Part shown: one piece after another, positions 1 through 51,397 of the stretch
Layout of the letters: every line of letters begins with the position of its first letter
Numbering within the stretch: position 1 is the stretch's first letter
Program-made: the position numbers and the translations under genes
The notes under the pieces: model-generated
Database searches by the model: none
Told to the model about the DNA's origin: nothing
Seen by the model: only the letters and a program-made list of their open reading frames with translations
Assembly (NCBI GenBank): GCA_017538365.1
Contig: JAFYIZ010000026.1
Location: 66,716 to 118,112 of the forward strand
DNA length: 51,397 nucleotides
Direction of reading: 5' to 3'
Origin: a bacterium
GTDB lineage: Bacteria > UBP6 > UBA1177

Positions 1-421
1 CGACACTGACGATTTTTTCTCCGGAATCTTCCGGCTGTTCTTCCTCCGCGACTTCGACAGACGCCTCTTCGACCGGTTTTACGGAAGGTTCGGGGGCTTC
101 CTCTTCCGCAGTGACTGCCGGAGATTCTTCCGGTTTTGTTTCCAGAACTTCCTCTGCAGGAGTTTCCGGCTGTTTAGCCTCTTCCTGAGAAACAGCAGGA
201 CGCTCGTCCGACGGAATGAAACTTCTCTCTCTGTTTCCTCTGCGGAGTATCGTTTTCGGCTGCTTTACGGGTTCAGGTTTGAAATGATCTCTCGCCTTCT
301 TTTCATGATCTTCATCCACTTTGTTCGCGGCTTTGTATTCTTTGTCGACCGCTTCTTTGAGAAAGTCGATGACGACCTTGCTTTCTACACCAAGTTCTTT
401 TGCCAGTTCACTGATACGCAT
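1..421 (-). CDS. infB: Translation initiation factor IF-2, N-terminal part (cut by window edge)
   Basis: This is the first ~140 codons of IF-2, the GTPase that brings initiator tRNA to the 30S subunit. The start reads MRISELAKELGVESKVVIDF, the typical small IF2_N fold. It is followed by a Lys/Arg and then a Pro/Glu-rich low-complexity linker, as expected ahead of the GTPase domain, which lies outside the window. The ATG overlaps the stop codon of the upstream ylxR-ylxQ gene (TAATG), so the two are translationally coupled. Its place after rimP-nusA-ylxR is the classic nusA-infB operon order. The identification rests on the N-terminal motif and synteny. Confidence 0.88.
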   Translation of the reverse strand, partial: MRISELAKELGVESKVVIDFLKEAVDKEYKAANKVDEDHEKKARDHFKPEPVKQPKTILRRGNRERSFIPSDERPAVSQEEAKQPETPAEEVLETKPEESPAVTAEEEAPEPSVKPVEEASVEVAEEEQPEDSGEKIVSV

Positions 422-996
422 TAAATATCCCCCGAAGTGAAATTATTCAGTAAATTCATATAAAACATAAGTTTTTCCGACTGTTTTGAAGGTTTCAGCG
501 CAAGTACCGAAACACCGCGACCATCGAATTTTTTCCCGAAAAAATCTTTTGGAAACACCGTTTTAAGCCCTTTAAGCCCGGTTTTTTTCTCAAGTTCCTT
601 AACAGTCTTTTCCGATGCGTCCGAAGCAAAGAGAAGCGCACTGAAAACCGTCCCTTTCCCTGCTTCTTCGGCAATGAGGTTCTGCCCTTTAAGGAGAACT
701 CCGCTCCTGCGGCATATCGCGAAATAGTAATCAACCGACTTTTCCGCCTGAGTACGGACGAAATCAAGGATGTTCTCCTGCGGAACACCTAAAGAGGTAC
801 AGTTTTCGAAAGAAGAAAGGGCTTTTTTCGCACCGTAGATCCCGCAGAGGCACTTTTTGTCAAAGTGAGTATAAACCGAGCGCCCCTCGAGTTTCTGAGT
901 CCAGTCGGGAACAAGGACGCTGCCCGCCGCAACCCAGCGCAAAAGGTTTTCCTTATCTTCTCTGCCGCCGCAGAATACGCAACTCCTTTCGGTCAT
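421..996 (-). CDS. ylxR: YlxR (DUF448) - YlxQ (L7Ae-like) fusion protein
   Basis: The N-terminal ~90 residues carry the YlxR/DUF448 pattern: an RSCVFCGG start with a CxxC pair and a later CLCG. The C-terminal ~100 residues look like the L7Ae/YlxQ RNA-binding fold, with a GxxLIAEEAGKG segment and the LLFASDASEKT block. In many bacteria these are two separate neighbouring genes between nusA and infB; here they are one reading frame. The ATG at 996 is chosen because it lies just past the nusA stop (998) and has a GGAG Shine-Dalgarno inside the nusA 3' end. A longer in-frame start inside nusA is less likely. The protein probably binds RNA in ribosome assembly or transcription regulation; its exact role is not known. 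Confidence 0.82.
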   Translation of the reverse strand: MTERSCVFCGGREDKENLLRWVAAGSVLVPDWTQKLEGRSVYTHFDKKCLCGIYGAKKALSSFENCTSLGVPQENILDFVRTQAEKSVDYYFAICRRSGVLLKGQNLIAEEAGKGTVFSALLFASDASEKTVKELEKKTGLKGLKTVFPKDFFGKKFDGRGVSVLALKPSKQSEKLMFYMNLLNNFTSGDI

Positions 997-997
997 A

Positions 998-2572
998 CTA
1001 CTCCTTCTCTTCCTTTTCGCCTTCTTCTTCGTCAAGTTTCGAGAAATCGAAGAAGGAATCAGGCGTTACTCTGCCGACTTTGTCGCGTTTTTTGCCGTTG
1101 AGCTCGTCAATGTGGATCTGGAGACTGTAACGGATCTGTCTCGCTCTTCTTATGCTGAGTTCAGCATTCTTTGCGAAAGATTCGGTATCGGGTTCGCTCT
1201 GAATGTCGGCAAGAGTGAGATAGCCTCTTTCAGCCAGGAACTGGCCGAGTTCTTCGTTGATGCACTTGAGAGTCGTCGTCGGAACGTCGAGTTTCTTTTC
1301 GAGTTCGTCGTCGATGTTGATGACACCCATGCCTTTTTCAAGCATCATGTTAGCCTGTTCGATTATCGATTCAGCCTTTTCAACCGAAATGTCGGGAAGC
1401 TCGGCCAAAACTTCGGGAGCAACTGTTGTGAGGTCTTCCAGAGTCGTGTAACCGAGTTTGATGAGAGAATCCGCGATGCTCTCGTCGATGCCGTCGATGA
1501 AAAGAAGTCTTCTCTTAGCCTCTTCGAGCATCATCTGCATCTGGCTTTCACTCTGGATATCGATGCTCCAGCCGGTAAGCTGGCTTGCAAGTCTTACGTT
1601 CTCGCCGCCGCGGCCTATTGCGACCGAAAGCTGATCGTCGGGAACGATGACATCCATGCTGTGCTCGTCATCGTCGATGATGATTTGCGAAACTTCTACC
1701 GGAGAAAGTGTGTTGCAGATGTATTTTACGGAATCTTCATCCCACGGAATGATATCGATTTTTTCGCCGCTGAGTTCGTGAACGACGTTCTGGATTCTGG
1801 AGCCTTTCATACCGACGCAAGCACCGACCGGATCGACATCGTGGTCAATCGATCTGACGCTGATTTTGGAGCGGTGACCAGGATCACGCGCAACGCCCTC
1901 GATTTTAACGATTTTCTCAGCAATTTCAGGAACTTCAAGTTCAAAAAGTTTGATTAAGAACATCGTATTTACACGGCTGAGAAGAATATTGCAGCTCTGG
2001 CCCGAAGCCGGTTTTTTGACTTCAAGAATGAAAGCCTTGATTCTGTCGCCCGTTTTGAATCTGTCGGACGGAATCTGCTGCGTGTACGGAAGGTAAGCCT
2101 CTGTTTTGCCGATATCAACGATGATGCCGGTCTTTTCGAAACGTCTTACCGTTCCTGTGATGATTTCAGACTGTCTGTTTTTGAACTCGTCGTAAATTAT
2201 GTCGCCTTCAAGAGTTTTTATCTTCTGAAGAATAACCTGTTTTGCAACCTGAGCCGCTATACGACCGAGTTCGTCAGCTTCCATTTTGATTCCGAGCGTA
2301 TCGCCCAGCTGTGCTTCCGGGTCGATCTTTTTCGCATCTTCCAAAGAAATATCAAGCAGCGGATCTTCGACTCTGTCGGTTACAAGTCTGAAGTAGTAAG
2401 CTTCCAGATTGCCCGTCGCATCGTCGTACATGATGTCGATATCGGCATCCGGTCCGAGTTTTTTCTGAACGGCGCGATAGAGAGCCTCTTTCACGATGTC
2501 AATGATAAGTTCCCTTTTGATACCTTTCATTTTGACCAGCTGGTCGATCAATTCCTTCAAATTAAAGTCCAT
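998..2572 (-). CDS. nusA: Transcription termination/antitermination factor NusA
   Basis: This 524-residue protein binds RNA polymerase and modulates pausing, termination and antitermination. Visible parts are the N-terminal polymerase-binding domain (MDFNLKELIDQLVK...), an S1 domain around residues 130-200 (IITGTVRRFEKTGIIVDIG), two KH domains (DPVGACVGMKGSRI and VAIGRGGENVRLA), and helix-hairpin-helix repeats after residue 350. The C-terminus is acidic (Glu-rich). The start at 2572 overlaps the rimP stop (TAATG); an upstream in-frame start inside rimP adds only six residues and is unlikely. It is the middle gene of the rimP-nusA-ylxRQ-infB operon. Confidence 0.96.
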   Translation of the reverse strand: MDFNLKELIDQLVKMKGIKRELIIDIVKEALYRAVQKKLGPDADIDIMYDDATGNLEAYYFRLVTDRVEDPLLDISLEDAKKIDPEAQLGDTLGIKMEADELGRIAAQVAKQVILQKIKTLEGDIIYDEFKNRQSEIITGTVRRFEKTGIIVDIGKTEAYLPYTQQIPSDRFKTGDRIKAFILEVKKPASGQSCNILLSRVNTMFLIKLFELEVPEIAEKIVKIEGVARDPGHRSKISVRSIDHDVDPVGACVGMKGSRIQNVVHELSGEKIDIIPWDEDSVKYICNTLSPVEVSQIIIDDDEHSMDVIVPDDQLSVAIGRGGENVRLASQLTGWSIDIQSESQMQMMLEEAKRRLLFIDGIDESIADSLIKLGYTTLEDLTTVAPEVLAELPDISVEKAESIIEQANMMLEKGMGVINIDDELEKKLDVPTTTLKCINEELGQFLAERGYLTLADIQSEPDTESFAKNAELSIRRARQIRYSLQIHIDELNGKKRDKVGRVTPDSFFDFSKLDEEEGEKEEKE

Positions 2573-3051
2573 TACTTTTCTCCATTCCAAACTTCATTTA
2601 TTTTTCTGACAAATCCTTTTGCTATCTTAAGTTCCGTTCCGTCTTCGGCGCGGACTACGAATTCTTCTTTGTCGTCATCGACCGAAACGAGTTCGCCCGT
2701 AAAGCGTTTTCTTCCCTCGACAAGTTCCGAAAGTTTGATTTTCAGCGTTTTTCCTATCTCTTCGTGAAGATCGTCCCACCTTCTGACCGGTCTGTCGAGA
2801 CCCGGCGAACTTACTTCAAGGTAGTAGCGGAAAGGAAACGGATCTTCCGCATCGAGAAAATCGCTCACAATCGGACTGAATCTGCCGCACTCGTCAAGCG
2901 AAATGCGCGTTTCAGGCGAAAGTGTGTCGAGATAAACTCTGAAAACGCCGTTCTGACCCGTCGGCAGATCGAGTTCAACTATTTTGAAACCCATCTTGTT
3001 TGCCAACGGCTCCAATTTTAAAAAAATATCCTTAGCTCTGCCACTCCACAT
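2572..3051 (-). CDS. rimP: Ribosome maturation factor RimP
   Basis: This 159-residue protein has the RimP layout. The N-terminal domain carries GFKIVELDLP and the conserved YYLEVSSPGLDRP motif; it is followed by a Sm-like C-terminal beta domain. RimP helps mature the 30S subunit. The gene begins the leftward operon and its stop overlaps the nusA start. The next ~200 bases upstream contain a possible sigma-70 promoter and an octamer-repeat element. Confidence 0.92.
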   Translation of the reverse strand: MWSGRAKDIFLKLEPLANKMGFKIVELDLPTGQNGVFRVYLDTLSPETRISLDECGRFSPIVSDFLDAEDPFPFRYYLEVSSPGLDRPVRRWDDLHEEIGKTLKIKLSELVEGRKRFTGELVSVDDDKEEFVVRAEDGTELKIAKGFVRKINEVWNGEK

Positions 3052-3128
3052 TCAACAACCTCACTCTTTAGATTAAAAACTGCGAAAAAGATGCAGAGAA
3101 ATGAGATAAAAAGAACCTCACGGCGCGC

Positions 3129-3156
3129 TATTTACCATTAAAAATGTAAAAATCAA
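3129..3156 (-). promoter_or_regulatory. Candidate sigma-70 promoter for the rimP operon
   Basis: On the minus strand TTGATT is followed after 16 bases by TAAATA, about 80 bases ahead of the rimP start in an AT-rich gap. This is pattern matching only. Confidence 0.35.
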
Positions 3157-3177
3157 ATTTTTATTTCATTAATATTG

Positions 3178-3243
3178 TTGCCGCCGCAGATATCTCGAAA
3201 TATCGAATTATCGTTATATCGACACGATTTACCGCGGCGGCGG
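3178..3243. repeat. Octamer-period repeat with GC-box flanks (copy 1)
   Basis: The gap between rpoD and rimP holds TTGCCGCCGC on the left and CCGCGGCGGCGG on the right. Between them run the octamers TCGAAATA, TCGAATTA, TCGTTATA and TCGACACG at a strict 8-base step (3195-3226). The same design recurs at 7096-7155 and 13673-13786 and, without full flanks, at 9602, 37263 and 40340. The complementary flanks could pair as a stem. Its function is unknown. Confidence 0.7.
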
Positions 3244-3248
3244 AAGAA

Positions 3249-5264
3249 TTACATGAAATCGTCCCAGGAAGTCTTTTTGCTCTTGAGCATTTTTTTGAGT
3301 TTGATAACTGCTTTCGCTTCGATCTGTCTGATTCTTTCGCGGGTTACGCCGAATTCCTTGCCGATTTCGTCAAGGGTGAACGAGTCGGTTTCGCCTATTC
3401 CGAAACGCATTCTGATGACTTTTTCCTCTCTCGGAGTGAGGCCGTGGAAAAGCTCTCTGATGATTTCTGCCATATTCTGGCGTGCGGTGTAGTCTTCAGG
3501 ACTTAAAGTCTTCGGATCTTCAACGAAATCCTGAAGCTGGCTGTCTTCGTCCTCACCGATCGGCGTTTCGAGCGAAATAGTCTCTCTCGCGCTGCGCCAA
3601 ACCTTGCGGATCTTGTCTTCCGGAAGGTTCATCTGCTTTGCGACATCGGAAATACTGGGTTCAAAACCGTTTTTATTGGTGAGTTCCTTGATGGTTTTGT
3701 TGATTTTGTTCATCATTTCGATCATGTGGACAGGAATTCTTATCGTTCTGCCCTGATCGGCGATAGCTCTCGTTATCGACTGTCTGATCCACCATGTCGC
3801 GTAAGTCGAGAACTTGTAGCCGCGGTGGTATTCGAACTTGTCGACCGCCTTGATGAGACCGATATTTCCTTCGCAGATGATGTCTTTGAAATCGAGTCCG
3901 CGGTTGTTGTACTTTTTCGCGATGCTGACAACGAGTCTCAGGTTAGCCTGAATAAGCTGGTTTTTCGCGCTGCGGACAGCTTCTTCAGCCGCTCTGAGCT
4001 TTTTGGAATTGGCAGTAAGCTCTTCGATCGAAAGCGTCGTCTCGGCTTCGAGTTTCTTGATGCTCCGTTTCGTCTGGTTGATGAGAGCGTATTTTTCGCT
4101 GATGTGCAGAGCGTTCGCATCGACAAGCGGGAACTTTTCGGGATTTGCGATGATCTGTCCCATCTGTTCGAACGTCATGTTCATCTCTTCTTCGATGATT
4201 TTGATATTGTTCTGAAGCTGTTTCGCCTTCTCTTCGTAAAGCCTGATTTTTTCGCAGAGAGAATTGAGATAAGCCTTGTTGAGTCTCATTTCGATGACGA
4301 TATCGACCATTTCGTCGACAACGGCATTGAGGGCAGCAGTATATTTTTTCTTTGCATCAGATCTGAGACGCGGAGTTTCAAGCTGTTTCTGGATTTTTAT
4401 TTTTTCTCTGTTTTTTGTCTTAAGAGACTCGATGCAAGCGACAGTTGCCTCTATAAGCGACTGATTCTTTTCGCTGTTCTGGATTTCTTTCTGGGTAGGA
4501 GCTTTCGGCTGTTTAGCCTTTTTGCCCTGAGCTTCGGGATCAGCAGCCTCATCATCGTCATCGTCGTCATCCATATCGGACGGCCCCTTTTCATTCTCGA
4601 AATCGTCGTCATCATCGTCGTCGTCCGACATATCGTCGCCGTCGCCTCCTATCTCCTCATCCTGTTCTCTGACGATCTCCTTTATGTTCAACTGACCGTT
4701 GTTAACCTTATCCGGAATAGTCACGATCTCCTTGAAAGTGATGAAAAAGTCGAGAAGAAGCCTGATTATGTCCTTTTCACCGCTTTCAATCTTCTTTGCT
4801 ATGTCGACTTCGCCCTCTTTCGTGAGCAGAGGAACCGAACCGATCGTGAGCATATACATTCTGAGCGGGTCTTTTCTTCCGCGTTCGTGCGTTGTCGCAG
4901 AGGATTTTTTCATTATCGTCGCAACCGCATCGGCAGAAGGTACCTCTGTTTCATCGGGTACGCTCGGAGCACCGATTTTTCTATCGAGATTGAAGTCGTC
5001 AGGAAGAACGTTGAAAAGCATCTCCATATCGTCGACGTTGAAATCGTCCGGCACCATTTTGTTGAAATCCTGCGGATCGGTGAAGTTGTCGGCATTAAGC
5101 AGAACGTCCTTTGCAACCTGTTCAAGCGACTCTTTCGGGTTTCTCCCCTCCTGCTGAAGCTGTCTCACTCTGTCGGAAATCTGCTCTTCCTTTTTCCTGC
5201 GGCTCAAAGCCTCGGAATCTCTTGTGATCAAATTTCTTTTTTTCATGAAAGGCGGAATTCTCAT
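3249..5264 (-). CDS. rpoD: RNA polymerase primary sigma factor (sigma-70)
   Basis: This 671-residue housekeeping sigma factor directs RNA polymerase to promoters. Region 2 is clear ([19 protein letters not shown], then [20 protein letters not shown]). Region 3 follows ([14 protein letters not shown]), and region 4 carries the helix-turn-helix [20 protein letters not shown]. Region 1.2 lies near residues 130-165. The non-conserved insert (about residues 202-245) is extremely acidic, with runs of eight and seven aspartates. The start has a perfect AGGAGG six bases upstream. The gene is directly downstream of dnaG, as in the macromolecular-synthesis operon of many bacteria, but without rpsU in view. 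Confidence 0.97.
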
Positions 5265-5280
5265 TTTTTCCTCCTAAGAA

Positions 5281-7047
5281 TCAATTATCCACGTCAATTT
5301 TATTATCACGTTTTTTCTTTTCGAGTTCTTTGTTTTCCTTAATAATTTCAGCGATTTTTTGTTTAGCTTCCTCGCTGCCGTCACTGCACAGGGTCTTGTA
5401 AAGCATCTCGTTCTGGGCGATCTTTACTCCTGCGATTTCACGATTGAAATATTTTTCAAGAAAGCTCTCATTCTTATCACTGAATTCAGCCGAAATATCG
5501 CCGGACGCATCCACTCTTTCAAGAATGTTCTCCATCGGTTCACCCTCGTCGTAAGCAAGCGAGATCTCGTCTATCAGGTTGCCGTAACCCGAATAAATGA
5601 AATAGTCTCTGACTTCTTCGAGAGCTCTCACGAATTCGTTGTGGAGAAGAGCGATAACGACCAGTTTTCTCAAATTTTCAAAACTGTATTTTTCGTAAAT
5701 ATCGTGCTGTTTCACTTCCCCTTTTTCCGCCTTTGCGGCAAGCGTCCTAACCTGAGACACCGCCGGTTTGTATATCCTGATCTCGCCGTTCGACCTCTTC
5801 ATAACGTAGTTTGAATAAGCCTTTGTCTTAGAAGCCGGAATCTTGGTGAAAATATCGCGGATAATGTGCTCGGTCTTTAGTTTTTCTTCAACGTTGTCAA
5901 GCGAATTGAAAATGGAAAGCTGCTCATCCAGAAGTTCCTGGAAAAGCGGTCTCGAATTTTCGATCAAAGCGCGTATTTTGCCGGCACCGCCCTCTTTTTT
6001 AAGCATCGAATCGGGGTCCTCGCCTTCATCAGTGATAAAAGCTGCTCTGAGATCGAGTTTGTCGGGCACTGTAAGAGTTGCAATTCTTTTTGCAGCTTTG
6101 CGTCCCGCGCTGTCACCGTCAAGCATGACAACTAAAGGCTTGTTGAATCTGCTCAGAATTTCGAGGTGGTCTTCGCTTACCGCAGTTCCCAAAGCCGCAA
6201 CCGCAGTTTTGAAGCCGTTCTGATGCATAGCAACGACGTCAAAGTAGCCTTCGCAGAGAACGACATACGGGAAATCATGCAGCGATTCGCGCACAAAATC
6301 TATTCCGAAAAGGTTGTGTTTTTTGTTGAATACCGGCGTATCGGGCGAATTGAGGTACTTCGGACCCGAATTTCCGCTTCCCATCACCCTTCCGCCGAAA
6401 GCAATGACGTTTTTCCTGCTTATTATCGGGAACATCAGGCGGTTGAAGAAAAACGAACGCGCCCTTGAGGTTTCGTCGATCTTGACAAGTCCCGCCCGTG
6501 CCGCGGTGCTTAAACTTACGCCGTTTTTCTTAAGTTCTTCGATGAAAGCGTCACCGTCACCGATGAAACCGATCGCAAAACGCCGCTTCATTTCGTCCGA
6601 AACACCGCGTTTTCTGAGGTATTCAAGCGCTTCAGGGCTGTTTTCAAGATTCTGCATGAATATTTTCGCTGCGATTTTGTTTGCCTCGAGAATCTCGTTT
6701 CTAAGACGCTCGGTCTCTCTGTCCACCTTCGGTTCATCCTTCAGAAGTTCCGGAATGTTGAAATCTTCGCCAAGCTTTCTCACCGCGTCGGTATAGGAGT
6801 AACCCTCTTTTTTCATCAGGAAGGTTATCGCATTACCGGAAATGCCGCAGCCGAAGCAGAAAAAAACATTCATGTCCGTATTTATGTGAAAAGACGGGGT
6901 TTTTTCGTTGTGGAACGGACACAGGCACTTGAAGCCTTTTCCAGTCGGTTCCAACTTAGCATACTTCGAGATTAATTTGTCAAGGGAAATGCGCTCGGAA
7001 ACGAGCCTGTTGACTTCAGTTGAAAACGCCAACTGCAACTCCTCCAA
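5281..7047 (-). CDS. dnaG: DNA primase
   Basis: DnaG (588 residues) makes RNA primers for replication. The N-terminal CHC2 zinc finger is complete (C43, H46, C64, C67 in CLCPFH...FFCFGCG). The catalytic core and Toprim domain follow (VVLCEGYFDVVAMHQNGF, then VVMLDGDSAGRKAA). The C-terminal ~150 residues should be the helicase-interaction domain; they are poorly conserved, as is usual. It sits 16 bases upstream of rpoD and is probably co-transcribed. A GGAGG Shine-Dalgarno precedes the ATG. Confidence 0.96.
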   Translation of the reverse strand: MEELQLAFSTEVNRLVSERISLDKLISKYAKLEPTGKGFKCLCPFHNEKTPSFHINTDMNVFFCFGCGISGNAITFLMKKEGYSYTDAVRKLGEDFNIPELLKDEPKVDRETERLRNEILEANKIAAKIFMQNLENSPEALEYLRKRGVSDEMKRRFAIGFIGDGDAFIEELKKNGVSLSTAARAGLVKIDETSRARSFFFNRLMFPIISRKNVIAFGGRVMGSGNSGPKYLNSPDTPVFNKKHNLFGIDFVRESLHDFPYVVLCEGYFDVVAMHQNGFKTAVAALGTAVSEDHLEILSRFNKPLVVMLDGDSAGRKAAKRIATLTVPDKLDLRAAFITDEGEDPDSMLKKEGGAGKIRALIENSRPLFQELLDEQLSIFNSLDNVEEKLKTEHIIRDIFTKIPASKTKAYSNYVMKRSNGEIRIYKPAVSQVRTLAAKAEKGEVKQHDIYEKYSFENLRKLVVIALLHNEFVRALEEVRDYFIYSGYGNLIDEISLAYDEGEPMENILERVDASGDISAEFSDKNESFLEKYFNREIAGVKIAQNEMLYKTLCSDGSEEAKQKIAEIIKENKELEKKKRDNKIDVDN

Positions 7048-7095
7048 AAAAAAGGCTGAATATAATAATCTTTAAATTTTTAAAGTCAATATATT

Positions 7096-7155
7096 GCCGC
7101 CGAAAAACTTACCGGGATCTCGTGATCTCGGAATCCCGGAATCCAGAAGGCGGCG
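7096..7155. repeat. Octamer-period repeat with GC-box flanks (copy 2)
   Basis: GCCGCCG (7096-7102) and GGCGGCG (7149-7155) flank the octamers CCGGGATC, TCGTGATC, TCGGAATC and CCGGAATC (7112-7143) at an exact 8-base step. The element lies between the divergent dnaG and lipoprotein genes. The rest of the 7048-7219 gap is AT-rich, with a T-run near 7161. Confidence 0.7.
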
Positions 7156-7170
7156 ACTTGATTTTTTTTT

Positions 7171-7228
7171 AAAAATCACTAAAATCTTTCGTTTTTTTGA
7201 TTTTTATTGAGGTTTTGAGATGAAAAAA
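7171..7228 (+). repeat. Duplicated leader of the first Asp-rich lipoprotein gene
   Basis: The 58 bases leading into the start codon match 8304-8361, ahead of the next lipoprotein gene. The last 38 bases (7191-7228) are identical. The preceding 20 differ at five positions, all transitions. The element carries the GAGG Shine-Dalgarno and probably promoter sequence, so the two genes are likely expressed under similar conditions. Confidence 0.75.
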
Positions 7229-8263
7229 ATTTGCTTTGTTTTAGTACTTTTTACGATGTTTTTGTTCATCGGATGCGGATCAGATGAAGACAAAGGTGAT
7301 ACGGCGACCGATACGACTGATACCGCAGCAGACACTGCGACGGATACTGCAGATACTGGTACGGATACTGATTATCCGGATACCAATTATCCTGACACCT
7401 GCGACTGCGATACAGATGACAGCGAAGATCCGACCGACGATACCGAAACTACGGATGAAGAGGAAATTTCAGACGACACTGATTCCACTGAAGACAACGA
7501 AACTTCTGACGAAGATGAAATTTCAGATGATGCTGATTCTACGGATGACACAGAGTCTAAGGATGACGCGGATTCTTCTGATGATACCGAGACTCCGGAT
7601 GATGCAGATTCTTCCGACGATGCTGATTCTACTGATGATGCAGATTCTTCCAACGACGAAGACCAGACCGTTGCAGATCCCTGTGAAGGCGTATCTTGCG
7701 GAAACAACGGCGTATGCTCGGCGGAAAACGGCAGCGCGGTATGCAACTGCCCGCACGGATACTATGGCAACGGGACAACATGCGCGCCAATCACCTCGCA
7801 GCAACCCGGCTGGATCGGCGTTCAGTGGCCTTTCACGATATCAAAAATGAAAAACGGTGATCCCGAAATGGTCTACGGCAGAATTTACGTCGAAGGCACA
7901 ACCGGATGCCCGTTTGATGCTCATCCACAGCAAAACAGCTGGATTGCCCAGCTGGGTTACAAAAGTGGCTCGGGAAATGCGGAATATCCGATAATTGCAG
8001 GAACATGGACATGGATAAACGCAGATTTTAATCAGAACTACACTTGTCTTGACGGTGAGATTTGGTACGACAACCACGAATATATGGCATCGTTCCCGAC
8101 CAATGAAGCTGGAAATTTCATCTACATTTTCAGATTTTCGCTTGATAACGGCGCGACGTGGTGGTATGCCGACAAAGGCATCGGGCCTGAAAACAGCGAC
8201 CTTCCGAGACCGGATTTCATAACTTCCGGAACAAACTATCCTGGAAAAGCTACGATCAACTAA
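7220..8263 (+). CDS. Secreted lipoprotein with Asp/Thr-rich linker and EGF-like module
   Basis: This 347-residue protein begins with a lipoprotein signal peptide (MKKICFVLVLFTMFLFIGCG, Cys near residue 19). Residues ~25-150 are a low-complexity Asp/Thr/Ser/Glu linker built from degenerate ADSTDD-like units. An EGF-like segment follows (CEGVSCGNNGVC...CNCPHGYYGNGTTC, six cysteines), then a ~160-residue Trp-rich C-terminal domain that I do not recognise. It is expected on the outer membrane surface, with the acidic linker as a spacer. A paralogous leader precedes the next gene. No enzymatic motif is visible. Confidence 0.75.
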   Translation: MKKICFVLVLFTMFLFIGCGSDEDKGDTATDTTDTAADTATDTADTGTDTDYPDTNYPDTCDCDTDDSEDPTDDTETTDEEEISDDTDSTEDNETSDEDEISDDADSTDDTESKDDADSSDDTETPDDADSSDDADSTDDADSSNDEDQTVADPCEGVSCGNNGVCSAENGSAVCNCPHGYYGNGTTCAPITSQQPGWIGVQWPFTISKMKNGDPEMVYGRIYVEGTTGCPFDAHPQQNSWIAQLGYKSGSGNAEYPIIAGTWTWINADFNQNYTCLDGEIWYDNHEYMASFPTNEAGNFIYIFRFSLDNGATWWYADKGIGPENSDLPRPDFITSGTNYPGKATIN

Positions 8264-8303
8264 GCGCTTTTATTCTTTCAAATTCTTTCCTTGCCTTTTA
8301 TTC

Positions 8304-8361
8304 AAGAATCATTAGAATTTTTTGTTTTTTTGATTTTTATTGAGGTTTTGAGATGAAAAAA
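8304..8361 (+). repeat. Duplicated leader of the second Asp-rich lipoprotein gene
   Basis: This is the second copy of the leader described at 7171-7228, ending in the start codon and poly-Lys codons of the thrombospondin-repeat lipoprotein. Confidence 0.75.
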
Positions 8362-9600
8362 GCAGTGATTTTCGCAATTTTTCTTTCATTTGTCTTTTTC
8401 GGCTGTCTGGAAACAACAAAGCTCGTAAGTTCAGGAACTTTTGAGAATGAAGGTGATAATTCGCCGAAGGATGATTCCGACGAAGTAACAAACGATTCTG
8501 ATGACGAAGAGACTGACAATGAAAGACCTTCCGGAGACAATGACCGTGAAAGACCTTCCAGCGACGATGAAAACGAAGGTGAAGAAGACGGTTGGAACGG
8601 CGAAGAAGACGATCCCGATGAAAGACCTGACAGAGACAACGACCGTCCGGGAAGAGACGAAGATTCTCCGTGGAACAACGACGACGACAATGTTCCCGTT
8701 GATCCTATCGACAGAGACAGTGACGGTGACGGAACTCCTGACAGTGAAGACGGTTGCCCTGCCGATCCGAACAAAACCGATCCCGGAACTTGCGGCTGCG
8801 GAGTTGCAGACAGCGATTCAGACATCGACGGTGACGGAATTCTTGACTGCGTTGACAAATGCAAAAACGACAAAAACGAAGATCAGGCCGATCTAGACGG
8901 TGACGGAATAGGCGATGCCTGCGACGAAGACATCGACGGCGACGGAGTTAAAAACGTAGAAGACAACTGCATTAAAGTAGCTAATCCGAAAGAATTGATA
9001 ACAACTTCTTCGCCCATGAAATGGGAACAGCCCGACCTTGATGAAGACGGAATCGGTGACGCCTGCGACGACGATATCGACGGTGACGGAGTTAAAAACG
9101 TGGAAGACAACTGCCCTAACAAGGCAAACGCCGAACAGACAGATACCGATAAAGACGGCGTAGGCGATGCTTGTGATCTCTGCCCTGAGGACAAAACCAA
9201 AACCGAACCTCAAACATGCGGCTGCGGTGTTGCAGAAACAGACAGCGACGGTGACGGAGTTCTTGATTGCATTGACAACTGCAAAGATGTGTTCAACGGT
9301 TCGCAGCTTGACAGCGACGGCGACGGTATAGGCGATGCGTGCGACCCGTCTCCTTTCGAAAAACCTGAAACGGCCGATGCAGATGCGGAACCGGCAGGTG
9401 ACAGCGATAGTGAAACTCCTGATGCTGACGAATCGAATCCGACAGACACGGATACCGAAAATCCAGATGAAAATGCAGACACGGATACTGAGAATCCAGA
9501 TGAAGATGCGGATACAGATACAGAGAATCCCGATACGGATGAACCTGATCCAGCAGGCACAGACGCAGAAAATACCGATGCCGATATTGATATGCCTTAA
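8353..9600 (+). CDS. Secreted lipoprotein with thrombospondin type 3 calcium-binding repeats
   Basis: This 415-residue protein starts with a signal peptide ending in a lipobox-like FFGC. A very acidic linker follows, and then, from about residue 120 to 335, repeated DxDGDGxxDxxDxC motifs (for example [12 protein letters not shown] and [14 protein letters not shown]). These are thrombospondin type 3 repeats, which bind calcium through the aspartates and pair cysteines between repeats. The C-terminal ~80 residues are another Asp/Glu/Pro/Thr linker with [11 protein letters not shown] units. It is probably a surface-exposed structural or adhesive protein. The repetitive DNA could make the length variable between strains. 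Confidence 0.8.
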
Positions 9601-9601
9601 T

Positions 9602-9625
9602 TCGGAATCCTTGAATCCAGAAATA
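9602..9625. repeat. Short degenerate octamer-repeat run
   Basis: TCGGAATC, CTTGAATC and CAGAAATA follow each other at an 8-base step in the 44-base gap before the MscS-type gene. This is a weak, short member of the octamer family and lacks the GC flanks. Confidence 0.4.
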
Positions 9626-9644
9626 AAATGCCGAAGAGGTAAAA

Positions 9645-10925
9645 ATGAAACCGCTTTTTAGAATCGTCACACCCGATATTCTCTCTGATTTTTTTGCTGC
9701 TCACACGCTGCTTCATGCTGTTTTCGACTTTGTCGTAATCGCGCTGATCGCGGCAGTTCTGACTTTTATCGCAAGAAAAATCGTAGACATAATCATAAAA
9801 TTCGCCGTAACACGGACAAAAACGAAGTGGGACGACGTATTTTTCAACCACGGCGTTTTTTCGAAGTTCGTGAACATGGTTCCGGCGCTCGTTTTCTACT
9901 GGTCGGCATTTTCGTTTGAACGCGGCGGTCACTGGCTGAAAAAACTCTCCTTCTGCATCATAATCCTTGTCATCATGGACATTCTGCGCGCTGCGAACAA
10001 GGCGATGCTTGAAATCTACGACACTTTTGAAATCTCGAAAGACCGGCCTCTCAAAGGGCTGATGCAGATAATCCTCATAGTCATCTACTGCATAGGCTTC
10101 ATCGCGATGGTTTCGATTCTTCTGGATAAATCCCCTGCCCTGCTGCTTAGCGGTTTCGGCGCTATGACGGCAGTTTTACTGCTAATTTTCAGAGACACGA
10201 TCCTCGGTTTTGTCGCGGGACTCCAGATCGCAGCGAACAATTCGATAAGAAAAGGCGACTGGGTCGTCATGCCGCAGAACAACGCTGACGGAGAGGTCAT
10301 TGATATCGCGCTTCACACAGTAAAAATCCAGAACTGGGACAAAACGATAGCCAACATTCCGACGCACAAGTTCATGGAAGAGAGTTTCATCAACTGGCGC
10401 GGCATGGTCGAATCTGGCGGCAGAAGGATAAGCCGTAATATGCTTTTCGACGTTTCATCCGTACGCAGACTTACCGACGAAGAGATAGAAAATCTCGGTA
10501 AAATCGACCTCATCGCAGATTATATCAATGCAAAAAAAGCCGAAATAGAAAAGTGGAATTCCAAAGCGGACGACACAACTCCGGTGAACACGCGCAGACT
10601 CACAAACATCGGAACTTTCCGCGAATACGCAAAGCAGTATCTTCTGCACAACGACCTGCTGAGGCATGATCTTCCGCTTTTAGTCAGGCAGATGCCGCAG
10701 ACGGAACACGGGCTTCCGCTTCAGATCTACGCTTTTACTAAGGCAACGGAATGGGCAGCTTATGAAGCGGTTCAATCCGATATTTTCGATCACCTGATTT
10801 CGACAGCAGTATTTTTCGGGCTCAGACTTTATCAGCAGCCAGGCTGGCATGACATTCAGATCGTTGCGGAAAAACTCGGCGGTAAATTAAATGCAGAAAA
10901 TAAAAAAACTGATCAAAACTCTTAA
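9645..10925 (+). CDS. Mechanosensitive ion channel of the MscS family (YbdG-like)
   Basis: This 426-residue inner-membrane protein has several transmembrane segments in the first ~190 residues. The pore-lining helix and beta domain of MscS follow (SGFGAMTAVLLLIFRDTILGF, then a QIAANNSIRKGDWVVM segment). The DGEVIDIALHTVKIQNWDKT and IPTHKFMEESFINWRGM blocks are typical of the larger YbdG/MscM subgroup. It opens on membrane tension to release solutes during osmotic downshock. Its last 35 bases overlap the start of the next gene, a sign of coupled translation. Confidence 0.85.
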   Translation: MKPLFRIVTPDILSDFFAAHTLLHAVFDFVVIALIAAVLTFIARKIVDIIIKFAVTRTKTKWDDVFFNHGVFSKFVNMVPALVFYWSAFSFERGGHWLKKLSFCIIILVIMDILRAANKAMLEIYDTFEISKDRPLKGLMQIILIVIYCIGFIAMVSILLDKSPALLLSGFGAMTAVLLLIFRDTILGFVAGLQIAANNSIRKGDWVVMPQNNADGEVIDIALHTVKIQNWDKTIANIPTHKFMEESFINWRGMVESGGRRISRNMLFDVSSVRRLTDEEIENLGKIDLIADYINAKKAEIEKWNSKADDTTPVNTRRLTNIGTFREYAKQYLLHNDLLRHDLPLLVRQMPQTEHGLPLQIYAFTKATEWAAYEAVQSDIFDHLISTAVFFGLRLYQQPGWHDIQIVAEKLGGKLNAENKKTDQNS

Positions 10926-11856
10926 AAACAAAAAGCGGATATTCATCCAGACCCACAACTATCCGGACCACGACGCAGTCGCTTCGGCATTTGCACTCCA
11001 GTATCTGCTTAAAAACTTCAAAATAGAGTCAAACATCATATTTCACGGCGACATTCTGCGTGATTCGCTCCAGAGAATGATCGACAAGCTGAACATACCG
11101 ATACTTCCTCACTACAAACACGAACTAAATGACGAAGACACAATCGTCATTGTTGACGCGAACAAAAAAAACAAGAATGTCACCGCTCTGAAAGGAAACG
11201 TCGTAGCCGTCATCGACCACCATCCCGGGATCGAACACGAAGATCTTGAATTCTGCGACATCAGAAGCGATTACGGGGCATGTGCCAGCATAATTTTTTC
11301 ATACTTTGCAGACCTCATGCTCGAACCGGGAAGAGAAGTCGCGACCGCGCTGCATACCGGAATAGTCTTCGACACGCACCAGTTCTCACGAAATGCAAGT
11401 CCGATAGACATTGAAACCGTCGCAATGCTTTACAATGTAAGCGACGTCAATCTGGTAAATTCTCTCGTCAGAAACTCGATAAAACTCGATGATTTCAGGC
11501 AATACCGATACCTTTTGGAAGAACTCCGCGTCAAAGGAAACTTTGCATACTGTCACTTTCCCGACGGCTGCAACAAAGACCTTCTGGCGATCCTTGCAGA
11601 CTACATCCTTTCAGTCGAAGAGATCGAATTCGTAGTTCTTTCGGCACAGTCAATCGAAGGGATTTCTTTCTGCGTCAGAAGCGAAATTCCCGAAATTCCG
11701 GCAAACACCGCGGTTCAGAAACTTCTTGCCGGAATAGGCTCCGGCGGCGGTCACATCGACATGGCCGGCGGCAGAATACCGAACGCAAAAGATTTCGATC
11801 AGGAAAACATCTTCAGAACAGGCGTTGCCATCGCAAACGGAAGAATAAAACTGTAA
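10891..11856 (+). CDS. DHH-family phosphoesterase (NrnA/RecJ-like)
   Basis: This 321-residue protein has the DHH superfamily motifs. They are HNYPDHDAVASA near the N-terminus, IVDANKKN, the namesake VIDHHPG and, at the C-terminus, the DHHA1 signature GSGGGHIDMAGG. Family members are Mn-dependent enzymes that degrade nanoRNA, pAp or cyclic dinucleotide products; the exact substrate cannot be read from sequence. It begins inside the 3' end of the channel gene (35-base overlap) and is followed by a lipoprotein gene after 15 bases, so it is probably part of the same transcript. Confidence 0.85.
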   Translation: MQKIKKLIKTLKNKKRIFIQTHNYPDHDAVASAFALQYLLKNFKIESNIIFHGDILRDSLQRMIDKLNIPILPHYKHELNDEDTIVIVDANKKNKNVTALKGNVVAVIDHHPGIEHEDLEFCDIRSDYGACASIIFSYFADLMLEPGREVATALHTGIVFDTHQFSRNASPIDIETVAMLYNVSDVNLVNSLVRNSIKLDDFRQYRYLLEELRVKGNFAYCHFPDGCNKDLLAILADYILSVEEIEFVVLSAQSIEGISFCVRSEIPEIPANTAVQKLLAGIGSGGGHIDMAGGRIPNAKDFDQENIFRTGVAIANGRIKL

Positions 11857-11871
11857 CTTATGGAGATCAAA

Positions 11872-13674
11872 ATGAAAAAATTTCTATTTCTTTTGGCAAT
11901 CGTTGTTTTTTTCTCTGTTTCCTGCAGCAACACATCCTCGAAACCGGTTGAAATCACCGACAGCGATCCGCTGGTTGAAGATACTGATCAAAATCCGACA
12001 GACGACGATACGGAAACTCCAGATGATGACAGCGACACTGTACCGGATGAAGATACCGAGGAAGAACAGCAAGTGCCTCCAACGCACAAGTGCAGGGTCG
12101 TTTCAGACGATATGCCGGTTGAATACAACACAGAAGGAAATCTTAAATTCGAATCAGGTTTCATCGCTCTCGAAAGCGTTGATTACTCTCTGCAATCAAA
12201 CGACTCCAAAACCGGAGAAGCGATGATTTGGTATAATTTCCAGCCAGCCGACGAAAATCCTCAAGAAAAACCTCTTTTCGTCTTTTACAACGGCGGTCCC
12301 GGCTCGGCATCAGCGATTGTTTTCCTTTACAACACGGCGAAAAGGACAGCCGATCAGGCATGTTCCAAAGAGGGTTACGCCGAGAACGAAACAAGCTGGA
12401 CCCAGTTCGGCAATCTGCTTTACGTCGATGCGCGGCAGACTGGATTTTCTTACGGAATCACCGAAAATCCGACCAACAAAAGAGAAAGAAGCAGCTACTT
12501 TACGGCAGCCAATTTCAATGTTTTCACCGATGCAGCAGACTTCATCCGCGTTATTCTCCGTTTTTTGGGAAATCATCCCGAACTTGAATCCAACCCTGTA
12601 GTTCTTGCCGGCGAAAGTTACGGCGGAACAAGATCGACAGCAATACTCAACATTCTTACCAATGTCGCCGAGTATGCTGAAAACAAAAGGGCTTTCTATG
12701 ACGGAACGCTGTTTGACGAAATCGCGGCGCATTTCCAGAAAATCGATCCGTCAGTCACGGGAATGCCTTCAAAAGAAGTCGTAGCGAAACAGTTCGGCAG
12801 ACAGATTCTGATCCAGCCGCTGGTTGCAGGAGGCGAACAGTTCTATGCGGAGGGAGAGCTCCTTGAACGCGATGACAGTCCGCTTTACACCGTTCAGCAG
12901 GAGACCGGCGTCGAATTCAAGCCGTGCGGCGAAGACTCGTTCGGATGCCAGAAACACAACAACGCGCTCAACTATATTCAGAATGCAGACCGCGACATCT
13001 ATTCATACCGCAGGCCTTACAACTGGCTTTTCGACTACACTGATGCCGGTGCGGCGAAAATGCTCCAGATGCCGATGTTTGCCGAATTTATCATCAACGA
13101 TCCGAAAAAAATAAACGAGCTTTACGCCGAAAACAGAACCAATGCTTTCAGATACGGCGGTTCGAGAGGATATTTTAAAAATTTCACAGCTGACCCCGCT
13201 TTCAAGAACCTTCCCGAACTTGAAAAAATCATCATAAAATCCCGCATCGGACAGCGTAACGCAAAACCTCTTTCAACAGGCAATCTGGAAAGCGTTTTCG
13301 GAGATCTTCCGTCTTACGACGAATACTTTGTCGATTTGAACTATGAGATAAACTCGACTTTCTACAGTGCCGCAATAACTCCTTACGACACTGTAAACGG
13401 CGAAATGTTCCTCGAAAACATACGGACAGTCAAGACCTTCATCACGCAGGCAGAGGAAGACATAATTATCTACGCAAAAGGAATCCCCGAGTCACTCCAG
13501 TATTTCAACGGAGTTTCAGGTGTAACACTTGAAGAAAACTCATTCACAGTCAACTTTACTGACGGTCAGTCCGTGCTTGTGACATTCCCGTTCTACCCGG
13601 AAAGTTCACACAGCGTTCCGGTAAACCAGCCGGTAAAATTCTTCAACGACGTCAAAAACTGGATGAAGCAATAG
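11872..13674 (+). CDS. Serine carboxypeptidase-like (S10) lipoprotein
   Basis: This 600-residue protein has a lipoprotein signal (MKKFLFLLAIVVFFSVSC) and a short Asp-rich linker. The peptidase domain has the S10 oxyanion motif YNGGPGSAS, the nucleophile motif GESYGG (Ser249) and a C-terminal SSHSVPVNQP (His580) that fits the catalytic histidine of the family. The catalytic Asp is not pinned down. Bacterial members cleave C-terminal residues, here probably in the periplasm or at the surface. The ATG at 11872 is chosen because the upstream in-frame ATG (11860) is part of its GGAG Shine-Dalgarno leader, and the lipoprotein signal begins at the second Met. Confidence 0.85.
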   Translation: MKKFLFLLAIVVFFSVSCSNTSSKPVEITDSDPLVEDTDQNPTDDDTETPDDDSDTVPDEDTEEEQQVPPTHKCRVVSDDMPVEYNTEGNLKFESGFIALESVDYSLQSNDSKTGEAMIWYNFQPADENPQEKPLFVFYNGGPGSASAIVFLYNTAKRTADQACSKEGYAENETSWTQFGNLLYVDARQTGFSYGITENPTNKRERSSYFTAANFNVFTDAADFIRVILRFLGNHPELESNPVVLAGESYGGTRSTAILNILTNVAEYAENKRAFYDGTLFDEIAAHFQKIDPSVTGMPSKEVVAKQFGRQILIQPLVAGGEQFYAEGELLERDDSPLYTVQQETGVEFKPCGEDSFGCQKHNNALNYIQNADRDIYSYRRPYNWLFDYTDAGAAKMLQMPMFAEFIINDPKKINELYAENRTNAFRYGGSRGYFKNFTADPAFKNLPELEKIIIKSRIGQRNAKPLSTGNLESVFGDLPSYDEYFVDLNYEINSTFYSAAITPYDTVNGEMFLENIRTVKTFITQAEEDIIIYAKGIPESLQYFNGVSGVTLEENSFTVNFTDGQSVLVTFPFYPESSHSVPVNQPVKFFNDVKNWMKQ

Positions 13675-13786
13675 CGGCGGAAAACTGATCGGGATCACGA
13701 GATCCCGTGATTCCGGAATTACGACAGCCGCCGCCGTGATACCGTTATCCCGAGATACCGGAATCCCGGAATAAAAAGCGGCGGCG
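13673..13786. repeat. Octamer-period repeat, double array with three GC boxes (copy 3)
   Basis: Between the convergent peptidase and rubrerythrin genes lie an AGCGGCGG block, an octamer array (TCGGGATC, ACGAGATC, CCGTGATT, CCGGAATT), GCCGCCGCC (13727-13735), a second array (CCGTTATC, CCGAGATA, CCGGAATC, CCGGAATA) and GCGGCGGCG (13778-13786). The central box can pair with either outer box, giving two alternative stem-loops. Its place between converging genes would suit a terminator-like role, but there is no clear U-tract. Confidence 0.7.
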
Positions 13787-13793
13787 AAAAGAA

Positions 13794-14387
13794 TTATTTT
13801 CCGAAGTATCTTTCAAGAAGTCCTTTGAGAGCTTTACCGTGACGAGCTTCGTCGCGAGCCATCTCGTGAACTGTGTCATGGATTGCGTCAAGACCGTTCT
13901 GTTTAGCGCATTTTGCAAGTTCAACTTTGCCTGCCGTTGCGCCGAATTCGCAGTCGACACGCCATTTGAGGTTTGCTTCAGTTGATGCTTTCATGTTGGG
14001 TTCGAGAGTTTCACCCAGAAGTTCAGCGAATTTTGCAGCGTGCTCAGCTTCTTCGAAAGCAGCCTTTTCCCAGTAGAGACCGATTTCGGGATAACCTTCC
14101 CTGTGAGCAATTCTGGCCATGCAGAGATACATTCCGACTTCCGAACACTCGCCGGTGAAATTTGCCTTGAGCTGCTCGAGGATGAATTTTTTGTCTTCTT
14201 CGGAGACATTTTCATTGTTCTCTACAGTTTTGCTGTAAACGCCGAACTCATGCTCTGCAGCAAGTTTGAGCTCTTCTTTGATCTCTTCGAACATCTTTGC
14301 CGGAGCTTTGCATACCGGGCATTTTTCCGGAGCAGCTTCGCCTTCATAAACATAACCGCAAACCTTGCAAACGAATCTTTTTTTCAT
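13794..14387 (-). CDS. Reverse rubrerythrin (N-terminal rubredoxin, C-terminal diiron domain)
   Basis: This 197-residue protein carries a rubredoxin-like Fe(Cys)4 site at the N-terminus (C7, C10, C23, C26 in CKVCG...CPVCKAP). A ferritin-like diiron domain follows, with ExxH pairs ([31 protein letters not shown]). Classical rubrerythrin has the rubredoxin domain at the C-terminus; this reversed order is the known reverse-rubrerythrin layout. It reduces hydrogen peroxide in anaerobes in the cytoplasm. A good AGGAGG site precedes the start, and a perfect inverted repeat lies ~35 bases upstream. Confidence 0.92.
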
Positions 14388-14420
14388 AACTTCCTCCTCA
14401 TAAAATCAAGCCAAAAGATC

Positions 14421-14442
14421 TATCGGAAACAATTTTCCGATA
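14421..14442. promoter_or_regulatory. Inverted repeat, candidate operator upstream of rubrerythrin
   Basis: TATCGGAAA and TTTCCGATA form a perfect 9-base inverted repeat around a 4-base spacer. It lies in the gap between the divergent rubrerythrin and LRAT-like genes, where a dimeric stress regulator could bind. It could instead be a hairpin in a transcript. Confidence 0.45.
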
Positions 14443-14543
14443 AAACAGCAACCTTAAAGGCTTATTGTTATTTTGCAGGAATGTCAATTATATTGATTTT
14501 TCAATTCCACGACTTATAAAACAGCGTAATTTAAGGAGGAAAA

Positions 14544-15083
14544 ATGACAGATTTAGTACTGCACCACGAAAACATAAACAACATAAAAAAAGTTGTGAAA
14601 GACAACGAAATCCGGTTCGGAGACGTTGTCGGAGTCCACAGAATGCGCGGACTTTACGATCACTACGGAATTTACACCGGAAACGGCGGAATGATCCACT
14701 ACGCAGATCCGTCGGGCGATTTCGGCACCAACATCGTAGTCCACAGAACGACTTTGAAGGCGTTTAAAGAGGACTCGGAATACCTTTTCGTCATCGATTT
14801 CGACAAATTCATAAGAAAAAATCAGGTAAAAATCTTCGACATAATAACTCCGTTCGGAATAAACGTCTCGAAACTCCTCATCGCCCTGCTCGGAAACAGC
14901 AACTATCACATTTATTCTCCAGAAGAAACTGTTCAGCGCGCTGAAAGCCGCCTCGGAGAAAGAGATTACAACTTAGCTACAAACAACTGCGAACACTTTG
15001 CCATCTGGTGCAAAACCGGAGTCAGCGAATCAACACAGATCGAAAACTTTCTCCAGAAAATCAGGGAAATCAGGATACACTGA
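14544..15083 (+). CDS. LRAT/NC-domain protein
   Basis: This 179-residue protein shows the lecithin:retinol acyltransferase-like (NlpC/P60 superfamily) catalytic pattern. His40 sits in DHYGIYTGNGG, His52 follows in MIHYADP, and the nucleophile Cys149 is in the motif NNCEHFAIWC. A hydrophobic stretch near residues 105-120 could contact a membrane. Family members act as thiol acyltransferases or hydrolases on lipids; the bacterial substrates are mostly unknown. A TAAGGAGG Shine-Dalgarno precedes the ATG. It has no signal peptide, and neither neighbour is obviously related in function. Confidence 0.78.
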   Translation: MTDLVLHHENINNIKKVVKDNEIRFGDVVGVHRMRGLYDHYGIYTGNGGMIHYADPSGDFGTNIVVHRTTLKAFKEDSEYLFVIDFDKFIRKNQVKIFDIITPFGINVSKLLIALLGNSNYHIYSPEETVQRAESRLGERDYNLATNNCEHFAIWCKTGVSESTQIENFLQKIREIRIH

Positions 15084-15091
15084 GTTTTTCC

Positions 15092-15120
15092 TTGACAAAA
15101 ACCCGTTCTCAAACTAAAAA
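15092..15120 (+). promoter_or_regulatory. Sigma-70 promoter of the ferredoxin gene
   Basis: TTGACA at 15092 is followed after 17 bases by TAAAAA(T) at 15115. It lies 45 bases ahead of the ferredoxin start, which itself has a GAGGAG Shine-Dalgarno. Confidence 0.6.
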
Positions 15121-15164
15121 TAGCGGCTTTTTAGCGTTTATTAACACGGTACGAGGAGAAAAAA

Positions 15165-15329
15165 ATGCACAAGATTAATCAAGATGTTTGCGTAAAATGC
15201 GGCGCTTGCGCTGGAACCTGCCCGGTAGAAGCTATCGTTGAAAAAAACGGCGGCTACGAAGTTACTGATGCATGTGTTGACTGCGGCGCATGTGAAGACG
15301 GCTGCCCGGTAGAAGCTATCAAAGCTTAA
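15165..15329 (+). CDS. 2[4Fe-4S] ferredoxin
   Basis: This 54-residue clostridial-type ferredoxin was read directly from the sequence. It has two complete cluster motifs: CVKCGACAGTCPVEAI in the first half and CVDCGACEDGCPVEAI in the second. The halves are near repeats, as expected for this family. It is a cytoplasmic low-potential electron carrier of anaerobic metabolism. The gene has its own good promoter and a strong terminator, so it is transcribed alone, probably at a high level. Confidence 0.93.
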   Translation: MHKINQDVCVKCGACAGTCPVEAIVEKNGGYEVTDACVDCGACEDGCPVEAIKA

Positions 15330-15352
15330 TTCCGAAAAAGCTCTTTTTTTCA

Positions 15353-15378
15353 GGCCCTCTCCGGAGGGTCTTTTTTTT
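15353..15378 (+). terminator. Rho-independent terminator after ferredoxin
   Basis: CCCTC and GAGGG pair around a TCCG loop and are followed directly by an eight-T run, 24 bases after the ferredoxin stop. Confidence 0.85.
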
Positions 15379-15424
15379 ATCTGATCACAAACAAATTTCA
15401 GGATTTAAAATAAAAGAAAAAGAT

Positions 15425-16828
15425 TTATTCAGCTTTGGGATTTTCGACTTTTCCGATGAAAAGGATTGAACCCGTTCTGTCGTCGCGGATCACGAAGACA
15501 AAAGGACGGTTCGCGTAGAATCCTCCGGGCATTGCCTTTTCGCCGTATTCAACAGCCGTGACAGCCGCAGCTTCGGTGCCGGACTCGTTTACTTCGATGA
15601 AAGTCTTGTGAAGAATGTCGGAAATGAAAGGATCGTGCGGAGCTTCGGCAATGTTGTAGAATCCGCCTTCGACAAATGCCTTTTCCATACCGAGTTCCTT
15701 GAAAATGTCGACAAGCGATTTTGAGTATTCGAACTTGAATTTCGGCAGTTCAAGCGGGAACTCTTTTTCCGTAAGTTCTGAAACATAGTAGTCGAACCCT
15801 TTTTCAGCAATTTTCGCAATAAAATCGTCGACATTTGTTTGATTATCATAATTCGGAACTATACCGTAAAATGCGAAAACTCCGCGTCCGTACGGGATCC
15901 TGACAACTGCGTAGCCGTCATTGTCACCCCAGTCTGAGGAGAACGAGAAAAATTCCGGAGCTTCCTCCGCTTCGCTGAAACTCATGAAATCTGCTTTTGT
16001 TTCTGTTCCGTCGGAAAGAGTGAAAACACCTTCGCGGGTATTCTCTTCGTTAAAAGCAGTCGACCACGCAGCTTTGAAATAGAGCGCGTTGATGAGATAC
16101 ATAACGGTGTTGGCACCGATCTCTTTAACGATCTCTTCAATCTTTCCGTGAGTTTTTTCAGAGACCCAAGCATTGATATTTTCAGCCGTAAAACCTTCTG
16201 CAAAAACTTCTGCATCGTAGAAATCCTTGAGAACATCAGTAAATGCCGCCTTGACGTCAAGCGAGAAATCTTCTCTCATCCAGACTGAGTTTGCAATCTC
16301 GAGAACAAGGTCTTTGTCGGCTGCAGCAAGGCTCGCGATAAGGTGCTTGAACTGCTCGTTTACATCTCCGAGCTCCATTTCGCCGAAGCCGAGGACTTCC
16401 TTCATTTCTTCAAGGTTTTCATCAGTTGCGCCGTTCGTGCTCATCGCCATCGCGATAGATATCGAAAGCGGGGAAATCATCATGTTTTTGCCTTTCTCTG
16501 CTGCTGCAAGCTTGCTGAACATTTTCATTCCGAGGTCGTTGTTCGCTTTTACGACATCTTTGGAAACTACTGAAGCTTCATCGTCAGCTTTTTTGTATTT
16601 TGCTTCCCAGTTTCCTTCTTCCTGCTCTGTCGGGTCTGTCGGATTTGTCGGCTCAGTTGTCGGATCAGTTGGTTCCTGGTTCGTGTCGCCGGTATCGGTC
16701 GGTTCTGTGTCACCAGTGTCAGGTGTTGTGTCACCGGTGTCAGTTTTGTCGTCGTCTTTGCTGTCTCCGCCGCACGAAACAAAGAAAATCATCGCCAAAA
16801 CCGCGAAAAAAATCATGAATTTTTTCAT
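15425..16828 (-). CDS. Serpin-type protease inhibitor lipoprotein A
   Basis: This 467-residue protein has a lipoprotein signal (MKKFMIFFAVLAMIFFVSCG), a Thr/Asp/Pro linker of TGDT-like units and a full serpin domain. Signatures include ISPLSISIAMAMSTNGA, MYLINALYFKAAW, the hinge ESGTEAAAVTAV and RPFVFVIRDDRTGSILFIGKV. Aligning the loop by length with alpha-1-antitrypsin puts Lys at P1, which suggests inhibition of trypsin-like proteases. It is probably anchored outside the cell. The start is placed at the second Met: the upstream ATG is part of the GGAG leader. It is paralogous to the next gene upstream (16868-18295). Confidence 0.9.
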   Translation of the reverse strand: MKKFMIFFAVLAMIFFVSCGGDSKDDDKTDTGDTTPDTGDTEPTDTGDTNQEPTDPTTEPTNPTDPTEQEEGNWEAKYKKADDEASVVSKDVVKANNDLGMKMFSKLAAAEKGKNMMISPLSISIAMAMSTNGATDENLEEMKEVLGFGEMELGDVNEQFKHLIASLAAADKDLVLEIANSVWMREDFSLDVKAAFTDVLKDFYDAEVFAEGFTAENINAWVSEKTHGKIEEIVKEIGANTVMYLINALYFKAAWSTAFNEENTREGVFTLSDGTETKADFMSFSEAEEAPEFFSFSSDWGDNDGYAVVRIPYGRGVFAFYGIVPNYDNQTNVDDFIAKIAEKGFDYYVSELTEKEFPLELPKFKFEYSKSLVDIFKELGMEKAFVEGGFYNIAEAPHDPFISDILHKTFIEVNESGTEAAAVTAVEYGEKAMPGGFYANRPFVFVIRDDRTGSILFIGKVENPKAE

Positions 16829-16867
16829 TCTAAACTCCATCAAAAAGTTTACAACCGCTCAAAAATA

Positions 16868-18295
16868 TTATTCAGCTTTCGGATTTTCGACTTTTCCGAC
16901 GAAAAGAACCGATCCGGTTCTGTCGTCGCGGATTACAAAAACAAACGGGCGTGTAGCAAAAAATCCGGCAGGCATTGCGTTGTCGCCTACTTCAACCGAT
17001 GTGACAGCCGCAGCTTCGGTTCCTTCCTCGTTAACTTCGATGAAAGTCTTGTGGTAAATGTCCGAAATGAAGGGAGCGTGCGGTTCACCGGCGATATTCA
17101 TAAGTGCGCCGTCGACAAAAGCCTTTTCCATACCGAGACTTTTGAATACATCGACAAGCGATTTTTCATAAGCGAACTTGAATTTCGGAAGCTGAACCGG
17201 GAATGTGCGTTTTTGAAGCTGCGAGATATAGGAATCGAGACCGTTTTCAGCGATTTCTTCTATAAATTTATCGATATTCGTGTTGTTGCTGTAGCCCGGA
17301 ACTATGCCGTAAAACGCGAAAACATCACGTCCGTAGGGAATTCTGACAACGGAATAACCGTTTTCGTCGCTCCAGTCGGCTGAATAGCTGTAAAATTCAG
17401 GTTCTTCCTGATCATAAGCAAATCCCATGTAATCCGCTTTGCCTTCTGTTCCGTCTGAAAGCATGAAACTGCCTTCGTAAGTGCTCTCTTTGTCGAAAGA
17501 AGTCGTCCATGCAGCCTTGAAATAGAGCGCGTTGATGAGATACATAACAGCCTGAGGACCGATTTTTTCGATGATTTTATCGATTTTTCCGTGAGTTTTT
17601 TCGGAAACCCATGAATTTATCTTATCTGCAGCAGCTTCGTCCTGGAAATCTTCGGTGAAAAATGCCGCGTCATAGAATTCGGTGAGAACATTGATGAAAT
17701 CCTGCTTTACATCGGGAGCAAATTCATCATCCATCCATACTGAATTTGCAATTTCAAGAGCAAGGTCTTTGTCCGCTTCTACCAGACTTTTGACAAGATC
17801 CGCGAACTGCGCGTTTATGTATTCGAACTCCATATCGCCGAAGCCTAAAACTTCTTTCATTTCGGCAATGTTGTCGCCCGATGCGCCGTTTGCTGTCATA
17901 GCCATCGCGATCGAAATCGAAAGCGGGGAAATCATCATGTTTTTGCCCGCTTCACCGGTTGCAAGTCTGCTGAAAATCTTCATTCCGAGGTCGTTGTTTG
18001 CTTTTACGACATCTTTGGAAACTGCAGCAGCATGATCGTCAGCTTTTTTGTATTTTGATTCCCAGTTGCCTTCTTCCTGACCGGTCGGGTCTGTCGGCTC
18101 GCCTGTCGGGTCATCGGTCGGCTCAGTTGTCGGATCGCTTGGGTTTGTCGGCTCTGAGGTATCGGTGTCACCCGAGTCTCCGGTGTCGGTCGGATCGGTG
18201 TCACCGGTGTCAACAGTTTCCTTTTCGCTGGTGTTGCTGCACGCAACAAAGAAAATCATCGCAAAAACCGCTAAAATCGTCATAATTTTTTTCAT
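16868..18295 (-). CDS. Serpin-type protease inhibitor lipoprotein B
   Basis: This 475-residue protein has the same plan as its neighbour: lipoprotein signal (Cys in FFVACS), a TGDTDPTD-like linker, a KYKKAD segment and a full serpin domain. The hinge EEGTEAAAVTSV is intact, so it should be an inhibitory serpin, but the aligned P1 residue is Asn instead of Lys. The two genes are a tandem duplication 39 bases apart and are likely co-transcribed. The upstream in-frame ATG belongs to the GGAG leader, as in serpin A. It is the last host gene before the prophage end. Confidence 0.9.
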   Translation of the reverse strand: MKKIMTILAVFAMIFFVACSNTSEKETVDTGDTDPTDTGDSGDTDTSEPTNPSDPTTEPTDDPTGEPTDPTGQEEGNWESKYKKADDHAAAVSKDVVKANNDLGMKIFSRLATGEAGKNMMISPLSISIAMAMTANGASGDNIAEMKEVLGFGDMEFEYINAQFADLVKSLVEADKDLALEIANSVWMDDEFAPDVKQDFINVLTEFYDAAFFTEDFQDEAAADKINSWVSEKTHGKIDKIIEKIGPQAVMYLINALYFKAAWTTSFDKESTYEGSFMLSDGTEGKADYMGFAYDQEEPEFYSYSADWSDENGYSVVRIPYGRDVFAFYGIVPGYSNNTNIDKFIEEIAENGLDSYISQLQKRTFPVQLPKFKFAYEKSLVDVFKSLGMEKAFVDGALMNIAGEPHAPFISDIYHKTFIEVNEEGTEAAAVTSVEVGDNAMPAGFFATRPFVFVIRDDRTGSVLFVGKVENPKAE

Positions 18296-18407
18296 TTTGA
18301 TCTCCATAAGAAAATTACTCAAACTGCAAAAAACTTACACGCTTATTTAGTTCCATATACCTTCGATTTTTCTGATAAAAAAATCACTTTTTTTGAAAAA
18401 AATTTCA

Positions 18408-18427
18408 AAGAGCGGATTCACGCTCTT
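18408..18427 (-). terminator. Hairpin, probable terminator at the host-prophage junction
   Basis: AAGAGCG and CGCTCTT pair around a 6-base loop. On the minus strand a T-rich tract follows (TTTGAAATTTTTTTC). It would stop transcripts leaving the prophage fibre module before they reach the serpin genes. The rest of the gap 18296-18567 is AT-rich apart from the 22-base repeats. Confidence 0.5.
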
Positions 18428-18434
18428 ATAACCA

Positions 18435-18487
18435 CACGCGCAATTTGGCAAAATTCCACGCGCAATTTGGCAAAATTCCACGCAAAA
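18435..18487. repeat. Tandem 22-base repeats, candidate transposase-binding end of the prophage
   Basis: Two identical, directly abutting 22-base units (18435-18456 and 18457-18478; they begin CACGCGCAATTTGG) are followed by a partial third (CACGCAAAA). In phage Mu the right-end sites R1 and R2 are also adjacent 22-base transposase sites. The location just outside the last prophage gene fits. The exact terminal dinucleotide and the target duplication cannot be set from this window. Confidence 0.6.
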
Positions 18488-18567
18488 GTCAAAAAATCTA
18501 AAAAAATTACCGATAAACCGCTAATTAGTTCCTGTGCGGGAGAATAAATGATTAGTCGGAATAAGCG

Positions 18568-19137
18568 TCACGTCCTTGCTATTTTTGCCCGTATCAAACC
18601 AATCATCTCTGCATTTTCAAGATCTCTATAAGTGGTATAGCTGACCGATGCAAGAGTCATTTGCATAAGGTCACGCACAGTAGCAAGGGCCGCGTCCGAG
18701 AGTGCCAGTGTAACGTCAAGATGCGCGATTGTTGCATCTGTAAACTCAATCGGTACAGTTATAACCTCAGAAACAACGGTGTCGCCCGCTTCAGGAATAT
18801 AGCTGTCAGGGTGTTGTGCAATCCAAAACAAAATCGCATGGTCAAAGTCGCCCGGATAATCAGAATCTTCGGCAAAAAGAGCTACTTCCTTAATCGGCCA
18901 GCCTCTGTCATCGGTAGGCCAGTAAAGCCCCTCGAATCTTACAATATTACTACTGCCGGGCTCAATATAAATGCGTTCAAGCACATTGTGCCAGCGCATG
19001 TCAGTCATTGTTGTTTCGGAACCGCTGTAAGTTTCTTTGTTTTCATCACCGAGCCCCATCCACTTAATTTTAAAAAGCGTTTGATTGGCTATCGCGTTAG
19101 CCATTAGCGCTAATCCTGCATTTGTGATTTTTCCCAT
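18568..19137 (-). CDS. Tail-collar fibre-like protein
   Basis: This 189-residue protein starts MGKITNAGLALMANAIANQT, which matches the N-terminal domain of phage tail-collar fibre proteins (DUF3751-like). Its GLGDENKETYSGSETTMTD and WPIKEVALFAEDSD blocks are typical. The usual long fibre shaft is absent. The Shine-Dalgarno GGAGG lies in the last codons of the reverse transcriptase gene, so the ATG at 19137 is only two bases from that gene's stop. The DGR cassette therefore separates this gene from the other fibre genes. It is the last prophage gene before the end repeats. Confidence 0.72.
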   Translation of the reverse strand: MGKITNAGLALMANAIANQTLFKIKWMGLGDENKETYSGSETTMTDMRWHNVLERIYIEPGSSNIVRFEGLYWPTDDRGWPIKEVALFAEDSDYPGDFDHAILFWIAQHPDSYIPEAGDTVVSEVITVPIEFTDATIAHLDVTLALSDAALATVRDLMQMTLASVSYTTYRDLENAEMIGLIRAKIART

Positions 19138-19138
19138 G

Positions 19139-20344
19139 TTATCCTCCATATACCTTTTTATATATGCGCTGTTTTTCAGCGTTTATGATTTCATCTTTCA
19201 AAACCACTTTCCCGGGAAGCAGCTTGAAATATTCAAGAACCCACGAATATTCTTGAAAAAATCTTTTGACCGCCTTTTTCGCCGAAGCGTGCGCCATATA
19301 GGACAAATAAGAATTGATCGAAGATCTCAGCTTTTTCAGATCCTCAAAGTCAAACTCCTTTATTTTCCTGACGAAATCCCATTTTTGCATAGTATTTCGG
19401 ACATTGTTGAGAACCCTTCGACGCGGAAGTCTGTAAAAAACGTGCTGCACATAGCCGAGAAAATTGATTCCGCAGCTGAGGCCGGCGAGTTTCACCGCCG
19501 GTTTAAGTTTAAGTTTTAGCTTTTCACGAAGAAAAACTTTGATTTTATTGAAATATTCTGCAAGTTTATTTTTGCTTTCGTGAATTACGACAATATCATC
19601 AACATAGCGGACGTAGCAGCGGATTTTGAGCGTGTGTTTTGCATATTGATCCAGCTCGTTTAAATAAACATTGGCAAAAAACTGGCTTGTCAGATTTCCG
19701 ATCGGAAGACCTTTGCCCTGTTCACAGTGAAAAAGACTTTTCTTGTCAGGCACAAGTTTCCATTCGCTCGCTTTTGCCTTATTGTAATACTTTTTCGTCG
19801 GATCGTGAAAAAGCAGGGTTTTGGCAATTCCGGCGACCTGCTCAGCTTTTCCGGGTTCCTTAAACTGCTTTTCCATTCCTTTTTTCAGAAGCTGCCACAA
19901 AATCGCCTTGTCGATAGACATGAAAAAGCTGGCAATATCGATCTGTAAAAAGAAAGCTCTGCGGCGGCCGTTATCGGTTACGCTACGCATAAAGTGTGCG
20001 ACTCTTTCGACGGCGGCAAGATTGCCTTTTCCCTTCCGACAGGCGAAAGAATCGAAAATGAAAATTTTTTCCCAGTATTTTTCAAGCTCTTCAACAAGCA
20101 GATGATGTACGATCCTTTCTTTGAAATCGGCTGCGAAAACCTCTCTCGGCTTCGGATTGCGGACAACAAAACAGATTGACTTGCCCGGCGTGTATTTTCC
20201 CGACTGCAAAGCCCTTGTCAGCCTGACAATATTCTGACTAAAACGCATGTCGAATTTCCGGGCGTTTGCCGTATTGCGCTTTCTGCGTCGGCAGCTGACA
20301 TAAGCCTTATATATATTTCGTGAAGCTAAAAACTCTGCGTTCAT
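19139..20344 (-). CDS. DGR reverse transcriptase
   Basis: This 401-residue reverse transcriptase has motif A (LQIDIASFF, ~133-141), the DGR-specific motif LPIGNLTSQ (~213-221) where most bacterial enzymes have QGxxxSP, and the catalytic YVDD (~247-250) followed by the LGY motif. In DGRs it copies the TR transcript with errors opposite adenines, and the cDNA replaces the variable repeat. There is no fused maturase or HNH domain, which argues against a group II intron. The ATG at 20344 overlaps the stop of the TR-bearing ORF (ATGA); the in-frame start four codons further upstream lies at the TR edge. It probably acts with the Avd protein encoded at 20574-20960. Confidence 0.93.
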   Translation of the reverse strand: MNAEFLASRNIYKAYVSCRRRKRNTANARKFDMRFSQNIVRLTRALQSGKYTPGKSICFVVRNPKPREVFAADFKERIVHHLLVEELEKYWEKIFIFDSFACRKGKGNLAAVERVAHFMRSVTDNGRRRAFFLQIDIASFFMSIDKAILWQLLKKGMEKQFKEPGKAEQVAGIAKTLLFHDPTKKYYNKAKASEWKLVPDKKSLFHCEQGKGLPIGNLTSQFFANVYLNELDQYAKHTLKIRCYVRYVDDIVVIHESKNKLAEYFNKIKVFLREKLKLKLKPAVKLAGLSCGINFLGYVQHVFYRLPRRRVLNNVRNTMQKWDFVRKIKEFDFEDLKKLRSSINSYLSYMAHASAKKAVKRFFQEYSWVLEYFKLLPGKVVLKDEIINAEKQRIYKKVYGG

Positions 20345-20577
20345 GGGCGGACGCACCTCACATAGTTCGTGTTGTTCTTACCGTTGTTGTTGACACTTCC
20401 ACTGCTATCGAAGTTCACGTTCCAAGCGTTACTCGCATAAAAACCAAGTATTCTCAGGAATTTATTATCGACAGCTCCGATCCTTCCGGTACGGATCTGT
20501 CGCAGCTCACGGATAAAAACCGGGAGCTGTATATGCGTCTCCGGCATCCTGATACAACCGCAGAAATGGACTCTCAT
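20341..20577 (-). CDS. Small ORF carrying the template repeat; DUF1566 remnant
   Basis: This 78-codon frame begins at an ATG overlapping the avd stop (ATGA), with GGGAGGTGG upstream. It ends in a TGA overlapping the reverse transcriptase ATG. Its last ~31 residues are the TR read in the same frame as the variable proteins (ASNAWNVNF...VRCVRP). The preceding part loosely follows the DUF1566 pattern (QLPVFIRELRQI next to WRLPTIDELRGI of the VR3 protein). I infer that it is a shrunken variable gene. It may be translated mainly to couple avd with the reverse transcriptase; a function for the peptide is not shown. Confidence 0.5.
   Translation of the reverse strand: MRVHFCGCIRMPETHIQLPVFIRELRQIRTGRIGAVDNKFLRILGFYASNAWNVNFDSSGSVNNNGKNNTNYVRCVRP
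20348..20438 (-). repeat. DGR template repeat (TR)
   Basis: This 91-base segment matches VR1 (21032-21122) and VR2 (43339-43429). Read on the minus strand it has 30 adenines, many in nine AAC codons (SNAW, NVNF, VNNNG, KNNTN). By eye it differs from VR1 at 7 and from VR2 at 12 positions, and all 19 differences are at template adenines. It lies between avd and the reverse transcriptase gene, the usual place. Confidence 0.95.
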
Positions 20578-20960
20578 TGAGGTATTCCACCTCCCTGATT
20601 CTGCCTGTTCACAAAATAATTGTGAAGTCTCTCGCACTGACCGAGCAGGTTAGTGGCCAATTCAGCCGACTTAAACCACGCCTCGTAGTTTCTAAAAGTA
20701 TTCAATTCTTCACAGACATTGAGCTTGATCTGAAGATCGGTTATTTTTCCCTTCAGATCCGCTAAAAATTCAGCTCTCTCGCATTCTTCGTAATTATTGA
20801 GCTTTGCAGTTTTGGCGAGGATTTCCGAACACATCGTTCTGAGTTCGCTTCCGGTAGTATATTTGCAATACCTCTCGAAACGGCGGACACATCTTTCAAT
20901 ATGCGTCATCAACTCAAAAGCGACATTGTAAATATCAAGTTTTTTCAAATGATCGAGCAC
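20574..20960 (-). CDS. avd: DGR accessory variability determinant (Avd-like)
   Basis: This 128-residue, all-helical protein (IYNVAFELMTHIERCVRRFER, FLADLKGKITDLQIKLNV) has the size, helix pattern and position of Avd, the four-helix-bundle partner that binds the reverse transcriptase and template RNA in DGRs. The start is a GTG at 20960 with AGGAG six bases upstream. The stop overlaps the ATG of the TR-bearing ORF. It lies between VR1 and TR, as in the Bordetella phage DGR. The call leans on context, because Avd sequences are divergent. Confidence 0.85.
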   Translation of the reverse strand: MLDHLKKLDIYNVAFELMTHIERCVRRFERYCKYTTGSELRTMCSEILAKTAKLNNYEECERAEFLADLKGKITDLQIKLNVCEELNTFRNYEAWFKSAELATNLLGQCERLHNYFVNRQNQGGGIPQ

Positions 20961-20970
20961 TTTTTTCTCC

Positions 20971-21003
20971 TTGCCCTACCGGGCAAATTGCGCTATCGCG
21001 CAA
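20971..21003. other. Tandem hairpins downstream of VR1
   Basis: TTGCCC-TACC-GGGCAA (20971-20986) and TTGCGC-TATC-GCGCAA (20988-21003) are two perfect 6-base-pair hairpins with 4-base loops, 29 bases past VR1. Hairpins or cruciforms just after the VR are known to be needed for DGR target recognition in the Bordetella phage. Related pairs follow VR2 and VR3, but none follows the TR. Confidence 0.75.
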
Positions 21004-21027
21004 AAAACCAAAAAAAGCGGTCATGGC

Positions 21028-22560
21028 CTACCGGACGCACCTCACATAGCGCGCGTAGCTCTTACCGTTGTTGTTGACACTTCCACTGCTATCGAAGTTC
21101 ACGCCCCAAGCGTTACTCGCATCTTTTTCGGAACCCGACCAATAATTATTGTTATCGGTTGCCAGTCCGAGGTTATTCCTTGCTCTCCATAAACCGCATA
21201 GTTCATTATTAACCGAGCTGTCTGCCTTATTTCCGGCGCAGCGCGGTAATCTCCAGTCAGTGTAACCTCCCAAGTTCAGGTTCCACGCATACTCTAAGGC
21301 TTGTGGCCACGTTTTTCCCGACACACCTGCCTTTTGAACCATGCTGATCTCAGCAAGCTCGGGGTATGTTTCCCGCATTGCGTCGGTCACGACAACTATA
21401 TCGGTACTCAGACCGGTATGGCTTTCAGCTGTAGCGATTACTGTTGGTTTAAAGTAAATTCTGAGCGTTTCGCCAGGATTGACCGTGATATCGCCGGTCA
21501 GCCATCTCGCCAGCATATAGCTTCCGGCAGCTTCAACACCTTCGGTCGTTACGGCCGTTTTTGCAACGAGCCCGGCCTCTCTCACCGTTATTGCAGCAGT
21601 CGAGTTGTTGGTGAAATCACGCACGTATGTCGCGTATGTTTTTCCTTCCAGAACAGAAAGTTTTGCGATTGCGCTGACCGAACTCATAGCCAGGTAAGAC
21701 AATTCCCCCGTCGAAGTCCCGCTCGCAATAAGCTGAGCGAGAGCATTGTCATCAGCACTTACAGCTGAATCACCTGATCCGACGATTATGCCCATATCTG
21801 TCACGCCTGCCGCACCGACACAGTTCGCCGCTTTCGCGAAACTCTGCCCTGTGTGTGACATTGACCCTGCAGCCGTGTTGCCCGCCATGTCCGTGAAGGT
21901 GTAGGCTGCCGCCGCAATATTCTGAGCAAAATTCTTGATCCAGTTCTTTGTAATAGCTTTCGATTCTGTCGCAGGAAAATTCAGTGTCCATGCTACTTCT
22001 ACAACCTTGCCGACACCGAATCCGAAAGCAGGCGTTACAGCTTCGCGGCCAAGCATTTTCCCTGAGCAGGAATAGAGCGCGATTTCGCCGATATTACCGT
22101 TCCCCCCGGTTATAGTCCTCGCTGTGTACAGTGTCACTCTTGTCGAGCCTGCAACGTCACTCATGGCCAGCAGAGTTATTGGAATTGTGTCGCTACTGAC
22201 AGAGCCCGATACCAGCGCGTTTGTCGGATAATTGATAAAAGGATGAATAAGTCCCGGCTGTTGTACATATACCGGAGCCGCTTTCATGCCGAGCATGACT
22301 TTCGGCGCACTTGCAGCATAACTGTCATTCCTTACGGCGATACGATAGCCGTTGACAAAATCTTCAATCATTCCTACAGTTAAGCTCTTCATCGGCTGGC
22401 TGCGCTTTCCGATGACGCGGCCTTTTTCATCGTAAGCTGTCAGCTCGATTTTCCCTTCTGGAGCGATCATCCGCTTGTCCGGACGGCTGCGCCTTACAAT
22501 CTTGCCGTTCCCGTCCAGAATTTCCCATTCGGCGGCAAAACCGAAATTGTGATCATTCAT
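21028..22560 (-). CDS. Tail fibre with diversified DUF1566/C-type-lectin-like C-terminus (VR1 protein)
   Basis: This 510-residue protein starts with a beta-rich virion segment (FAAEWEILDGNGKIVRRSRP). A long Ala/Thr/Val-rich fibre region holds two related ~150-residue stretches. The C-terminal ~120 residues are a DUF1566-type domain (TWPQALEYAWNLNLGGYTDWRLP, NNYWSGSEKDASNAW, YVRCVR). The DGR variable repeat codes the last ~30 residues. It follows the baseplate gpI gene, so it is probably the receptor-binding protein, and DGR variation would change host range. Variable residues replacing template Asn include Gly, Ser, Tyr and Arg; Ala replaces a template Thr. Confidence 0.85.
   Translation of the reverse strand: MNDHNFGFAAEWEILDGNGKIVRRSRPDKRMIAPEGKIELTAYDEKGRVIGKRSQPMKSLTVGMIEDFVNGYRIAVRNDSYAASAPKVMLGMKAAPVYVQQPGLIHPFINYPTNALVSGSVSSDTIPITLLAMSDVAGSTRVTLYTARTITGGNGNIGEIALYSCSGKMLGREAVTPAFGFGVGKVVEVAWTLNFPATESKAITKNWIKNFAQNIAAAAYTFTDMAGNTAAGSMSHTGQSFAKAANCVGAAGVTDMGIIVGSGDSAVSADDNALAQLIASGTSTGELSYLAMSSVSAIAKLSVLEGKTYATYVRDFTNNSTAAITVREAGLVAKTAVTTEGVEAAGSYMLARWLTGDITVNPGETLRIYFKPTVIATAESHTGLSTDIVVVTDAMRETYPELAEISMVQKAGVSGKTWPQALEYAWNLNLGGYTDWRLPRCAGNKADSSVNNELCGLWRARNNLGLATDNNNYWSGSEKDASNAWGVNFDSSGSVNNNGKSYARYVRCVR
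21032..21122 (-). repeat. DGR variable repeat VR1
   Basis: This segment aligns without gaps to the TR over 91 bases, with seven differences, all at template adenines (two in the first half and five near the gene 3' end). It ends four bases before the fibre gene's last base. The shared GC-rich tail GTGCGTCCG would be the initiation site for mutagenic homing. Confidence 0.94.
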
Positions 22561-22574
22561 TCCCCCTCCTTAAT

Positions 22575-23915
22575 TTATGGTTCAGTTACATTGACCGTTC
22601 CTTCAGCGTCCATAACAAACTCTGCAGCATTTTCTTTGTCCGGCGCATATCCGACCTGTCCGGCAGCAGAGAGCGCAAATTCGCCGTCAACAGTACGGTC
22701 AGCCGTAAACCCTACCGTTCCTTCAGCCGTCCCGACGACAAAATGTTCACCGAGAGCCGCCTTGACGTTGACAGTCGCATCACCGTTGGCATCGGCGAAC
22801 CTGAGCGGAATCGTCAGATCTCCGCCTGCCGGTGTTTCGCCGCCGCCGTCCACGATAAACGCAGAACCGACTCCGGCTAAGCTGTCAGGAATAACAGCTG
22901 TTCCTTCCGCCAGACCGTCCACTATCGTGATCAAAGCTATCAGCGCGTTGCCGATGTAGACGGAAACGTTGCCTTCAGCCACCGAAGTGACACTCACACC
23001 AAACGCAGTTCCAACTGTAACAGCCTGATTTTCAACAGGTTCATTTACTATAATTACAACAACAAATTGAACAGATACGCTACTTTCCGCGCCTTCACAG
23101 ACAACGCGGATAAAATCATCGCCGCTCTCACCCGCAGCTCTCCAAGTATAAGAATAAGCATTATCCGAAACAGTAGTTACTCCTACAAGCGTTTCACCCC
23201 GATAAATACTGACGATTTTGCCGTCATCAAATCCGGCAACACCTGAAATAGTCACATTTGTTCCAATTCTTATGGTCTCACCTGGAACTATCGAACTTAT
23301 GGAAATAAAACCGGGTATAGGCTGTGTGATGTAATCCACATACCTTCCTACCGTGAGCCCGTTCGCCGGAACCCAGCGGTACAGCTGTAATAAATACTCA
23401 TTCAGCTCACGGCAGACAAAACGCTTATAATCTTTGATAAGCCCGAAAATCACGTCACATTCATACTGACTGAGCGGCATCTGAGCCGTAACCTTAAAGG
23501 TAAAAGGCGGCATCGGCTTGTCAGTTTCCGATAAGTGCTCATTAAAATTAAACCATTCTTCAATATTGATGTCAGTTCTACCGGTCATTTGAGCAACTTT
23601 CTCAATAATTCCGGCAGTTCCTTTTTCTTTGTGGAGTTCAAAACTTTTCTGAGTAACTTCACGCTGTTTGGTATATACACCCGGGCCATCGGTATTTTCC
23701 GCGTTCAAATATTCCAGACCGTGGACGTTCAGATCTTTTGCAAGGAAAGGCAAAGCATCCGGTATCGGCATATTGTAAGCGTTGTTTATTGCATAAATCA
23801 GCGCGTTTTTAACCTCTGCACGTATCCGGTCAAGTTCATTAAGCGCAGCTGCATAGAGTGCTCTGAGCTTCGGGTTTGTTATGCTTGACGGCAGTTTCGG
23901 CCTATTCTCGCTCAT
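22575..23915 (-). CDS. Baseplate protein gpI (P2-type) with Ig-like C-terminal extension
   Basis: The first ~200 of 446 residues follow P2 gpI, a baseplate wedge protein linking to the fibres (LPFLAKDLNVHGLEYLN, SFELHKEKGTAGIIEKVAQM). Residues ~210-300 look like a bacterial Ig-like domain (VTISGVAGFDDGKIVSIYRG, YSYTWRAAGESGDDFIRVVC). A further Ala/Val/Gly-rich tail has short repeats (VGTAEGTVGFTADRTVDGE and VNVTEP-like). Normal gpI is about 180-200 residues, so the C-terminal half is an extension, probably surface-exposed. It overlaps the gpJ gene by 14 bases. Confidence 0.8.
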   Translation of the reverse strand: MSENRPKLPSSITNPKLRALYAAALNELDRIRAEVKNALIYAINNAYNMPIPDALPFLAKDLNVHGLEYLNAENTDGPGVYTKQREVTQKSFELHKEKGTAGIIEKVAQMTGRTDINIEEWFNFNEHLSETDKPMPPFTFKVTAQMPLSQYECDVIFGLIKDYKRFVCRELNEYLLQLYRWVPANGLTVGRYVDYITQPIPGFISISSIVPGETIRIGTNVTISGVAGFDDGKIVSIYRGETLVGVTTVSDNAYSYTWRAAGESGDDFIRVVCEGAESSVSVQFVVVIIVNEPVENQAVTVGTAFGVSVTSVAEGNVSVYIGNALIALITIVDGLAEGTAVIPDSLAGVGSAFIVDGGGETPAGGDLTIPLRFADANGDATVNVKAALGEHFVVGTAEGTVGFTADRTVDGEFALSAAGQVGYAPDKENAAEFVMDAEGTVNVTEP

Positions 23916-24762
23916 CCGTCACCCCTGTGATTGTTACGGTTGCAACTGCTTCGATAAATTCATTATAAGCCGCTTCTTCATCAGCGCTAAGACTGCAAAC
24001 AGCCTTATAGCAGCCGTCAAAACTCTGACAGATACCGATTACCTGTGATATAACCACGTCTTTGCTCACATGGCTTTTAACGTTCGCTAAATAAGCGTTT
24101 AAAGCCTCTTGAATATCGCTCTGAAGAGTGTTCGAAGCGCTTCTTTTCGCGATTATTGAGACCGTAAAGGCTATCTCTTTTTTATCCGGGAAATAAACTT
24201 CCACTTTTTCACCGAGCGGACGAACATCCACAGGCGTAAGTGCAGCGGCAACCTTAGCTAAAACTTCATCCATTGCCGCTTTGTCGTCGCCTGTTGCTTC
24301 CGCATAATCAGCCGTAGTCCAATAATTCTTAGTTAAAACAAATACTTGAACTATACCGGCAGGCGTTCCGTCGCTGCGAAGCGCGCTGTAAGGATCAACG
24401 TCGATAATGTTTTCGGGATCGGCATTTTTTGAGATATAACGGTAAGCGGCTTCGGTTCCGCAGACAGTAAAAGCGTTCATCGACTCACGGATACGTACAC
24501 GGTATTCATCGTCGCTTTCACCTTCATATCTTACACAGTTACGCAGCGCACCGAGATAGTCAAGCATCGGATAACGCGCAAAATCAAGCAGATTCTGCTT
24601 GTCTGCATCCTGAATATTGCAGCGCAGAATATAAATATCGTAAGCAATCTGAGTAAGAAGCACATATTCAGGATCGGCGGGCTGGATGCCGGAATCACTG
24701 ATCATGCGGTTTCTTGTCGCTTCAAAATCGCGTTCGATAAAATTAGGTTGTTCTATTGCCAT
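23902..24762 (-). CDS. Baseplate protein gpJ
   Basis: This 286-residue baseplate J-like protein has the family pattern: PNFIERDFEATRNRMI at the N-terminus, LDYLGALRNCVRYEGESDDEYRVRI, and a VFVLTKNYWTTADY region. J forms the outer wedge of contractile-tail baseplates. It abuts gpW (one base between them) and overlaps gpI, in the conserved W-J-I order. Confidence 0.88.
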   Translation of the reverse strand: MAIEQPNFIERDFEATRNRMISDSGIQPADPEYVLLTQIAYDIYILRCNIQDADKQNLLDFARYPMLDYLGALRNCVRYEGESDDEYRVRIRESMNAFTVCGTEAAYRYISKNADPENIIDVDPYSALRSDGTPAGIVQVFVLTKNYWTTADYAEATGDDKAAMDEVLAKVAAALTPVDVRPLGEKVEVYFPDKKEIAFTVSIIAKRSASNTLQSDIQEALNAYLANVKSHVSKDVVISQVIGICQSFDGCYKAVCSLSADEEAAYNEFIEAVATVTITGVTDERE

Positions 24763-25101
24763 TTATAACTCCTTTACAAGTTCGCCGCCACCGTTTTTGC
24801 CGCTCTTATAAGTCCATGTAATAACTAACAAAGCGCGCCCGTTTTCAACCGTAGTTTTAACTTTATCGACTTTTACATCGGGAATATAAAGAGCAAGCTG
24901 CCTGTTCAAATCCTGCACTACCGTCGAAACCAGCTTAGTTGACGGTATATCCATTATATCGTCTCTGACACCCATTCCGGGATCTCCGACAACCGCACTT
25001 TTCGGCGTTTGCAGAATCATGTCTATCTGCTGGTTTATGCGGTCTGCTCCATATACAAGTTCACCCGCATTAGTTCTTGATATTACGCCGACTTTTGCCA
25101 T
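24763..25101 (-). CDS. Baseplate protein gpW/gp25-like
   Basis: This 112-residue protein of the gp25/GpW family is a small inner baseplate wedge subunit. Its RINQQIDMILQTPKSAVVGDPGMGVR and DLNRQLALYIPDVKVDKV stretches match the family layout (no lysozyme function). Its position immediately ahead of gpJ supports the call. Confidence 0.83.
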   Translation of the reverse strand: MAKVGVISRTNAGELVYGADRINQQIDMILQTPKSAVVGDPGMGVRDDIMDIPSTKLVSTVVQDLNRQLALYIPDVKVDKVKTTVENGRALLVITWTYKSGKNGGGELVKEL

Positions 25102-25929
25102 CTACATCACCGCCTGAAGTTTAGCATAAAGAGCCTGAGCGCCGGAAAGGTCGGCTGCGACCGCAACGGCGGCAAAGCCGAAAGTATATCGGTTCGATGA
25201 AGTTGAAGGCGCGCCCGCTTCACTTATTGCCCGGGTTATCCATGAGCCGACGGCCGGTTCCATCGCATATTGATAAAGTCCGCTGGTCGAAAGCCCCGAA
25301 AGCATTCTGTTAGCCGCCGTGATTGCCGCTTCAAAACTTGCAATTTTAGCCGATACCTGGTCTTTTGCGTTTTGTAGGTTTGCGACAACCGCTTTTTGCG
25401 CGTTCCACGCCGTCTGCGCTGCGTTGAAAGCGCCCGGCATAAGTTCGCCGAAAGTAAGCCCTTCCCACTTGTCAAGCGGCAAATCCACCTCAATATCCGG
25501 TTTTTTATTGAAAGAATCGGGCAGCTTCGGAGAGATCGGATCAATCTTCATCTTTGTTGCAAGCGCGTCATACATCGCTGTAAAGGCGGCCTCTGCGCTC
25601 GCTTCACTTTCCATACTGGCAATATTGAAATATCCGCATGAATACATGCCGCTTTCGGTCGTCGGCGCATCAGGCGCATTGACAAGCCTGTTAGCCCAGC
25701 TTCCTTCGTGCGGAGTCAGAACAATAATAGCGAAGCCCGTCTCAGCAAGCTCGTCAAGATCCTGTTGCAGCAGATTGAGCGCGGTATTTGCATCATTCAA
25801 TGCGCCCTGAACTACCGTTAAAGCATCATTCAGTTTAGCAAGCCCCGCTTCAGCTTCAGCCTTTGCGGTAGTTGCTGCCTCAAACGCTTCGGGAATTATG
25901 TCGCCGATAGTTTTGCTTTGCCACGCCAT
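25102..25929 (-). CDS. Virion-associated protein with internal duplication, unknown function
   Basis: This 275-residue protein was not recognised. It is made of two similar halves: residues ~2-125 (TIGDIIPEAFEAATTAKAEA, then a helix and a GSWANRL...APTTESGMYSCGY block) and ~150-275 (LTFGELMPGAFNAAQTA, then GSWITRA...APSTSSNRYTFGF). Each half has a predicted coiled coil followed by a beta segment. It sits in the baseplate cluster between gpX and gpW, so a structural role in the baseplate or spike is likely, but this is inference. Confidence 0.6.
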   Translation of the reverse strand: MAWQSKTIGDIIPEAFEAATTAKAEAEAGLAKLNDALTVVQGALNDANTALNLLQQDLDELAETGFAIIVLTPHEGSWANRLVNAPDAPTTESGMYSCGYFNIASMESEASAEAAFTAMYDALATKMKIDPISPKLPDSFNKKPDIEVDLPLDKWEGLTFGELMPGAFNAAQTAWNAQKAVVANLQNAKDQVSAKIASFEAAITAANRMLSGLSTSGLYQYAMEPAVGSWITRAISEAGAPSTSSNRYTFGFAAVAVAADLSGAQALYAKLQAVM

Positions 25930-25938
25930 TTCAGCCTC

Positions 25939-26160
25939 CTAACCGACTATCGGAGTTGAAGGAGTAAGCGAAGGAGAACCAGGCGCGGTGCATTCGTGAG
26001 TATGCGTCATGTAAGCAATATTGACCTTTGTAAGCGCATTGTAGAGCGCTTCACCGAACGCATCACAGAAATCCTGACCTTTTCCGCTTGACATTTCGAC
26101 AAGATTCTTACTCGCAAAAGCGGCAAGCGCTATTTGTTGACATTCAGTTTTAGTAAGCAT
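25939..26160 (-). CDS. Small tail/baseplate-cluster protein
   Basis: This 73-residue protein was not recognised by family. Its C-terminus (YMTHTHECTAPGSPSLTPST) resembles the His- and Pro-rich tails found on phage baseplate and spike proteins. It lies directly after gpX (no gap), with a good Shine-Dalgarno, so it is a real gene. Confidence 0.55.
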   Translation of the reverse strand: MLTKTECQQIALAAFASKNLVEMSSGKGQDFCDAFGEALYNALTKVNIAYMTHTHECTAPGSPSLTPSTPIVG

Positions 26161-26385
26161 TTATACTCCTTTAATATCATGTTTTAATTTTGTTTCATAA
26201 ACACTTTCACTTATAGGAATAACGATTGTTTGACCGACATAATCTTCTAAAACCACTCTGAATTTAAGTTGCGGATTATACTGATAAATCGGCTCGACAT
26301 TATCGACGCGCCCGTAAAATTTCTGACTAATCATATCAATGCGGTCGCCGCTTATTATTTTATAGGCATAAAACTTCGTGCTCAT
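26161..26385 (-). CDS. Tail protein gpX (LysM-like)
   Basis: This 74-residue protein matches P2 gpX: a LysM-like fold with YKIISGDRIDMISQKFYG and PIYQYNPQLKF. It has a structural role at the tail or baseplate. Its start overlaps the end of the gpD gene by four bases. Confidence 0.85.
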   Translation of the reverse strand: MSTKFYAYKIISGDRIDMISQKFYGRVDNVEPIYQYNPQLKFRVVLEDYVGQTIVIPISESVYETKLKHDIKGV

Positions 26386-27359
26386 AATGCAAAAACCTCC
26401 ACGGTAGTAAGAAACGCATCGTCGCCGTTTTGAATTGAGTGCGTTCCTTTCTTGACGGCGTAGCAGCCGGAAAGCTGACCAGCGCCTTTAAGCTCAATAA
26501 CCGAGCCGGAATTGACAAGCGTGTTTCCTTCAAAAACAAAAACACCGGTTATAGCGTCAAGGTTTGCCTGTGTCAGAGCCGCCTTTGCTTCCGATTCACT
26601 CTGCGCGTCTGTTTCCGAGCGCGTTTCTATTTTTAGAATAAGCCCGTTCGCATTGTAGGTGTCTTCAACTTTTTTCTGAAATTTCACACCCTTACGGAAG
26701 TAAGTCGCTTCGCAGTATTGATAAGTGCGACCGGAATCATTAAGTAATGACCCGTCAAGCAGCTTTTCAGCTTTGATCGTAAAATCAGGGTTAGACGCTT
26801 TATCTCTAAGGGTTTCCCATTTGTAGAAATAAAGCACATTGTCTTCGATTCTGACTACATAACCGAAAAGGTCGGCAAGTTCCTGTAAAAATTCAAGATC
26901 TGAATTAGACTGGCTTTTCTTTCCGAGTTCAAGTTCCCCAATTTCCCCTTCTACTGTAAGATTATTCCGGCTTGCTACCTCATTTACCACTTTTTTGAGA
27001 GTTCCGGCATAACTCCTATATTGCGTCTCATAGAAGTTTTTCGCGATTGCCGTAGAGGTTCCGCGCAGCGTGACGGTATGATTGGCAAGGTCATAGCTCG
27101 TTTCATCGATCTCGAAGTCGCCGCAGAAAAGCGGGTCGGTAGAGTCGCTGTAACCGATGACGAGCGAAAAGGTGTCACCTTTTTTCGGGTATAAGTCATC
27201 GAAAAATTCGCCTTTACTGTTATCAAGCGTGAGATTGCAGGTGTTAGCTCCACCGGAAAGCCGAAAGTCGTAGGAAACGGATACCACGCCGGATGCAAGA
27301 CCTGATTTAAACTCTTCATTGTTATAACTCACTGAAAAATAAGGAGTTCTCGTGCTCAT
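26382..27359 (-). CDS. Baseplate hub protein gpD (late control D-like)
   Basis: This 325-residue protein fits the Phage_GPD family. It has a first beta domain (FSVSYNNEEFKSGLASGVVS), GDTFSLVIGYSD, FCGDFEIDETSYDLANHTVTL and the SNSDLEFLQELADLFGYVVR block. It forms the hub that holds the spike (gpV). Its ATG starts on the base that ends the gpU gene. Confidence 0.88.
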   Translation of the reverse strand: MSTRTPYFSVSYNNEEFKSGLASGVVSVSYDFRLSGGANTCNLTLDNSKGEFFDDLYPKKGDTFSLVIGYSDSTDPLFCGDFEIDETSYDLANHTVTLRGTSTAIAKNFYETQYRSYAGTLKKVVNEVASRNNLTVEGEIGELELGKKSQSNSDLEFLQELADLFGYVVRIEDNVLYFYKWETLRDKASNPDFTIKAEKLLDGSLLNDSGRTYQYCEATYFRKGVKFQKKVEDTYNANGLILKIETRSETDAQSESEAKAALTQANLDAITGVFVFEGNTLVNSGSVIELKGAGQLSGCYAVKKGTHSIQNGDDAFLTTVEVFAL

Positions 27360-27871
27360 TACTGCCTCGCTATATCAGCCGGATTTACGTCAAGATAATC
27401 GCCCGCGCTGCCGAAAAAAGGCTCTTCAGTCTCATCGTCAGGATCGGGCATCATCGCCGCAGCCGCTTCATCCTGAGCAATTTTCAAAAACTGAGCTTCG
27501 GAGTATTCCTTTAAAGTCACATCGACCGTCGCTGCCATGGGCGTACCGTCAGGGAAGCGTTTTTCAGCTCTGACCGATATATCAAGAATTGCAAAGTTGC
27601 CCTGAAATTCGCCGTTGTCATGGAAAAGAGGGCACACCTCGCCGTCATCCATAAGAGCAAAAAGCCTGTTTATGTAGTCAGACGGATCGCAGAAATCTGC
27701 GTGGAAATACATCGAAACGGTCAGATTCATCAGCCCCTGACCTTTGCGCTGCAAAATCGGTTTTCCTGTTGCGGGCTTCAATTCGACGTAGGTGTGCGCC
27801 TTATTGTAAGACTCGCTTTCGGGGCTTTCAGCCGGGCGGTCAAAAATTATGTTACCGAATATAAACGACAT
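27359..27871 (-). CDS. Tail protein gpU-like
   Basis: This 170-residue protein matches P2 gpU: MSFIFGNIIFDRP, YVELKPATGKPILQRKGQGL and MYFHADFCDPSDYINRLFAL. GpU acts in tail completion. It lies between the tape measure and hub genes, in P2 order, and abuts both. Confidence 0.82.
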   Translation of the reverse strand: MSFIFGNIIFDRPAESPESESYNKAHTYVELKPATGKPILQRKGQGLMNLTVSMYFHADFCDPSDYINRLFALMDDGEVCPLFHDNGEFQGNFAILDISVRAEKRFPDGTPMAATVDVTLKEYSEAQFLKIAQDEAAAAMMPDPDDETEEPFFGSAGDYLDVNPADIARQ

Positions 27872-29761
27872 TTATGACCCCTGGTATCTATAACGGCCTT
27901 CGCGTTTCTGTATCATCTCAATTTCGCGCATAACCTGCTTCATATCCTTGTTTTTAGCGTCGATATTGATCGTATTGTAATATGTGAAGTTGTCGCCCGC
28001 TTTTTTCGCTTCCATTGCAGCCTTGTCACGCTGGATTTTTACATTGCTGGATGCAAGCTCATCGACTCTGAGCGACGCTTTTGCAGCGGCTTCCGTAACT
28101 TCGCCACCGTGAATAATGTAAGAAAAAAAGCCGCCGATTTTGGAAAGCACCGCTTTTAAGCCTTCAAGTCCGCTTGTGAGAACTGCAAAATCCTGACCGA
28201 CATCGGTCGTCACGTCACCGAGCGCGGAAAAGACCTTATACCATGCAACGGCCCCCGCTATAATTACAGCCATCGGAGCCATAGCAAGCAGTATTTTGCC
28301 CGCTGAAGCCATCGTCGCGAGCGTATGTGTCCACATCGCAGCCCTGTGCGCTATAAGCCATGTCACCGCCGTTTTCATTATCGGCAGTGCCATTGCCAAA
28401 TTAGCCATGACTTGCAGAAAGTTTCCCGCTGCAACGGCAAGCAGTCCTACGCCGCCAGTGGTTATAGTGAAAAAACGGATAAGAGTCGGATTTTCTTCCG
28501 CAATCTTGCCGATCCACGCCGCTATGTCTGTCAGCATGTCGGCAAAACGCTGAAGTTCATCCGTATAAAGCCCGCCGATGATACCCATTGAGCTGTCAAG
28601 CGTACCCATAAACGCATTCCATTTACCTGAAAAAGTACCGAGCTGAAGGCTTGTCTGCGCTGCCAGCGACGCCTGACCCTCGATCTCTGCGCGCGTCTGA
28701 GCTGCACCCGCATTGCCCGATTTCATAAGGACGGCGACAAGCGACTTGATTTCAGGCAGTTCGCCGAAAACCTTGCCGATTATCGCCGCTCTTTTTTCGT
28801 CGGAGATACGTGAATCATTGAGCTTTTCTATCTGAGTAACTAAATTTTCGAAACCTAAATAGCGGCCTGTCTGATCTACGAATTGCAGTCTCTGACCGCG
28901 CGGCAGCATAGCGTTGGCAGCCGCCACCGATTTCTGATCCATGACCCTGCTTTCCAGCTTTGCAAGGTTGGTGCTGAGCGTGTCGGCTGAAGATCCTGCG
29001 AGCTGTCTTCTAAGCATTGCAAAATAAGGTATGCGCTGAGAAAGCGCTTCAAAACCGCTCTGACCGAGCGCGCCCGCCGATGCGCCCGTCTTAGCTATCA
29101 TCGTAACCATGTCATCGACAGAAACACCGAGATTGCTTGATCTTGCCAGCAGGTCATAAATGCCGCCGTTTCCGCCTAAATTAGCCTGATCTACACCCCA
29201 GGTGCGCGATATAGCAGCAGCATACTGAAGCGCGCGTCCGTAGTCGTTTCCGAGAACACCGACCGCAAATTCAGCCGCAGACTTAAGACCTCCCTTGGTA
29301 AGAGCTTCCGGGTCAAGCCCCTGAGCAACTGCGCCCGCAGCGGCGCGGTACATTTCATCGGCTGTTGCAGGCATAACATTGGCGACCTTGATTATTTCTT
29401 TTGAGAGGTCATCGTAAGACGCCGCGACTTCGCCGTTTGCCTGAAGCATCTTTGATTTCAACTGAGCCATGCCGCCTTCCATGCGTGCCATTGCAGAAAC
29501 AGGCCGCTCAAAAACTGAAAGAATATTTTTCCCGAAAGCCGCGATGTCGGCCCCGGTGTTTTTCATTACTTCCAGGCCCTGGAACTGTTCGCGCATTTTT
29601 TTGGCATAGTCACCTAAACCGGAAAAAGCGTTATTGACCTTATTGATTGAGCTTGTTACGCCGTTTGCCATTGAGTTGGCGGCGTATGTCATAACATTCA
29701 GGGGCTCTGATACGCCGTCCTTAAGCAGCATCGTCAGACTGAGCTTAATATCCTGCGCCAT
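27872..29761 (-). CDS. Tail tape measure protein
   Basis: This 629-residue protein has a helical, Ala/Gly-rich tape-measure layout. A TP901-type core (MARMEGGMAQLKSKML, GAVAQGLDPEALTKGGLKSA, ISRTWGVDQANLGG) is followed by hydrophobic segments around residues 430-510 (FFTITTGGVGLLAVAAGNF, ILLAMAPMAVIIAGAVAWY) that could insert in the host membrane. It sets the tail length. Its ATG directly follows the stop of the frameshifted chaperone (TAA-ATG), so translation is coupled. Confidence 0.9.
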   Translation of the reverse strand: MAQDIKLSLTMLLKDGVSEPLNVMTYAANSMANGVTSSINKVNNAFSGLGDYAKKMREQFQGLEVMKNTGADIAAFGKNILSVFERPVSAMARMEGGMAQLKSKMLQANGEVAASYDDLSKEIIKVANVMPATADEMYRAAAGAVAQGLDPEALTKGGLKSAAEFAVGVLGNDYGRALQYAAAISRTWGVDQANLGGNGGIYDLLARSSNLGVSVDDMVTMIAKTGASAGALGQSGFEALSQRIPYFAMLRRQLAGSSADTLSTNLAKLESRVMDQKSVAAANAMLPRGQRLQFVDQTGRYLGFENLVTQIEKLNDSRISDEKRAAIIGKVFGELPEIKSLVAVLMKSGNAGAAQTRAEIEGQASLAAQTSLQLGTFSGKWNAFMGTLDSSMGIIGGLYTDELQRFADMLTDIAAWIGKIAEENPTLIRFFTITTGGVGLLAVAAGNFLQVMANLAMALPIMKTAVTWLIAHRAAMWTHTLATMASAGKILLAMAPMAVIIAGAVAWYKVFSALGDVTTDVGQDFAVLTSGLEGLKAVLSKIGGFFSYIIHGGEVTEAAAKASLRVDELASSNVKIQRDKAAMEAKKAGDNFTYYNTINIDAKNKDMKQVMREIEMIQKREGRYRYQGS

Positions 29762-29953
29762 TTATTCCCCTCTCTTCACTTCTTCCTCGAGCCGCTTGCA
29801 GAATTTATCCAGCGAGCGGCTCCAGAACTCGAACTCGTCGAGTTCCATTCTCATCACATCTTCAAACCCGAATTTTGCGCCCCGGGTAAGCGCGATTACG
29901 CCTTCGGCTGAGGCAAATCCCCGAATCCCAAGGCTTTGCCAAGCTCTAAAAAA
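29762..29953 (-). CDS. gpE' extension produced by -1 frameshift
   Basis: After the slippery heptamer T TTT TTA (29953-29947) the -1 frame is open for 61 codons to a TAA at 29764-29762. It carries the typical E'/G-T type ending (MRMELDEFEFWSRSLDKFC). The fusion would be 133 residues. Tail chaperone pairs made by -1 frameshift are general in long-tailed phages. The extension has no convincing start of its own. Confidence 0.75.
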   Translation of the reverse strand, partial: FFRAWQSLGIRGFASAEGVIALTRGAKFGFEDVMRMELDEFEFWSRSLDKFCKRLEEEVKRGE

Positions 29954-30162
29954 TCGGGAAGCTCCATCTTTTCAACCTGCTCCATAACCGCGGGCTTTCC
30001 GTCAAATTTAGCGCATGAAGCTATCAGCGCGGCAACAAGCTTAAGCCCTTGATCTCCGCCGGATACGCGCTGAGCGTATATCGAATCACGGACGGTAGGT
30101 TTTCTGAGTTCAACCTTTTCAAACTTGAATGAATCCTGATTTTCGACTCTTACGATTTCCAT
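29896..30162 (-). CDS. Tail assembly chaperone gpE
   Basis: This 88-residue protein has the gpE-like pattern (VELRKPTVRDSIYAQR, KLVAALIASCAKFDGKPAVM). It lies between the tube and tape measure genes and assists tape measure folding and tail initiation. The start at 30162 has GGAGG; an upstream in-frame ATG is part of that leader. Codons 70-72 form the slippery site that yields the longer E-E' product. Confidence 0.82.
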   Translation of the reverse strand: MEIVRVENQDSFKFEKVELRKPTVRDSIYAQRVSGGDQGLKLVAALIASCAKFDGKPAVMEQVEKMELPDFLELGKALGFGDLPQPKA

Positions 30163-30184
30163 TATCTCCTCCAAAAAAATATTT

Positions 30185-30214
30185 GCGGCGGCACTCTTGG
30201 ATCAATGCCGCCGC
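30185..30214. other. GC-rich hairpin between tube and chaperone genes
   Basis: GCGGCGGCA and TGCCGCCGC pair over 9 bases around a 12-base loop. On the minus strand a T-run follows (ATATTTTTTT). It may be a partial terminator that lowers chaperone expression compared with the abundant tube protein. Its arms resemble the GC boxes of the octamer repeats, but there are no octamers between them. Confidence 0.55.
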
Positions 30215-30229
30215 CGGGGCAAGGATTTA

Positions 30230-30739
30230 CTAAAGTACGCCGTTTACTTTTGCGTTGGCAAGCTGATCCTTTCCGTTGACCTCGAAAATATTGTTGTCAA
30301 CGTCAATTTTGATGACTTCGTTTTCGTCATGTTTAACAAGGATATAGTCAAGCGCAAACTTTGTTTTCTGACCGCTCCAGTCCTGACCTTTCAGTGTTCC
30401 TGTGAGATTGTTTTCGATGATACGGCTCTTAAGCTCAATCACCGCCTGAAGCTCTCTTTCGGTTCCGTTTTCCGTGCGGACTACGTTGCCGTAAAGTGTA
30501 AGATTGTGGAGCGTAAACGGATTTACACATTCTTCGTTTATAAAATCCCAGGTAATGTCAAGTTCAAGATTGTCAATACCGACCGGAACGCGCTTTTTGC
30601 CGTACATGCCGATAGGATTGATGTCTTTCATTACCATATTGACGGAAAGGCCGGAAACTTCCTGAGCTCTTCCGTAAAGCGAATTGTCGTCAAGATAGAC
30701 ATTCGCAGCGGTGACGGTGTCAAAATGAAGTGCAGGCAT
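30230..30739 (-). CDS. Major tail tube protein
   Basis: This 169-residue protein matches the P2 FII-type tube protein: MPALHFDTVTAANVYLDD, SGLSVNMVMKDINPIGMYG and a C-terminal beta strand block (FALDYILVKHDENEVIKIDV). It forms the inner tube of the contractile tail. It lies ten bases after the sheath gene, with a GGAGG site. Confidence 0.9.
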   Translation of the reverse strand: MPALHFDTVTAANVYLDDNSLYGRAQEVSGLSVNMVMKDINPIGMYGKKRVPVGIDNLELDITWDFINEECVNPFTLHNLTLYGNVVRTENGTERELQAVIELKSRIIENNLTGTLKGQDWSGQKTKFALDYILVKHDENEVIKIDVDNNIFEVNGKDQLANAKVNGVL

Positions 30740-30748
30740 GATTCCCTC

Positions 30749-32161
30749 CTACTTACCAAGGTTAGCAAGATATTCGACGTTATAGCTGCGCTCGTAGGTA
30801 ATTCTGTCAGCCGGAGGCGTTGCAGCATCGTCGTATCTGAATTTGATTTTTCCCGCCATGAGGTCAGTCGGCGCATTGTCATCCGGGTCATACCAGCAGC
30901 GACCGCCTGCGATAGCACCGCGTGCCGTGAGACTGGTAAGAAATGCCTGAACGTCTCTGACAAGGCCGTTTATCCATGGCGTTGTTATCGGCTTGTCTAT
31001 GCGCTGTTCGGAGTAATATTCAATGCTTTCTTCGATAACATCGCCAACCGTCTGAGTGACCTCGAAGATCTCGTGGTCAGTGTTTCCGCCCGAAGAGTTG
31101 TCATCGAAAGAGCTGTTCATATTCCCGCAGAATTTAAGCCCTGCTACGTTCTTTACAGTGACTATACCCGCAGCATTGAGCAGCTGTGAATCAGCCGAAG
31201 GATTGTTAACTGAGTATTCAACGGGAATTGAAAGCCCGTCAAATCCGCGTATAACGTGCGATGAAATTGACCACCAGTAGCCTTCGCTCGGGTCAAGATC
31301 AACTCTCGCCCTGACACCAGCCGCCGCGCAGCTCATCGGAAATTCAACGCCGCCGCTTTTCAGATTCGGGAAAAGAAGGTTTGCTCTCTTTTCGTGGATG
31401 CTGAATGCTTTAGTAGTTGCCGATCTTGCCGCAACGGTTTCGGCAACGGTATCATCCGTAGCAGTATCTGCGTCGATATAGGTGAGTCCTTTGAGCTTGT
31501 TTGCTACCGATACAAGCGCGTCTGCAACCTGCTTGTCTTTAGACCATCCCGGCGCAACAATGATTTTCGGGCAATATCCGGTAATTGTCTGAGCGTCAAG
31601 GAGCGTGTAAATACCGGTTCTCGGTGTTGCTGAATTGCTGCCGATAATATCGGATGTCGCTATTGAGTTGCCGACATACTGATAAGTTATCTTTTTATTG
31701 ACGGTCGGAGCGCCGCTTGTTTTGAGCGTGATTGTTCCCGCCATTGCGTTAAGCTCGTAGTCGGTTCCTTCAATGTAGGTCGTAGCAAGGTCAAGGCTCT
31801 TAACCACTACGTTTCCTACACCCTGATGGTCAAGTGTGATAACGCCGTCATCCGGTTCGCCTGTTTCAGCCGTTGAAACCGTTGTAACACCTACCGGAAC
31901 TGCGATAACGATCGGAAGGTTTGCGTCAAACTGAGCGTACATTTTATCAAGCAGAGCAGGCATGAATGCGGGGCCTGATACCGGTCCGAACTGTTCAATA
32001 TCGCTCTGCTTTGTCATCACCACCGGAATATTCGGCTTGATTTCGCCTTTCCAGCCGGGTGCCGGAACGCCGACGATACCGATGATTGCCGTTTTAACCT
32101 CTGATACATTGCGCGGAACATCACCCGCGTGGATAGTTTCTACACCGTGAAGATAAGCCAT
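30749..32161 (-). CDS. Tail sheath protein
   Basis: This 470-residue contractile sheath protein has the family N-terminus (YLHGVETIHAGDVPRNVSEV, IIGIVGVPAPG), a variable middle Ig-like domain, and the conserved C-terminal part (SVNNPSADSQLLNAAGIVTV, SIEYYSEQRIDKPITTPWIN). It contracts to drive the tube through the cell envelope. Its size fits the P2/Mu range. Confidence 0.93.
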   Translation of the reverse strand: MAYLHGVETIHAGDVPRNVSEVKTAIIGIVGVPAPGWKGEIKPNIPVVMTKQSDIEQFGPVSGPAFMPALLDKMYAQFDANLPIVIAVPVGVTTVSTAETGEPDDGVITLDHQGVGNVVVKSLDLATTYIEGTDYELNAMAGTITLKTSGAPTVNKKITYQYVGNSIATSDIIGSNSATPRTGIYTLLDAQTITGYCPKIIVAPGWSKDKQVADALVSVANKLKGLTYIDADTATDDTVAETVAARSATTKAFSIHEKRANLLFPNLKSGGVEFPMSCAAAGVRARVDLDPSEGYWWSISSHVIRGFDGLSIPVEYSVNNPSADSQLLNAAGIVTVKNVAGLKFCGNMNSSFDDNSSGGNTDHEIFEVTQTVGDVIEESIEYYSEQRIDKPITTPWINGLVRDVQAFLTSLTARGAIAGGRCWYDPDDNAPTDLMAGKIKFRYDDAATPPADRITYERSYNVEYLANLGK

Positions 32162-32171
32162 TTATACCTCC

Positions 32172-32858
32172 TTAACTATAAAGACTGTTGTCAAGTTTAC
32201 GTATTCTGCAGTAATAATCCTGAATATCGGGAATATCGCTTGTTGTAATCGGCGTAGATCCTCCTTGAAGACCGAAAAGCATTGTAAAAGAAGAATCCTG
32301 ACAGCGCCCTATGCCGATAACGCCGGTAGTGTTAGTACATTTATCAAGCTGCTGCACGCCCTTATAAGTCACTTCACCATCTGCATCTGTTTCGATTCTT
32401 AAAATCGCTCTACTGTAGAAAGGTCTATGATTTGAAATTTTGTTATTGATTTCCACCTCGAAAAACTCTACAGAATTACTACCCAATATTTGCGGTGAGT
32501 AAAATTCATAACCGCCGTAATAACCGCCTGACATGGCTGATGCGACATTCGGGTCAAACACATCGTTGGTAAGATCAAACACTTCTTTGGAGTTATAACC
32601 TCCATTCCAGCCCATTTGCCGGTTGATCGCATTGATCTGCGGCTGAACCGTCCCTTTCCACGTCTCAAACTGTGCATTCATTTTAGCCCAGTTGGGAACG
32701 GTCGTTTCTTGAACATGGTCGGTGTTGTCGATGTATTTTACAGTCACGTCCTGCGGCGTGTCACTGTAAACCATGTTGTAAATGTTCATCAAGATGCTTT
32801 TACAGACGTCGCCCAGGTTCTTAACGAACTGCAGCGCGTCATCCCACGTGAACGGCAT
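32172..32858 (-). CDS. Hypothetical virion protein
   Basis: This 228-residue protein was not recognised. The N-terminal ~90 residues are helical (LQFVKNLGDVCKSILMNIYN). The rest looks beta-rich (SGGYYGGYEFYSPQILG, SRAILRIETDADGEVTYKG) and could bind a ligand. It is in the operon between the head-tail completion and sheath genes, one base from the gp37-like gene, so a head-tail joining or decoration role is plausible but unproven. Confidence 0.6.
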   Translation of the reverse strand: MPFTWDDALQFVKNLGDVCKSILMNIYNMVYSDTPQDVTVKYIDNTDHVQETTVPNWAKMNAQFETWKGTVQPQINAINRQMGWNGGYNSKEVFDLTNDVFDPNVASAMSGGYYGGYEFYSPQILGSNSVEFFEVEINNKISNHRPFYSRAILRIETDADGEVTYKGVQQLDKCTNTTGVIGIGRCQDSSFTMLFGLQGGSTPITTSDIPDIQDYYCRIRKLDNSLYS

Positions 32859-33407
32859 TTAATCCTCCTCGTTTTCTTTACTTTCAACAATAACAGTGCG
32901 CCCGTCCTGAAAAGTGATTTTCTTTGAAACACCCCAGACAGGTTCTTCTTTTTTGACAGATTCCGCATAAGGAACCCTGACCGCAAAACGCGCCGTGTAA
33001 TACCAGAAACCGCGCCCCGCATCCGTAAGCTCGCAGTTGACCATATAGACAGGCTTCGCCGGTTTTATCGGAATCATACCGGTAATAACATGACGAACCC
33101 TGTCTATAACGTCGTAAGCGCCGACGCCTGTCGTAACAGCATGGCGCGGCGCCCTCAAATTTCGCATAATGATGTCAAGATCGTAATAGAGAATATCATC
33201 CTGAACGACCGAAAAAACCTGCTTTGGCTCACTTGTTTTTATTCCAGCGAAGTGCACCCACACAGAGCCGGTAGAAGAGTCCATGAGCCTTGTTGAAGCG
33301 TCTTCAGGGCAACGCTCAATCTGGATTTTTTCCAGCGCAGAGCCCTCGGTTTTTGCGTCGGCTCTCAGAGCTTCAAGAATCGCAGTCTCTATTGTTTCAA
33401 TCATCAT
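32859..33407 (-). CDS. Head-tail completion protein, Mu gp37-like
   Basis: This 182-residue protein follows the gp37/DUF1834 layout (IETIETAILEALRADAKTEG, SAL and a beta core ending in FWYYTARFAVRVPYAES). It probably acts as a tail terminator. The ATG at 33407 is chosen because it lies just after the stop of the gp36-like gene; earlier in-frame starts lie inside that gene. Confidence 0.7.
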   Translation of the reverse strand: MMIETIETAILEALRADAKTEGSALEKIQIERCPEDASTRLMDSSTGSVWVHFAGIKTSEPKQVFSVVQDDILYYDLDIIMRNLRAPRHAVTTGVGAYDVIDRVRHVITGMIPIKPAKPVYMVNCELTDAGRGFWYYTARFAVRVPYAESVKKEEPVWGVSKKITFQDGRTVIVESKENEED

Positions 33408-33409
33408 TT

Positions 33410-33850
33410 CTACCATTCGTTCAGTTTTGACCACGGAAAAAGACGGTCAGCCGCTGTTTTGTTTACGCGCGTAGGGCCGCTTCCCATGATTCCGTTTCCG
33501 ATCGGTTCAGCCGGGATGTCCATCTTGCCTTCGTGAACTTCTTTCAGCTGACCGATAAGATTTGAATAGATCTTCATAATTGATTCAGGCATATCAGCCC
33601 TGAAACGGCGCTCATAAAGAAAATATATGGCAAGCTGCGCCGAAATATCGCCGACAATAAGCGGAACAGGCGCGGCAATCGGAACGCGGTAACGACCGGA
33701 AACATAGCTGTCTATGATAGCATCGGCCTTGGATATAGCCTCACTGACGAAGCCTTGATTGATCTCGCCAATGCGGGCGTCGTCAGTGAGTTCAAGTATA
33801 TCCTTTTCGGAGGATGCAGCTATTAAGTCATTCAGTGTTGAATAAGCCAT
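33410..33850 (-). CDS. Mu gp36-like head completion protein (DUF1320)
   Basis: This 146-residue protein has the gp36/DUF1320 pattern: YSTLNDLIAASSEKDILELT, SKADAIIDSYVSGRYRVPIA and SAQLAIYFLYERR. It is a head-tail connector component. The order capsid, decoration, gp36, gp37 is the normal Mu-like order. The 43-base gap upstream contains nothing notable. Confidence 0.87.
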   Translation of the reverse strand: MAYSTLNDLIAASSEKDILELTDDARIGEINQGFVSEAISKADAIIDSYVSGRYRVPIAAPVPLIVGDISAQLAIYFLYERRFRADMPESIMKIYSNLIGQLKEVHEGKMDIPAEPIGNGIMGSGPTRVNKTAADRLFPWSKLNEW

Positions 33851-33893
33851 AAAACCCCTTGTTCCGTCAATTCTGCGCGATTATGTCGCCGGG

Positions 33894-34370
33894 TTATACA
33901 AGCCTGATCTTAAGAAGATCGCCTTCACTTGCGCTTTCGAGTGCGTAACCGAGAACGACCTGCGGAAGTACGCCGCCTGAAACTTCGCCAGCCGTAACTT
34001 CGCCAGCCGTTACGTTGACCGTCGGGGTTGCAGCGTCGGAAGTAACCGCAACCGCGCCGGCTGCAAGGGCAACAGTCGGAGCTGCAACAGTCGGAGCTGC
34101 GACTGTGAGAGCCGTTCCCGATACCGCCTTACCGTTTGCATCGCTGACTACAGCATCGCCCGCCGTGATAGATCCTCCGGCTTTAACGACAAGAATACCG
34201 TTCATTGCTACCGGAAGGCCTTCGCCCGCTTTTGCGCTGTCGATTGAAACACCGAGAGCCGCTTTTCCTGCGCCGCATACAGCACCGTCAAGTCCTATAA
34301 AAAGGTTGCTCGCGGTATCGCTTGCAGCATCTACGCTGCATACAAGATTCGTGATATAAGTTTTTCCCAT
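33894..34370 (-). CDS. Capsid decoration-like protein (DUF2190-like)
   Basis: This 158-residue, Ala/Val/Gly-rich beta protein has short internal repeats (TVAAPTVAAPTVALAAG and AGEVTAGEVSGG), also visible in the DNA as near-perfect tandem units. The layout (a decoration domain with a DAVCG/GDAVVSDANGKAV core) resembles DUF2190 capsid cement proteins. It lies between the capsid and gp36 genes. The start at 34370 follows a GGAGG in the leader. Confidence 0.65.
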   Translation of the reverse strand: MGKTYITNLVCSVDAASDTASNLFIGLDGAVCGAGKAALGVSIDSAKAGEGLPVAMNGILVVKAGGSITAGDAVVSDANGKAVSGTALTVAAPTVAAPTVALAAGAVAVTSDAATPTVNVTAGEVTAGEVSGGVLPQVVLGYALESASEGDLLKIRLV

Positions 34371-34381
34371 TTTAGCCTCCA

Positions 34382-35290
34382 CTATTTCACGGTGTTGCTG
34401 ATAAGGTACATCGCATCAGCGCCGACGATTTTTGCCGTGCGGATGTCGGTGGTGCGGATATTGATGATTTTACCGCCTTCGGTCTCATATTTATCGACCT
34501 GTTTGTATCCTTCTTTTCTAAGGATATAACCCGCGTTCGGAGTGCGGAAAGATCTTGATTCCCTTGCTACGTGAGCGAGAATTGCCACGTCACCCCATAC
34601 ATCAGCCTGAGTCGTACCGTTGTCATAGACAGCTTTTCCGACGATGACCGTGTCAACTTTGAAAACCTTGGAAAGAAGCTCTTCCGTTGTTACACCGAGC
34701 TGAGTGTATTTGATACGGTCAAGGATCTTTGAATTGTTTTCAAGGGTTGCAAAAGTCGAAGCACCGAGAACAAGCGTGTTCGGGTATCTTCCGGTATCCT
34801 GCCTGATAACTTCACGCGCTGCTGCGATGTCGGCAATCGGATCGCCAGTCGATTCGCTCCAGCAGGTAGTCGTTGCAAGCGCCTTTTTGTGCGAAGCTGC
34901 GTAGTTGTCTGCATTCTGACAGATGTCTGCGACTTCTTTTTCGAGCTTAAGATCAATAGCGTTGAGGCCGTCTTCAACTGCCTGGAACTGAAGATCGTAG
35001 TCAGCTTCCGAAAATTCGCGTCTGTCTATCGGAATAGCGAGATCGTGTTCCTGAAGGACAAATTCGACCGTGTTGAGGTCATCCATTCTGTAAAGATTGG
35101 AGTTTGCTCCCGGTGCGCGGAAAGTGTCATAGATCTTAAAGATCTCTTTTGTAAATTTCGGAATGATGCCGCCCTCTTTCTTGACGTAAACTTCGGGGAA
35201 AACCTTTCCCGCGATAAATTCTTCATTGCGGTATCCGGTTGCGTACTCGGTAAGCACCGGATCGACAATTCTGATTCCTGAAAGTCCCAT
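34382..35290 (-). CDS. Major capsid protein
   Basis: This 302-residue protein has the layout of the Mu-like/HK97-fold major capsid families: VDPVLTEYATGYRNEEFIAG at the N-terminus, LEKEVADICQNADNYA, a long P-domain helix and a beta-rich A-domain (RTPNAGYILRKEGYKQVDKY). It is the main head subunit. It follows the protease/scaffold gene and is probably the most highly expressed gene of this operon. Confidence 0.86.
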   Translation of the reverse strand: MGLSGIRIVDPVLTEYATGYRNEEFIAGKVFPEVYVKKEGGIIPKFTKEIFKIYDTFRAPGANSNLYRMDDLNTVEFVLQEHDLAIPIDRREFSEADYDLQFQAVEDGLNAIDLKLEKEVADICQNADNYAASHKKALATTTCWSESTGDPIADIAAAREVIRQDTGRYPNTLVLGASTFATLENNSKILDRIKYTQLGVTTEELLSKVFKVDTVIVGKAVYDNGTTQADVWGDVAILAHVARESRSFRTPNAGYILRKEGYKQVDKYETEGGKIINIRTTDIRTAKIVGADAMYLISNTVK

Positions 35291-35301
35291 AGTGTTTCCT
35301 C

Positions 35302-35841
35302 CTATTTCATAAGTTTCATTTCAGCTGTTGCCTTTTTGACTGCGTCGGCATATTTGAGCTTTGAGTCAGCCGCCATAAGCTCTTTAGCGCGGGCAAGGAT
35401 CTCAGCGCCGCCTTCATCGACCGCCATTCCGTCATAATCCTTGGAAGTTTTGCACTCTGCATACTTCTTAGCGTTGGCGTTGCATGCGTACTCAGCCTTG
35501 AGTGTTTCGTTTTCGGGAAGCGATTCGAGTGCATCTTTAAGGTCGGCGACAAGTCCGCCTTCGCTGAAGTTGTCGGCGTTCCCTGCGATACGCGAAAAAA
35601 CCTTTACAAGTTTTTCTTTCGATACCGGAGTGATTTTGCCGCTTGATACAAGGCTTTCCGCGAAGTTGTTAAGTTCGGATGTTCTTGCCTGCTCTTCAGC
35701 TTTTGCCTTTTCAGCCGCCACTTCTTCGAGCTGTTTTTTAAGGTTTTCCGCCGAAGCAGTTGCCTCTGCGAAATTGGCTTTTGCTTTTTCAAGCTCCGCT
35801 TTAGCTTCTTCAAGCTGCTTCTTGAGTTCTTCGTTTTCCAT
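35302..35841 (-). CDS. Scaffold protein from internal start in the protease gene (Mu gpZ-like)
   Basis: Within the protease frame an ATG at 35841 is preceded by GAGGAG nine bases upstream, a strong initiation site. It begins MENEELKKQLEEAKAELEKA and gives a 179-residue, nearly all coiled-coil protein. Mu makes its scaffold Z from the 3' part of gene I in the same way. The C-terminus is helical (ADAVKKATAEMKLMK), where capsid binding would be expected. Confidence 0.78.
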   Translation of the reverse strand: MENEELKKQLEEAKAELEKAKANFAEATASAENLKKQLEEVAAEKAKAEEQARTSELNNFAESLVSSGKITPVSKEKLVKVFSRIAGNADNFSEGGLVADLKDALESLPENETLKAEYACNANAKKYAECKTSKDYDGMAVDEGGAEILARAKELMAADSKLKYADAVKKATAEMKLMK

Positions 35842-36267
35842 GTTTTTTGTCTCCTCTAAAATTGAAGGTGTTTCGTTCGATTCGTATGTTTCGATTTCGT
35901 TATCTTCAGAAAATGATATATCTTCCATGCCTTTGACAGCCGGAAGTACGCCGCCTAAAAATGCGACGTGATTGATTGCGCCGTCTTTAAGGCCGATTGA
36001 ACGGTTTTTATAAATACCTTTTTTAAGCAGTTCTAAGAACTCGGGAACAAACTCAAAGTCACCGAGCAGCTTTTCACCTTCACGCTTCAGGGCCTTCATC
36101 CAGCCGTAAGCGGGCGCCGTGTCCTTTTCAGGGTGTCCTACGGTAGCAGGTATCTGATTTTTCGGATCGAACTTGCTTACAATCTTGTCAAGATCATCGG
36201 TGTTGTAAGTCTTTGTTTTGCCCTGGGCCGATGTCCACTTTCCTGTCTGAAAAATCTCGATCCACAT
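35302..36267 (-). CDS. Prohead protease-scaffold fusion (Mu gpI-like)
   Basis: This 321-residue protein has a protease half (WIEIFQTGKWTSAQGKTKTY, PATVGHPEKDTAPAYGWMKA, NRSIGLKDGAINHVAFLGGV) and, from about residue 145, a coiled-coil scaffold half rich in Glu/Ala/Lys. It cuts scaffold and capsid during head maturation. The start at 36267 is preferred: the longer frame (36342) would run through a dispersed repeat and has no Shine-Dalgarno, whereas AGGAG precedes 36267. An internal start at 35841 likely makes the free scaffold. Confidence 0.85.
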   Translation of the reverse strand: MWIEIFQTGKWTSAQGKTKTYNTDDLDKIVSKFDPKNQIPATVGHPEKDTAPAYGWMKALKREGEKLLGDFEFVPEFLELLKKGIYKNRSIGLKDGAINHVAFLGGVLPAVKGMEDISFSEDNEIETYESNETPSILEETKNMENEELKKQLEEAKAELEKAKANFAEATASAENLKKQLEEVAAEKAKAEEQARTSELNNFAESLVSSGKITPVSKEKLVKVFSRIAGNADNFSEGGLVADLKDALESLPENETLKAEYACNANAKKYAECKTSKDYDGMAVDEGGAEILARAKELMAADSKLKYADAVKKATAEMKLMK

Positions 36268-36280
36268 GATGACTTTCTCC

Positions 36281-36321
36281 TTTTTCGCCCTCGCCACATT
36301 GGAGAGAGCCGGGGTTAGGTC
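36281..36321. repeat. REP-like dispersed element in the leader of the protease gene
   Basis: This segment aligns without gaps to 50805-50845 inside the transposase gene, with 35 of 41 bases identical. Both contain GAGAGAGCCGGGGT. Related GGCTCTCTC-type repeats are common in proteobacterial genomes. Confidence 0.6.
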
Positions 36322-36362
36322 TGCACCAAAATCGAACTTCAATTTAGTTAAAAAATCGGGTG

Positions 36363-36387
36363 AAAATACAAAGCCGCTTTGTATTTT
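36363..36387. promoter_or_regulatory. Palindrome in the divergent late promoter region
   Basis: AAAATACAAAG and CTTTGTATTTT form a perfect 11-base inverted repeat with a 3-base centre (CCG). It lies in the AT-rich 180-base gap between the leftward head-tail operon and the rightward terminase operon. It is a candidate binding site for a dimeric late activator (Mor/C type). Confidence 0.55.
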
Positions 36388-36447
36388 GCCAAAAATTTCA
36401 AGGCATTATCGGAATTGTGGTTTTTGTTATGATTAGAGGGAGTGTGC

Positions 36448-36726
36448 ATGGATAAGGATTTCCTCACCGAGCTGGTCAAAAGGAACTGGCCGACGGCGGT
36501 ACTGCTTGTTATCTTTTGGTTCGTATATCAGGATTTCACTCAGACAAACAGGCTGCTGACGCAGGAAATCATCAGCAACAACCGGGCGACGATCGAACGC
36601 TATGATAACAGCATAGACAAGCTGGATAAAAGTATCGGTCAGCTGACTGAAGCTCTTAACCGCCTCGAAGCCCGGCAGACGACTATCGAACTCAAGATAG
36701 ACACCATCCAGCAGAAAAAGAGGTGA
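36448..36726 (+). CDS. Small membrane protein, holin-like
   Basis: This 92-residue protein has one transmembrane helix near the N-terminus (WPTAVLLVIFWFVYQDF), followed by a charged coiled coil (IERYDNSIDKLDKSIGQLTE). The shape resembles BhlA/UviB-type holin-like proteins, but no family is certain. An ATG at 36448 with GGGAG upstream is used; a GTG six bases earlier is possible. It is the first gene of the rightward block. Confidence 0.55.
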   Translation: MDKDFLTELVKRNWPTAVLLVIFWFVYQDFTQTNRLLTQEIISNNRATIERYDNSIDKLDKSIGQLTEALNRLEARQTTIELKIDTIQQKKR

Positions 36727-36730
36727 CACC

Positions 36731-37168
36731 ATGCCGAATATAAGCAGCTCTGCACTTGTCGAACTTGCCGAAAAGCTCTACATTTATGAAAACCGCACGT
36801 GTGTGGAAATCGCCAAAAAGACAAACAAGAACCGGCGAACGATCGAAACCTGGAAAAAGAAGTACAACTGGGAAGAGAAAAGAGCAGAGCTTCTTAATTC
36901 ACGGCGGGCGCTCCCTCAAAAGCTCATGGAGCACTACAATATAGTAATGGACAGTATCGGCAAGGATCTGCGGGAAGGCAAGGAAATCGCCGCGTCAAGA
37001 TACCGCCTCGCTGCCATGCTGTTTGAACAGATACCGAAAGCTGAAGAAGTTGAAAAGGCGGCAAGCGCAAAAACCGAGAAAAAAGAAATCCCGATAAACG
37101 AGATAGCGCAGGCGTTTCTTGCCATTCTTTCCGGCAACAATCCGAAACAGGCAGACGATGAAAAATAA
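36731..37168 (+). CDS. Terminase small subunit-like protein (DUF1804)
   Basis: This 145-residue protein has an N-terminal helix-turn-helix (YIYENRTCVEIAKKTNKNRR), a TIETWKKKYNWEEKRAELL segment and a helical C-terminus. This is the DUF1804 pattern of Mu-like phages (gp27-like), which pairs with the large terminase in packaging. It starts four bases after the preceding gene. Confidence 0.78.
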   Translation: MPNISSSALVELAEKLYIYENRTCVEIAKKTNKNRRTIETWKKKYNWEEKRAELLNSRRALPQKLMEHYNIVMDSIGKDLREGKEIAASRYRLAAMLFEQIPKAEEVEKAASAKTEKKEIPINEIAQAFLAILSGNNPKQADDEK

Positions 37169-37307
37169 AACCACATTCAAAACCCGTTTAAAATCATTCA
37201 GAATCATTCAACGGTTTTTGACCGCTATACAATTACCCCTTGACACTAAAAACGCGCTTATATCGAAATATCGAAATATCGGAATATCGGCGGGAGAGCT
37301 GCTATGA
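37158..37307 (+). CDS. Possible small basic protein
   Basis: This 49-codon frame overlaps the end of the small terminase gene and the start of gpV. It is basic (KNKTTFKTRLKSFRIIQRF) and its 3' half is made of the octamer repeat. It is supported only by coupling; it may be just spacer DNA. Confidence 0.25.
   Translation: MKNKTTFKTRLKSFRIIQRFLTAIQLPLDTKNALISKYRNIGISAGELL
37263..37294. repeat. Octamer-period repeat in the prophage
   Basis: TCGAAATA, TCGAAATA, TCGGAATA and TCGGCGGG follow at an 8-base step between the small terminase and gpV genes. The last unit merges into the gpV Shine-Dalgarno (GGGAG). It has the same octamer type as the host copies, but only a trace of a GC flank. Confidence 0.6.
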
Positions 37308-37804
37308 GACGGGCCGAAGGTTACATCGACGAAATTGACCCCAAAAAGATGCAGGCGCGCGTCAAACTTCCGCAGCAGGGCGACTTTGTGACCGACTGGC
37401 TGCAAATCGGCTTTGTCGGACCTGACAGCGACTACTGCTACAGGAAAGGCGACTACGTTGCTTTAATAATGGATGACACATTCGACGACGGCTGGATTGT
37501 ATGCCGTCTCTATCCGCAGGATGTCAGCCTTGACGACGAAAAGAAAACTTCGTGGAAATTCCGTGACGGAACCGAACTTGTCGTAGATGAAGATCAAAGC
37601 AAAGTCACTCTCACAGTCGGAACGGCGGCAAAAATCGAAATCACGCAGCAGGGAATCAATATCATCGGTAACAGCGTGACGATTTCAGGAACAGGCGAAA
37701 GCGGAACCGACTCTGCTCAGAGCGTAGTTCACGCCATGAGCCCGTGCCCGGTTTTCGGAACATGTCACATACTTCCGTCGGTTATGGTCAAGGTGTCGCA
37801 GTAG
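37304..37804 (+). CDS. Baseplate spike protein gpV-like
   Basis: This 166-residue protein has the gpV/gp45 layout: an N-terminal OB fold (GYIDEIDPKKMQARVKLPQ, DWLQIGFVGPDSDYCYRKGD), then a beta-helix stem (KVTLTVGTAAKIEITQQGIN) and a His/Cys-containing tip (SPCPVFGTCHILPS) that could bind metal. It punctures the outer membrane. It lies among the terminase genes on the opposite strand to the rest of the baseplate, which is unusual. Confidence 0.8.
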   Translation: MRRAEGYIDEIDPKKMQARVKLPQQGDFVTDWLQIGFVGPDSDYCYRKGDYVALIMDDTFDDGWIVCRLYPQDVSLDDEKKTSWKFRDGTELVVDEDQSKVTLTVGTAAKIEITQQGINIIGNSVTISGTGESGTDSAQSVVHAMSPCPVFGTCHILPSVMVKVSQ

Positions 37805-37813
37805 GAGGCTATA

Positions 37814-39169
37814 ATGGATTTTCGGCTTTTTCCGTATCAGACGGCATATCTTAACGACCGCAGCCGTTTCAAGATAGTTGAAAAGTCAAGGCGAACCGGC
37901 TTTACATTCGTCCAAAGCCTCGAAGATGTCGCTTATGCCGTATTGAAGCCCGAAAGGAAAGTCTATTTTTCATCGCGTGACGATTCTTCGGCAATCGAAT
38001 ATATCGACTACTGCAATTACTGGATAAACAAGACTTATGAGGCGACAAAAGAATATATCGGCGATGAGCTTGTAGATCCCGACAAAGACATTTCGGCGCA
38101 TTGCGTAAAGTTTAAAAACGGGTCGAAAATCTTCGCAATGCCGTCATCGCCGGGCCGTTTCCGCTCCAAAGGCGGCAAAGTGGTACTTGACGAGTTTGCT
38201 TTCCATGAATCACAGGAAGAGCTTTACGCTGCGGCGCAGCCGGTCATTCTGAGAAATGATCCTATTCGTATTCTTTCGACTTACAACGGCATGGGAAATC
38301 TTTATTACAGACTCGTTCAAAAGGTCAAAAACAAGCAGTTAAACTGGAGCCTGCACAAAGTAGACATTTTTAAAGCCGTTAAAGAAGGTTTGTACGATTC
38401 TATCATAGGTCGCAAAACCACCGAAAAAGAGAGAAAAGCATGGCTTGACGAATTACACCGCAACTGCATTTCGGAAGATATTTGGCTCCAGGAATATTGC
38501 TGTATTCCAGTTGACAGCTCAACGGCGTTTATCACTTACGAGCTTCTTGCCAACAACTCGCAGCCTGAAGAAAGCATTATCCGCGATATAACCGAAATAA
38601 GCGCGATGAAAGAAATTTACATCGGCATTGATATAGGCCGTAAATCAGACTTGACCGCAGTATGGATAACAGAGCGCACCGAAACAGGTCAATATATAAC
38701 GCGCCGTCTGATTACGCTGAAAGATATGAAATTCTCGGACCAGAAAGCAATAATCTGGCCGCTTTTGGAGCTTCCGAATCTTCGCCGCTGCTGCATTGAT
38801 GCTACCGGGCTTGGAATGCAGCTTGCTGAAGAAGCGCAGGAACGCTTCGGAACTTACAGGATAGAAAAAGTCACATTTACTGGGGCGGTAAAAGAAGACA
38901 TGGCGTTCCGTGTTCTGACTAAGCTACAGGATAAGCGTTTTACGGTTCCGGATACTCAGCAGGTTCGCGAAGCGTTTCACAATATCAAAAGGATCGTAAC
39001 AGCGTCAAACAATATCCGTTTTGATGCCGAAAGAACCGATGCAGGGCACAGCGACGAATTTTGGGCGGCAGCCCTCTCATTGCTCGCAGCTGACGCAACC
39101 GATAACACACCGTTAATTATACGAAGCGGGAAAAGACGCGAAACATCGCGGCTTCTCGAAAAATATTAG
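37814..39169 (+). CDS. Terminase large subunit (Mu gp28-like)
   Basis: This 451-residue packaging motor has an ATPase domain with an atypical Walker A region (VEKSRRTGFT), Walker B KVVLDEFAF and the ILSTYNG motif III. A RNase H-like nuclease domain follows with acidic residues in YIGIDIGRKSDLTAV, CCIDATGLGM and HSDEFWAAAL. It cuts and packages phage DNA into proheads. It has a GGAGG-like site and follows gpV by nine bases. Confidence 0.92.
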   Translation: MDFRLFPYQTAYLNDRSRFKIVEKSRRTGFTFVQSLEDVAYAVLKPERKVYFSSRDDSSAIEYIDYCNYWINKTYEATKEYIGDELVDPDKDISAHCVKFKNGSKIFAMPSSPGRFRSKGGKVVLDEFAFHESQEELYAAAQPVILRNDPIRILSTYNGMGNLYYRLVQKVKNKQLNWSLHKVDIFKAVKEGLYDSIIGRKTTEKERKAWLDELHRNCISEDIWLQEYCCIPVDSSTAFITYELLANNSQPEESIIRDITEISAMKEIYIGIDIGRKSDLTAVWITERTETGQYITRRLITLKDMKFSDQKAIIWPLLELPNLRRCCIDATGLGMQLAEEAQERFGTYRIEKVTFTGAVKEDMAFRVLTKLQDKRFTVPDTQQVREAFHNIKRIVTASNNIRFDAERTDAGHSDEFWAAALSLLAADATDNTPLIIRSGKRRETSRLLEKY

Positions 39170-39177
39170 GAGGAATT

Positions 39178-40635
39178 ATGAGAAAAGGATTGACTCATAC
39201 GATAGCGGATAGACACACCGCGTTTGATTATTACGGCTTTTTGGAGGTTTTGCCGAATCCTGACATTATCTTAAGCAGCATAGGCCGCCGCATCAGTGCT
39301 TACGAGGATATGATGCGCGACGCTCAGGTCGCCAGTTGCATGGCTTCGCGCAAAGCCGGAATCTCACAGCTTCAGTTCGATCTTAAAACCGAAGGCGTTG
39401 AAGACAGAGTCGCTGAAACCGTAAAATCGGCAATGTCGAAGTTCGATAACCGCTATCTGTTTGATATAATCCTTAATTGCGTTGCTTACGGCTATCAGCC
39501 GATTGAAATAAACTGGGGTTATGAGTCGTCAAGCGGCGCAATAGTTCCGCGCTCGATAGTCGAAAAACCCGCTGAGTGGTTCGCCTTTTCGATTGAAAAC
39601 GAGCTGCGTTTCCTCTCGAAAGATCATCCTGTTTTCGGTGAAACGCTACCGCCGATGAAATTTGTTTGCCCGCGCCACAATGCGACATACAAGAATCCTT
39701 ACGGCATTTCCGCACTATCAGCCTGCTACTGGCCCGTCGCATTCAAAAAAGGAAACTACAAATTCTGGATTACATTTACCGAGAAATACGGAACGCCCTG
39801 GCTTGTTCTTAAATACGCGCTCGGAACCTCGCAGGAAGATATAGACAAGCTCGAACAGCAGGGCGAAGCCGGTATTCAGGACGCTGTTTTCGTCATTCCC
39901 GAAAACGGAAAAGTCGAAATTCTTGAAGCGGGCGGCAAGTCGGCAAGCGCCGAAATATTTGACAAACTCAAAGCAGCCTGCAATGCCGAAATATCGAAAG
40001 CTATCCTCGGTCAGACACTTACCACCGAGCTTGGTTCCGGCGGTTCGCTCGCCGCTGCGCAGGTCCACAATGAAGTCAGAAAAGACATTGTACTGCATGA
40101 TGCACGCATCATCGAAGAGACGATCAATCAGATTGTCCGCTGGATCGTTGATCTCAATTTCGGGCGTGAAGTTGAAGCGCCCAAATACAGTTTTTCTGAG
40201 CCTGAAGAAGTTGACAAGGTTGTAGCAGAGCGTGACGCGATACTTCACGGAATCGGTGTCAATTTCACGCCTGAATACATCCAGAAAACTTACAATCTCG
40301 AAGAAAAGGATTTTACACTTTCGGCGCAACCCGAATATACCGGAATACCGTTATTCCGAAATCCCGGAATACCGACCGCCGCCGACTTTTCCACAGCAAA
40401 ACCGAAAGATGCGCTCGACCGTGCTATCGCTGAAGCATTCCCGGCTGAAGAGCAGCAGAAAATGATGGAAAAGATTTTGCAGCCGGTCTTTGAGCTTGTC
40501 GAAAACGGCGAAAGCCTTCAGGATATAAAAGCAAAACTGCTTGATTTGTTTCCCGATCTTCCGACCGATGATCTTGAAGATATTCTCGAAAAGGCAATGA
40601 CCGCCGCAGGGCTTTACGGAGGTGATAACGCATGA
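39178..40635 (+). CDS. Portal protein (Mu gp29-like, DUF935)
   Basis: This 485-residue portal has the DUF935 pattern: MMRDAQVASCMASRKAGISQ, CVAYGYQPIEINWGYES, AFKKGNYKFWITFTEKYGTP and ILGQTLTTELGSGGSLAAAQ. It forms the head vertex through which DNA passes. Near residue 390 a short segment (GIPLFRNPGIP) is coded by an in-frame octamer-type repeat. It overlaps the gp30-like gene by four bases. Confidence 0.92.
   Translation: MRKGLTHTIADRHTAFDYYGFLEVLPNPDIILSSIGRRISAYEDMMRDAQVASCMASRKAGISQLQFDLKTEGVEDRVAETVKSAMSKFDNRYLFDIILNCVAYGYQPIEINWGYESSSGAIVPRSIVEKPAEWFAFSIENELRFLSKDHPVFGETLPPMKFVCPRHNATYKNPYGISALSACYWPVAFKKGNYKFWITFTEKYGTPWLVLKYALGTSQEDIDKLEQQGEAGIQDAVFVIPENGKVEILEAGGKSASAEIFDKLKAACNAEISKAILGQTLTTELGSGGSLAAAQVHNEVRKDIVLHDARIIEETINQIVRWIVDLNFGREVEAPKYSFSEPEEVDKVVAERDAILHGIGVNFTPEYIQKTYNLEEKDFTLSAQPEYTGIPLFRNPGIPTAADFSTAKPKDALDRAIAEAFPAEEQQKMMEKILQPVFELVENGESLQDIKAKLLDLFPDLPTDDLEDILEKAMTAAGLYGGDNA
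40340..40374. repeat. Octamer-period repeat inside the portal gene
   Basis: CCGGAATA, CCGTTATT, CCGAAATC, CCGGAATA and CCG follow at an 8-base step within the coding frame; the GC block ACCGCCGCCG follows. It codes GIPLFRNPGIPTAA, in the C-terminal region just after the portal core. Confidence 0.65.
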
Positions 40636-41450
40636 GACTTGCCGAGCTTTTCGGGCTTACACCGCAGAGAGCCCTTGAGTTTTTCCAGAATAAGAACAAT
40701 AAAGAGCAGAAAGAGTGGTGGAGCCGCATCTGGCAGGAACAGCATGAAAAAGCCTTTACAGTAGCACAAACACTTAAAAGAGATGTTTTAAAAGAGATTA
40801 GAGCCGAAGTCCAGAAAGCGATCGAAAACGGAACTACACTGAAAGAATTTCAGAAAAACCTGAAACCCGCTCTTCAGAAAAAAGGGTGGTGGGGTAAAGT
40901 TCCCGACCCTGACAATCCCGAAAAAGAAGTGCAGTTAGGCTCACCGCGCCGCCTCGAAACGATATTCAACGTCAATCTGCGAACCGCATATCAGACAGGC
41001 AGATACCAGGCAATGACAGACAACGCTGAAAACCGTCCTTACTGGCAGTATATCGCGGTCGATGATGACCGCACCCGTGCAGAGCACAAACAGCTGAACG
41101 GTAAAGTATTCCGCTATGATGACCCGTTCTGGGACACGTTTTACCCGCCTAACGGCTGGGGTTGCCGCTGCACCGTCCGTGCACTTTCGCAGAAAGACGT
41201 TGACCGCCTCGGGCTGAAAGTTGAATCATCGGCGGGCATGCTGCTTCCGGGAAAAGCGCAGCTGCCGAACGGAAAAACCGTAGAAGGCATGGTTTACCGA
41301 CCGCGCAGAGGCATGGAAGTGTCGCCTGACATCGGATGGGCTTATGCGCCGGGCAAATCAAGCTATCAGCCCAATTATGACGGCAGTGATCCGCAGCTTG
41401 ATGAAGCCCTGAAACGTGAACTTGAACGCGGACCGGAGCGCATAATATGA
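40632..41450 (+). CDS. Minor head protein gp30-like (gpF/SPP1 gp7 family)
   Basis: This 272-residue protein has the head morphogenesis domain: RLETIFNVNLRTAYQTGRYQ, PYWQYIAVDDDRTRAEHKQL, DPFWDTFYPPNGWGCRCTVR. In Mu, gp30 is a minor head protein near the portal. It overlaps both neighbours by four bases (ATGA type), so the portal-gp30-gpG set is coupled. Confidence 0.9.
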   Translation: MRLAELFGLTPQRALEFFQNKNNKEQKEWWSRIWQEQHEKAFTVAQTLKRDVLKEIRAEVQKAIENGTTLKEFQKNLKPALQKKGWWGKVPDPDNPEKEVQLGSPRRLETIFNVNLRTAYQTGRYQAMTDNAENRPYWQYIAVDDDRTRAEHKQLNGKVFRYDDPFWDTFYPPNGWGCRCTVRALSQKDVDRLGLKVESSAGMLLPGKAQLPNGKTVEGMVYRPRRGMEVSPDIGWAYAPGKSSYQPNYDGSDPQLDEALKRELERGPERII

Positions 41451-41947
41451 CCGAAGCGATTGTTTACAATGATAAAGGCATTAAGGATCTGCAAACTCTT
41501 CTTGAACGCCTTGACAAAGTTTTTCTTAACCGGAAAAAACTCAATCTCGGTGTTGCCGAAACAATGCTTTCAGCCGTTCAGGAAAACTTTTTGGATTCCG
41601 GGCGTGACGTTGCCGGAAACACAAAGCAGTGGCATCCTCTTTCGGCTGTCACACTTGAAAGACGTGGTAAAAAGCGTAATTCTCCGATTTTGCGAGTGTC
41701 CAACCGCCTTTATCACTCACTGCATTCGTCTTACAACAACGACGCGGCGGCAGTCGGAACCAACGTCATTTACGCAGCATTGCAGCATTACGGCGCAAAA
41801 AAAGGCGAGTTCGGCAAGTGGAGAAATCACCCGATACCCTGGGGCGATATTCCCGCACGCCCTTATATGATGCTTACAAATCAGGATATTCAGGATATTA
41901 TTGATTTTATCAGTGAAAAGATTAACGAGGCCGCACATGGCAAATGA
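41447..41947 (+). CDS. Virion morphogenesis protein gpG-like
   Basis: This 166-residue protein matches Mu gpG, a tail completion and virion morphogenesis protein. It has the block FLDSGRDVAGNTKQWHPLSA, LRVSNRLYHSLHSSYN and the C-terminal WGDIPARPYMMLTNQDI. It follows gp30, as in Mu. Confidence 0.88.
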   Translation: MTEAIVYNDKGIKDLQTLLERLDKVFLNRKKLNLGVAETMLSAVQENFLDSGRDVAGNTKQWHPLSAVTLERRGKKRNSPILRVSNRLYHSLHSSYNNDAAAVGTNVIYAALQHYGAKKGEFGKWRNHPIPWGDIPARPYMMLTNQDIQDIIDFISEKINEAAHGK

Positions 41948-42362
41948 AATTATCGAAGTAAAGCTGCGACGCCAAAAGCAGTATAAAACCGCAACCGTCG
42001 GAACTCTGCATATCTGTACCAAAAATCTTGTATGGAGCTGTAAAACTCTTGAATTACCCTGGAAAAACAATATTCCGAATGAGAGCTGCATCCCGTCTGG
42101 GAAATACCGCTGCGAGCGCGTAAAATCCGAAAAGTTCGGTGAAACTTTTGTGATTGCCGATGTTCCCGGTCGAAGCGGCATTTTATTTCATTGCGGCAAT
42201 ACCGTTCCGAAAGATACGCGCGGCTGTATCCTGCTCGGTGTCGGCCTTGACTGTACCGACCGGAAACCCGTGCTTTTAGCTTCGCGCGCCGCGATGAATA
42301 CCTTCCGTGATATGCTTTCCGATTTTGACAGCTTTGACCTTATTATCGAGGGCGCAGGATGA
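41937..42362 (+). CDS. DUF5675-type protein, possible lysis-module enzyme
   Basis: This 141-residue protein has the DUF5675 pattern (LWSCKTLELPWKNN-like region, CIPSGKYRCERV, ILFHCGNTVPKDTRGCILLG). The spaced His and Cys (FHCGN...DTRGCI) recall the HG...GC core of L,D-transpeptidases, so a peptidoglycan role is possible but only inferred. The ATG at 41937 overlaps the gpG stop region. It lies directly ahead of spanin genes and I see no other endolysin in the window. Confidence 0.65.
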   Translation: MANEIIEVKLRRQKQYKTATVGTLHICTKNLVWSCKTLELPWKNNIPNESCIPSGKYRCERVKSEKFGETFVIADVPGRSGILFHCGNTVPKDTRGCILLGVGLDCTDRKPVLLASRAAMNTFRDMLSDFDSFDLIIEGAG

Positions 42363-42730
42363 CAGCAATAATCTGGATCTATACTCACAGAAAAGAAATT
42401 TTTATTACCTTTCTGGTAATTTTTTTCTTTATTTTGTGGTTTGTCATCGAAAGACAGGCCGACCGCATATCATCACAAAAGCAGGAAATTGCCAAACTGC
42501 GCGTGGAAATTGAGCAACTGCAATCCAAGATTGAGGATATGCAGGCAGATACCGCCGCCGTTGCAGCCTATTTAAAGCGCATTGAAAGCATAGATAATAA
42601 CCGTAAAACAGAGGTTAAAAAGAATGAAGAATGCGTATCGCACCGCGATCCTGATGCTTTTATTGACCGGCTCAATCAGCTGTTCGGCGTCTGCGCCGAT
42701 GAAGCCGGAAATCCGGCAGGCACTCTGTAA
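42359..42730 (+). CDS. i-Spanin-like (Rz) protein
   Basis: This 123-residue protein has an N-terminal membrane anchor (IFITFLVIFFFILWFVIE) and then a long coiled coil (IAKLRVEIEQLQSKIEDMQ), as in Rz inner-membrane spanins. The out-of-frame overlapping lipoprotein gene supports the assignment. With its partner it would fuse inner and outer membranes at lysis. Confidence 0.72.
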   Translation: MTAIIWIYTHRKEIFITFLVIFFFILWFVIERQADRISSQKQEIAKLRVEIEQLQSKIEDMQADTAAVAAYLKRIESIDNNRKTEVKKNEECVSHRDPDAFIDRLNQLFGVCADEAGNPAGTL

Positions 42731-42875
42731 AATGCCTGCTGAGCCCGTTTTTGAGCGCATCGAATACAGTGACCCCGATGAAGTCAAAATGCTGAAGATG
42801 TTAAACAACATAGCTGATTTAAAAGCGTATTCTGAAAAACTAAAGGCTGTTATTGATTGCTTGAAAGCTGGATAG
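42624..42875 (+). CDS. o-Spanin-like (Rz1) lipoprotein, overlapping the Rz gene
   Basis: This 83-residue protein has a signal peptide ending in a lipobox-like ...LLLTGSISC with Cys at about residue 20, followed by a short Pro/Glu-containing mature part. It begins inside the Rz frame in another phase and ends 145 bases after it, the well-known Rz/Rz1 overlapping arrangement. The lipobox is not a perfect match (Ser at -3). Confidence 0.7.
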   Translation: MKNAYRTAILMLLLTGSISCSASAPMKPEIRQALCKMPAEPVFERIEYSDPDEVKMLKMLNNIADLKAYSEKLKAVIDCLKAG

Positions 42876-42915
42876 GCTCAGATTTGAGAAAAATTGCGGT
42901 GACCTTTGCTATTTC

Positions 42916-43212
42916 CTACAAAAAATCCTGTGTTTTTAAACTGTCATCATCCTGGGTTATTTCACAACATTCCTGTTGAAAACTTAAAGCAAAAACATCA
43001 TAAGTTGCCCAACGAGTCAAAACTATTTGTAATTCCTTATAAAAAAATCGGATTTTCCATGTACCATCAGAACAAGTCGTGCGCTCCCATTTTGGAAACA
43101 TCTTTTTCACACTATCAACCAATTTTTCACATTCTTCATCGTAGCATTGAATCTGGTATGTTAATGGTGATTCTGCACCGCTAACACCTAAACATACATC
43201 ACGAACTGCCAT
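42916..43212 (-). CDS. Hypothetical protein
   Basis: This 98-residue protein was not recognised. It is Cys-rich (CLGVS, IQCYDEECEKL, TTCSDGTWK) and has no membrane segment. The ATG at 43212 has GGAGG upstream; the longer frame has none. It converges with the rightward lysis genes and follows the VR2 gene region, and may be an accessory (moron) gene. Confidence 0.5.
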   Translation of the reverse strand: MAVRDVCLGVSGAESPLTYQIQCYDEECEKLVDSVKKMFPKWERTTCSDGTWKIRFFYKELQIVLTRWATYDVFALSFQQECCEITQDDDSLKTQDFL

Positions 43213-43277
43213 TTTTGCCTCCGAAACAAAAAAACAGATTAAATTTAACATAAAATTTGAATTAGTCAAAAATCCAC

Positions 43278-43307
43278 GCCCTACCGGGCAAATTGCGCAG
43301 ACGCGCT
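43278..43307. other. Tandem hairpins downstream of VR2
   Basis: GCCC-TACC-GGGC (43278-43289) and a GCGC-AGAC-GCGC stem (43295-43306) follow the VR2 gene. They have the same layout as the pair after VR1, with slightly shorter stems. Confidence 0.65.
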
Positions 43308-43334
43308 AAGAAAAACAAAAAAAGCGGTCATGGT

Positions 43335-43934
43335 TTAGCGGACGCACCTCACATAGCTCGAGTTGTACTTACCGTAGTAGTAGACACTTCCACTGCTACC
43401 GAAGTACACGTACCAAGCGAAACTCGCACTATATTCGGCGCCTGACCAATACCAACGGTAATCTACAAGAATGCCGAGCGCTTCACTTGCCCGCCATATA
43501 CCGTGAAGCTCATTATTTGTAGTTTCATCATCCTCGTCACCTGAACACGTCGGCAGTCTCCAGTCGGCAAAACCACCTAATTTAAGGTTTTTCGCGTATT
43601 CCATTGCCTCCGGCCATGTTTTATCGGATACGGGCCGCATCTGTATCATCGAAATATTTTTCAATTCAGGAAACATCTTTTTGAGATCATCTGTGACGAT
43701 TATCACGCCGGGAACCTCGAGTTCTTTTTCTTCTTCGGTTGTTTTAACCGCCTGGTCACTATTAAGTTTTTGCATCGCAGCGAGAAAGCCGGCCTCATAA
43801 GCGGTATCGACCTCTTTCATCACTTTCTCAATAATTTTTTTAACAGTGTATTCTCTATCATCTGCCGACTCACAAATCCAGATGCAGATGCGGCCTTTAG
43901 CAGCATCTAAAAAATCCTGTTTTTTCTCATTCAT
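43335..43934 (-). CDS. DGR target protein 2 (DUF1566 domain, VR2)
   Basis: This 199-residue protein has no signal peptide. Its N-terminal ~80 residues are helical and charged (MNEKKQDFLDAAKGRICIWI). The C-terminal ~115 residues are a DUF1566-type domain (VPGVIIVTDDLKKMFPELKN, NLKLGGFADWRLP, WYWSGAEYSASFAWYVYF). The variable end is Tyr-rich where the template has Asn. The start at 43934 follows AGGAGG. It is homologous to the fibre C-terminus but not built as a fibre, and lies in the accessory region, so it may be a displayed or intracellular binder of unknown target. Confidence 0.82.
   Translation of the reverse strand: MNEKKQDFLDAAKGRICIWICESADDREYTVKKIIEKVMKEVDTAYEAGFLAAMQKLNSDQAVKTTEEEKELEVPGVIIVTDDLKKMFPELKNISMIQMRPVSDKTWPEAMEYAKNLKLGGFADWRLPTCSGDEDDETTNNELHGIWRASEALGILVDYRWYWSGAEYSASFAWYVYFGSSGSVYYYGKYNSSYVRCVR
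43339..43429 (-). repeat. DGR variable repeat VR2
   Basis: This 91-base ungapped match to the TR has 12 differences, all at template adenines. Several AAC codons are TAC (Tyr) and one is TTC (Phe). It is ~22.9 kb from the TR. Confidence 0.93.
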
Positions 43935-43947
43935 TTTATTCCTCCTT

Positions 43948-44232
43948 TTAAAACGGACCAAACTGACTGTCGAAGTCTTCATCATCGGTCGCTTCAGGCT
44001 GTTTCTTTGTTTCAGACATTATTTTTTCAGTCTCTCGCATGATACCCTCGAGTCTTACGGAAATTCTGTAAAGCTGGCTGGCTCTGATTTCCACCCTCTC
44101 AACCATCCCGTTTAAACGATTTATAAGTCGGGCGATAAGCATTTCAAGCCCTTTGTCTGCAAGCGATGCCACGAAGAAGCCTAATGCAAAAAAAGCCACA
44201 GCTATTACTGCAAAAAGCGCTAAATCTTTCAT
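43948..44232 (-). CDS. Small membrane protein
   Basis: This 94-residue protein has one N-terminal transmembrane helix (LALFAVIAVAFFALGFFVA), a helical middle and an acidic tail. It starts after a GGGAG site, just past the VR3 hairpins. Family unknown. Confidence 0.55.
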   Translation of the reverse strand: MKDLALFAVIAVAFFALGFFVASLADKGLEMLIARLINRLNGMVERVEIRASQLYRISVRLEGIMRETEKIMSETKKQPEATDDEDFDSQFGPF

Positions 44233-44244
44233 TTTTTGTCTCCC

Positions 44245-44276
44245 GCCCTCCCGGGCAAAATTGCGCTATCGCGCCA
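44245..44276. other. Tandem hairpins downstream of VR3
   Basis: GCCC-TCCC-GGGC (44245-44256) and GCGC-TATC-GCGC (44263-44274) lie just after the VR3 gene. The pattern matches the pairs after VR1 and VR2. Confidence 0.6.
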
Positions 44277-44295
44277 ATAAAACCCAAAATTGCGG

Positions 44296-44907
44296 TCAGC
44301 GGACACAGCGCGCGCTGCTGTTGGTCGTCTTACTGGTGTAGTAGACATTGCCATTTGAGAAATTGCAGAGCATAGCGTTCGTGGCCGAATACTCGGTGCT
44401 GCTCCAGAACCACTCATCATCGTCAGCAATGCCGAGAGCCTGTTTCGTCCTAAAAATACCGCGAAGCTCGTCTATTGTCGGAAGTCTCCAGTCGTCAAAA
44501 CCGCCCAGCGTCATTTTTTTCGCATAGTCCATAGACTCATCCCAAGTCATATAGTCAGAAGGCTCTTTCTGTATCATTTTGAGGTTTTTCAGTTCTGGAT
44601 ATTCCTTCTTGATCTCATCGGTGATAAATATCACGCCGGGAATTTCATAGATCTCTTCATCGTTGTCGACAAGCTTCTCCTCGGCCTGTTTCTCGAAGTT
44701 GTGAGAGCACTCTGACTCCATCTTAAGGATGTCTTCTTCGAGATCCCGCTGGTTGTCTTTAAAGAGATCTTTTACAGCATCGCTGGCGGTCACCCAGGCT
44801 CTATTGTTGCCGTGCTTATACCCTAAGATATAGCACTTCCACGACCACTGCGCGAACGCTGAATTTTCGTCGAGACCTTGTCTTTCACAAAACTCGTTAA
44901 AAGTCAT
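44296..44907 (-). CDS. DUF1566 protein related to DGR targets (VR3)
   Basis: This 203-residue protein has a helical N-terminal part (FCERQGLDENSAFAQWSW) and a DUF1566-type C-terminal domain (GGFDDWRLPTIDELRGIF, DEWFWSSTEYSATNA, NSSARCVR). It is homologous to the VR1 and VR2 proteins over ~115 residues. Its last ~25 codons keep the pattern of mutated AAC codons (ACC, AAC, AGC), but it differs from the current TR at non-adenine positions. It is either a former target or a target of another TR. Confidence 0.75.
   Translation of the reverse strand: MTFNEFCERQGLDENSAFAQWSWKCYILGYKHGNNRAWVTASDAVKDLFKDNQRDLEEDILKMESECSHNFEKQAEEKLVDNDEEIYEIPGVIFITDEIKKEYPELKNLKMIQKEPSDYMTWDESMDYAKKMTLGGFDDWRLPTIDELRGIFRTKQALGIADDDEWFWSSTEYSATNAMLCNFSNGNVYYTSKTTNSSARCVR
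44299..44390 (-). repeat. VR3, a diverged variable-repeat-like segment
   Basis: The 3' end of the VR3 gene aligns with the TR at protein level (SNGNVYYTSKTTNSSARCVR against DSSGSVNNNGKNNTNYVRCVR-like), but gaps and non-adenine changes are needed in the DNA. It is not a copy of this TR. Confidence 0.5.
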
Positions 44908-45207
44908 TTAATCCTCTTTACAAATCCATAAACTAAAATGTTTCTCTTCTATATCACCGCCCATACATTCGCCGGGCTCAAGATACTCGTAAGCCGCCTC
45001 CGTGTCGATATTCGGAAGGCCGTTGTCGGAAACGTTTTCAGGTTCTTTTTCGTATGCGCCTGGAATTGGTGGAAGAAGCATAAGCAATCCAATTACAAAA
45101 ATCCAATAAAGAAATGTTACAAGCGCCCCTACAAGCAATCCTGCGATTATCATACCAACGGCCTGAATGCTTGTTAAAAGAGTTTTTTTAACTTCATAAA
45201 GTTCCAT
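44908..45207 (-). CDS. Membrane protein of unknown function
   Basis: This 99-residue protein has one or two transmembrane segments (VGMIIAGLLVGALVTFLYW, FVIGLLMLLPPIP) and an acidic, Cys-containing C-terminus. It starts after GGGGGAT and overlaps the ASCH gene end by 14 bases. I do not recognise a family. Confidence 0.5.
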   Translation of the reverse strand: MELYEVKKTLLTSIQAVGMIIAGLLVGALVTFLYWIFVIGLLMLLPPIPGAYEKEPENVSDNGLPNIDTEAAYEYLEPGECMGGDIEEKHFSLWICKED

Positions 45208-45520
45208 CCTTATCCCCCTTCAGTCTAAAATGAATCGCGTAAACCGGCTTGTCGATGTGCAGATCACTTTCTTTGCCGTCAACAATGTCGATTCTGTCAA
45301 TATAAGCATCTGTGCGAGTGTCTGTATAGCCAAGCCTGAACACGCAAATACGCGGTTGAAAAATATTTAACATACGCTCGCCGCACCGACACTCATACAA
45401 TGCCCATCCAGCATTAAAAAGCCTTTGGGTCCAATACGGCTTTACTTCGCGGTATTCAACTCTTTTTTCACCGCGATCTATTTTCTCAAAACATTCTTTT
45501 TTCAGGATAAATGTAAGCAT
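45194..45520 (-). CDS. ASCH-domain-like protein
   Basis: This 108-residue protein has an ASCH/PUA-like N-terminal pattern (ILKKECFEKIDRGEKRVEYR, then EVKPYWTQRL), typical of small phage proteins that probably bind RNA. It is coupled to its neighbours. Confidence 0.72.
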   Translation of the reverse strand: MLTFILKKECFEKIDRGEKRVEYREVKPYWTQRLFNAGWALYECRCGERMLNIFQPRICVFRLGYTDTRTDAYIDRIDIVDGKESDLHIDKPVYAIHFRLKGDKDGTL

Positions 45521-45521
45521 C

Positions 45522-45767
45522 CTACACCTCCGACATCAGGTCGACAATTTTCATAGCTGTAATAAGATTGACCAGCGGATCGGCATCAACTTCCACTTTA
45601 ATAACGGCTATACTGGGATACAGCTCATACTTCACCACCACAGATTCTTCACCTTCATCAAGTCGCTTTTCAAAATAAAAAGTGCGCCCATCTGACGGAG
45701 CATGCTTTTTCTGCAATTCATTGAATTTTTCTCGTGCTTCTTTCTGCGTATCAAATCTTACGATCAT
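45522..45767 (-). CDS. Hypothetical early protein
   Basis: This 81-residue protein was not recognised. It has charged helices and a beta hairpin (VVVKYELYPSIAVIKVEV). Its start overlaps the XRE gene stop (TAATG), so it is translated with the regulator. Confidence 0.45.
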   Translation of the reverse strand: MIVRFDTQKEAREKFNELQKKHAPSDGRTFYFEKRLDEGEESVVVKYELYPSIAVIKVEVDADPLVNLITAMKIVDLMSEV

Positions 45768-46252
45768 TAGCGCACCTCCTCAAGTTCGTCCAGGCGGTGC
45801 TCGAGCATATCGATGCGCGCTTCGATGCTCGCCTGACGAGCGATCATAGCATCACAGAGCTCCACAAGCGGTCGACATTTACTTCTCGCCGTAGCGCGGC
45901 GCATTGAACGGCGTTCTGCAGCTGTGTCAGCATATTGAATGTTTTCCGGCTGGCGCTGGATCTTCTCTGCCTTTTCTTTGTCGACGGTAAATACCTCGAC
46001 AGGCTCAGTATCAACATCCTTTTTGATCTCTTCACGCATCTCTTCCGGCATGACCAGGCGAGTGCCGATTCCAGTCATGAGCCAGTTGATGTTCACGCCA
46101 AGCTCAGCCAGCGCAACAAAAAGAATCTGCGGAATCTTTGTCGCACCGCTTTCAATCAGAGAGTAATTCGACTGTTTCATGCCGATTCTTTCGGCCATTT
46201 CCGACTGCGTGAAGCCGAAAGCCTCTCTCAATTCCCTTAATCTCTCATTCAT
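45767..46252 (-). CDS. XRE-type transcription regulator
   Basis: This 161-residue protein has an N-terminal helix-turn-helix (AFGFTQSEMAERIGMKQSNY) that binds DNA, and a C-terminal helix (IEARIDMLEHRLDELEEV) likely for dimerisation. It could be the lysogeny repressor or an early regulator. It lies within the leftward early operon and not at the end of the genome, unlike Mu c. Confidence 0.72.
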   Translation of the reverse strand: MNERLRELREAFGFTQSEMAERIGMKQSNYSLIESGATKIPQILFVALAELGVNINWLMTGIGTRLVMPEEMREEIKKDVDTEPVEVFTVDKEKAEKIQRQPENIQYADTAAERRSMRRATARSKCRPLVELCDAMIARQASIEARIDMLEHRLDELEEVR

Positions 46253-46276
46253 CCTTTACCTCCGTTTGTGCGGCTG

Positions 46277-46582
46277 TTAGCCGTCTATTTTTGAATGTTT
46301 TGCAATAAGTGCGGCTTTCAGGCGGTTAAATTCGTCCGCGGTGATCTCGCCGCCGTCTCTCATTCGTTTTAAAAAGCTCATTTCATACTCAAAAGTGTCA
46401 AGGGCCGTCAGTTTGCCGATATTGACTGAAATTTTGGCATTCATCCCACAGAAAAGCATAAATTCAGACAAATTCATGCTTTGCGCCGCCGCCTTTTTAT
46501 TGAGCGCATCAAACTGCTCAGCCGTAACCTTAACGTCAATTCGCCTTGTCTTATTTATTCTTACCCTCTTTAATGTAGTCAA
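46277..46582 (-). CDS. Ribbon-helix-helix-like small protein
   Basis: This 101-residue protein has an RHH-like start (RRIDVKVTAEQFDALNKKAA, then SLSEFMLFCG-like) and a helical C-terminus with a GGEITADEFNRLK motif. It may bind DNA. The frame starts at a TTG that overlaps the Mor-like gene by 32 bases; the exact start is uncertain. Confidence 0.5.
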   Translation of the reverse strand: MTTLKRVRINKTRRIDVKVTAEQFDALNKKAAAQSMNLSEFMLFCGMNAKISVNIGKLTALDTFEYEMSFLKRMRDGGEITADEFNRLKAALIAKHSKIDG

Positions 46583-46895
46583 AAACCGTTGTTTGCCCTG
46601 TTTTTACGCCGATTTCGGATGTTTTTTTGTTCAAAACTTTAAGCACCATCCAGTCTGAAAAGCCCGTATCAAGGGCCAGCGCCTTGACCGACTTGTCGGC
46701 ATTCTGCGCGATATACTTTTCAGCGATGATTTTCTGCCAGTTTACAGGCACAAAAAAGCGGGCACCGGGAAGGTTCCGCATGATATTGAGAGCCGTTTCC
46801 ACGCCGCAGCTTTCGGCGATCACCTTCATATCCTCAGACGGCATATCGTCGATCGTTATGTTTTCGGCTACGAAGCGGATAAAGTTCTCTCTCAT
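46551..46895 (-). CDS. Mor-family transcription activator
   Basis: This 114-residue protein fits the Mor/C family of Mu-like activators: an N-terminal dimerisation region (SCGVETALNIMRNLPGARFF) and a C-terminal helix-turn-helix (KALALDTGFSDWMVLKVLNK). Such proteins activate middle or late promoters, often at inverted repeats. The palindrome at 36363-36387 is a candidate target. Confidence 0.72.
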   Translation of the reverse strand: MRENFIRFVAENITIDDMPSEDMKVIAESCGVETALNIMRNLPGARFFVPVNWQKIIAEKYIAQNADKSVKALALDTGFSDWMVLKVLNKKTSEIGVKTGQTTVFDYIKEGKNK

Positions 46896-46922
46896 GCGGC
46901 ATCCTTCCCGAATTTCGGTTTA

Positions 46923-47537
46923 TTAGAGCGAGGCAAAGTCAAGCGTAATAGTATCCCAGGCGTTCTGCTCGTTTTTGATCTGAAACTGGATATAAGTCTT
47001 AGTTCCGTATGTTTCGACCGACTCTCTGAGCAGTTCCTGAGCCTTCTTAAATTCAGGATCTTTGATGGAATATCTAAGCAGCTTGAAAAGGAAAGACTTG
47101 TTTATGCCGCCCGCCTTGTCAACTTCAAACGCTTTCTGAACGATTTCAGCGAGGTCGGCGTCGCCGTTTTCCGTTTTCTTGATTACCCATTCGTCAAACT
47201 TCGATTTTGCGAACTGCAATTTTTCGTTAAAGTTCAAAAGCTCTGCTCTTTTAACTACGATTCTGCGGGTTGAATCGTAGTTTACAAGCTGAAAATTGCC
47301 TTTCCAGCCTTCGACTTTAGCTTTCTTTGCCGCCTTTTCGATGTAAGCGTCGAGTGCTTCGATGATGTGTTTTTTGAAATCGACAAGTTTGTCATGCGCG
47401 TGAAAAACACCGGCAAAAATGTCATCGACAATCTCTTCTTTCTGCTTGTCGGCCTTGCTGATAGCGTCCTCTCTTTTCATGGAGCCTTCAGCATCCACCC
47501 AGTAGACAACGCCGTCAAATTCCTTTTTCTTAGGCAT
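46923..47537 (-). CDS. DUF3164 family protein
   Basis: This 204-residue protein of the DUF3164 type is usual in the early region of Mu-like phages (VVYWVDAEGSMKREDAIS, NYDSTRRIVVKRAELLNFNE, ILRELV-like C-terminal helices). Its function is not known. A GGAGG site precedes the ATG. Confidence 0.8.
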   Translation of the reverse strand: MPKKKEFDGVVYWVDAEGSMKREDAISKADKQKEEIVDDIFAGVFHAHDKLVDFKKHIIEALDAYIEKAAKKAKVEGWKGNFQLVNYDSTRRIVVKRAELLNFNEKLQFAKSKFDEWVIKKTENGDADLAEIVQKAFEVDKAGGINKSFLFKLLRYSIKDPEFKKAQELLRESVETYGTKTYIQFQIKNEQNAWDTITLDFASL

Positions 47538-47559
47538 CTTACCCTCCTTAAATCAGTTA

Positions 47560-47955
47560 TTAACCCTGCTCTTCGGCGCCCATCGCCTTAAGAGCCGTCA
47601 CAATCTTTTCGACCTGGTTTCTTTTTACATTTTCGAGGTTTTTGACCTTGAAGCGGTTTTGCAGGAACGTGTCAAATGCGCTGCGTTTTGCTTCCTGCGT
47701 TTCGGCACGTGATACCTGATACCACAAAGCCAAAAGCAGCCTTTTCTGATTCGGCGTAGCATCTTCAAGCCTGCGCCTCTGCATCGCGTATCTGCTGAGC
47801 TCTTTAATGAGTTCCGTCGCAGCATACTGTGAAAGCGTTTTTGAGCTTTCAGCGCCGTAACGCGCTAAAATATCACGGTAAACTTCATCGTCTAAACACG
47901 CCTTATGCAGCAGCGTATGAATAAGTTTGATCTGTTTCGGTGTAACCAGCCGCAT
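47560..47955 (-). CDS. GemA-like regulatory protein (DUF1018)
   Basis: This 131-residue protein matches DUF1018/GemA: PKQIKLIHTLLHKACLDDEV, TEL and ATPNQKRLLLALWYQVSRA. In Mu, GemA alters host gene expression and replication. It lies between the B and DUF3164 genes, as usual. Confidence 0.82.
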   Translation of the reverse strand: MRLVTPKQIKLIHTLLHKACLDDEVYRDILARYGAESSKTLSQYAATELIKELSRYAMQRRRLEDATPNQKRLLLALWYQVSRAETQEAKRSAFDTFLQNRFKVKNLENVKRNQVEKIVTALKAMGAEEQG

Positions 47956-47982
47956 AGCACCCTCCGAAAATGTCGCTTCTAA

Positions 47983-48891
47983 TTACGCTAAAACAGCCTG
48001 TTCGACAGCCGCTTTTACAAGTTTTGCCGTAAACGCAATATTCGGGTTCAGTTCCTGTAATCTCTGAATCTCGAATATCGTATTTTCAAGCAGCCTCATA
48101 TTGCCTTTTGTGCCCTCGTAAAACGCCTTTTTAACGGCGACCGAAGAGCCTTTGAATACCTGTTCGATAAGGCTTGCCGTTTCGTCTTCGCTGAGCGCCT
48201 TGACGCGGCTGTTCGCCAGGCATCTTGAACTCAGATACTCGTTTTTCGTTCTCGTTCCGATAAGCGCGTATTTGAGCGTTTCGAGGCCGACAAGCAGAAG
48301 TCCGGTATGTGAAGCGTTGAAAACCACCGTTCGCAGCGTCTCAAGTGCTCTGTGATTGAGGTGCTCGCATTCGTCAACAATAATGAGTTTTCCTGTGTTT
48401 TTGAGCTTTTTAATGATTTCTTCTTCAAGTTCGTACTGGTTTGTTTTCGGCGTGCAGCCCAGCTTGTCTGCAAGATTCCGCATAAGCGTCCGCGCCGTGA
48501 AAGACGGACGGGCTTCAATATAGTAAGCGTTACGGTTGTATTTGCAGTATTCAAGACACGCCCTTGTTTTGCCGACACCCGCAGAGCCGTAAATCAGCCC
48601 CATCCTGCGTGAAGTGTGACACAGATGCGCAATATTCATAACGATATTTGCAGTCTGCGTCTCTACAAACGGAAGCACCGGATCAATGTTTTTCATAATT
48701 CTTTCAAGTTCGGTGCTGCAACCTGAAACAATCTTTTTTTCGAGCTGCGTAGTGTCCTTAGCCGCGTAGTTTCCGTTTACGAAACCGTTCATTGCTGCCG
48801 TCGAAACACCGCACAGCTTCGAGATCTGAGCCTGCGAATAGCCCGCCTTAACGAGCTCGTCAATCAGCTCACGTGCGCTTTTGTTAATCAT
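47983..48891 (-). CDS. Transposition ATPase, MuB-like
   Basis: This 302-residue AAA+ protein activates the transposase and selects target DNA. It has an N-terminal helix-turn-helix (YSQAQISKLCGVSTAAMNGF), Walker A GSAGVGKT (~102-109), Walker B LIIVDECEH (~169-177) and a C-terminal helical domain. Its ATG lies inside the last codons of the transposase gene (8-base overlap). Confidence 0.92.
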   Translation of the reverse strand: MINKSARELIDELVKAGYSQAQISKLCGVSTAAMNGFVNGNYAAKDTTQLEKKIVSGCSTELERIMKNIDPVLPFVETQTANIVMNIAHLCHTSRRMGLIYGSAGVGKTRACLEYCKYNRNAYYIEARPSFTARTLMRNLADKLGCTPKTNQYELEEEIIKKLKNTGKLIIVDECEHLNHRALETLRTVVFNASHTGLLLVGLETLKYALIGTRTKNEYLSSRCLANSRVKALSEDETASLIEQVFKGSSVAVKKAFYEGTKGNMRLLENTIFEIQRLQELNPNIAFTAKLVKAAVEQAVLA

Positions 48892-51061
48892 CCTTGCCCT
48901 CCTCCGAAATAATATACTTCTTGAACCGGATTATCTTCGGTTCTTCATCTTCTTCGCCTCCGGCAGCCGCGCCGTGATTTCGACGGCGGCTGATTGCGGC
49001 TGAATTAACCCCTTTATTTTCATTTTCTTTTACTTCTTTCGCGATGCCTGAAAATCTTGTCAGCTGGATTTCAGTCGGACCCGCCGGATCTTCAATGCTG
49101 ATTCCCTTTGCTTCGCATGCCGCTTTATGGTTTGCTTTAACGCTGATTTCCATATATTCTAAAATTTCTTCAGGTGAAAGCGGGTCGCCGACAGCTTTTT
49201 TCAATTCGTTTTTAGCGTATCTGACTATTCCGTTTTTGATTTCCATCTGCTGTGCCAGAATCTGTCTGTTTTCTTCCGAATCGTCATACATATCGACTTC
49301 CGGCTGCATTTCGGCAATGTCGATAAACGCGCCCAGCGCGAATCTTTTTTCTTTCTGGTTCCAGTCAGCATAAAAACAGTAAGCGGTTTTCGGATTTTCA
49401 GGGTCGATTCTGAGATAAAAATACTGGTCGGATCTGTCGAACTGAGCCATCCATGCCGCCCAGTAACCTTTTTTGGTTCTTGTGTCTCTGAGCACATTCC
49501 TGAAAACGCGCACAGGCTCGCCCGTTGAAGCGCAAAGCATCGCAAAATCTTCATTTTTCGGCGCTCTCATAACAGGCGCTTCACTCTGCCATATACCGAC
49601 AGGCGAAAGCCCCGCCTGTTTGCCTTCTTCAAAAACTCTGTGATTGTATATCTCAATGAATTTTTTAACTTGATCCGTCCATTCATCGAACTTTAAAATC
49701 GGCAGTTTTTCGGGTGTTTCTTCGTCACCCTGTCTGTTTGCCTTTGCCATTTTAAGTTCGATCTCTTTTGTTTTATCCGGGCGTTTTTTCCCGTCACTTC
49801 CGACATAGCCCGGCATGAATTTATCAAAATAGTTGCGGAAAATTCCGAAAACACGCTCGATCGGCTTTGTCTGAGAGTTGTAAGGAATCGCGAAGCGCAC
49901 ATCAATGCCGAGATAATGAGTGATTGTCGGCGCGTAATCTTCAATATAATCACTCGTTCTGCACGGCCTGCCGCCGCCGATGTCTTTACGTCTGTAGTCT
50001 TTACCGTTATCAAAAAGAAGGATCTTCGGAATGCCGAAATTTTTAAAGGATCTTTTCATTGCGATAATAATGTGGTTGCCGTTCGGCTCATCCAGAAAAA
50101 GATCGTAACCAACTATCATCCTGCTCTTATAATCGCAAAGCGCGGAGATCCACGGCCTTACCAGTTTGTTGTCAGCCGTTCGCACAAAGAAGTCGAATTT
50201 TGCATGGTCGGCAACAAAAATCTGGCCGCATTTAATAGAATCCCAGTTCACCGGAACAGAATAGCTGTGATACCGTTTCCAGAAATCCTTGCCTTCACGG
50301 TACATCGCTAACACCTGCGGCGGTACAGTTTTCAATTTACGGCGGAACGCTTCAGCGCTCGGGAAGTCGTCGGACGCCTGAATTTGACCGTTTTTGAGTG
50401 CGTAACCTCTCGCTACTTCCCGACACGCCGAAACGCTCGTTGTAGTTCCCTGAACGCCGTAAACCTTCAGGAAAATATTGTAAAACCATTCATCTTTGAT
50501 TGTCGAATCGCCTTTACCGTGACCGTAATGCCCGGCAAGCGCAGCAGAGCCCGATTCCTTATAAGTTTTGATTATCCTGTATAAAGTGCGCTCAGTCAGA
50601 GGCTTCTTGCTCTCATGCTCAAGATTCCACTGATTCAGCGCGCTTTTCAGCGCCTTTCCCTTCAAATCCTTAAAATATTCAACAATCTTGATATTTTTCT
50701 CAAAAATCTCTCTGTTATACGCCGCCAGACCCGCCGGATTCGTTTCCGCCGCAACCTCTCCTTTATTCCGCGAAATTTCATCGCCGGATTTCAGCTCTTT
50801 GCCGTTTTTCTCTCTCGCCTCACTTGAGAGAGCCGGGGTGAGGTCGGAGCCGGTTTGAGACGGGCTCTGTTTCCAGTATTCAGCCTGTGCTTTAGCCGGA
50901 AGGCTGTAAAGATCAATCTGATAACTCTTGCCGCCGTTCCCGCCGCGCGCGCTCACTTGCCGTGTTTTATATACATTGTCAGCGCATTGATTGCGTATGT
51001 AACGCTGTGAAACACCGAGTAGTTCGGCGGCTTTTACGGTTGAAATCCAGAGCTCAGACAT
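48884..51061 (-). CDS. DDE transposase, MuA-like
   Basis: This 725-residue transposase has an N-terminal winged helix (LWISTVKAAELLGVSQRYIR), end-binding helices, and a RNase H-fold catalytic core with Asp285 (VADHAKFD), Asp351 (LLFDNGKDY) and Glu402 (KPIERVFG). The spacings of 66 and 51 are close to those of Mu (D269, D336, E392). A C-terminal region contacts B. It starts at 51061, where ATG overlaps the stop of the upstream gene (TAATG); the GTG six bases earlier is less likely. Residues ~73-88 (DLTPALSSEAREKNGK) come from a dispersed repeat. Confidence 0.95.
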   Translation of the reverse strand: MSELWISTVKAAELLGVSQRYIRNQCADNVYKTRQVSARGGNGGKSYQIDLYSLPAKAQAEYWKQSPSQTGSDLTPALSSEAREKNGKELKSGDEISRNKGEVAAETNPAGLAAYNREIFEKNIKIVEYFKDLKGKALKSALNQWNLEHESKKPLTERTLYRIIKTYKESGSAALAGHYGHGKGDSTIKDEWFYNIFLKVYGVQGTTTSVSACREVARGYALKNGQIQASDDFPSAEAFRRKLKTVPPQVLAMYREGKDFWKRYHSYSVPVNWDSIKCGQIFVADHAKFDFFVRTADNKLVRPWISALCDYKSRMIVGYDLFLDEPNGNHIIIAMKRSFKNFGIPKILLFDNGKDYRRKDIGGGRPCRTSDYIEDYAPTITHYLGIDVRFAIPYNSQTKPIERVFGIFRNYFDKFMPGYVGSDGKKRPDKTKEIELKMAKANRQGDEETPEKLPILKFDEWTDQVKKFIEIYNHRVFEEGKQAGLSPVGIWQSEAPVMRAPKNEDFAMLCASTGEPVRVFRNVLRDTRTKKGYWAAWMAQFDRSDQYFYLRIDPENPKTAYCFYADWNQKEKRFALGAFIDIAEMQPEVDMYDDSEENRQILAQQMEIKNGIVRYAKNELKKAVGDPLSPEEILEYMEISVKANHKAACEAKGISIEDPAGPTEIQLTRFSGIAKEVKENENKGVNSAAISRRRNHGAAAGGEEDEEPKIIRFKKYIISEEGKDD
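50805..50845. repeat. REP-like dispersed element inside the transposase gene
   Basis: This is an ungapped match of 35/41 bases to 36281-36321. Here it is translated in frame between the N-terminal winged helix and the next domain, giving DLTPALSSEAREK. Confidence 0.6.
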
Positions 51062-51315
51062 TACCACTCCATTCCGTCAATTTCGTTCGACTGCTCTGTT
51101 CCGTTTATTCCGTTTAATTTTATCGCCGTATTTGCCGGTACTTTCTTGTCATCCCACCAGCTTCCGCAGTATTCAGGTGCACCTTCGTATCTTTCGTAGC
51201 CGCAGACTTTCTCGGTATCTTTATCCATGTCTCTGATGACCATATAAACCATAAGAGCCGCCAGAATCGCCATCGCGATAAAACCTAAAATGTTCTCCTT
51301 AGTCGTTTTACTCAT
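51061..51315 (-). CDS. Small membrane protein upstream of the transposase
   Basis: This 84-residue protein has one transmembrane helix (ILGFIAMAILAALMVYMVI) and a polar tail with two Cys (VCGYERYEGAPEYCG). Its stop overlaps the transposase start. Family unknown. Upstream bases 51316-51397 hold a GGAGG leader; no gene is evident there. Confidence 0.5.
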   Translation of the reverse strand: MSKTTKENILGFIAMAILAALMVYMVIRDMDKDTEKVCGYERYEGAPEYCGSWWDDKKVPANTAIKLNGINGTEQSNEIDGMEW

Positions 51316-51397
51316 TGTTTCCTCCTAAAATGATATTATGTCTCCACCATGTTTTGAATTTGCCGTATTTTGAGCGGCGAAGCTGTCTGATGATTCC

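Follow-up and report, generated by a model that had tools for sequence, protein, structure and literature searches.

Organization of the Mu-like prophage and its DGR cassette

The window, i.e., the whole stretch of 51,397 nucleotides analysed here, covers positions 66716-118112 of contig C25 in the near-complete genome of a UBP6 rumen bacterium; related genomes come mostly from ruminant guts, and one relative of the same genus is UBP6 bacterium UBA1209. The prophage in this region is Mu-like, as indicated by MuA, MuB, GemA and Mu-type head genes. Its early block, on the minus strand, contains MuA (48884-51067, directly behind which the contig ends), MuB, GemA, DUF3164, a late-activator-like gene and an HTH repressor. 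The plus-strand genes (terminase, portal, minor head, neck and Rz) extend to position 42730 and are convergent with the early strand. A minus-strand tail block—protease, sheath, tape measure and baseplate—is followed by a fibre gene carrying the variable repeat VR1 and by the DGR cassette. A second repeat, VR2, resides in a gene at the distal end of the early strand, after a third Lcl_C gene and a gene for a 94-aa protein, with short gaps in between. An earlier note on this DNA had assigned the VR2 gene to an accessory block of the prophage, and this placement was borne out by the genes that precede it in the same orientation, namely MuA, MuB, GemA, DUF3164 and regulators. The relevant features are:

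19139-20356, minus strand: intact DGR reverse transcriptase (RT), 405 aa, motif YVDD (Pfam RVT_1, 1e-16)
20347-20438, minus strand: template repeat (TR), overlapping the 5' end of the RT ORF
20574-20960, minus strand: Avd-like accessory protein, 128 aa, in a position conserved in relatives
20966-21022, minus strand: 3' recognition flank of VR1, TGACCGC plus tandem hairpins with 6-bp stems and loops GATA and GGTA
21028-22560, minus strand: first target, a 510-aa fibre-like protein with VR1 at its C-terminus and Lcl_C at residues 415-510
43273-43328, minus strand: 3' recognition flank of VR2, TGACCGC followed by two 4-bp GC stems with loops GTCT and GGTA
43335-43934, minus strand: remote DGR target gene, encoding a 199-aa soluble protein (Pfam PF07603, E 6e-11)
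43338-43429, minus strand: VR2, variable repeat of the remote target, with 12 of 12 differences from the TR at template adenines
43948-44232, minus strand: 94-aa protein encoded between the paralogue and the VR2 gene, with a single TM segment at the N-terminus followed by a helical tail
44238-44292, minus strand: 3' flank of the third Lcl_C paralogue, TGACCGC plus tandem hairpins with loops GATA and GGGA
44296-44907, minus strand: third Lcl_C paralogue, 203 aa, with a recognition flank and a VR that is not TR-derived

The RT is an intact enzyme of the DGR type: its motifs YVDD and LPIGNLTSQF are invariant across 8 relatives, and its best PDB match is the reverse transcriptase 8ub7 (E 1e-34). 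The Avd-like protein, for which no match was found in Pfam or among PDB sequences, is about 48% identical to the copy in the sister genome G001, and BLASTP matched it with the protein annotated as Avd in phage Magia (E 1e-6) and with its G020 counterpart (E 7e-15). These weak but significant matches, together with the conserved position, support its assignment as an Avd. The gene of the first target adjoins tail and baseplate genes.

VR2 is derived from the template and carries its own recognition flank

An ungapped comparison of VR2 (43338-43428) with the TR (20347-20437) revealed 11 differences in 91 nt, all of them at TR adenines, which make up 29 of the 91 positions—the chance probability of this outcome is 7e-7. 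Position 43429 adds a twelfth change (A>G), giving 12 differences in 92 nt. The earlier note had reported 12 differences over 91 bases; the adenine-only pattern it described holds, while its count was off by one base. Changes at non-adenine positions, which it had named as evidence against its own claim, are absent at this locus (0 changed). VR1 (21031-21121) differs from the TR at 7 adenines and by one C>G at the 3' edge, such that VR2 has indeed diverged further than VR1, as had been stated, and the coordinates likewise agree with the 22.9 kb given for the separation between the TR and the remote target. Moreover, an adenine-masked pattern search of the whole 2.32-Mb genome, allowing ≤3 mismatches and using the reversed pattern as a control, returned the TR, VR1 and VR2 as the only TR-like copies. 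The reversed pattern had 0 matches, and a chance match as the source of VR2 was ruled out by this control.

The VR2 flank is homologous to that of VR1 (repeat D3). At the TR, the counterpart reads TGAACGC and lacks hairpins; an IMH-type site with a hairpin is hence found at the VRs and is absent at the template. The same C-for-A distinction between VR and TR occurs in most DGRs of the other UBP6 species examined, with one VR reading GGCCGC. The VR1 flank folds as DNA with -14 kcal/mol (z -4.3), and the VR2 flank with z -2.0. Loops GATA, GGTA and GGGA match the GRNA consensus that matters in BPP-1 (PMC3240598), while the VR2 loop GTCT breaks this rule. With stems of 4 bp vs. 6 bp at VR1, the VR2 flank is the weakest copy, and these shorter stems, combined with the non-GRNA loop, imply that the site may be weak.

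Taken together, a gene of the early block with a soluble product contains a repeat that stems from the TR, has changed at adenines only and is followed by a recognition flank of its own. Because the differences at both repeats fall on adenines, the 3' flank is common to both and no other TR copies exist, a single TR with two prophage targets—as the earlier note had proposed—is supported by our analysis, and one intact set of RT, Avd and TR appears to serve both a fibre gene and a non-fibre gene.

The remote target is a leaderless protein with a C-type-lectin fold

The ORF of the remote target can begin at 43985; we take the protein to be 199 aa long based on an ATG at 43934 with a properly spaced AGGAGG. 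An N-terminal helical part of about 60 aa, for which no related sequence was found, precedes an Lcl_C/C-type-lectin-fold domain at about residues 75-199. The domain scored 43.1 bits against PF07603 (cut-off 34.9), its best PDB fold match was 8q4e, the C-terminal domain of Legionella Lcl (E 2.4e-6), and the AlphaFold2 model had pLDDT values mostly >90 in the lectin domain and of 50-70 at the N-terminus. Both profile and fold place the VR2 domain in the Lcl_C/C-type-lectin group, with about 53% identity to the Lcl_C domain of the tail-fibre target. Leader and TM prediction detected neither a signal peptide nor a TM segment—in a control set, leader-bearing DGR targets scored clearly hydrophobic—confirming the leaderless nature claimed before. 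The description of the gene as non-fibre also stood, given its 199 aa, the lack of any fibre or fibre-anchor domain and its location away from the tail block; the protein has neither the tail-block position nor the fibre or anchor N-terminus of a Mtd-like receptor-binding protein. A defence-family search of small proteins that included the remote target gave no match.

The TR encodes ...N-A-W-N-V-N-F-D-S-S-G-S-V-N-N-N-G-K-N-N-T-N-Y..., where variable Asn codons alternate with invariant hydrophobic ones; as read from this pattern, the alternation is what a single exposed β-hairpin face would require. With 9 A>T and 3 A>G substitutions, VR2 converts many template Asn codons to Tyr or Phe, and the Tyr-rich character attributed to its variable positions is evident in the stretch VYYYGKY, produced by A>T and A>G changes. 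Since VR1, unlike VR2, carries mostly A>G changes, a pure enzyme bias fails to explain these tyrosines.

Several observations concern the adjacent genes. The third Lcl_C paralogue (44296-44907), which the earlier note had missed, was rejected as a live third target, based on a TR identity of 47/97 and the lack of adenine bias against the TR of G001; it may be a target no longer in use or else a stable template paralogue. Stable paralogues next to diversified ones are a known companion of multi-VR DGRs (PMC3521204). The 94-aa protein has an acidic C-terminus ending in DEDFDSQFGPF, resembling an SSB-type tail. Consensus promoter matches occur near the VR2 gene, although such matches alone are no evidence of function. 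Codon windows are suggestive only of a mosaic VR2 gene, with a 5' part that may be paralogue-like and a 3' part that may be VR1-like.

Relatives of the prophage and other DGRs of UBP6

The VR2 gene was retained in no relative among the sister genomes and IMG/VR. Sister genome G001 contains the same DGR, with a fibre 42% identical and only two TR-like sites; its early block lies on a contig different from, and not joined to, that of the DGR cassette. No VR2 orthologue was present on the MuA-bearing contigs of G013 and G001. Additionally, P0001 had no match among GenBank phages, and IMG/VR scans with the VR2 protein, the portal and the TR pattern yielded no close relative phage.

UBP6 genomes also harbor DGRs that do not look like phage elements (G007:C34, G005:C46, G009:C18, G013:C86 and G014:C78; L065, L068, L069, L070 and L072), and most of their targets are lipoprotein-like surface proteins that bear a leader and measure up to 898 aa. 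Many further Lcl_C genes in such genomes partly match the non-adenine positions of the TR. A host-chromosomal-looking UBP6 DGR (L067, G005:C14) has a second VR in a 141-aa Lcl_C protein (2819-3244) with a signal peptide, encoded directly after the RT gene. In L074 (G007:C49), a 307-aa zinc-ribbon plus Lcl_C protein (8739-9662) is followed by a GACCGC and hairpin flank, and no RT was found in the 20-kb stretch; judging by 43/52 non-adenine TR matches, it is a possible in-trans target of the C34/C35 DGRs. The TR/VR pair of L071 (G013:C18, 9547-10274), with no RT nearby and a 1-nt shift in the VR, is a remnant DGR, another being intact on C86. Finally, an Lcl_C gene in L100 (IMGVR_UViG_3300035670_000618, 9565-10026) has, as its 3' end, an Asn-rich TR-like sequence just before the RT; a separate VR was not found in this record.

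Small lectin-fold targets recur in the early operons of other phages

A full-length scan of those phage records in which a TR was defined gave a single further case of a remote VR at >10 kb, the siphovirus G031 (IMGVR_UViG_3300047202_000009). Its VR1 belongs to an Lcl_C gene of 242 aa in the neighborhood of capsid and portal genes. The second VR is found at a distance of 21.4 kb, in a gene of 139 aa flanked by those for a DNA helicase and SSB, a split that parallels the one in the window. This second VR keeps 67/70 non-adenine TR positions, with 23/38 adenines changed, and the 139-aa product is leaderless, with an N-terminus resembling a zinc ribbon. The G020 cassette, with a 174-aa leaderless target, sits between RecE/RecT and a replication initiator, and those of G022, G025 and L098, with two targets each (129-182 aa), lie among methyltransferase, ParB-like and replication-initiation genes.

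The closest database RTs are those of Burkholderia phage Magia and Shewanella phage QDWS (44.7 and 47.3% over 65-71% of the query). QDWS carries three VRs (adenine share of 11/11, 15/15 and 11/12), one of them beside RecT and about 5.8 kb upstream across the origin of the record. Three VRs were likewise found in Magia (8/8, 11/11 and 15/15), one of them 7 kb off and beside an exonuclease gene; the VR search identified gp46 as the third target, in addition to the short targets gp47 and gp57 of the 2021 announcement, where a change of host range was suggested (PMC7883833). In Pseudomonas phage Haboob, whose RT is likewise among the closest in isolated phages, two VRs lie between the CI repressor and Bet. 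No leader or TM segment was predicted in the small targets of G031 (remote), G020, G022, G025, L098, QDWS, Magia and Haboob. The Mu-like phage BalMu-1, whose RT is related, carries one VR only, in the tail block.

Small leaderless lectin-fold DGR targets recur in the early operons of unrelated phages. The remote target of the window fits the class we propose—199 aa, leaderless, with a lectin fold and on the MuA/MuB strand, its expression timing being read from gene position only. The suggestion in the earlier note that the second product may be cytoplasmic and not an adhesin is greatly strengthened by the leaderless targets in RecET/replication operons of independent phages; its other suggestion, an injected binder, is unsupported.

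Discussion

On the basis of these results, VR2 is probably a real second DGR target, the most likely role of its product being that of an intracellular, hypermutable binder belonging to a recurrent early-operon class. Under the mechanism we propose, TR RNA would be copied by the error-prone RT together with Avd, with adenines becoming random bases, and the cDNA would take the place of one of two repeats: VR1, which terminates the tail-fibre gene, or VR2, which terminates a small gene 22.9 kb off. Distance on the prophage would be irrelevant, since both sites have the same 3' recognition flank. The variable residues of the remote target are expected to alternate along one β-hairpin strand of the lectin-fold domain, yielding a hypermutable protein that would bind some factor of the host or of a competitor, for instance a defence protein. 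We infer from the sequence features that VR2 is still active, and that its product would act in the cytoplasm and bind a host or competitor factor with benefit to the phage. Phage early operons house recombination, takeover and counter-defence genes, and the location in such an operon favors an intracellular binder over an adhesin.

Alternative explanations need to be weighed against this interpretation. The remote target might be a virion protein—a shaftless lectin-fold adhesin or decoration—such that both targets would serve adsorption. A missing signal peptide is compatible with a virion component, since phage fibres also lack one; the similarity of the two Lcl_C domains (about 53% identity), the first target of G031 adjoining capsid and portal genes, and the two-target DGRs of gut phages (tentaclins), where both products are regarded as receptor-binding (PMC10743442), point in the same direction. 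We consider this reading unlikely, because the VR2 gene occupies the early strand beside regulators, outside the tail and head blocks, its product has no fibre-anchor domain, and the phages with the closest RTs keep such proteins in RecET/replication operons, far from tail genes. The prophage setting, the CI-like repressor gene close to the VR2 gene (45767-46252) and the Haboob cassette directly beside CI would agree with a protein acting in the lysogen, e.g., by binding incoming phage components (superinfection exclusion) and not in lytic takeover; however, there is no sign of a separate lysogenic promoter, and such a role seems quite unlikely.

VR2 could also be a retired target, frozen as one useful Tyr-rich variant, as the neighboring paralogue, which keeps the flank and has no TR-derived VR, seemingly was earlier. 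The weak VR2 hairpins and the 9 of 12 changes that are A>T and lead to Tyr or Phe, which could mirror one selected variant, are consistent with retirement. Neutral ageing, however, would add changes at the non-adenine positions, all of which are unsubstituted, and RT, Avd and TR are all intact, making this scenario very unlikely. The homology between VR1 and VR2 extends past the VR over about 148 nt, as it might if VR2 had arisen by ordinary duplication or gene conversion of VR1 and were no retrohoming target itself. Yet a copy of VR1 should inherit VR1 changes, whereas those of VR2 differ in position and base, affect adenines only (P 7e-7) and include bases absent from both the TR and VR1. 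Plain duplication was rejected on these VR2-specific adenine changes, and we regard such an origin as extremely improbable.

Returning to VR2 as a second target, the system shares several traits with that of BPP-1 (Bordetella Mtd): a TR, adenine mutagenesis, an RT homologous to 8ub7, an Avd-like protein, a C-terminal VR in a C-type-lectin fold and 3' GC hairpins with mostly GRNA loops (PMC3240598). It differs from BPP-1 in having two targets, one of them 22.9 kb off in a non-tail gene, in the Lcl_C subtype and in its tandem hairpins of 4-6 bp vs. stems of 7-10 bp (PMC3240598). Multi-VR DGRs accounted for about one in seven in the DiGReF survey of 2012, with targets up to >370 kb away (PMC3521204), and Thiohalocapsa PB-PSB1 combines cytoplasmic host targets with action in trans (PMC10907252). 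These systems resemble ours in serving several targets from one TR, with remote VRs, adjoining VR-less paralogues and some host targets predicted to be cytoplasmic; their targets are host or paralogous families, whereas the phage TR described here spans tail and early programmes. Tentaclin DGRs also pair a single phage TR with two different C-type-lectin targets, but both lie inside the cassette. Magia and QDWS match the window in their small leaderless lectin-fold targets within an early recombination operon, in serving more than one VR (three in each of them) from one TR and in having one VR apart from the cassette, and differ in that no tail-fibre target was detected. The remote target shares fold and family with the C-terminal domain of Legionella Lcl; Lcl itself is a surface adhesin, whereas the protein described here is a predicted soluble early phage protein.

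Phage DGRs have been explained almost wholly as host-range machines on tail fibres, and the largest survey sorted viral targets into tail proteins and unknowns (PMC8144416). Remote VRs, multiple VRs and the short targets of Magia were already known. In the literature searched, DGR targets of early operons were not treated as a class, nor was a split between a fibre and an early gene reported, and both look undescribed. As a more tentative proposal, which we hold possible but would not presume, several temperate phage lineages may aim DGRs at intracellular early proteins as a repertoire against host defence or competitors—here coupled to tail-fibre variation via a single template. The occurrence of early-gene targets in similar phages suggests that the machine is used inside the cell as well as for host finding. 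QDWS, Magia and Haboob are isolated phages with such cassettes, which renders the question directly testable. Genes that belong to two different expression programmes can be supplied by one template. If small early proteins do form a second target class that recurs among phages, then phages would also evolve binders fast inside the cell, amid the defence arms race.
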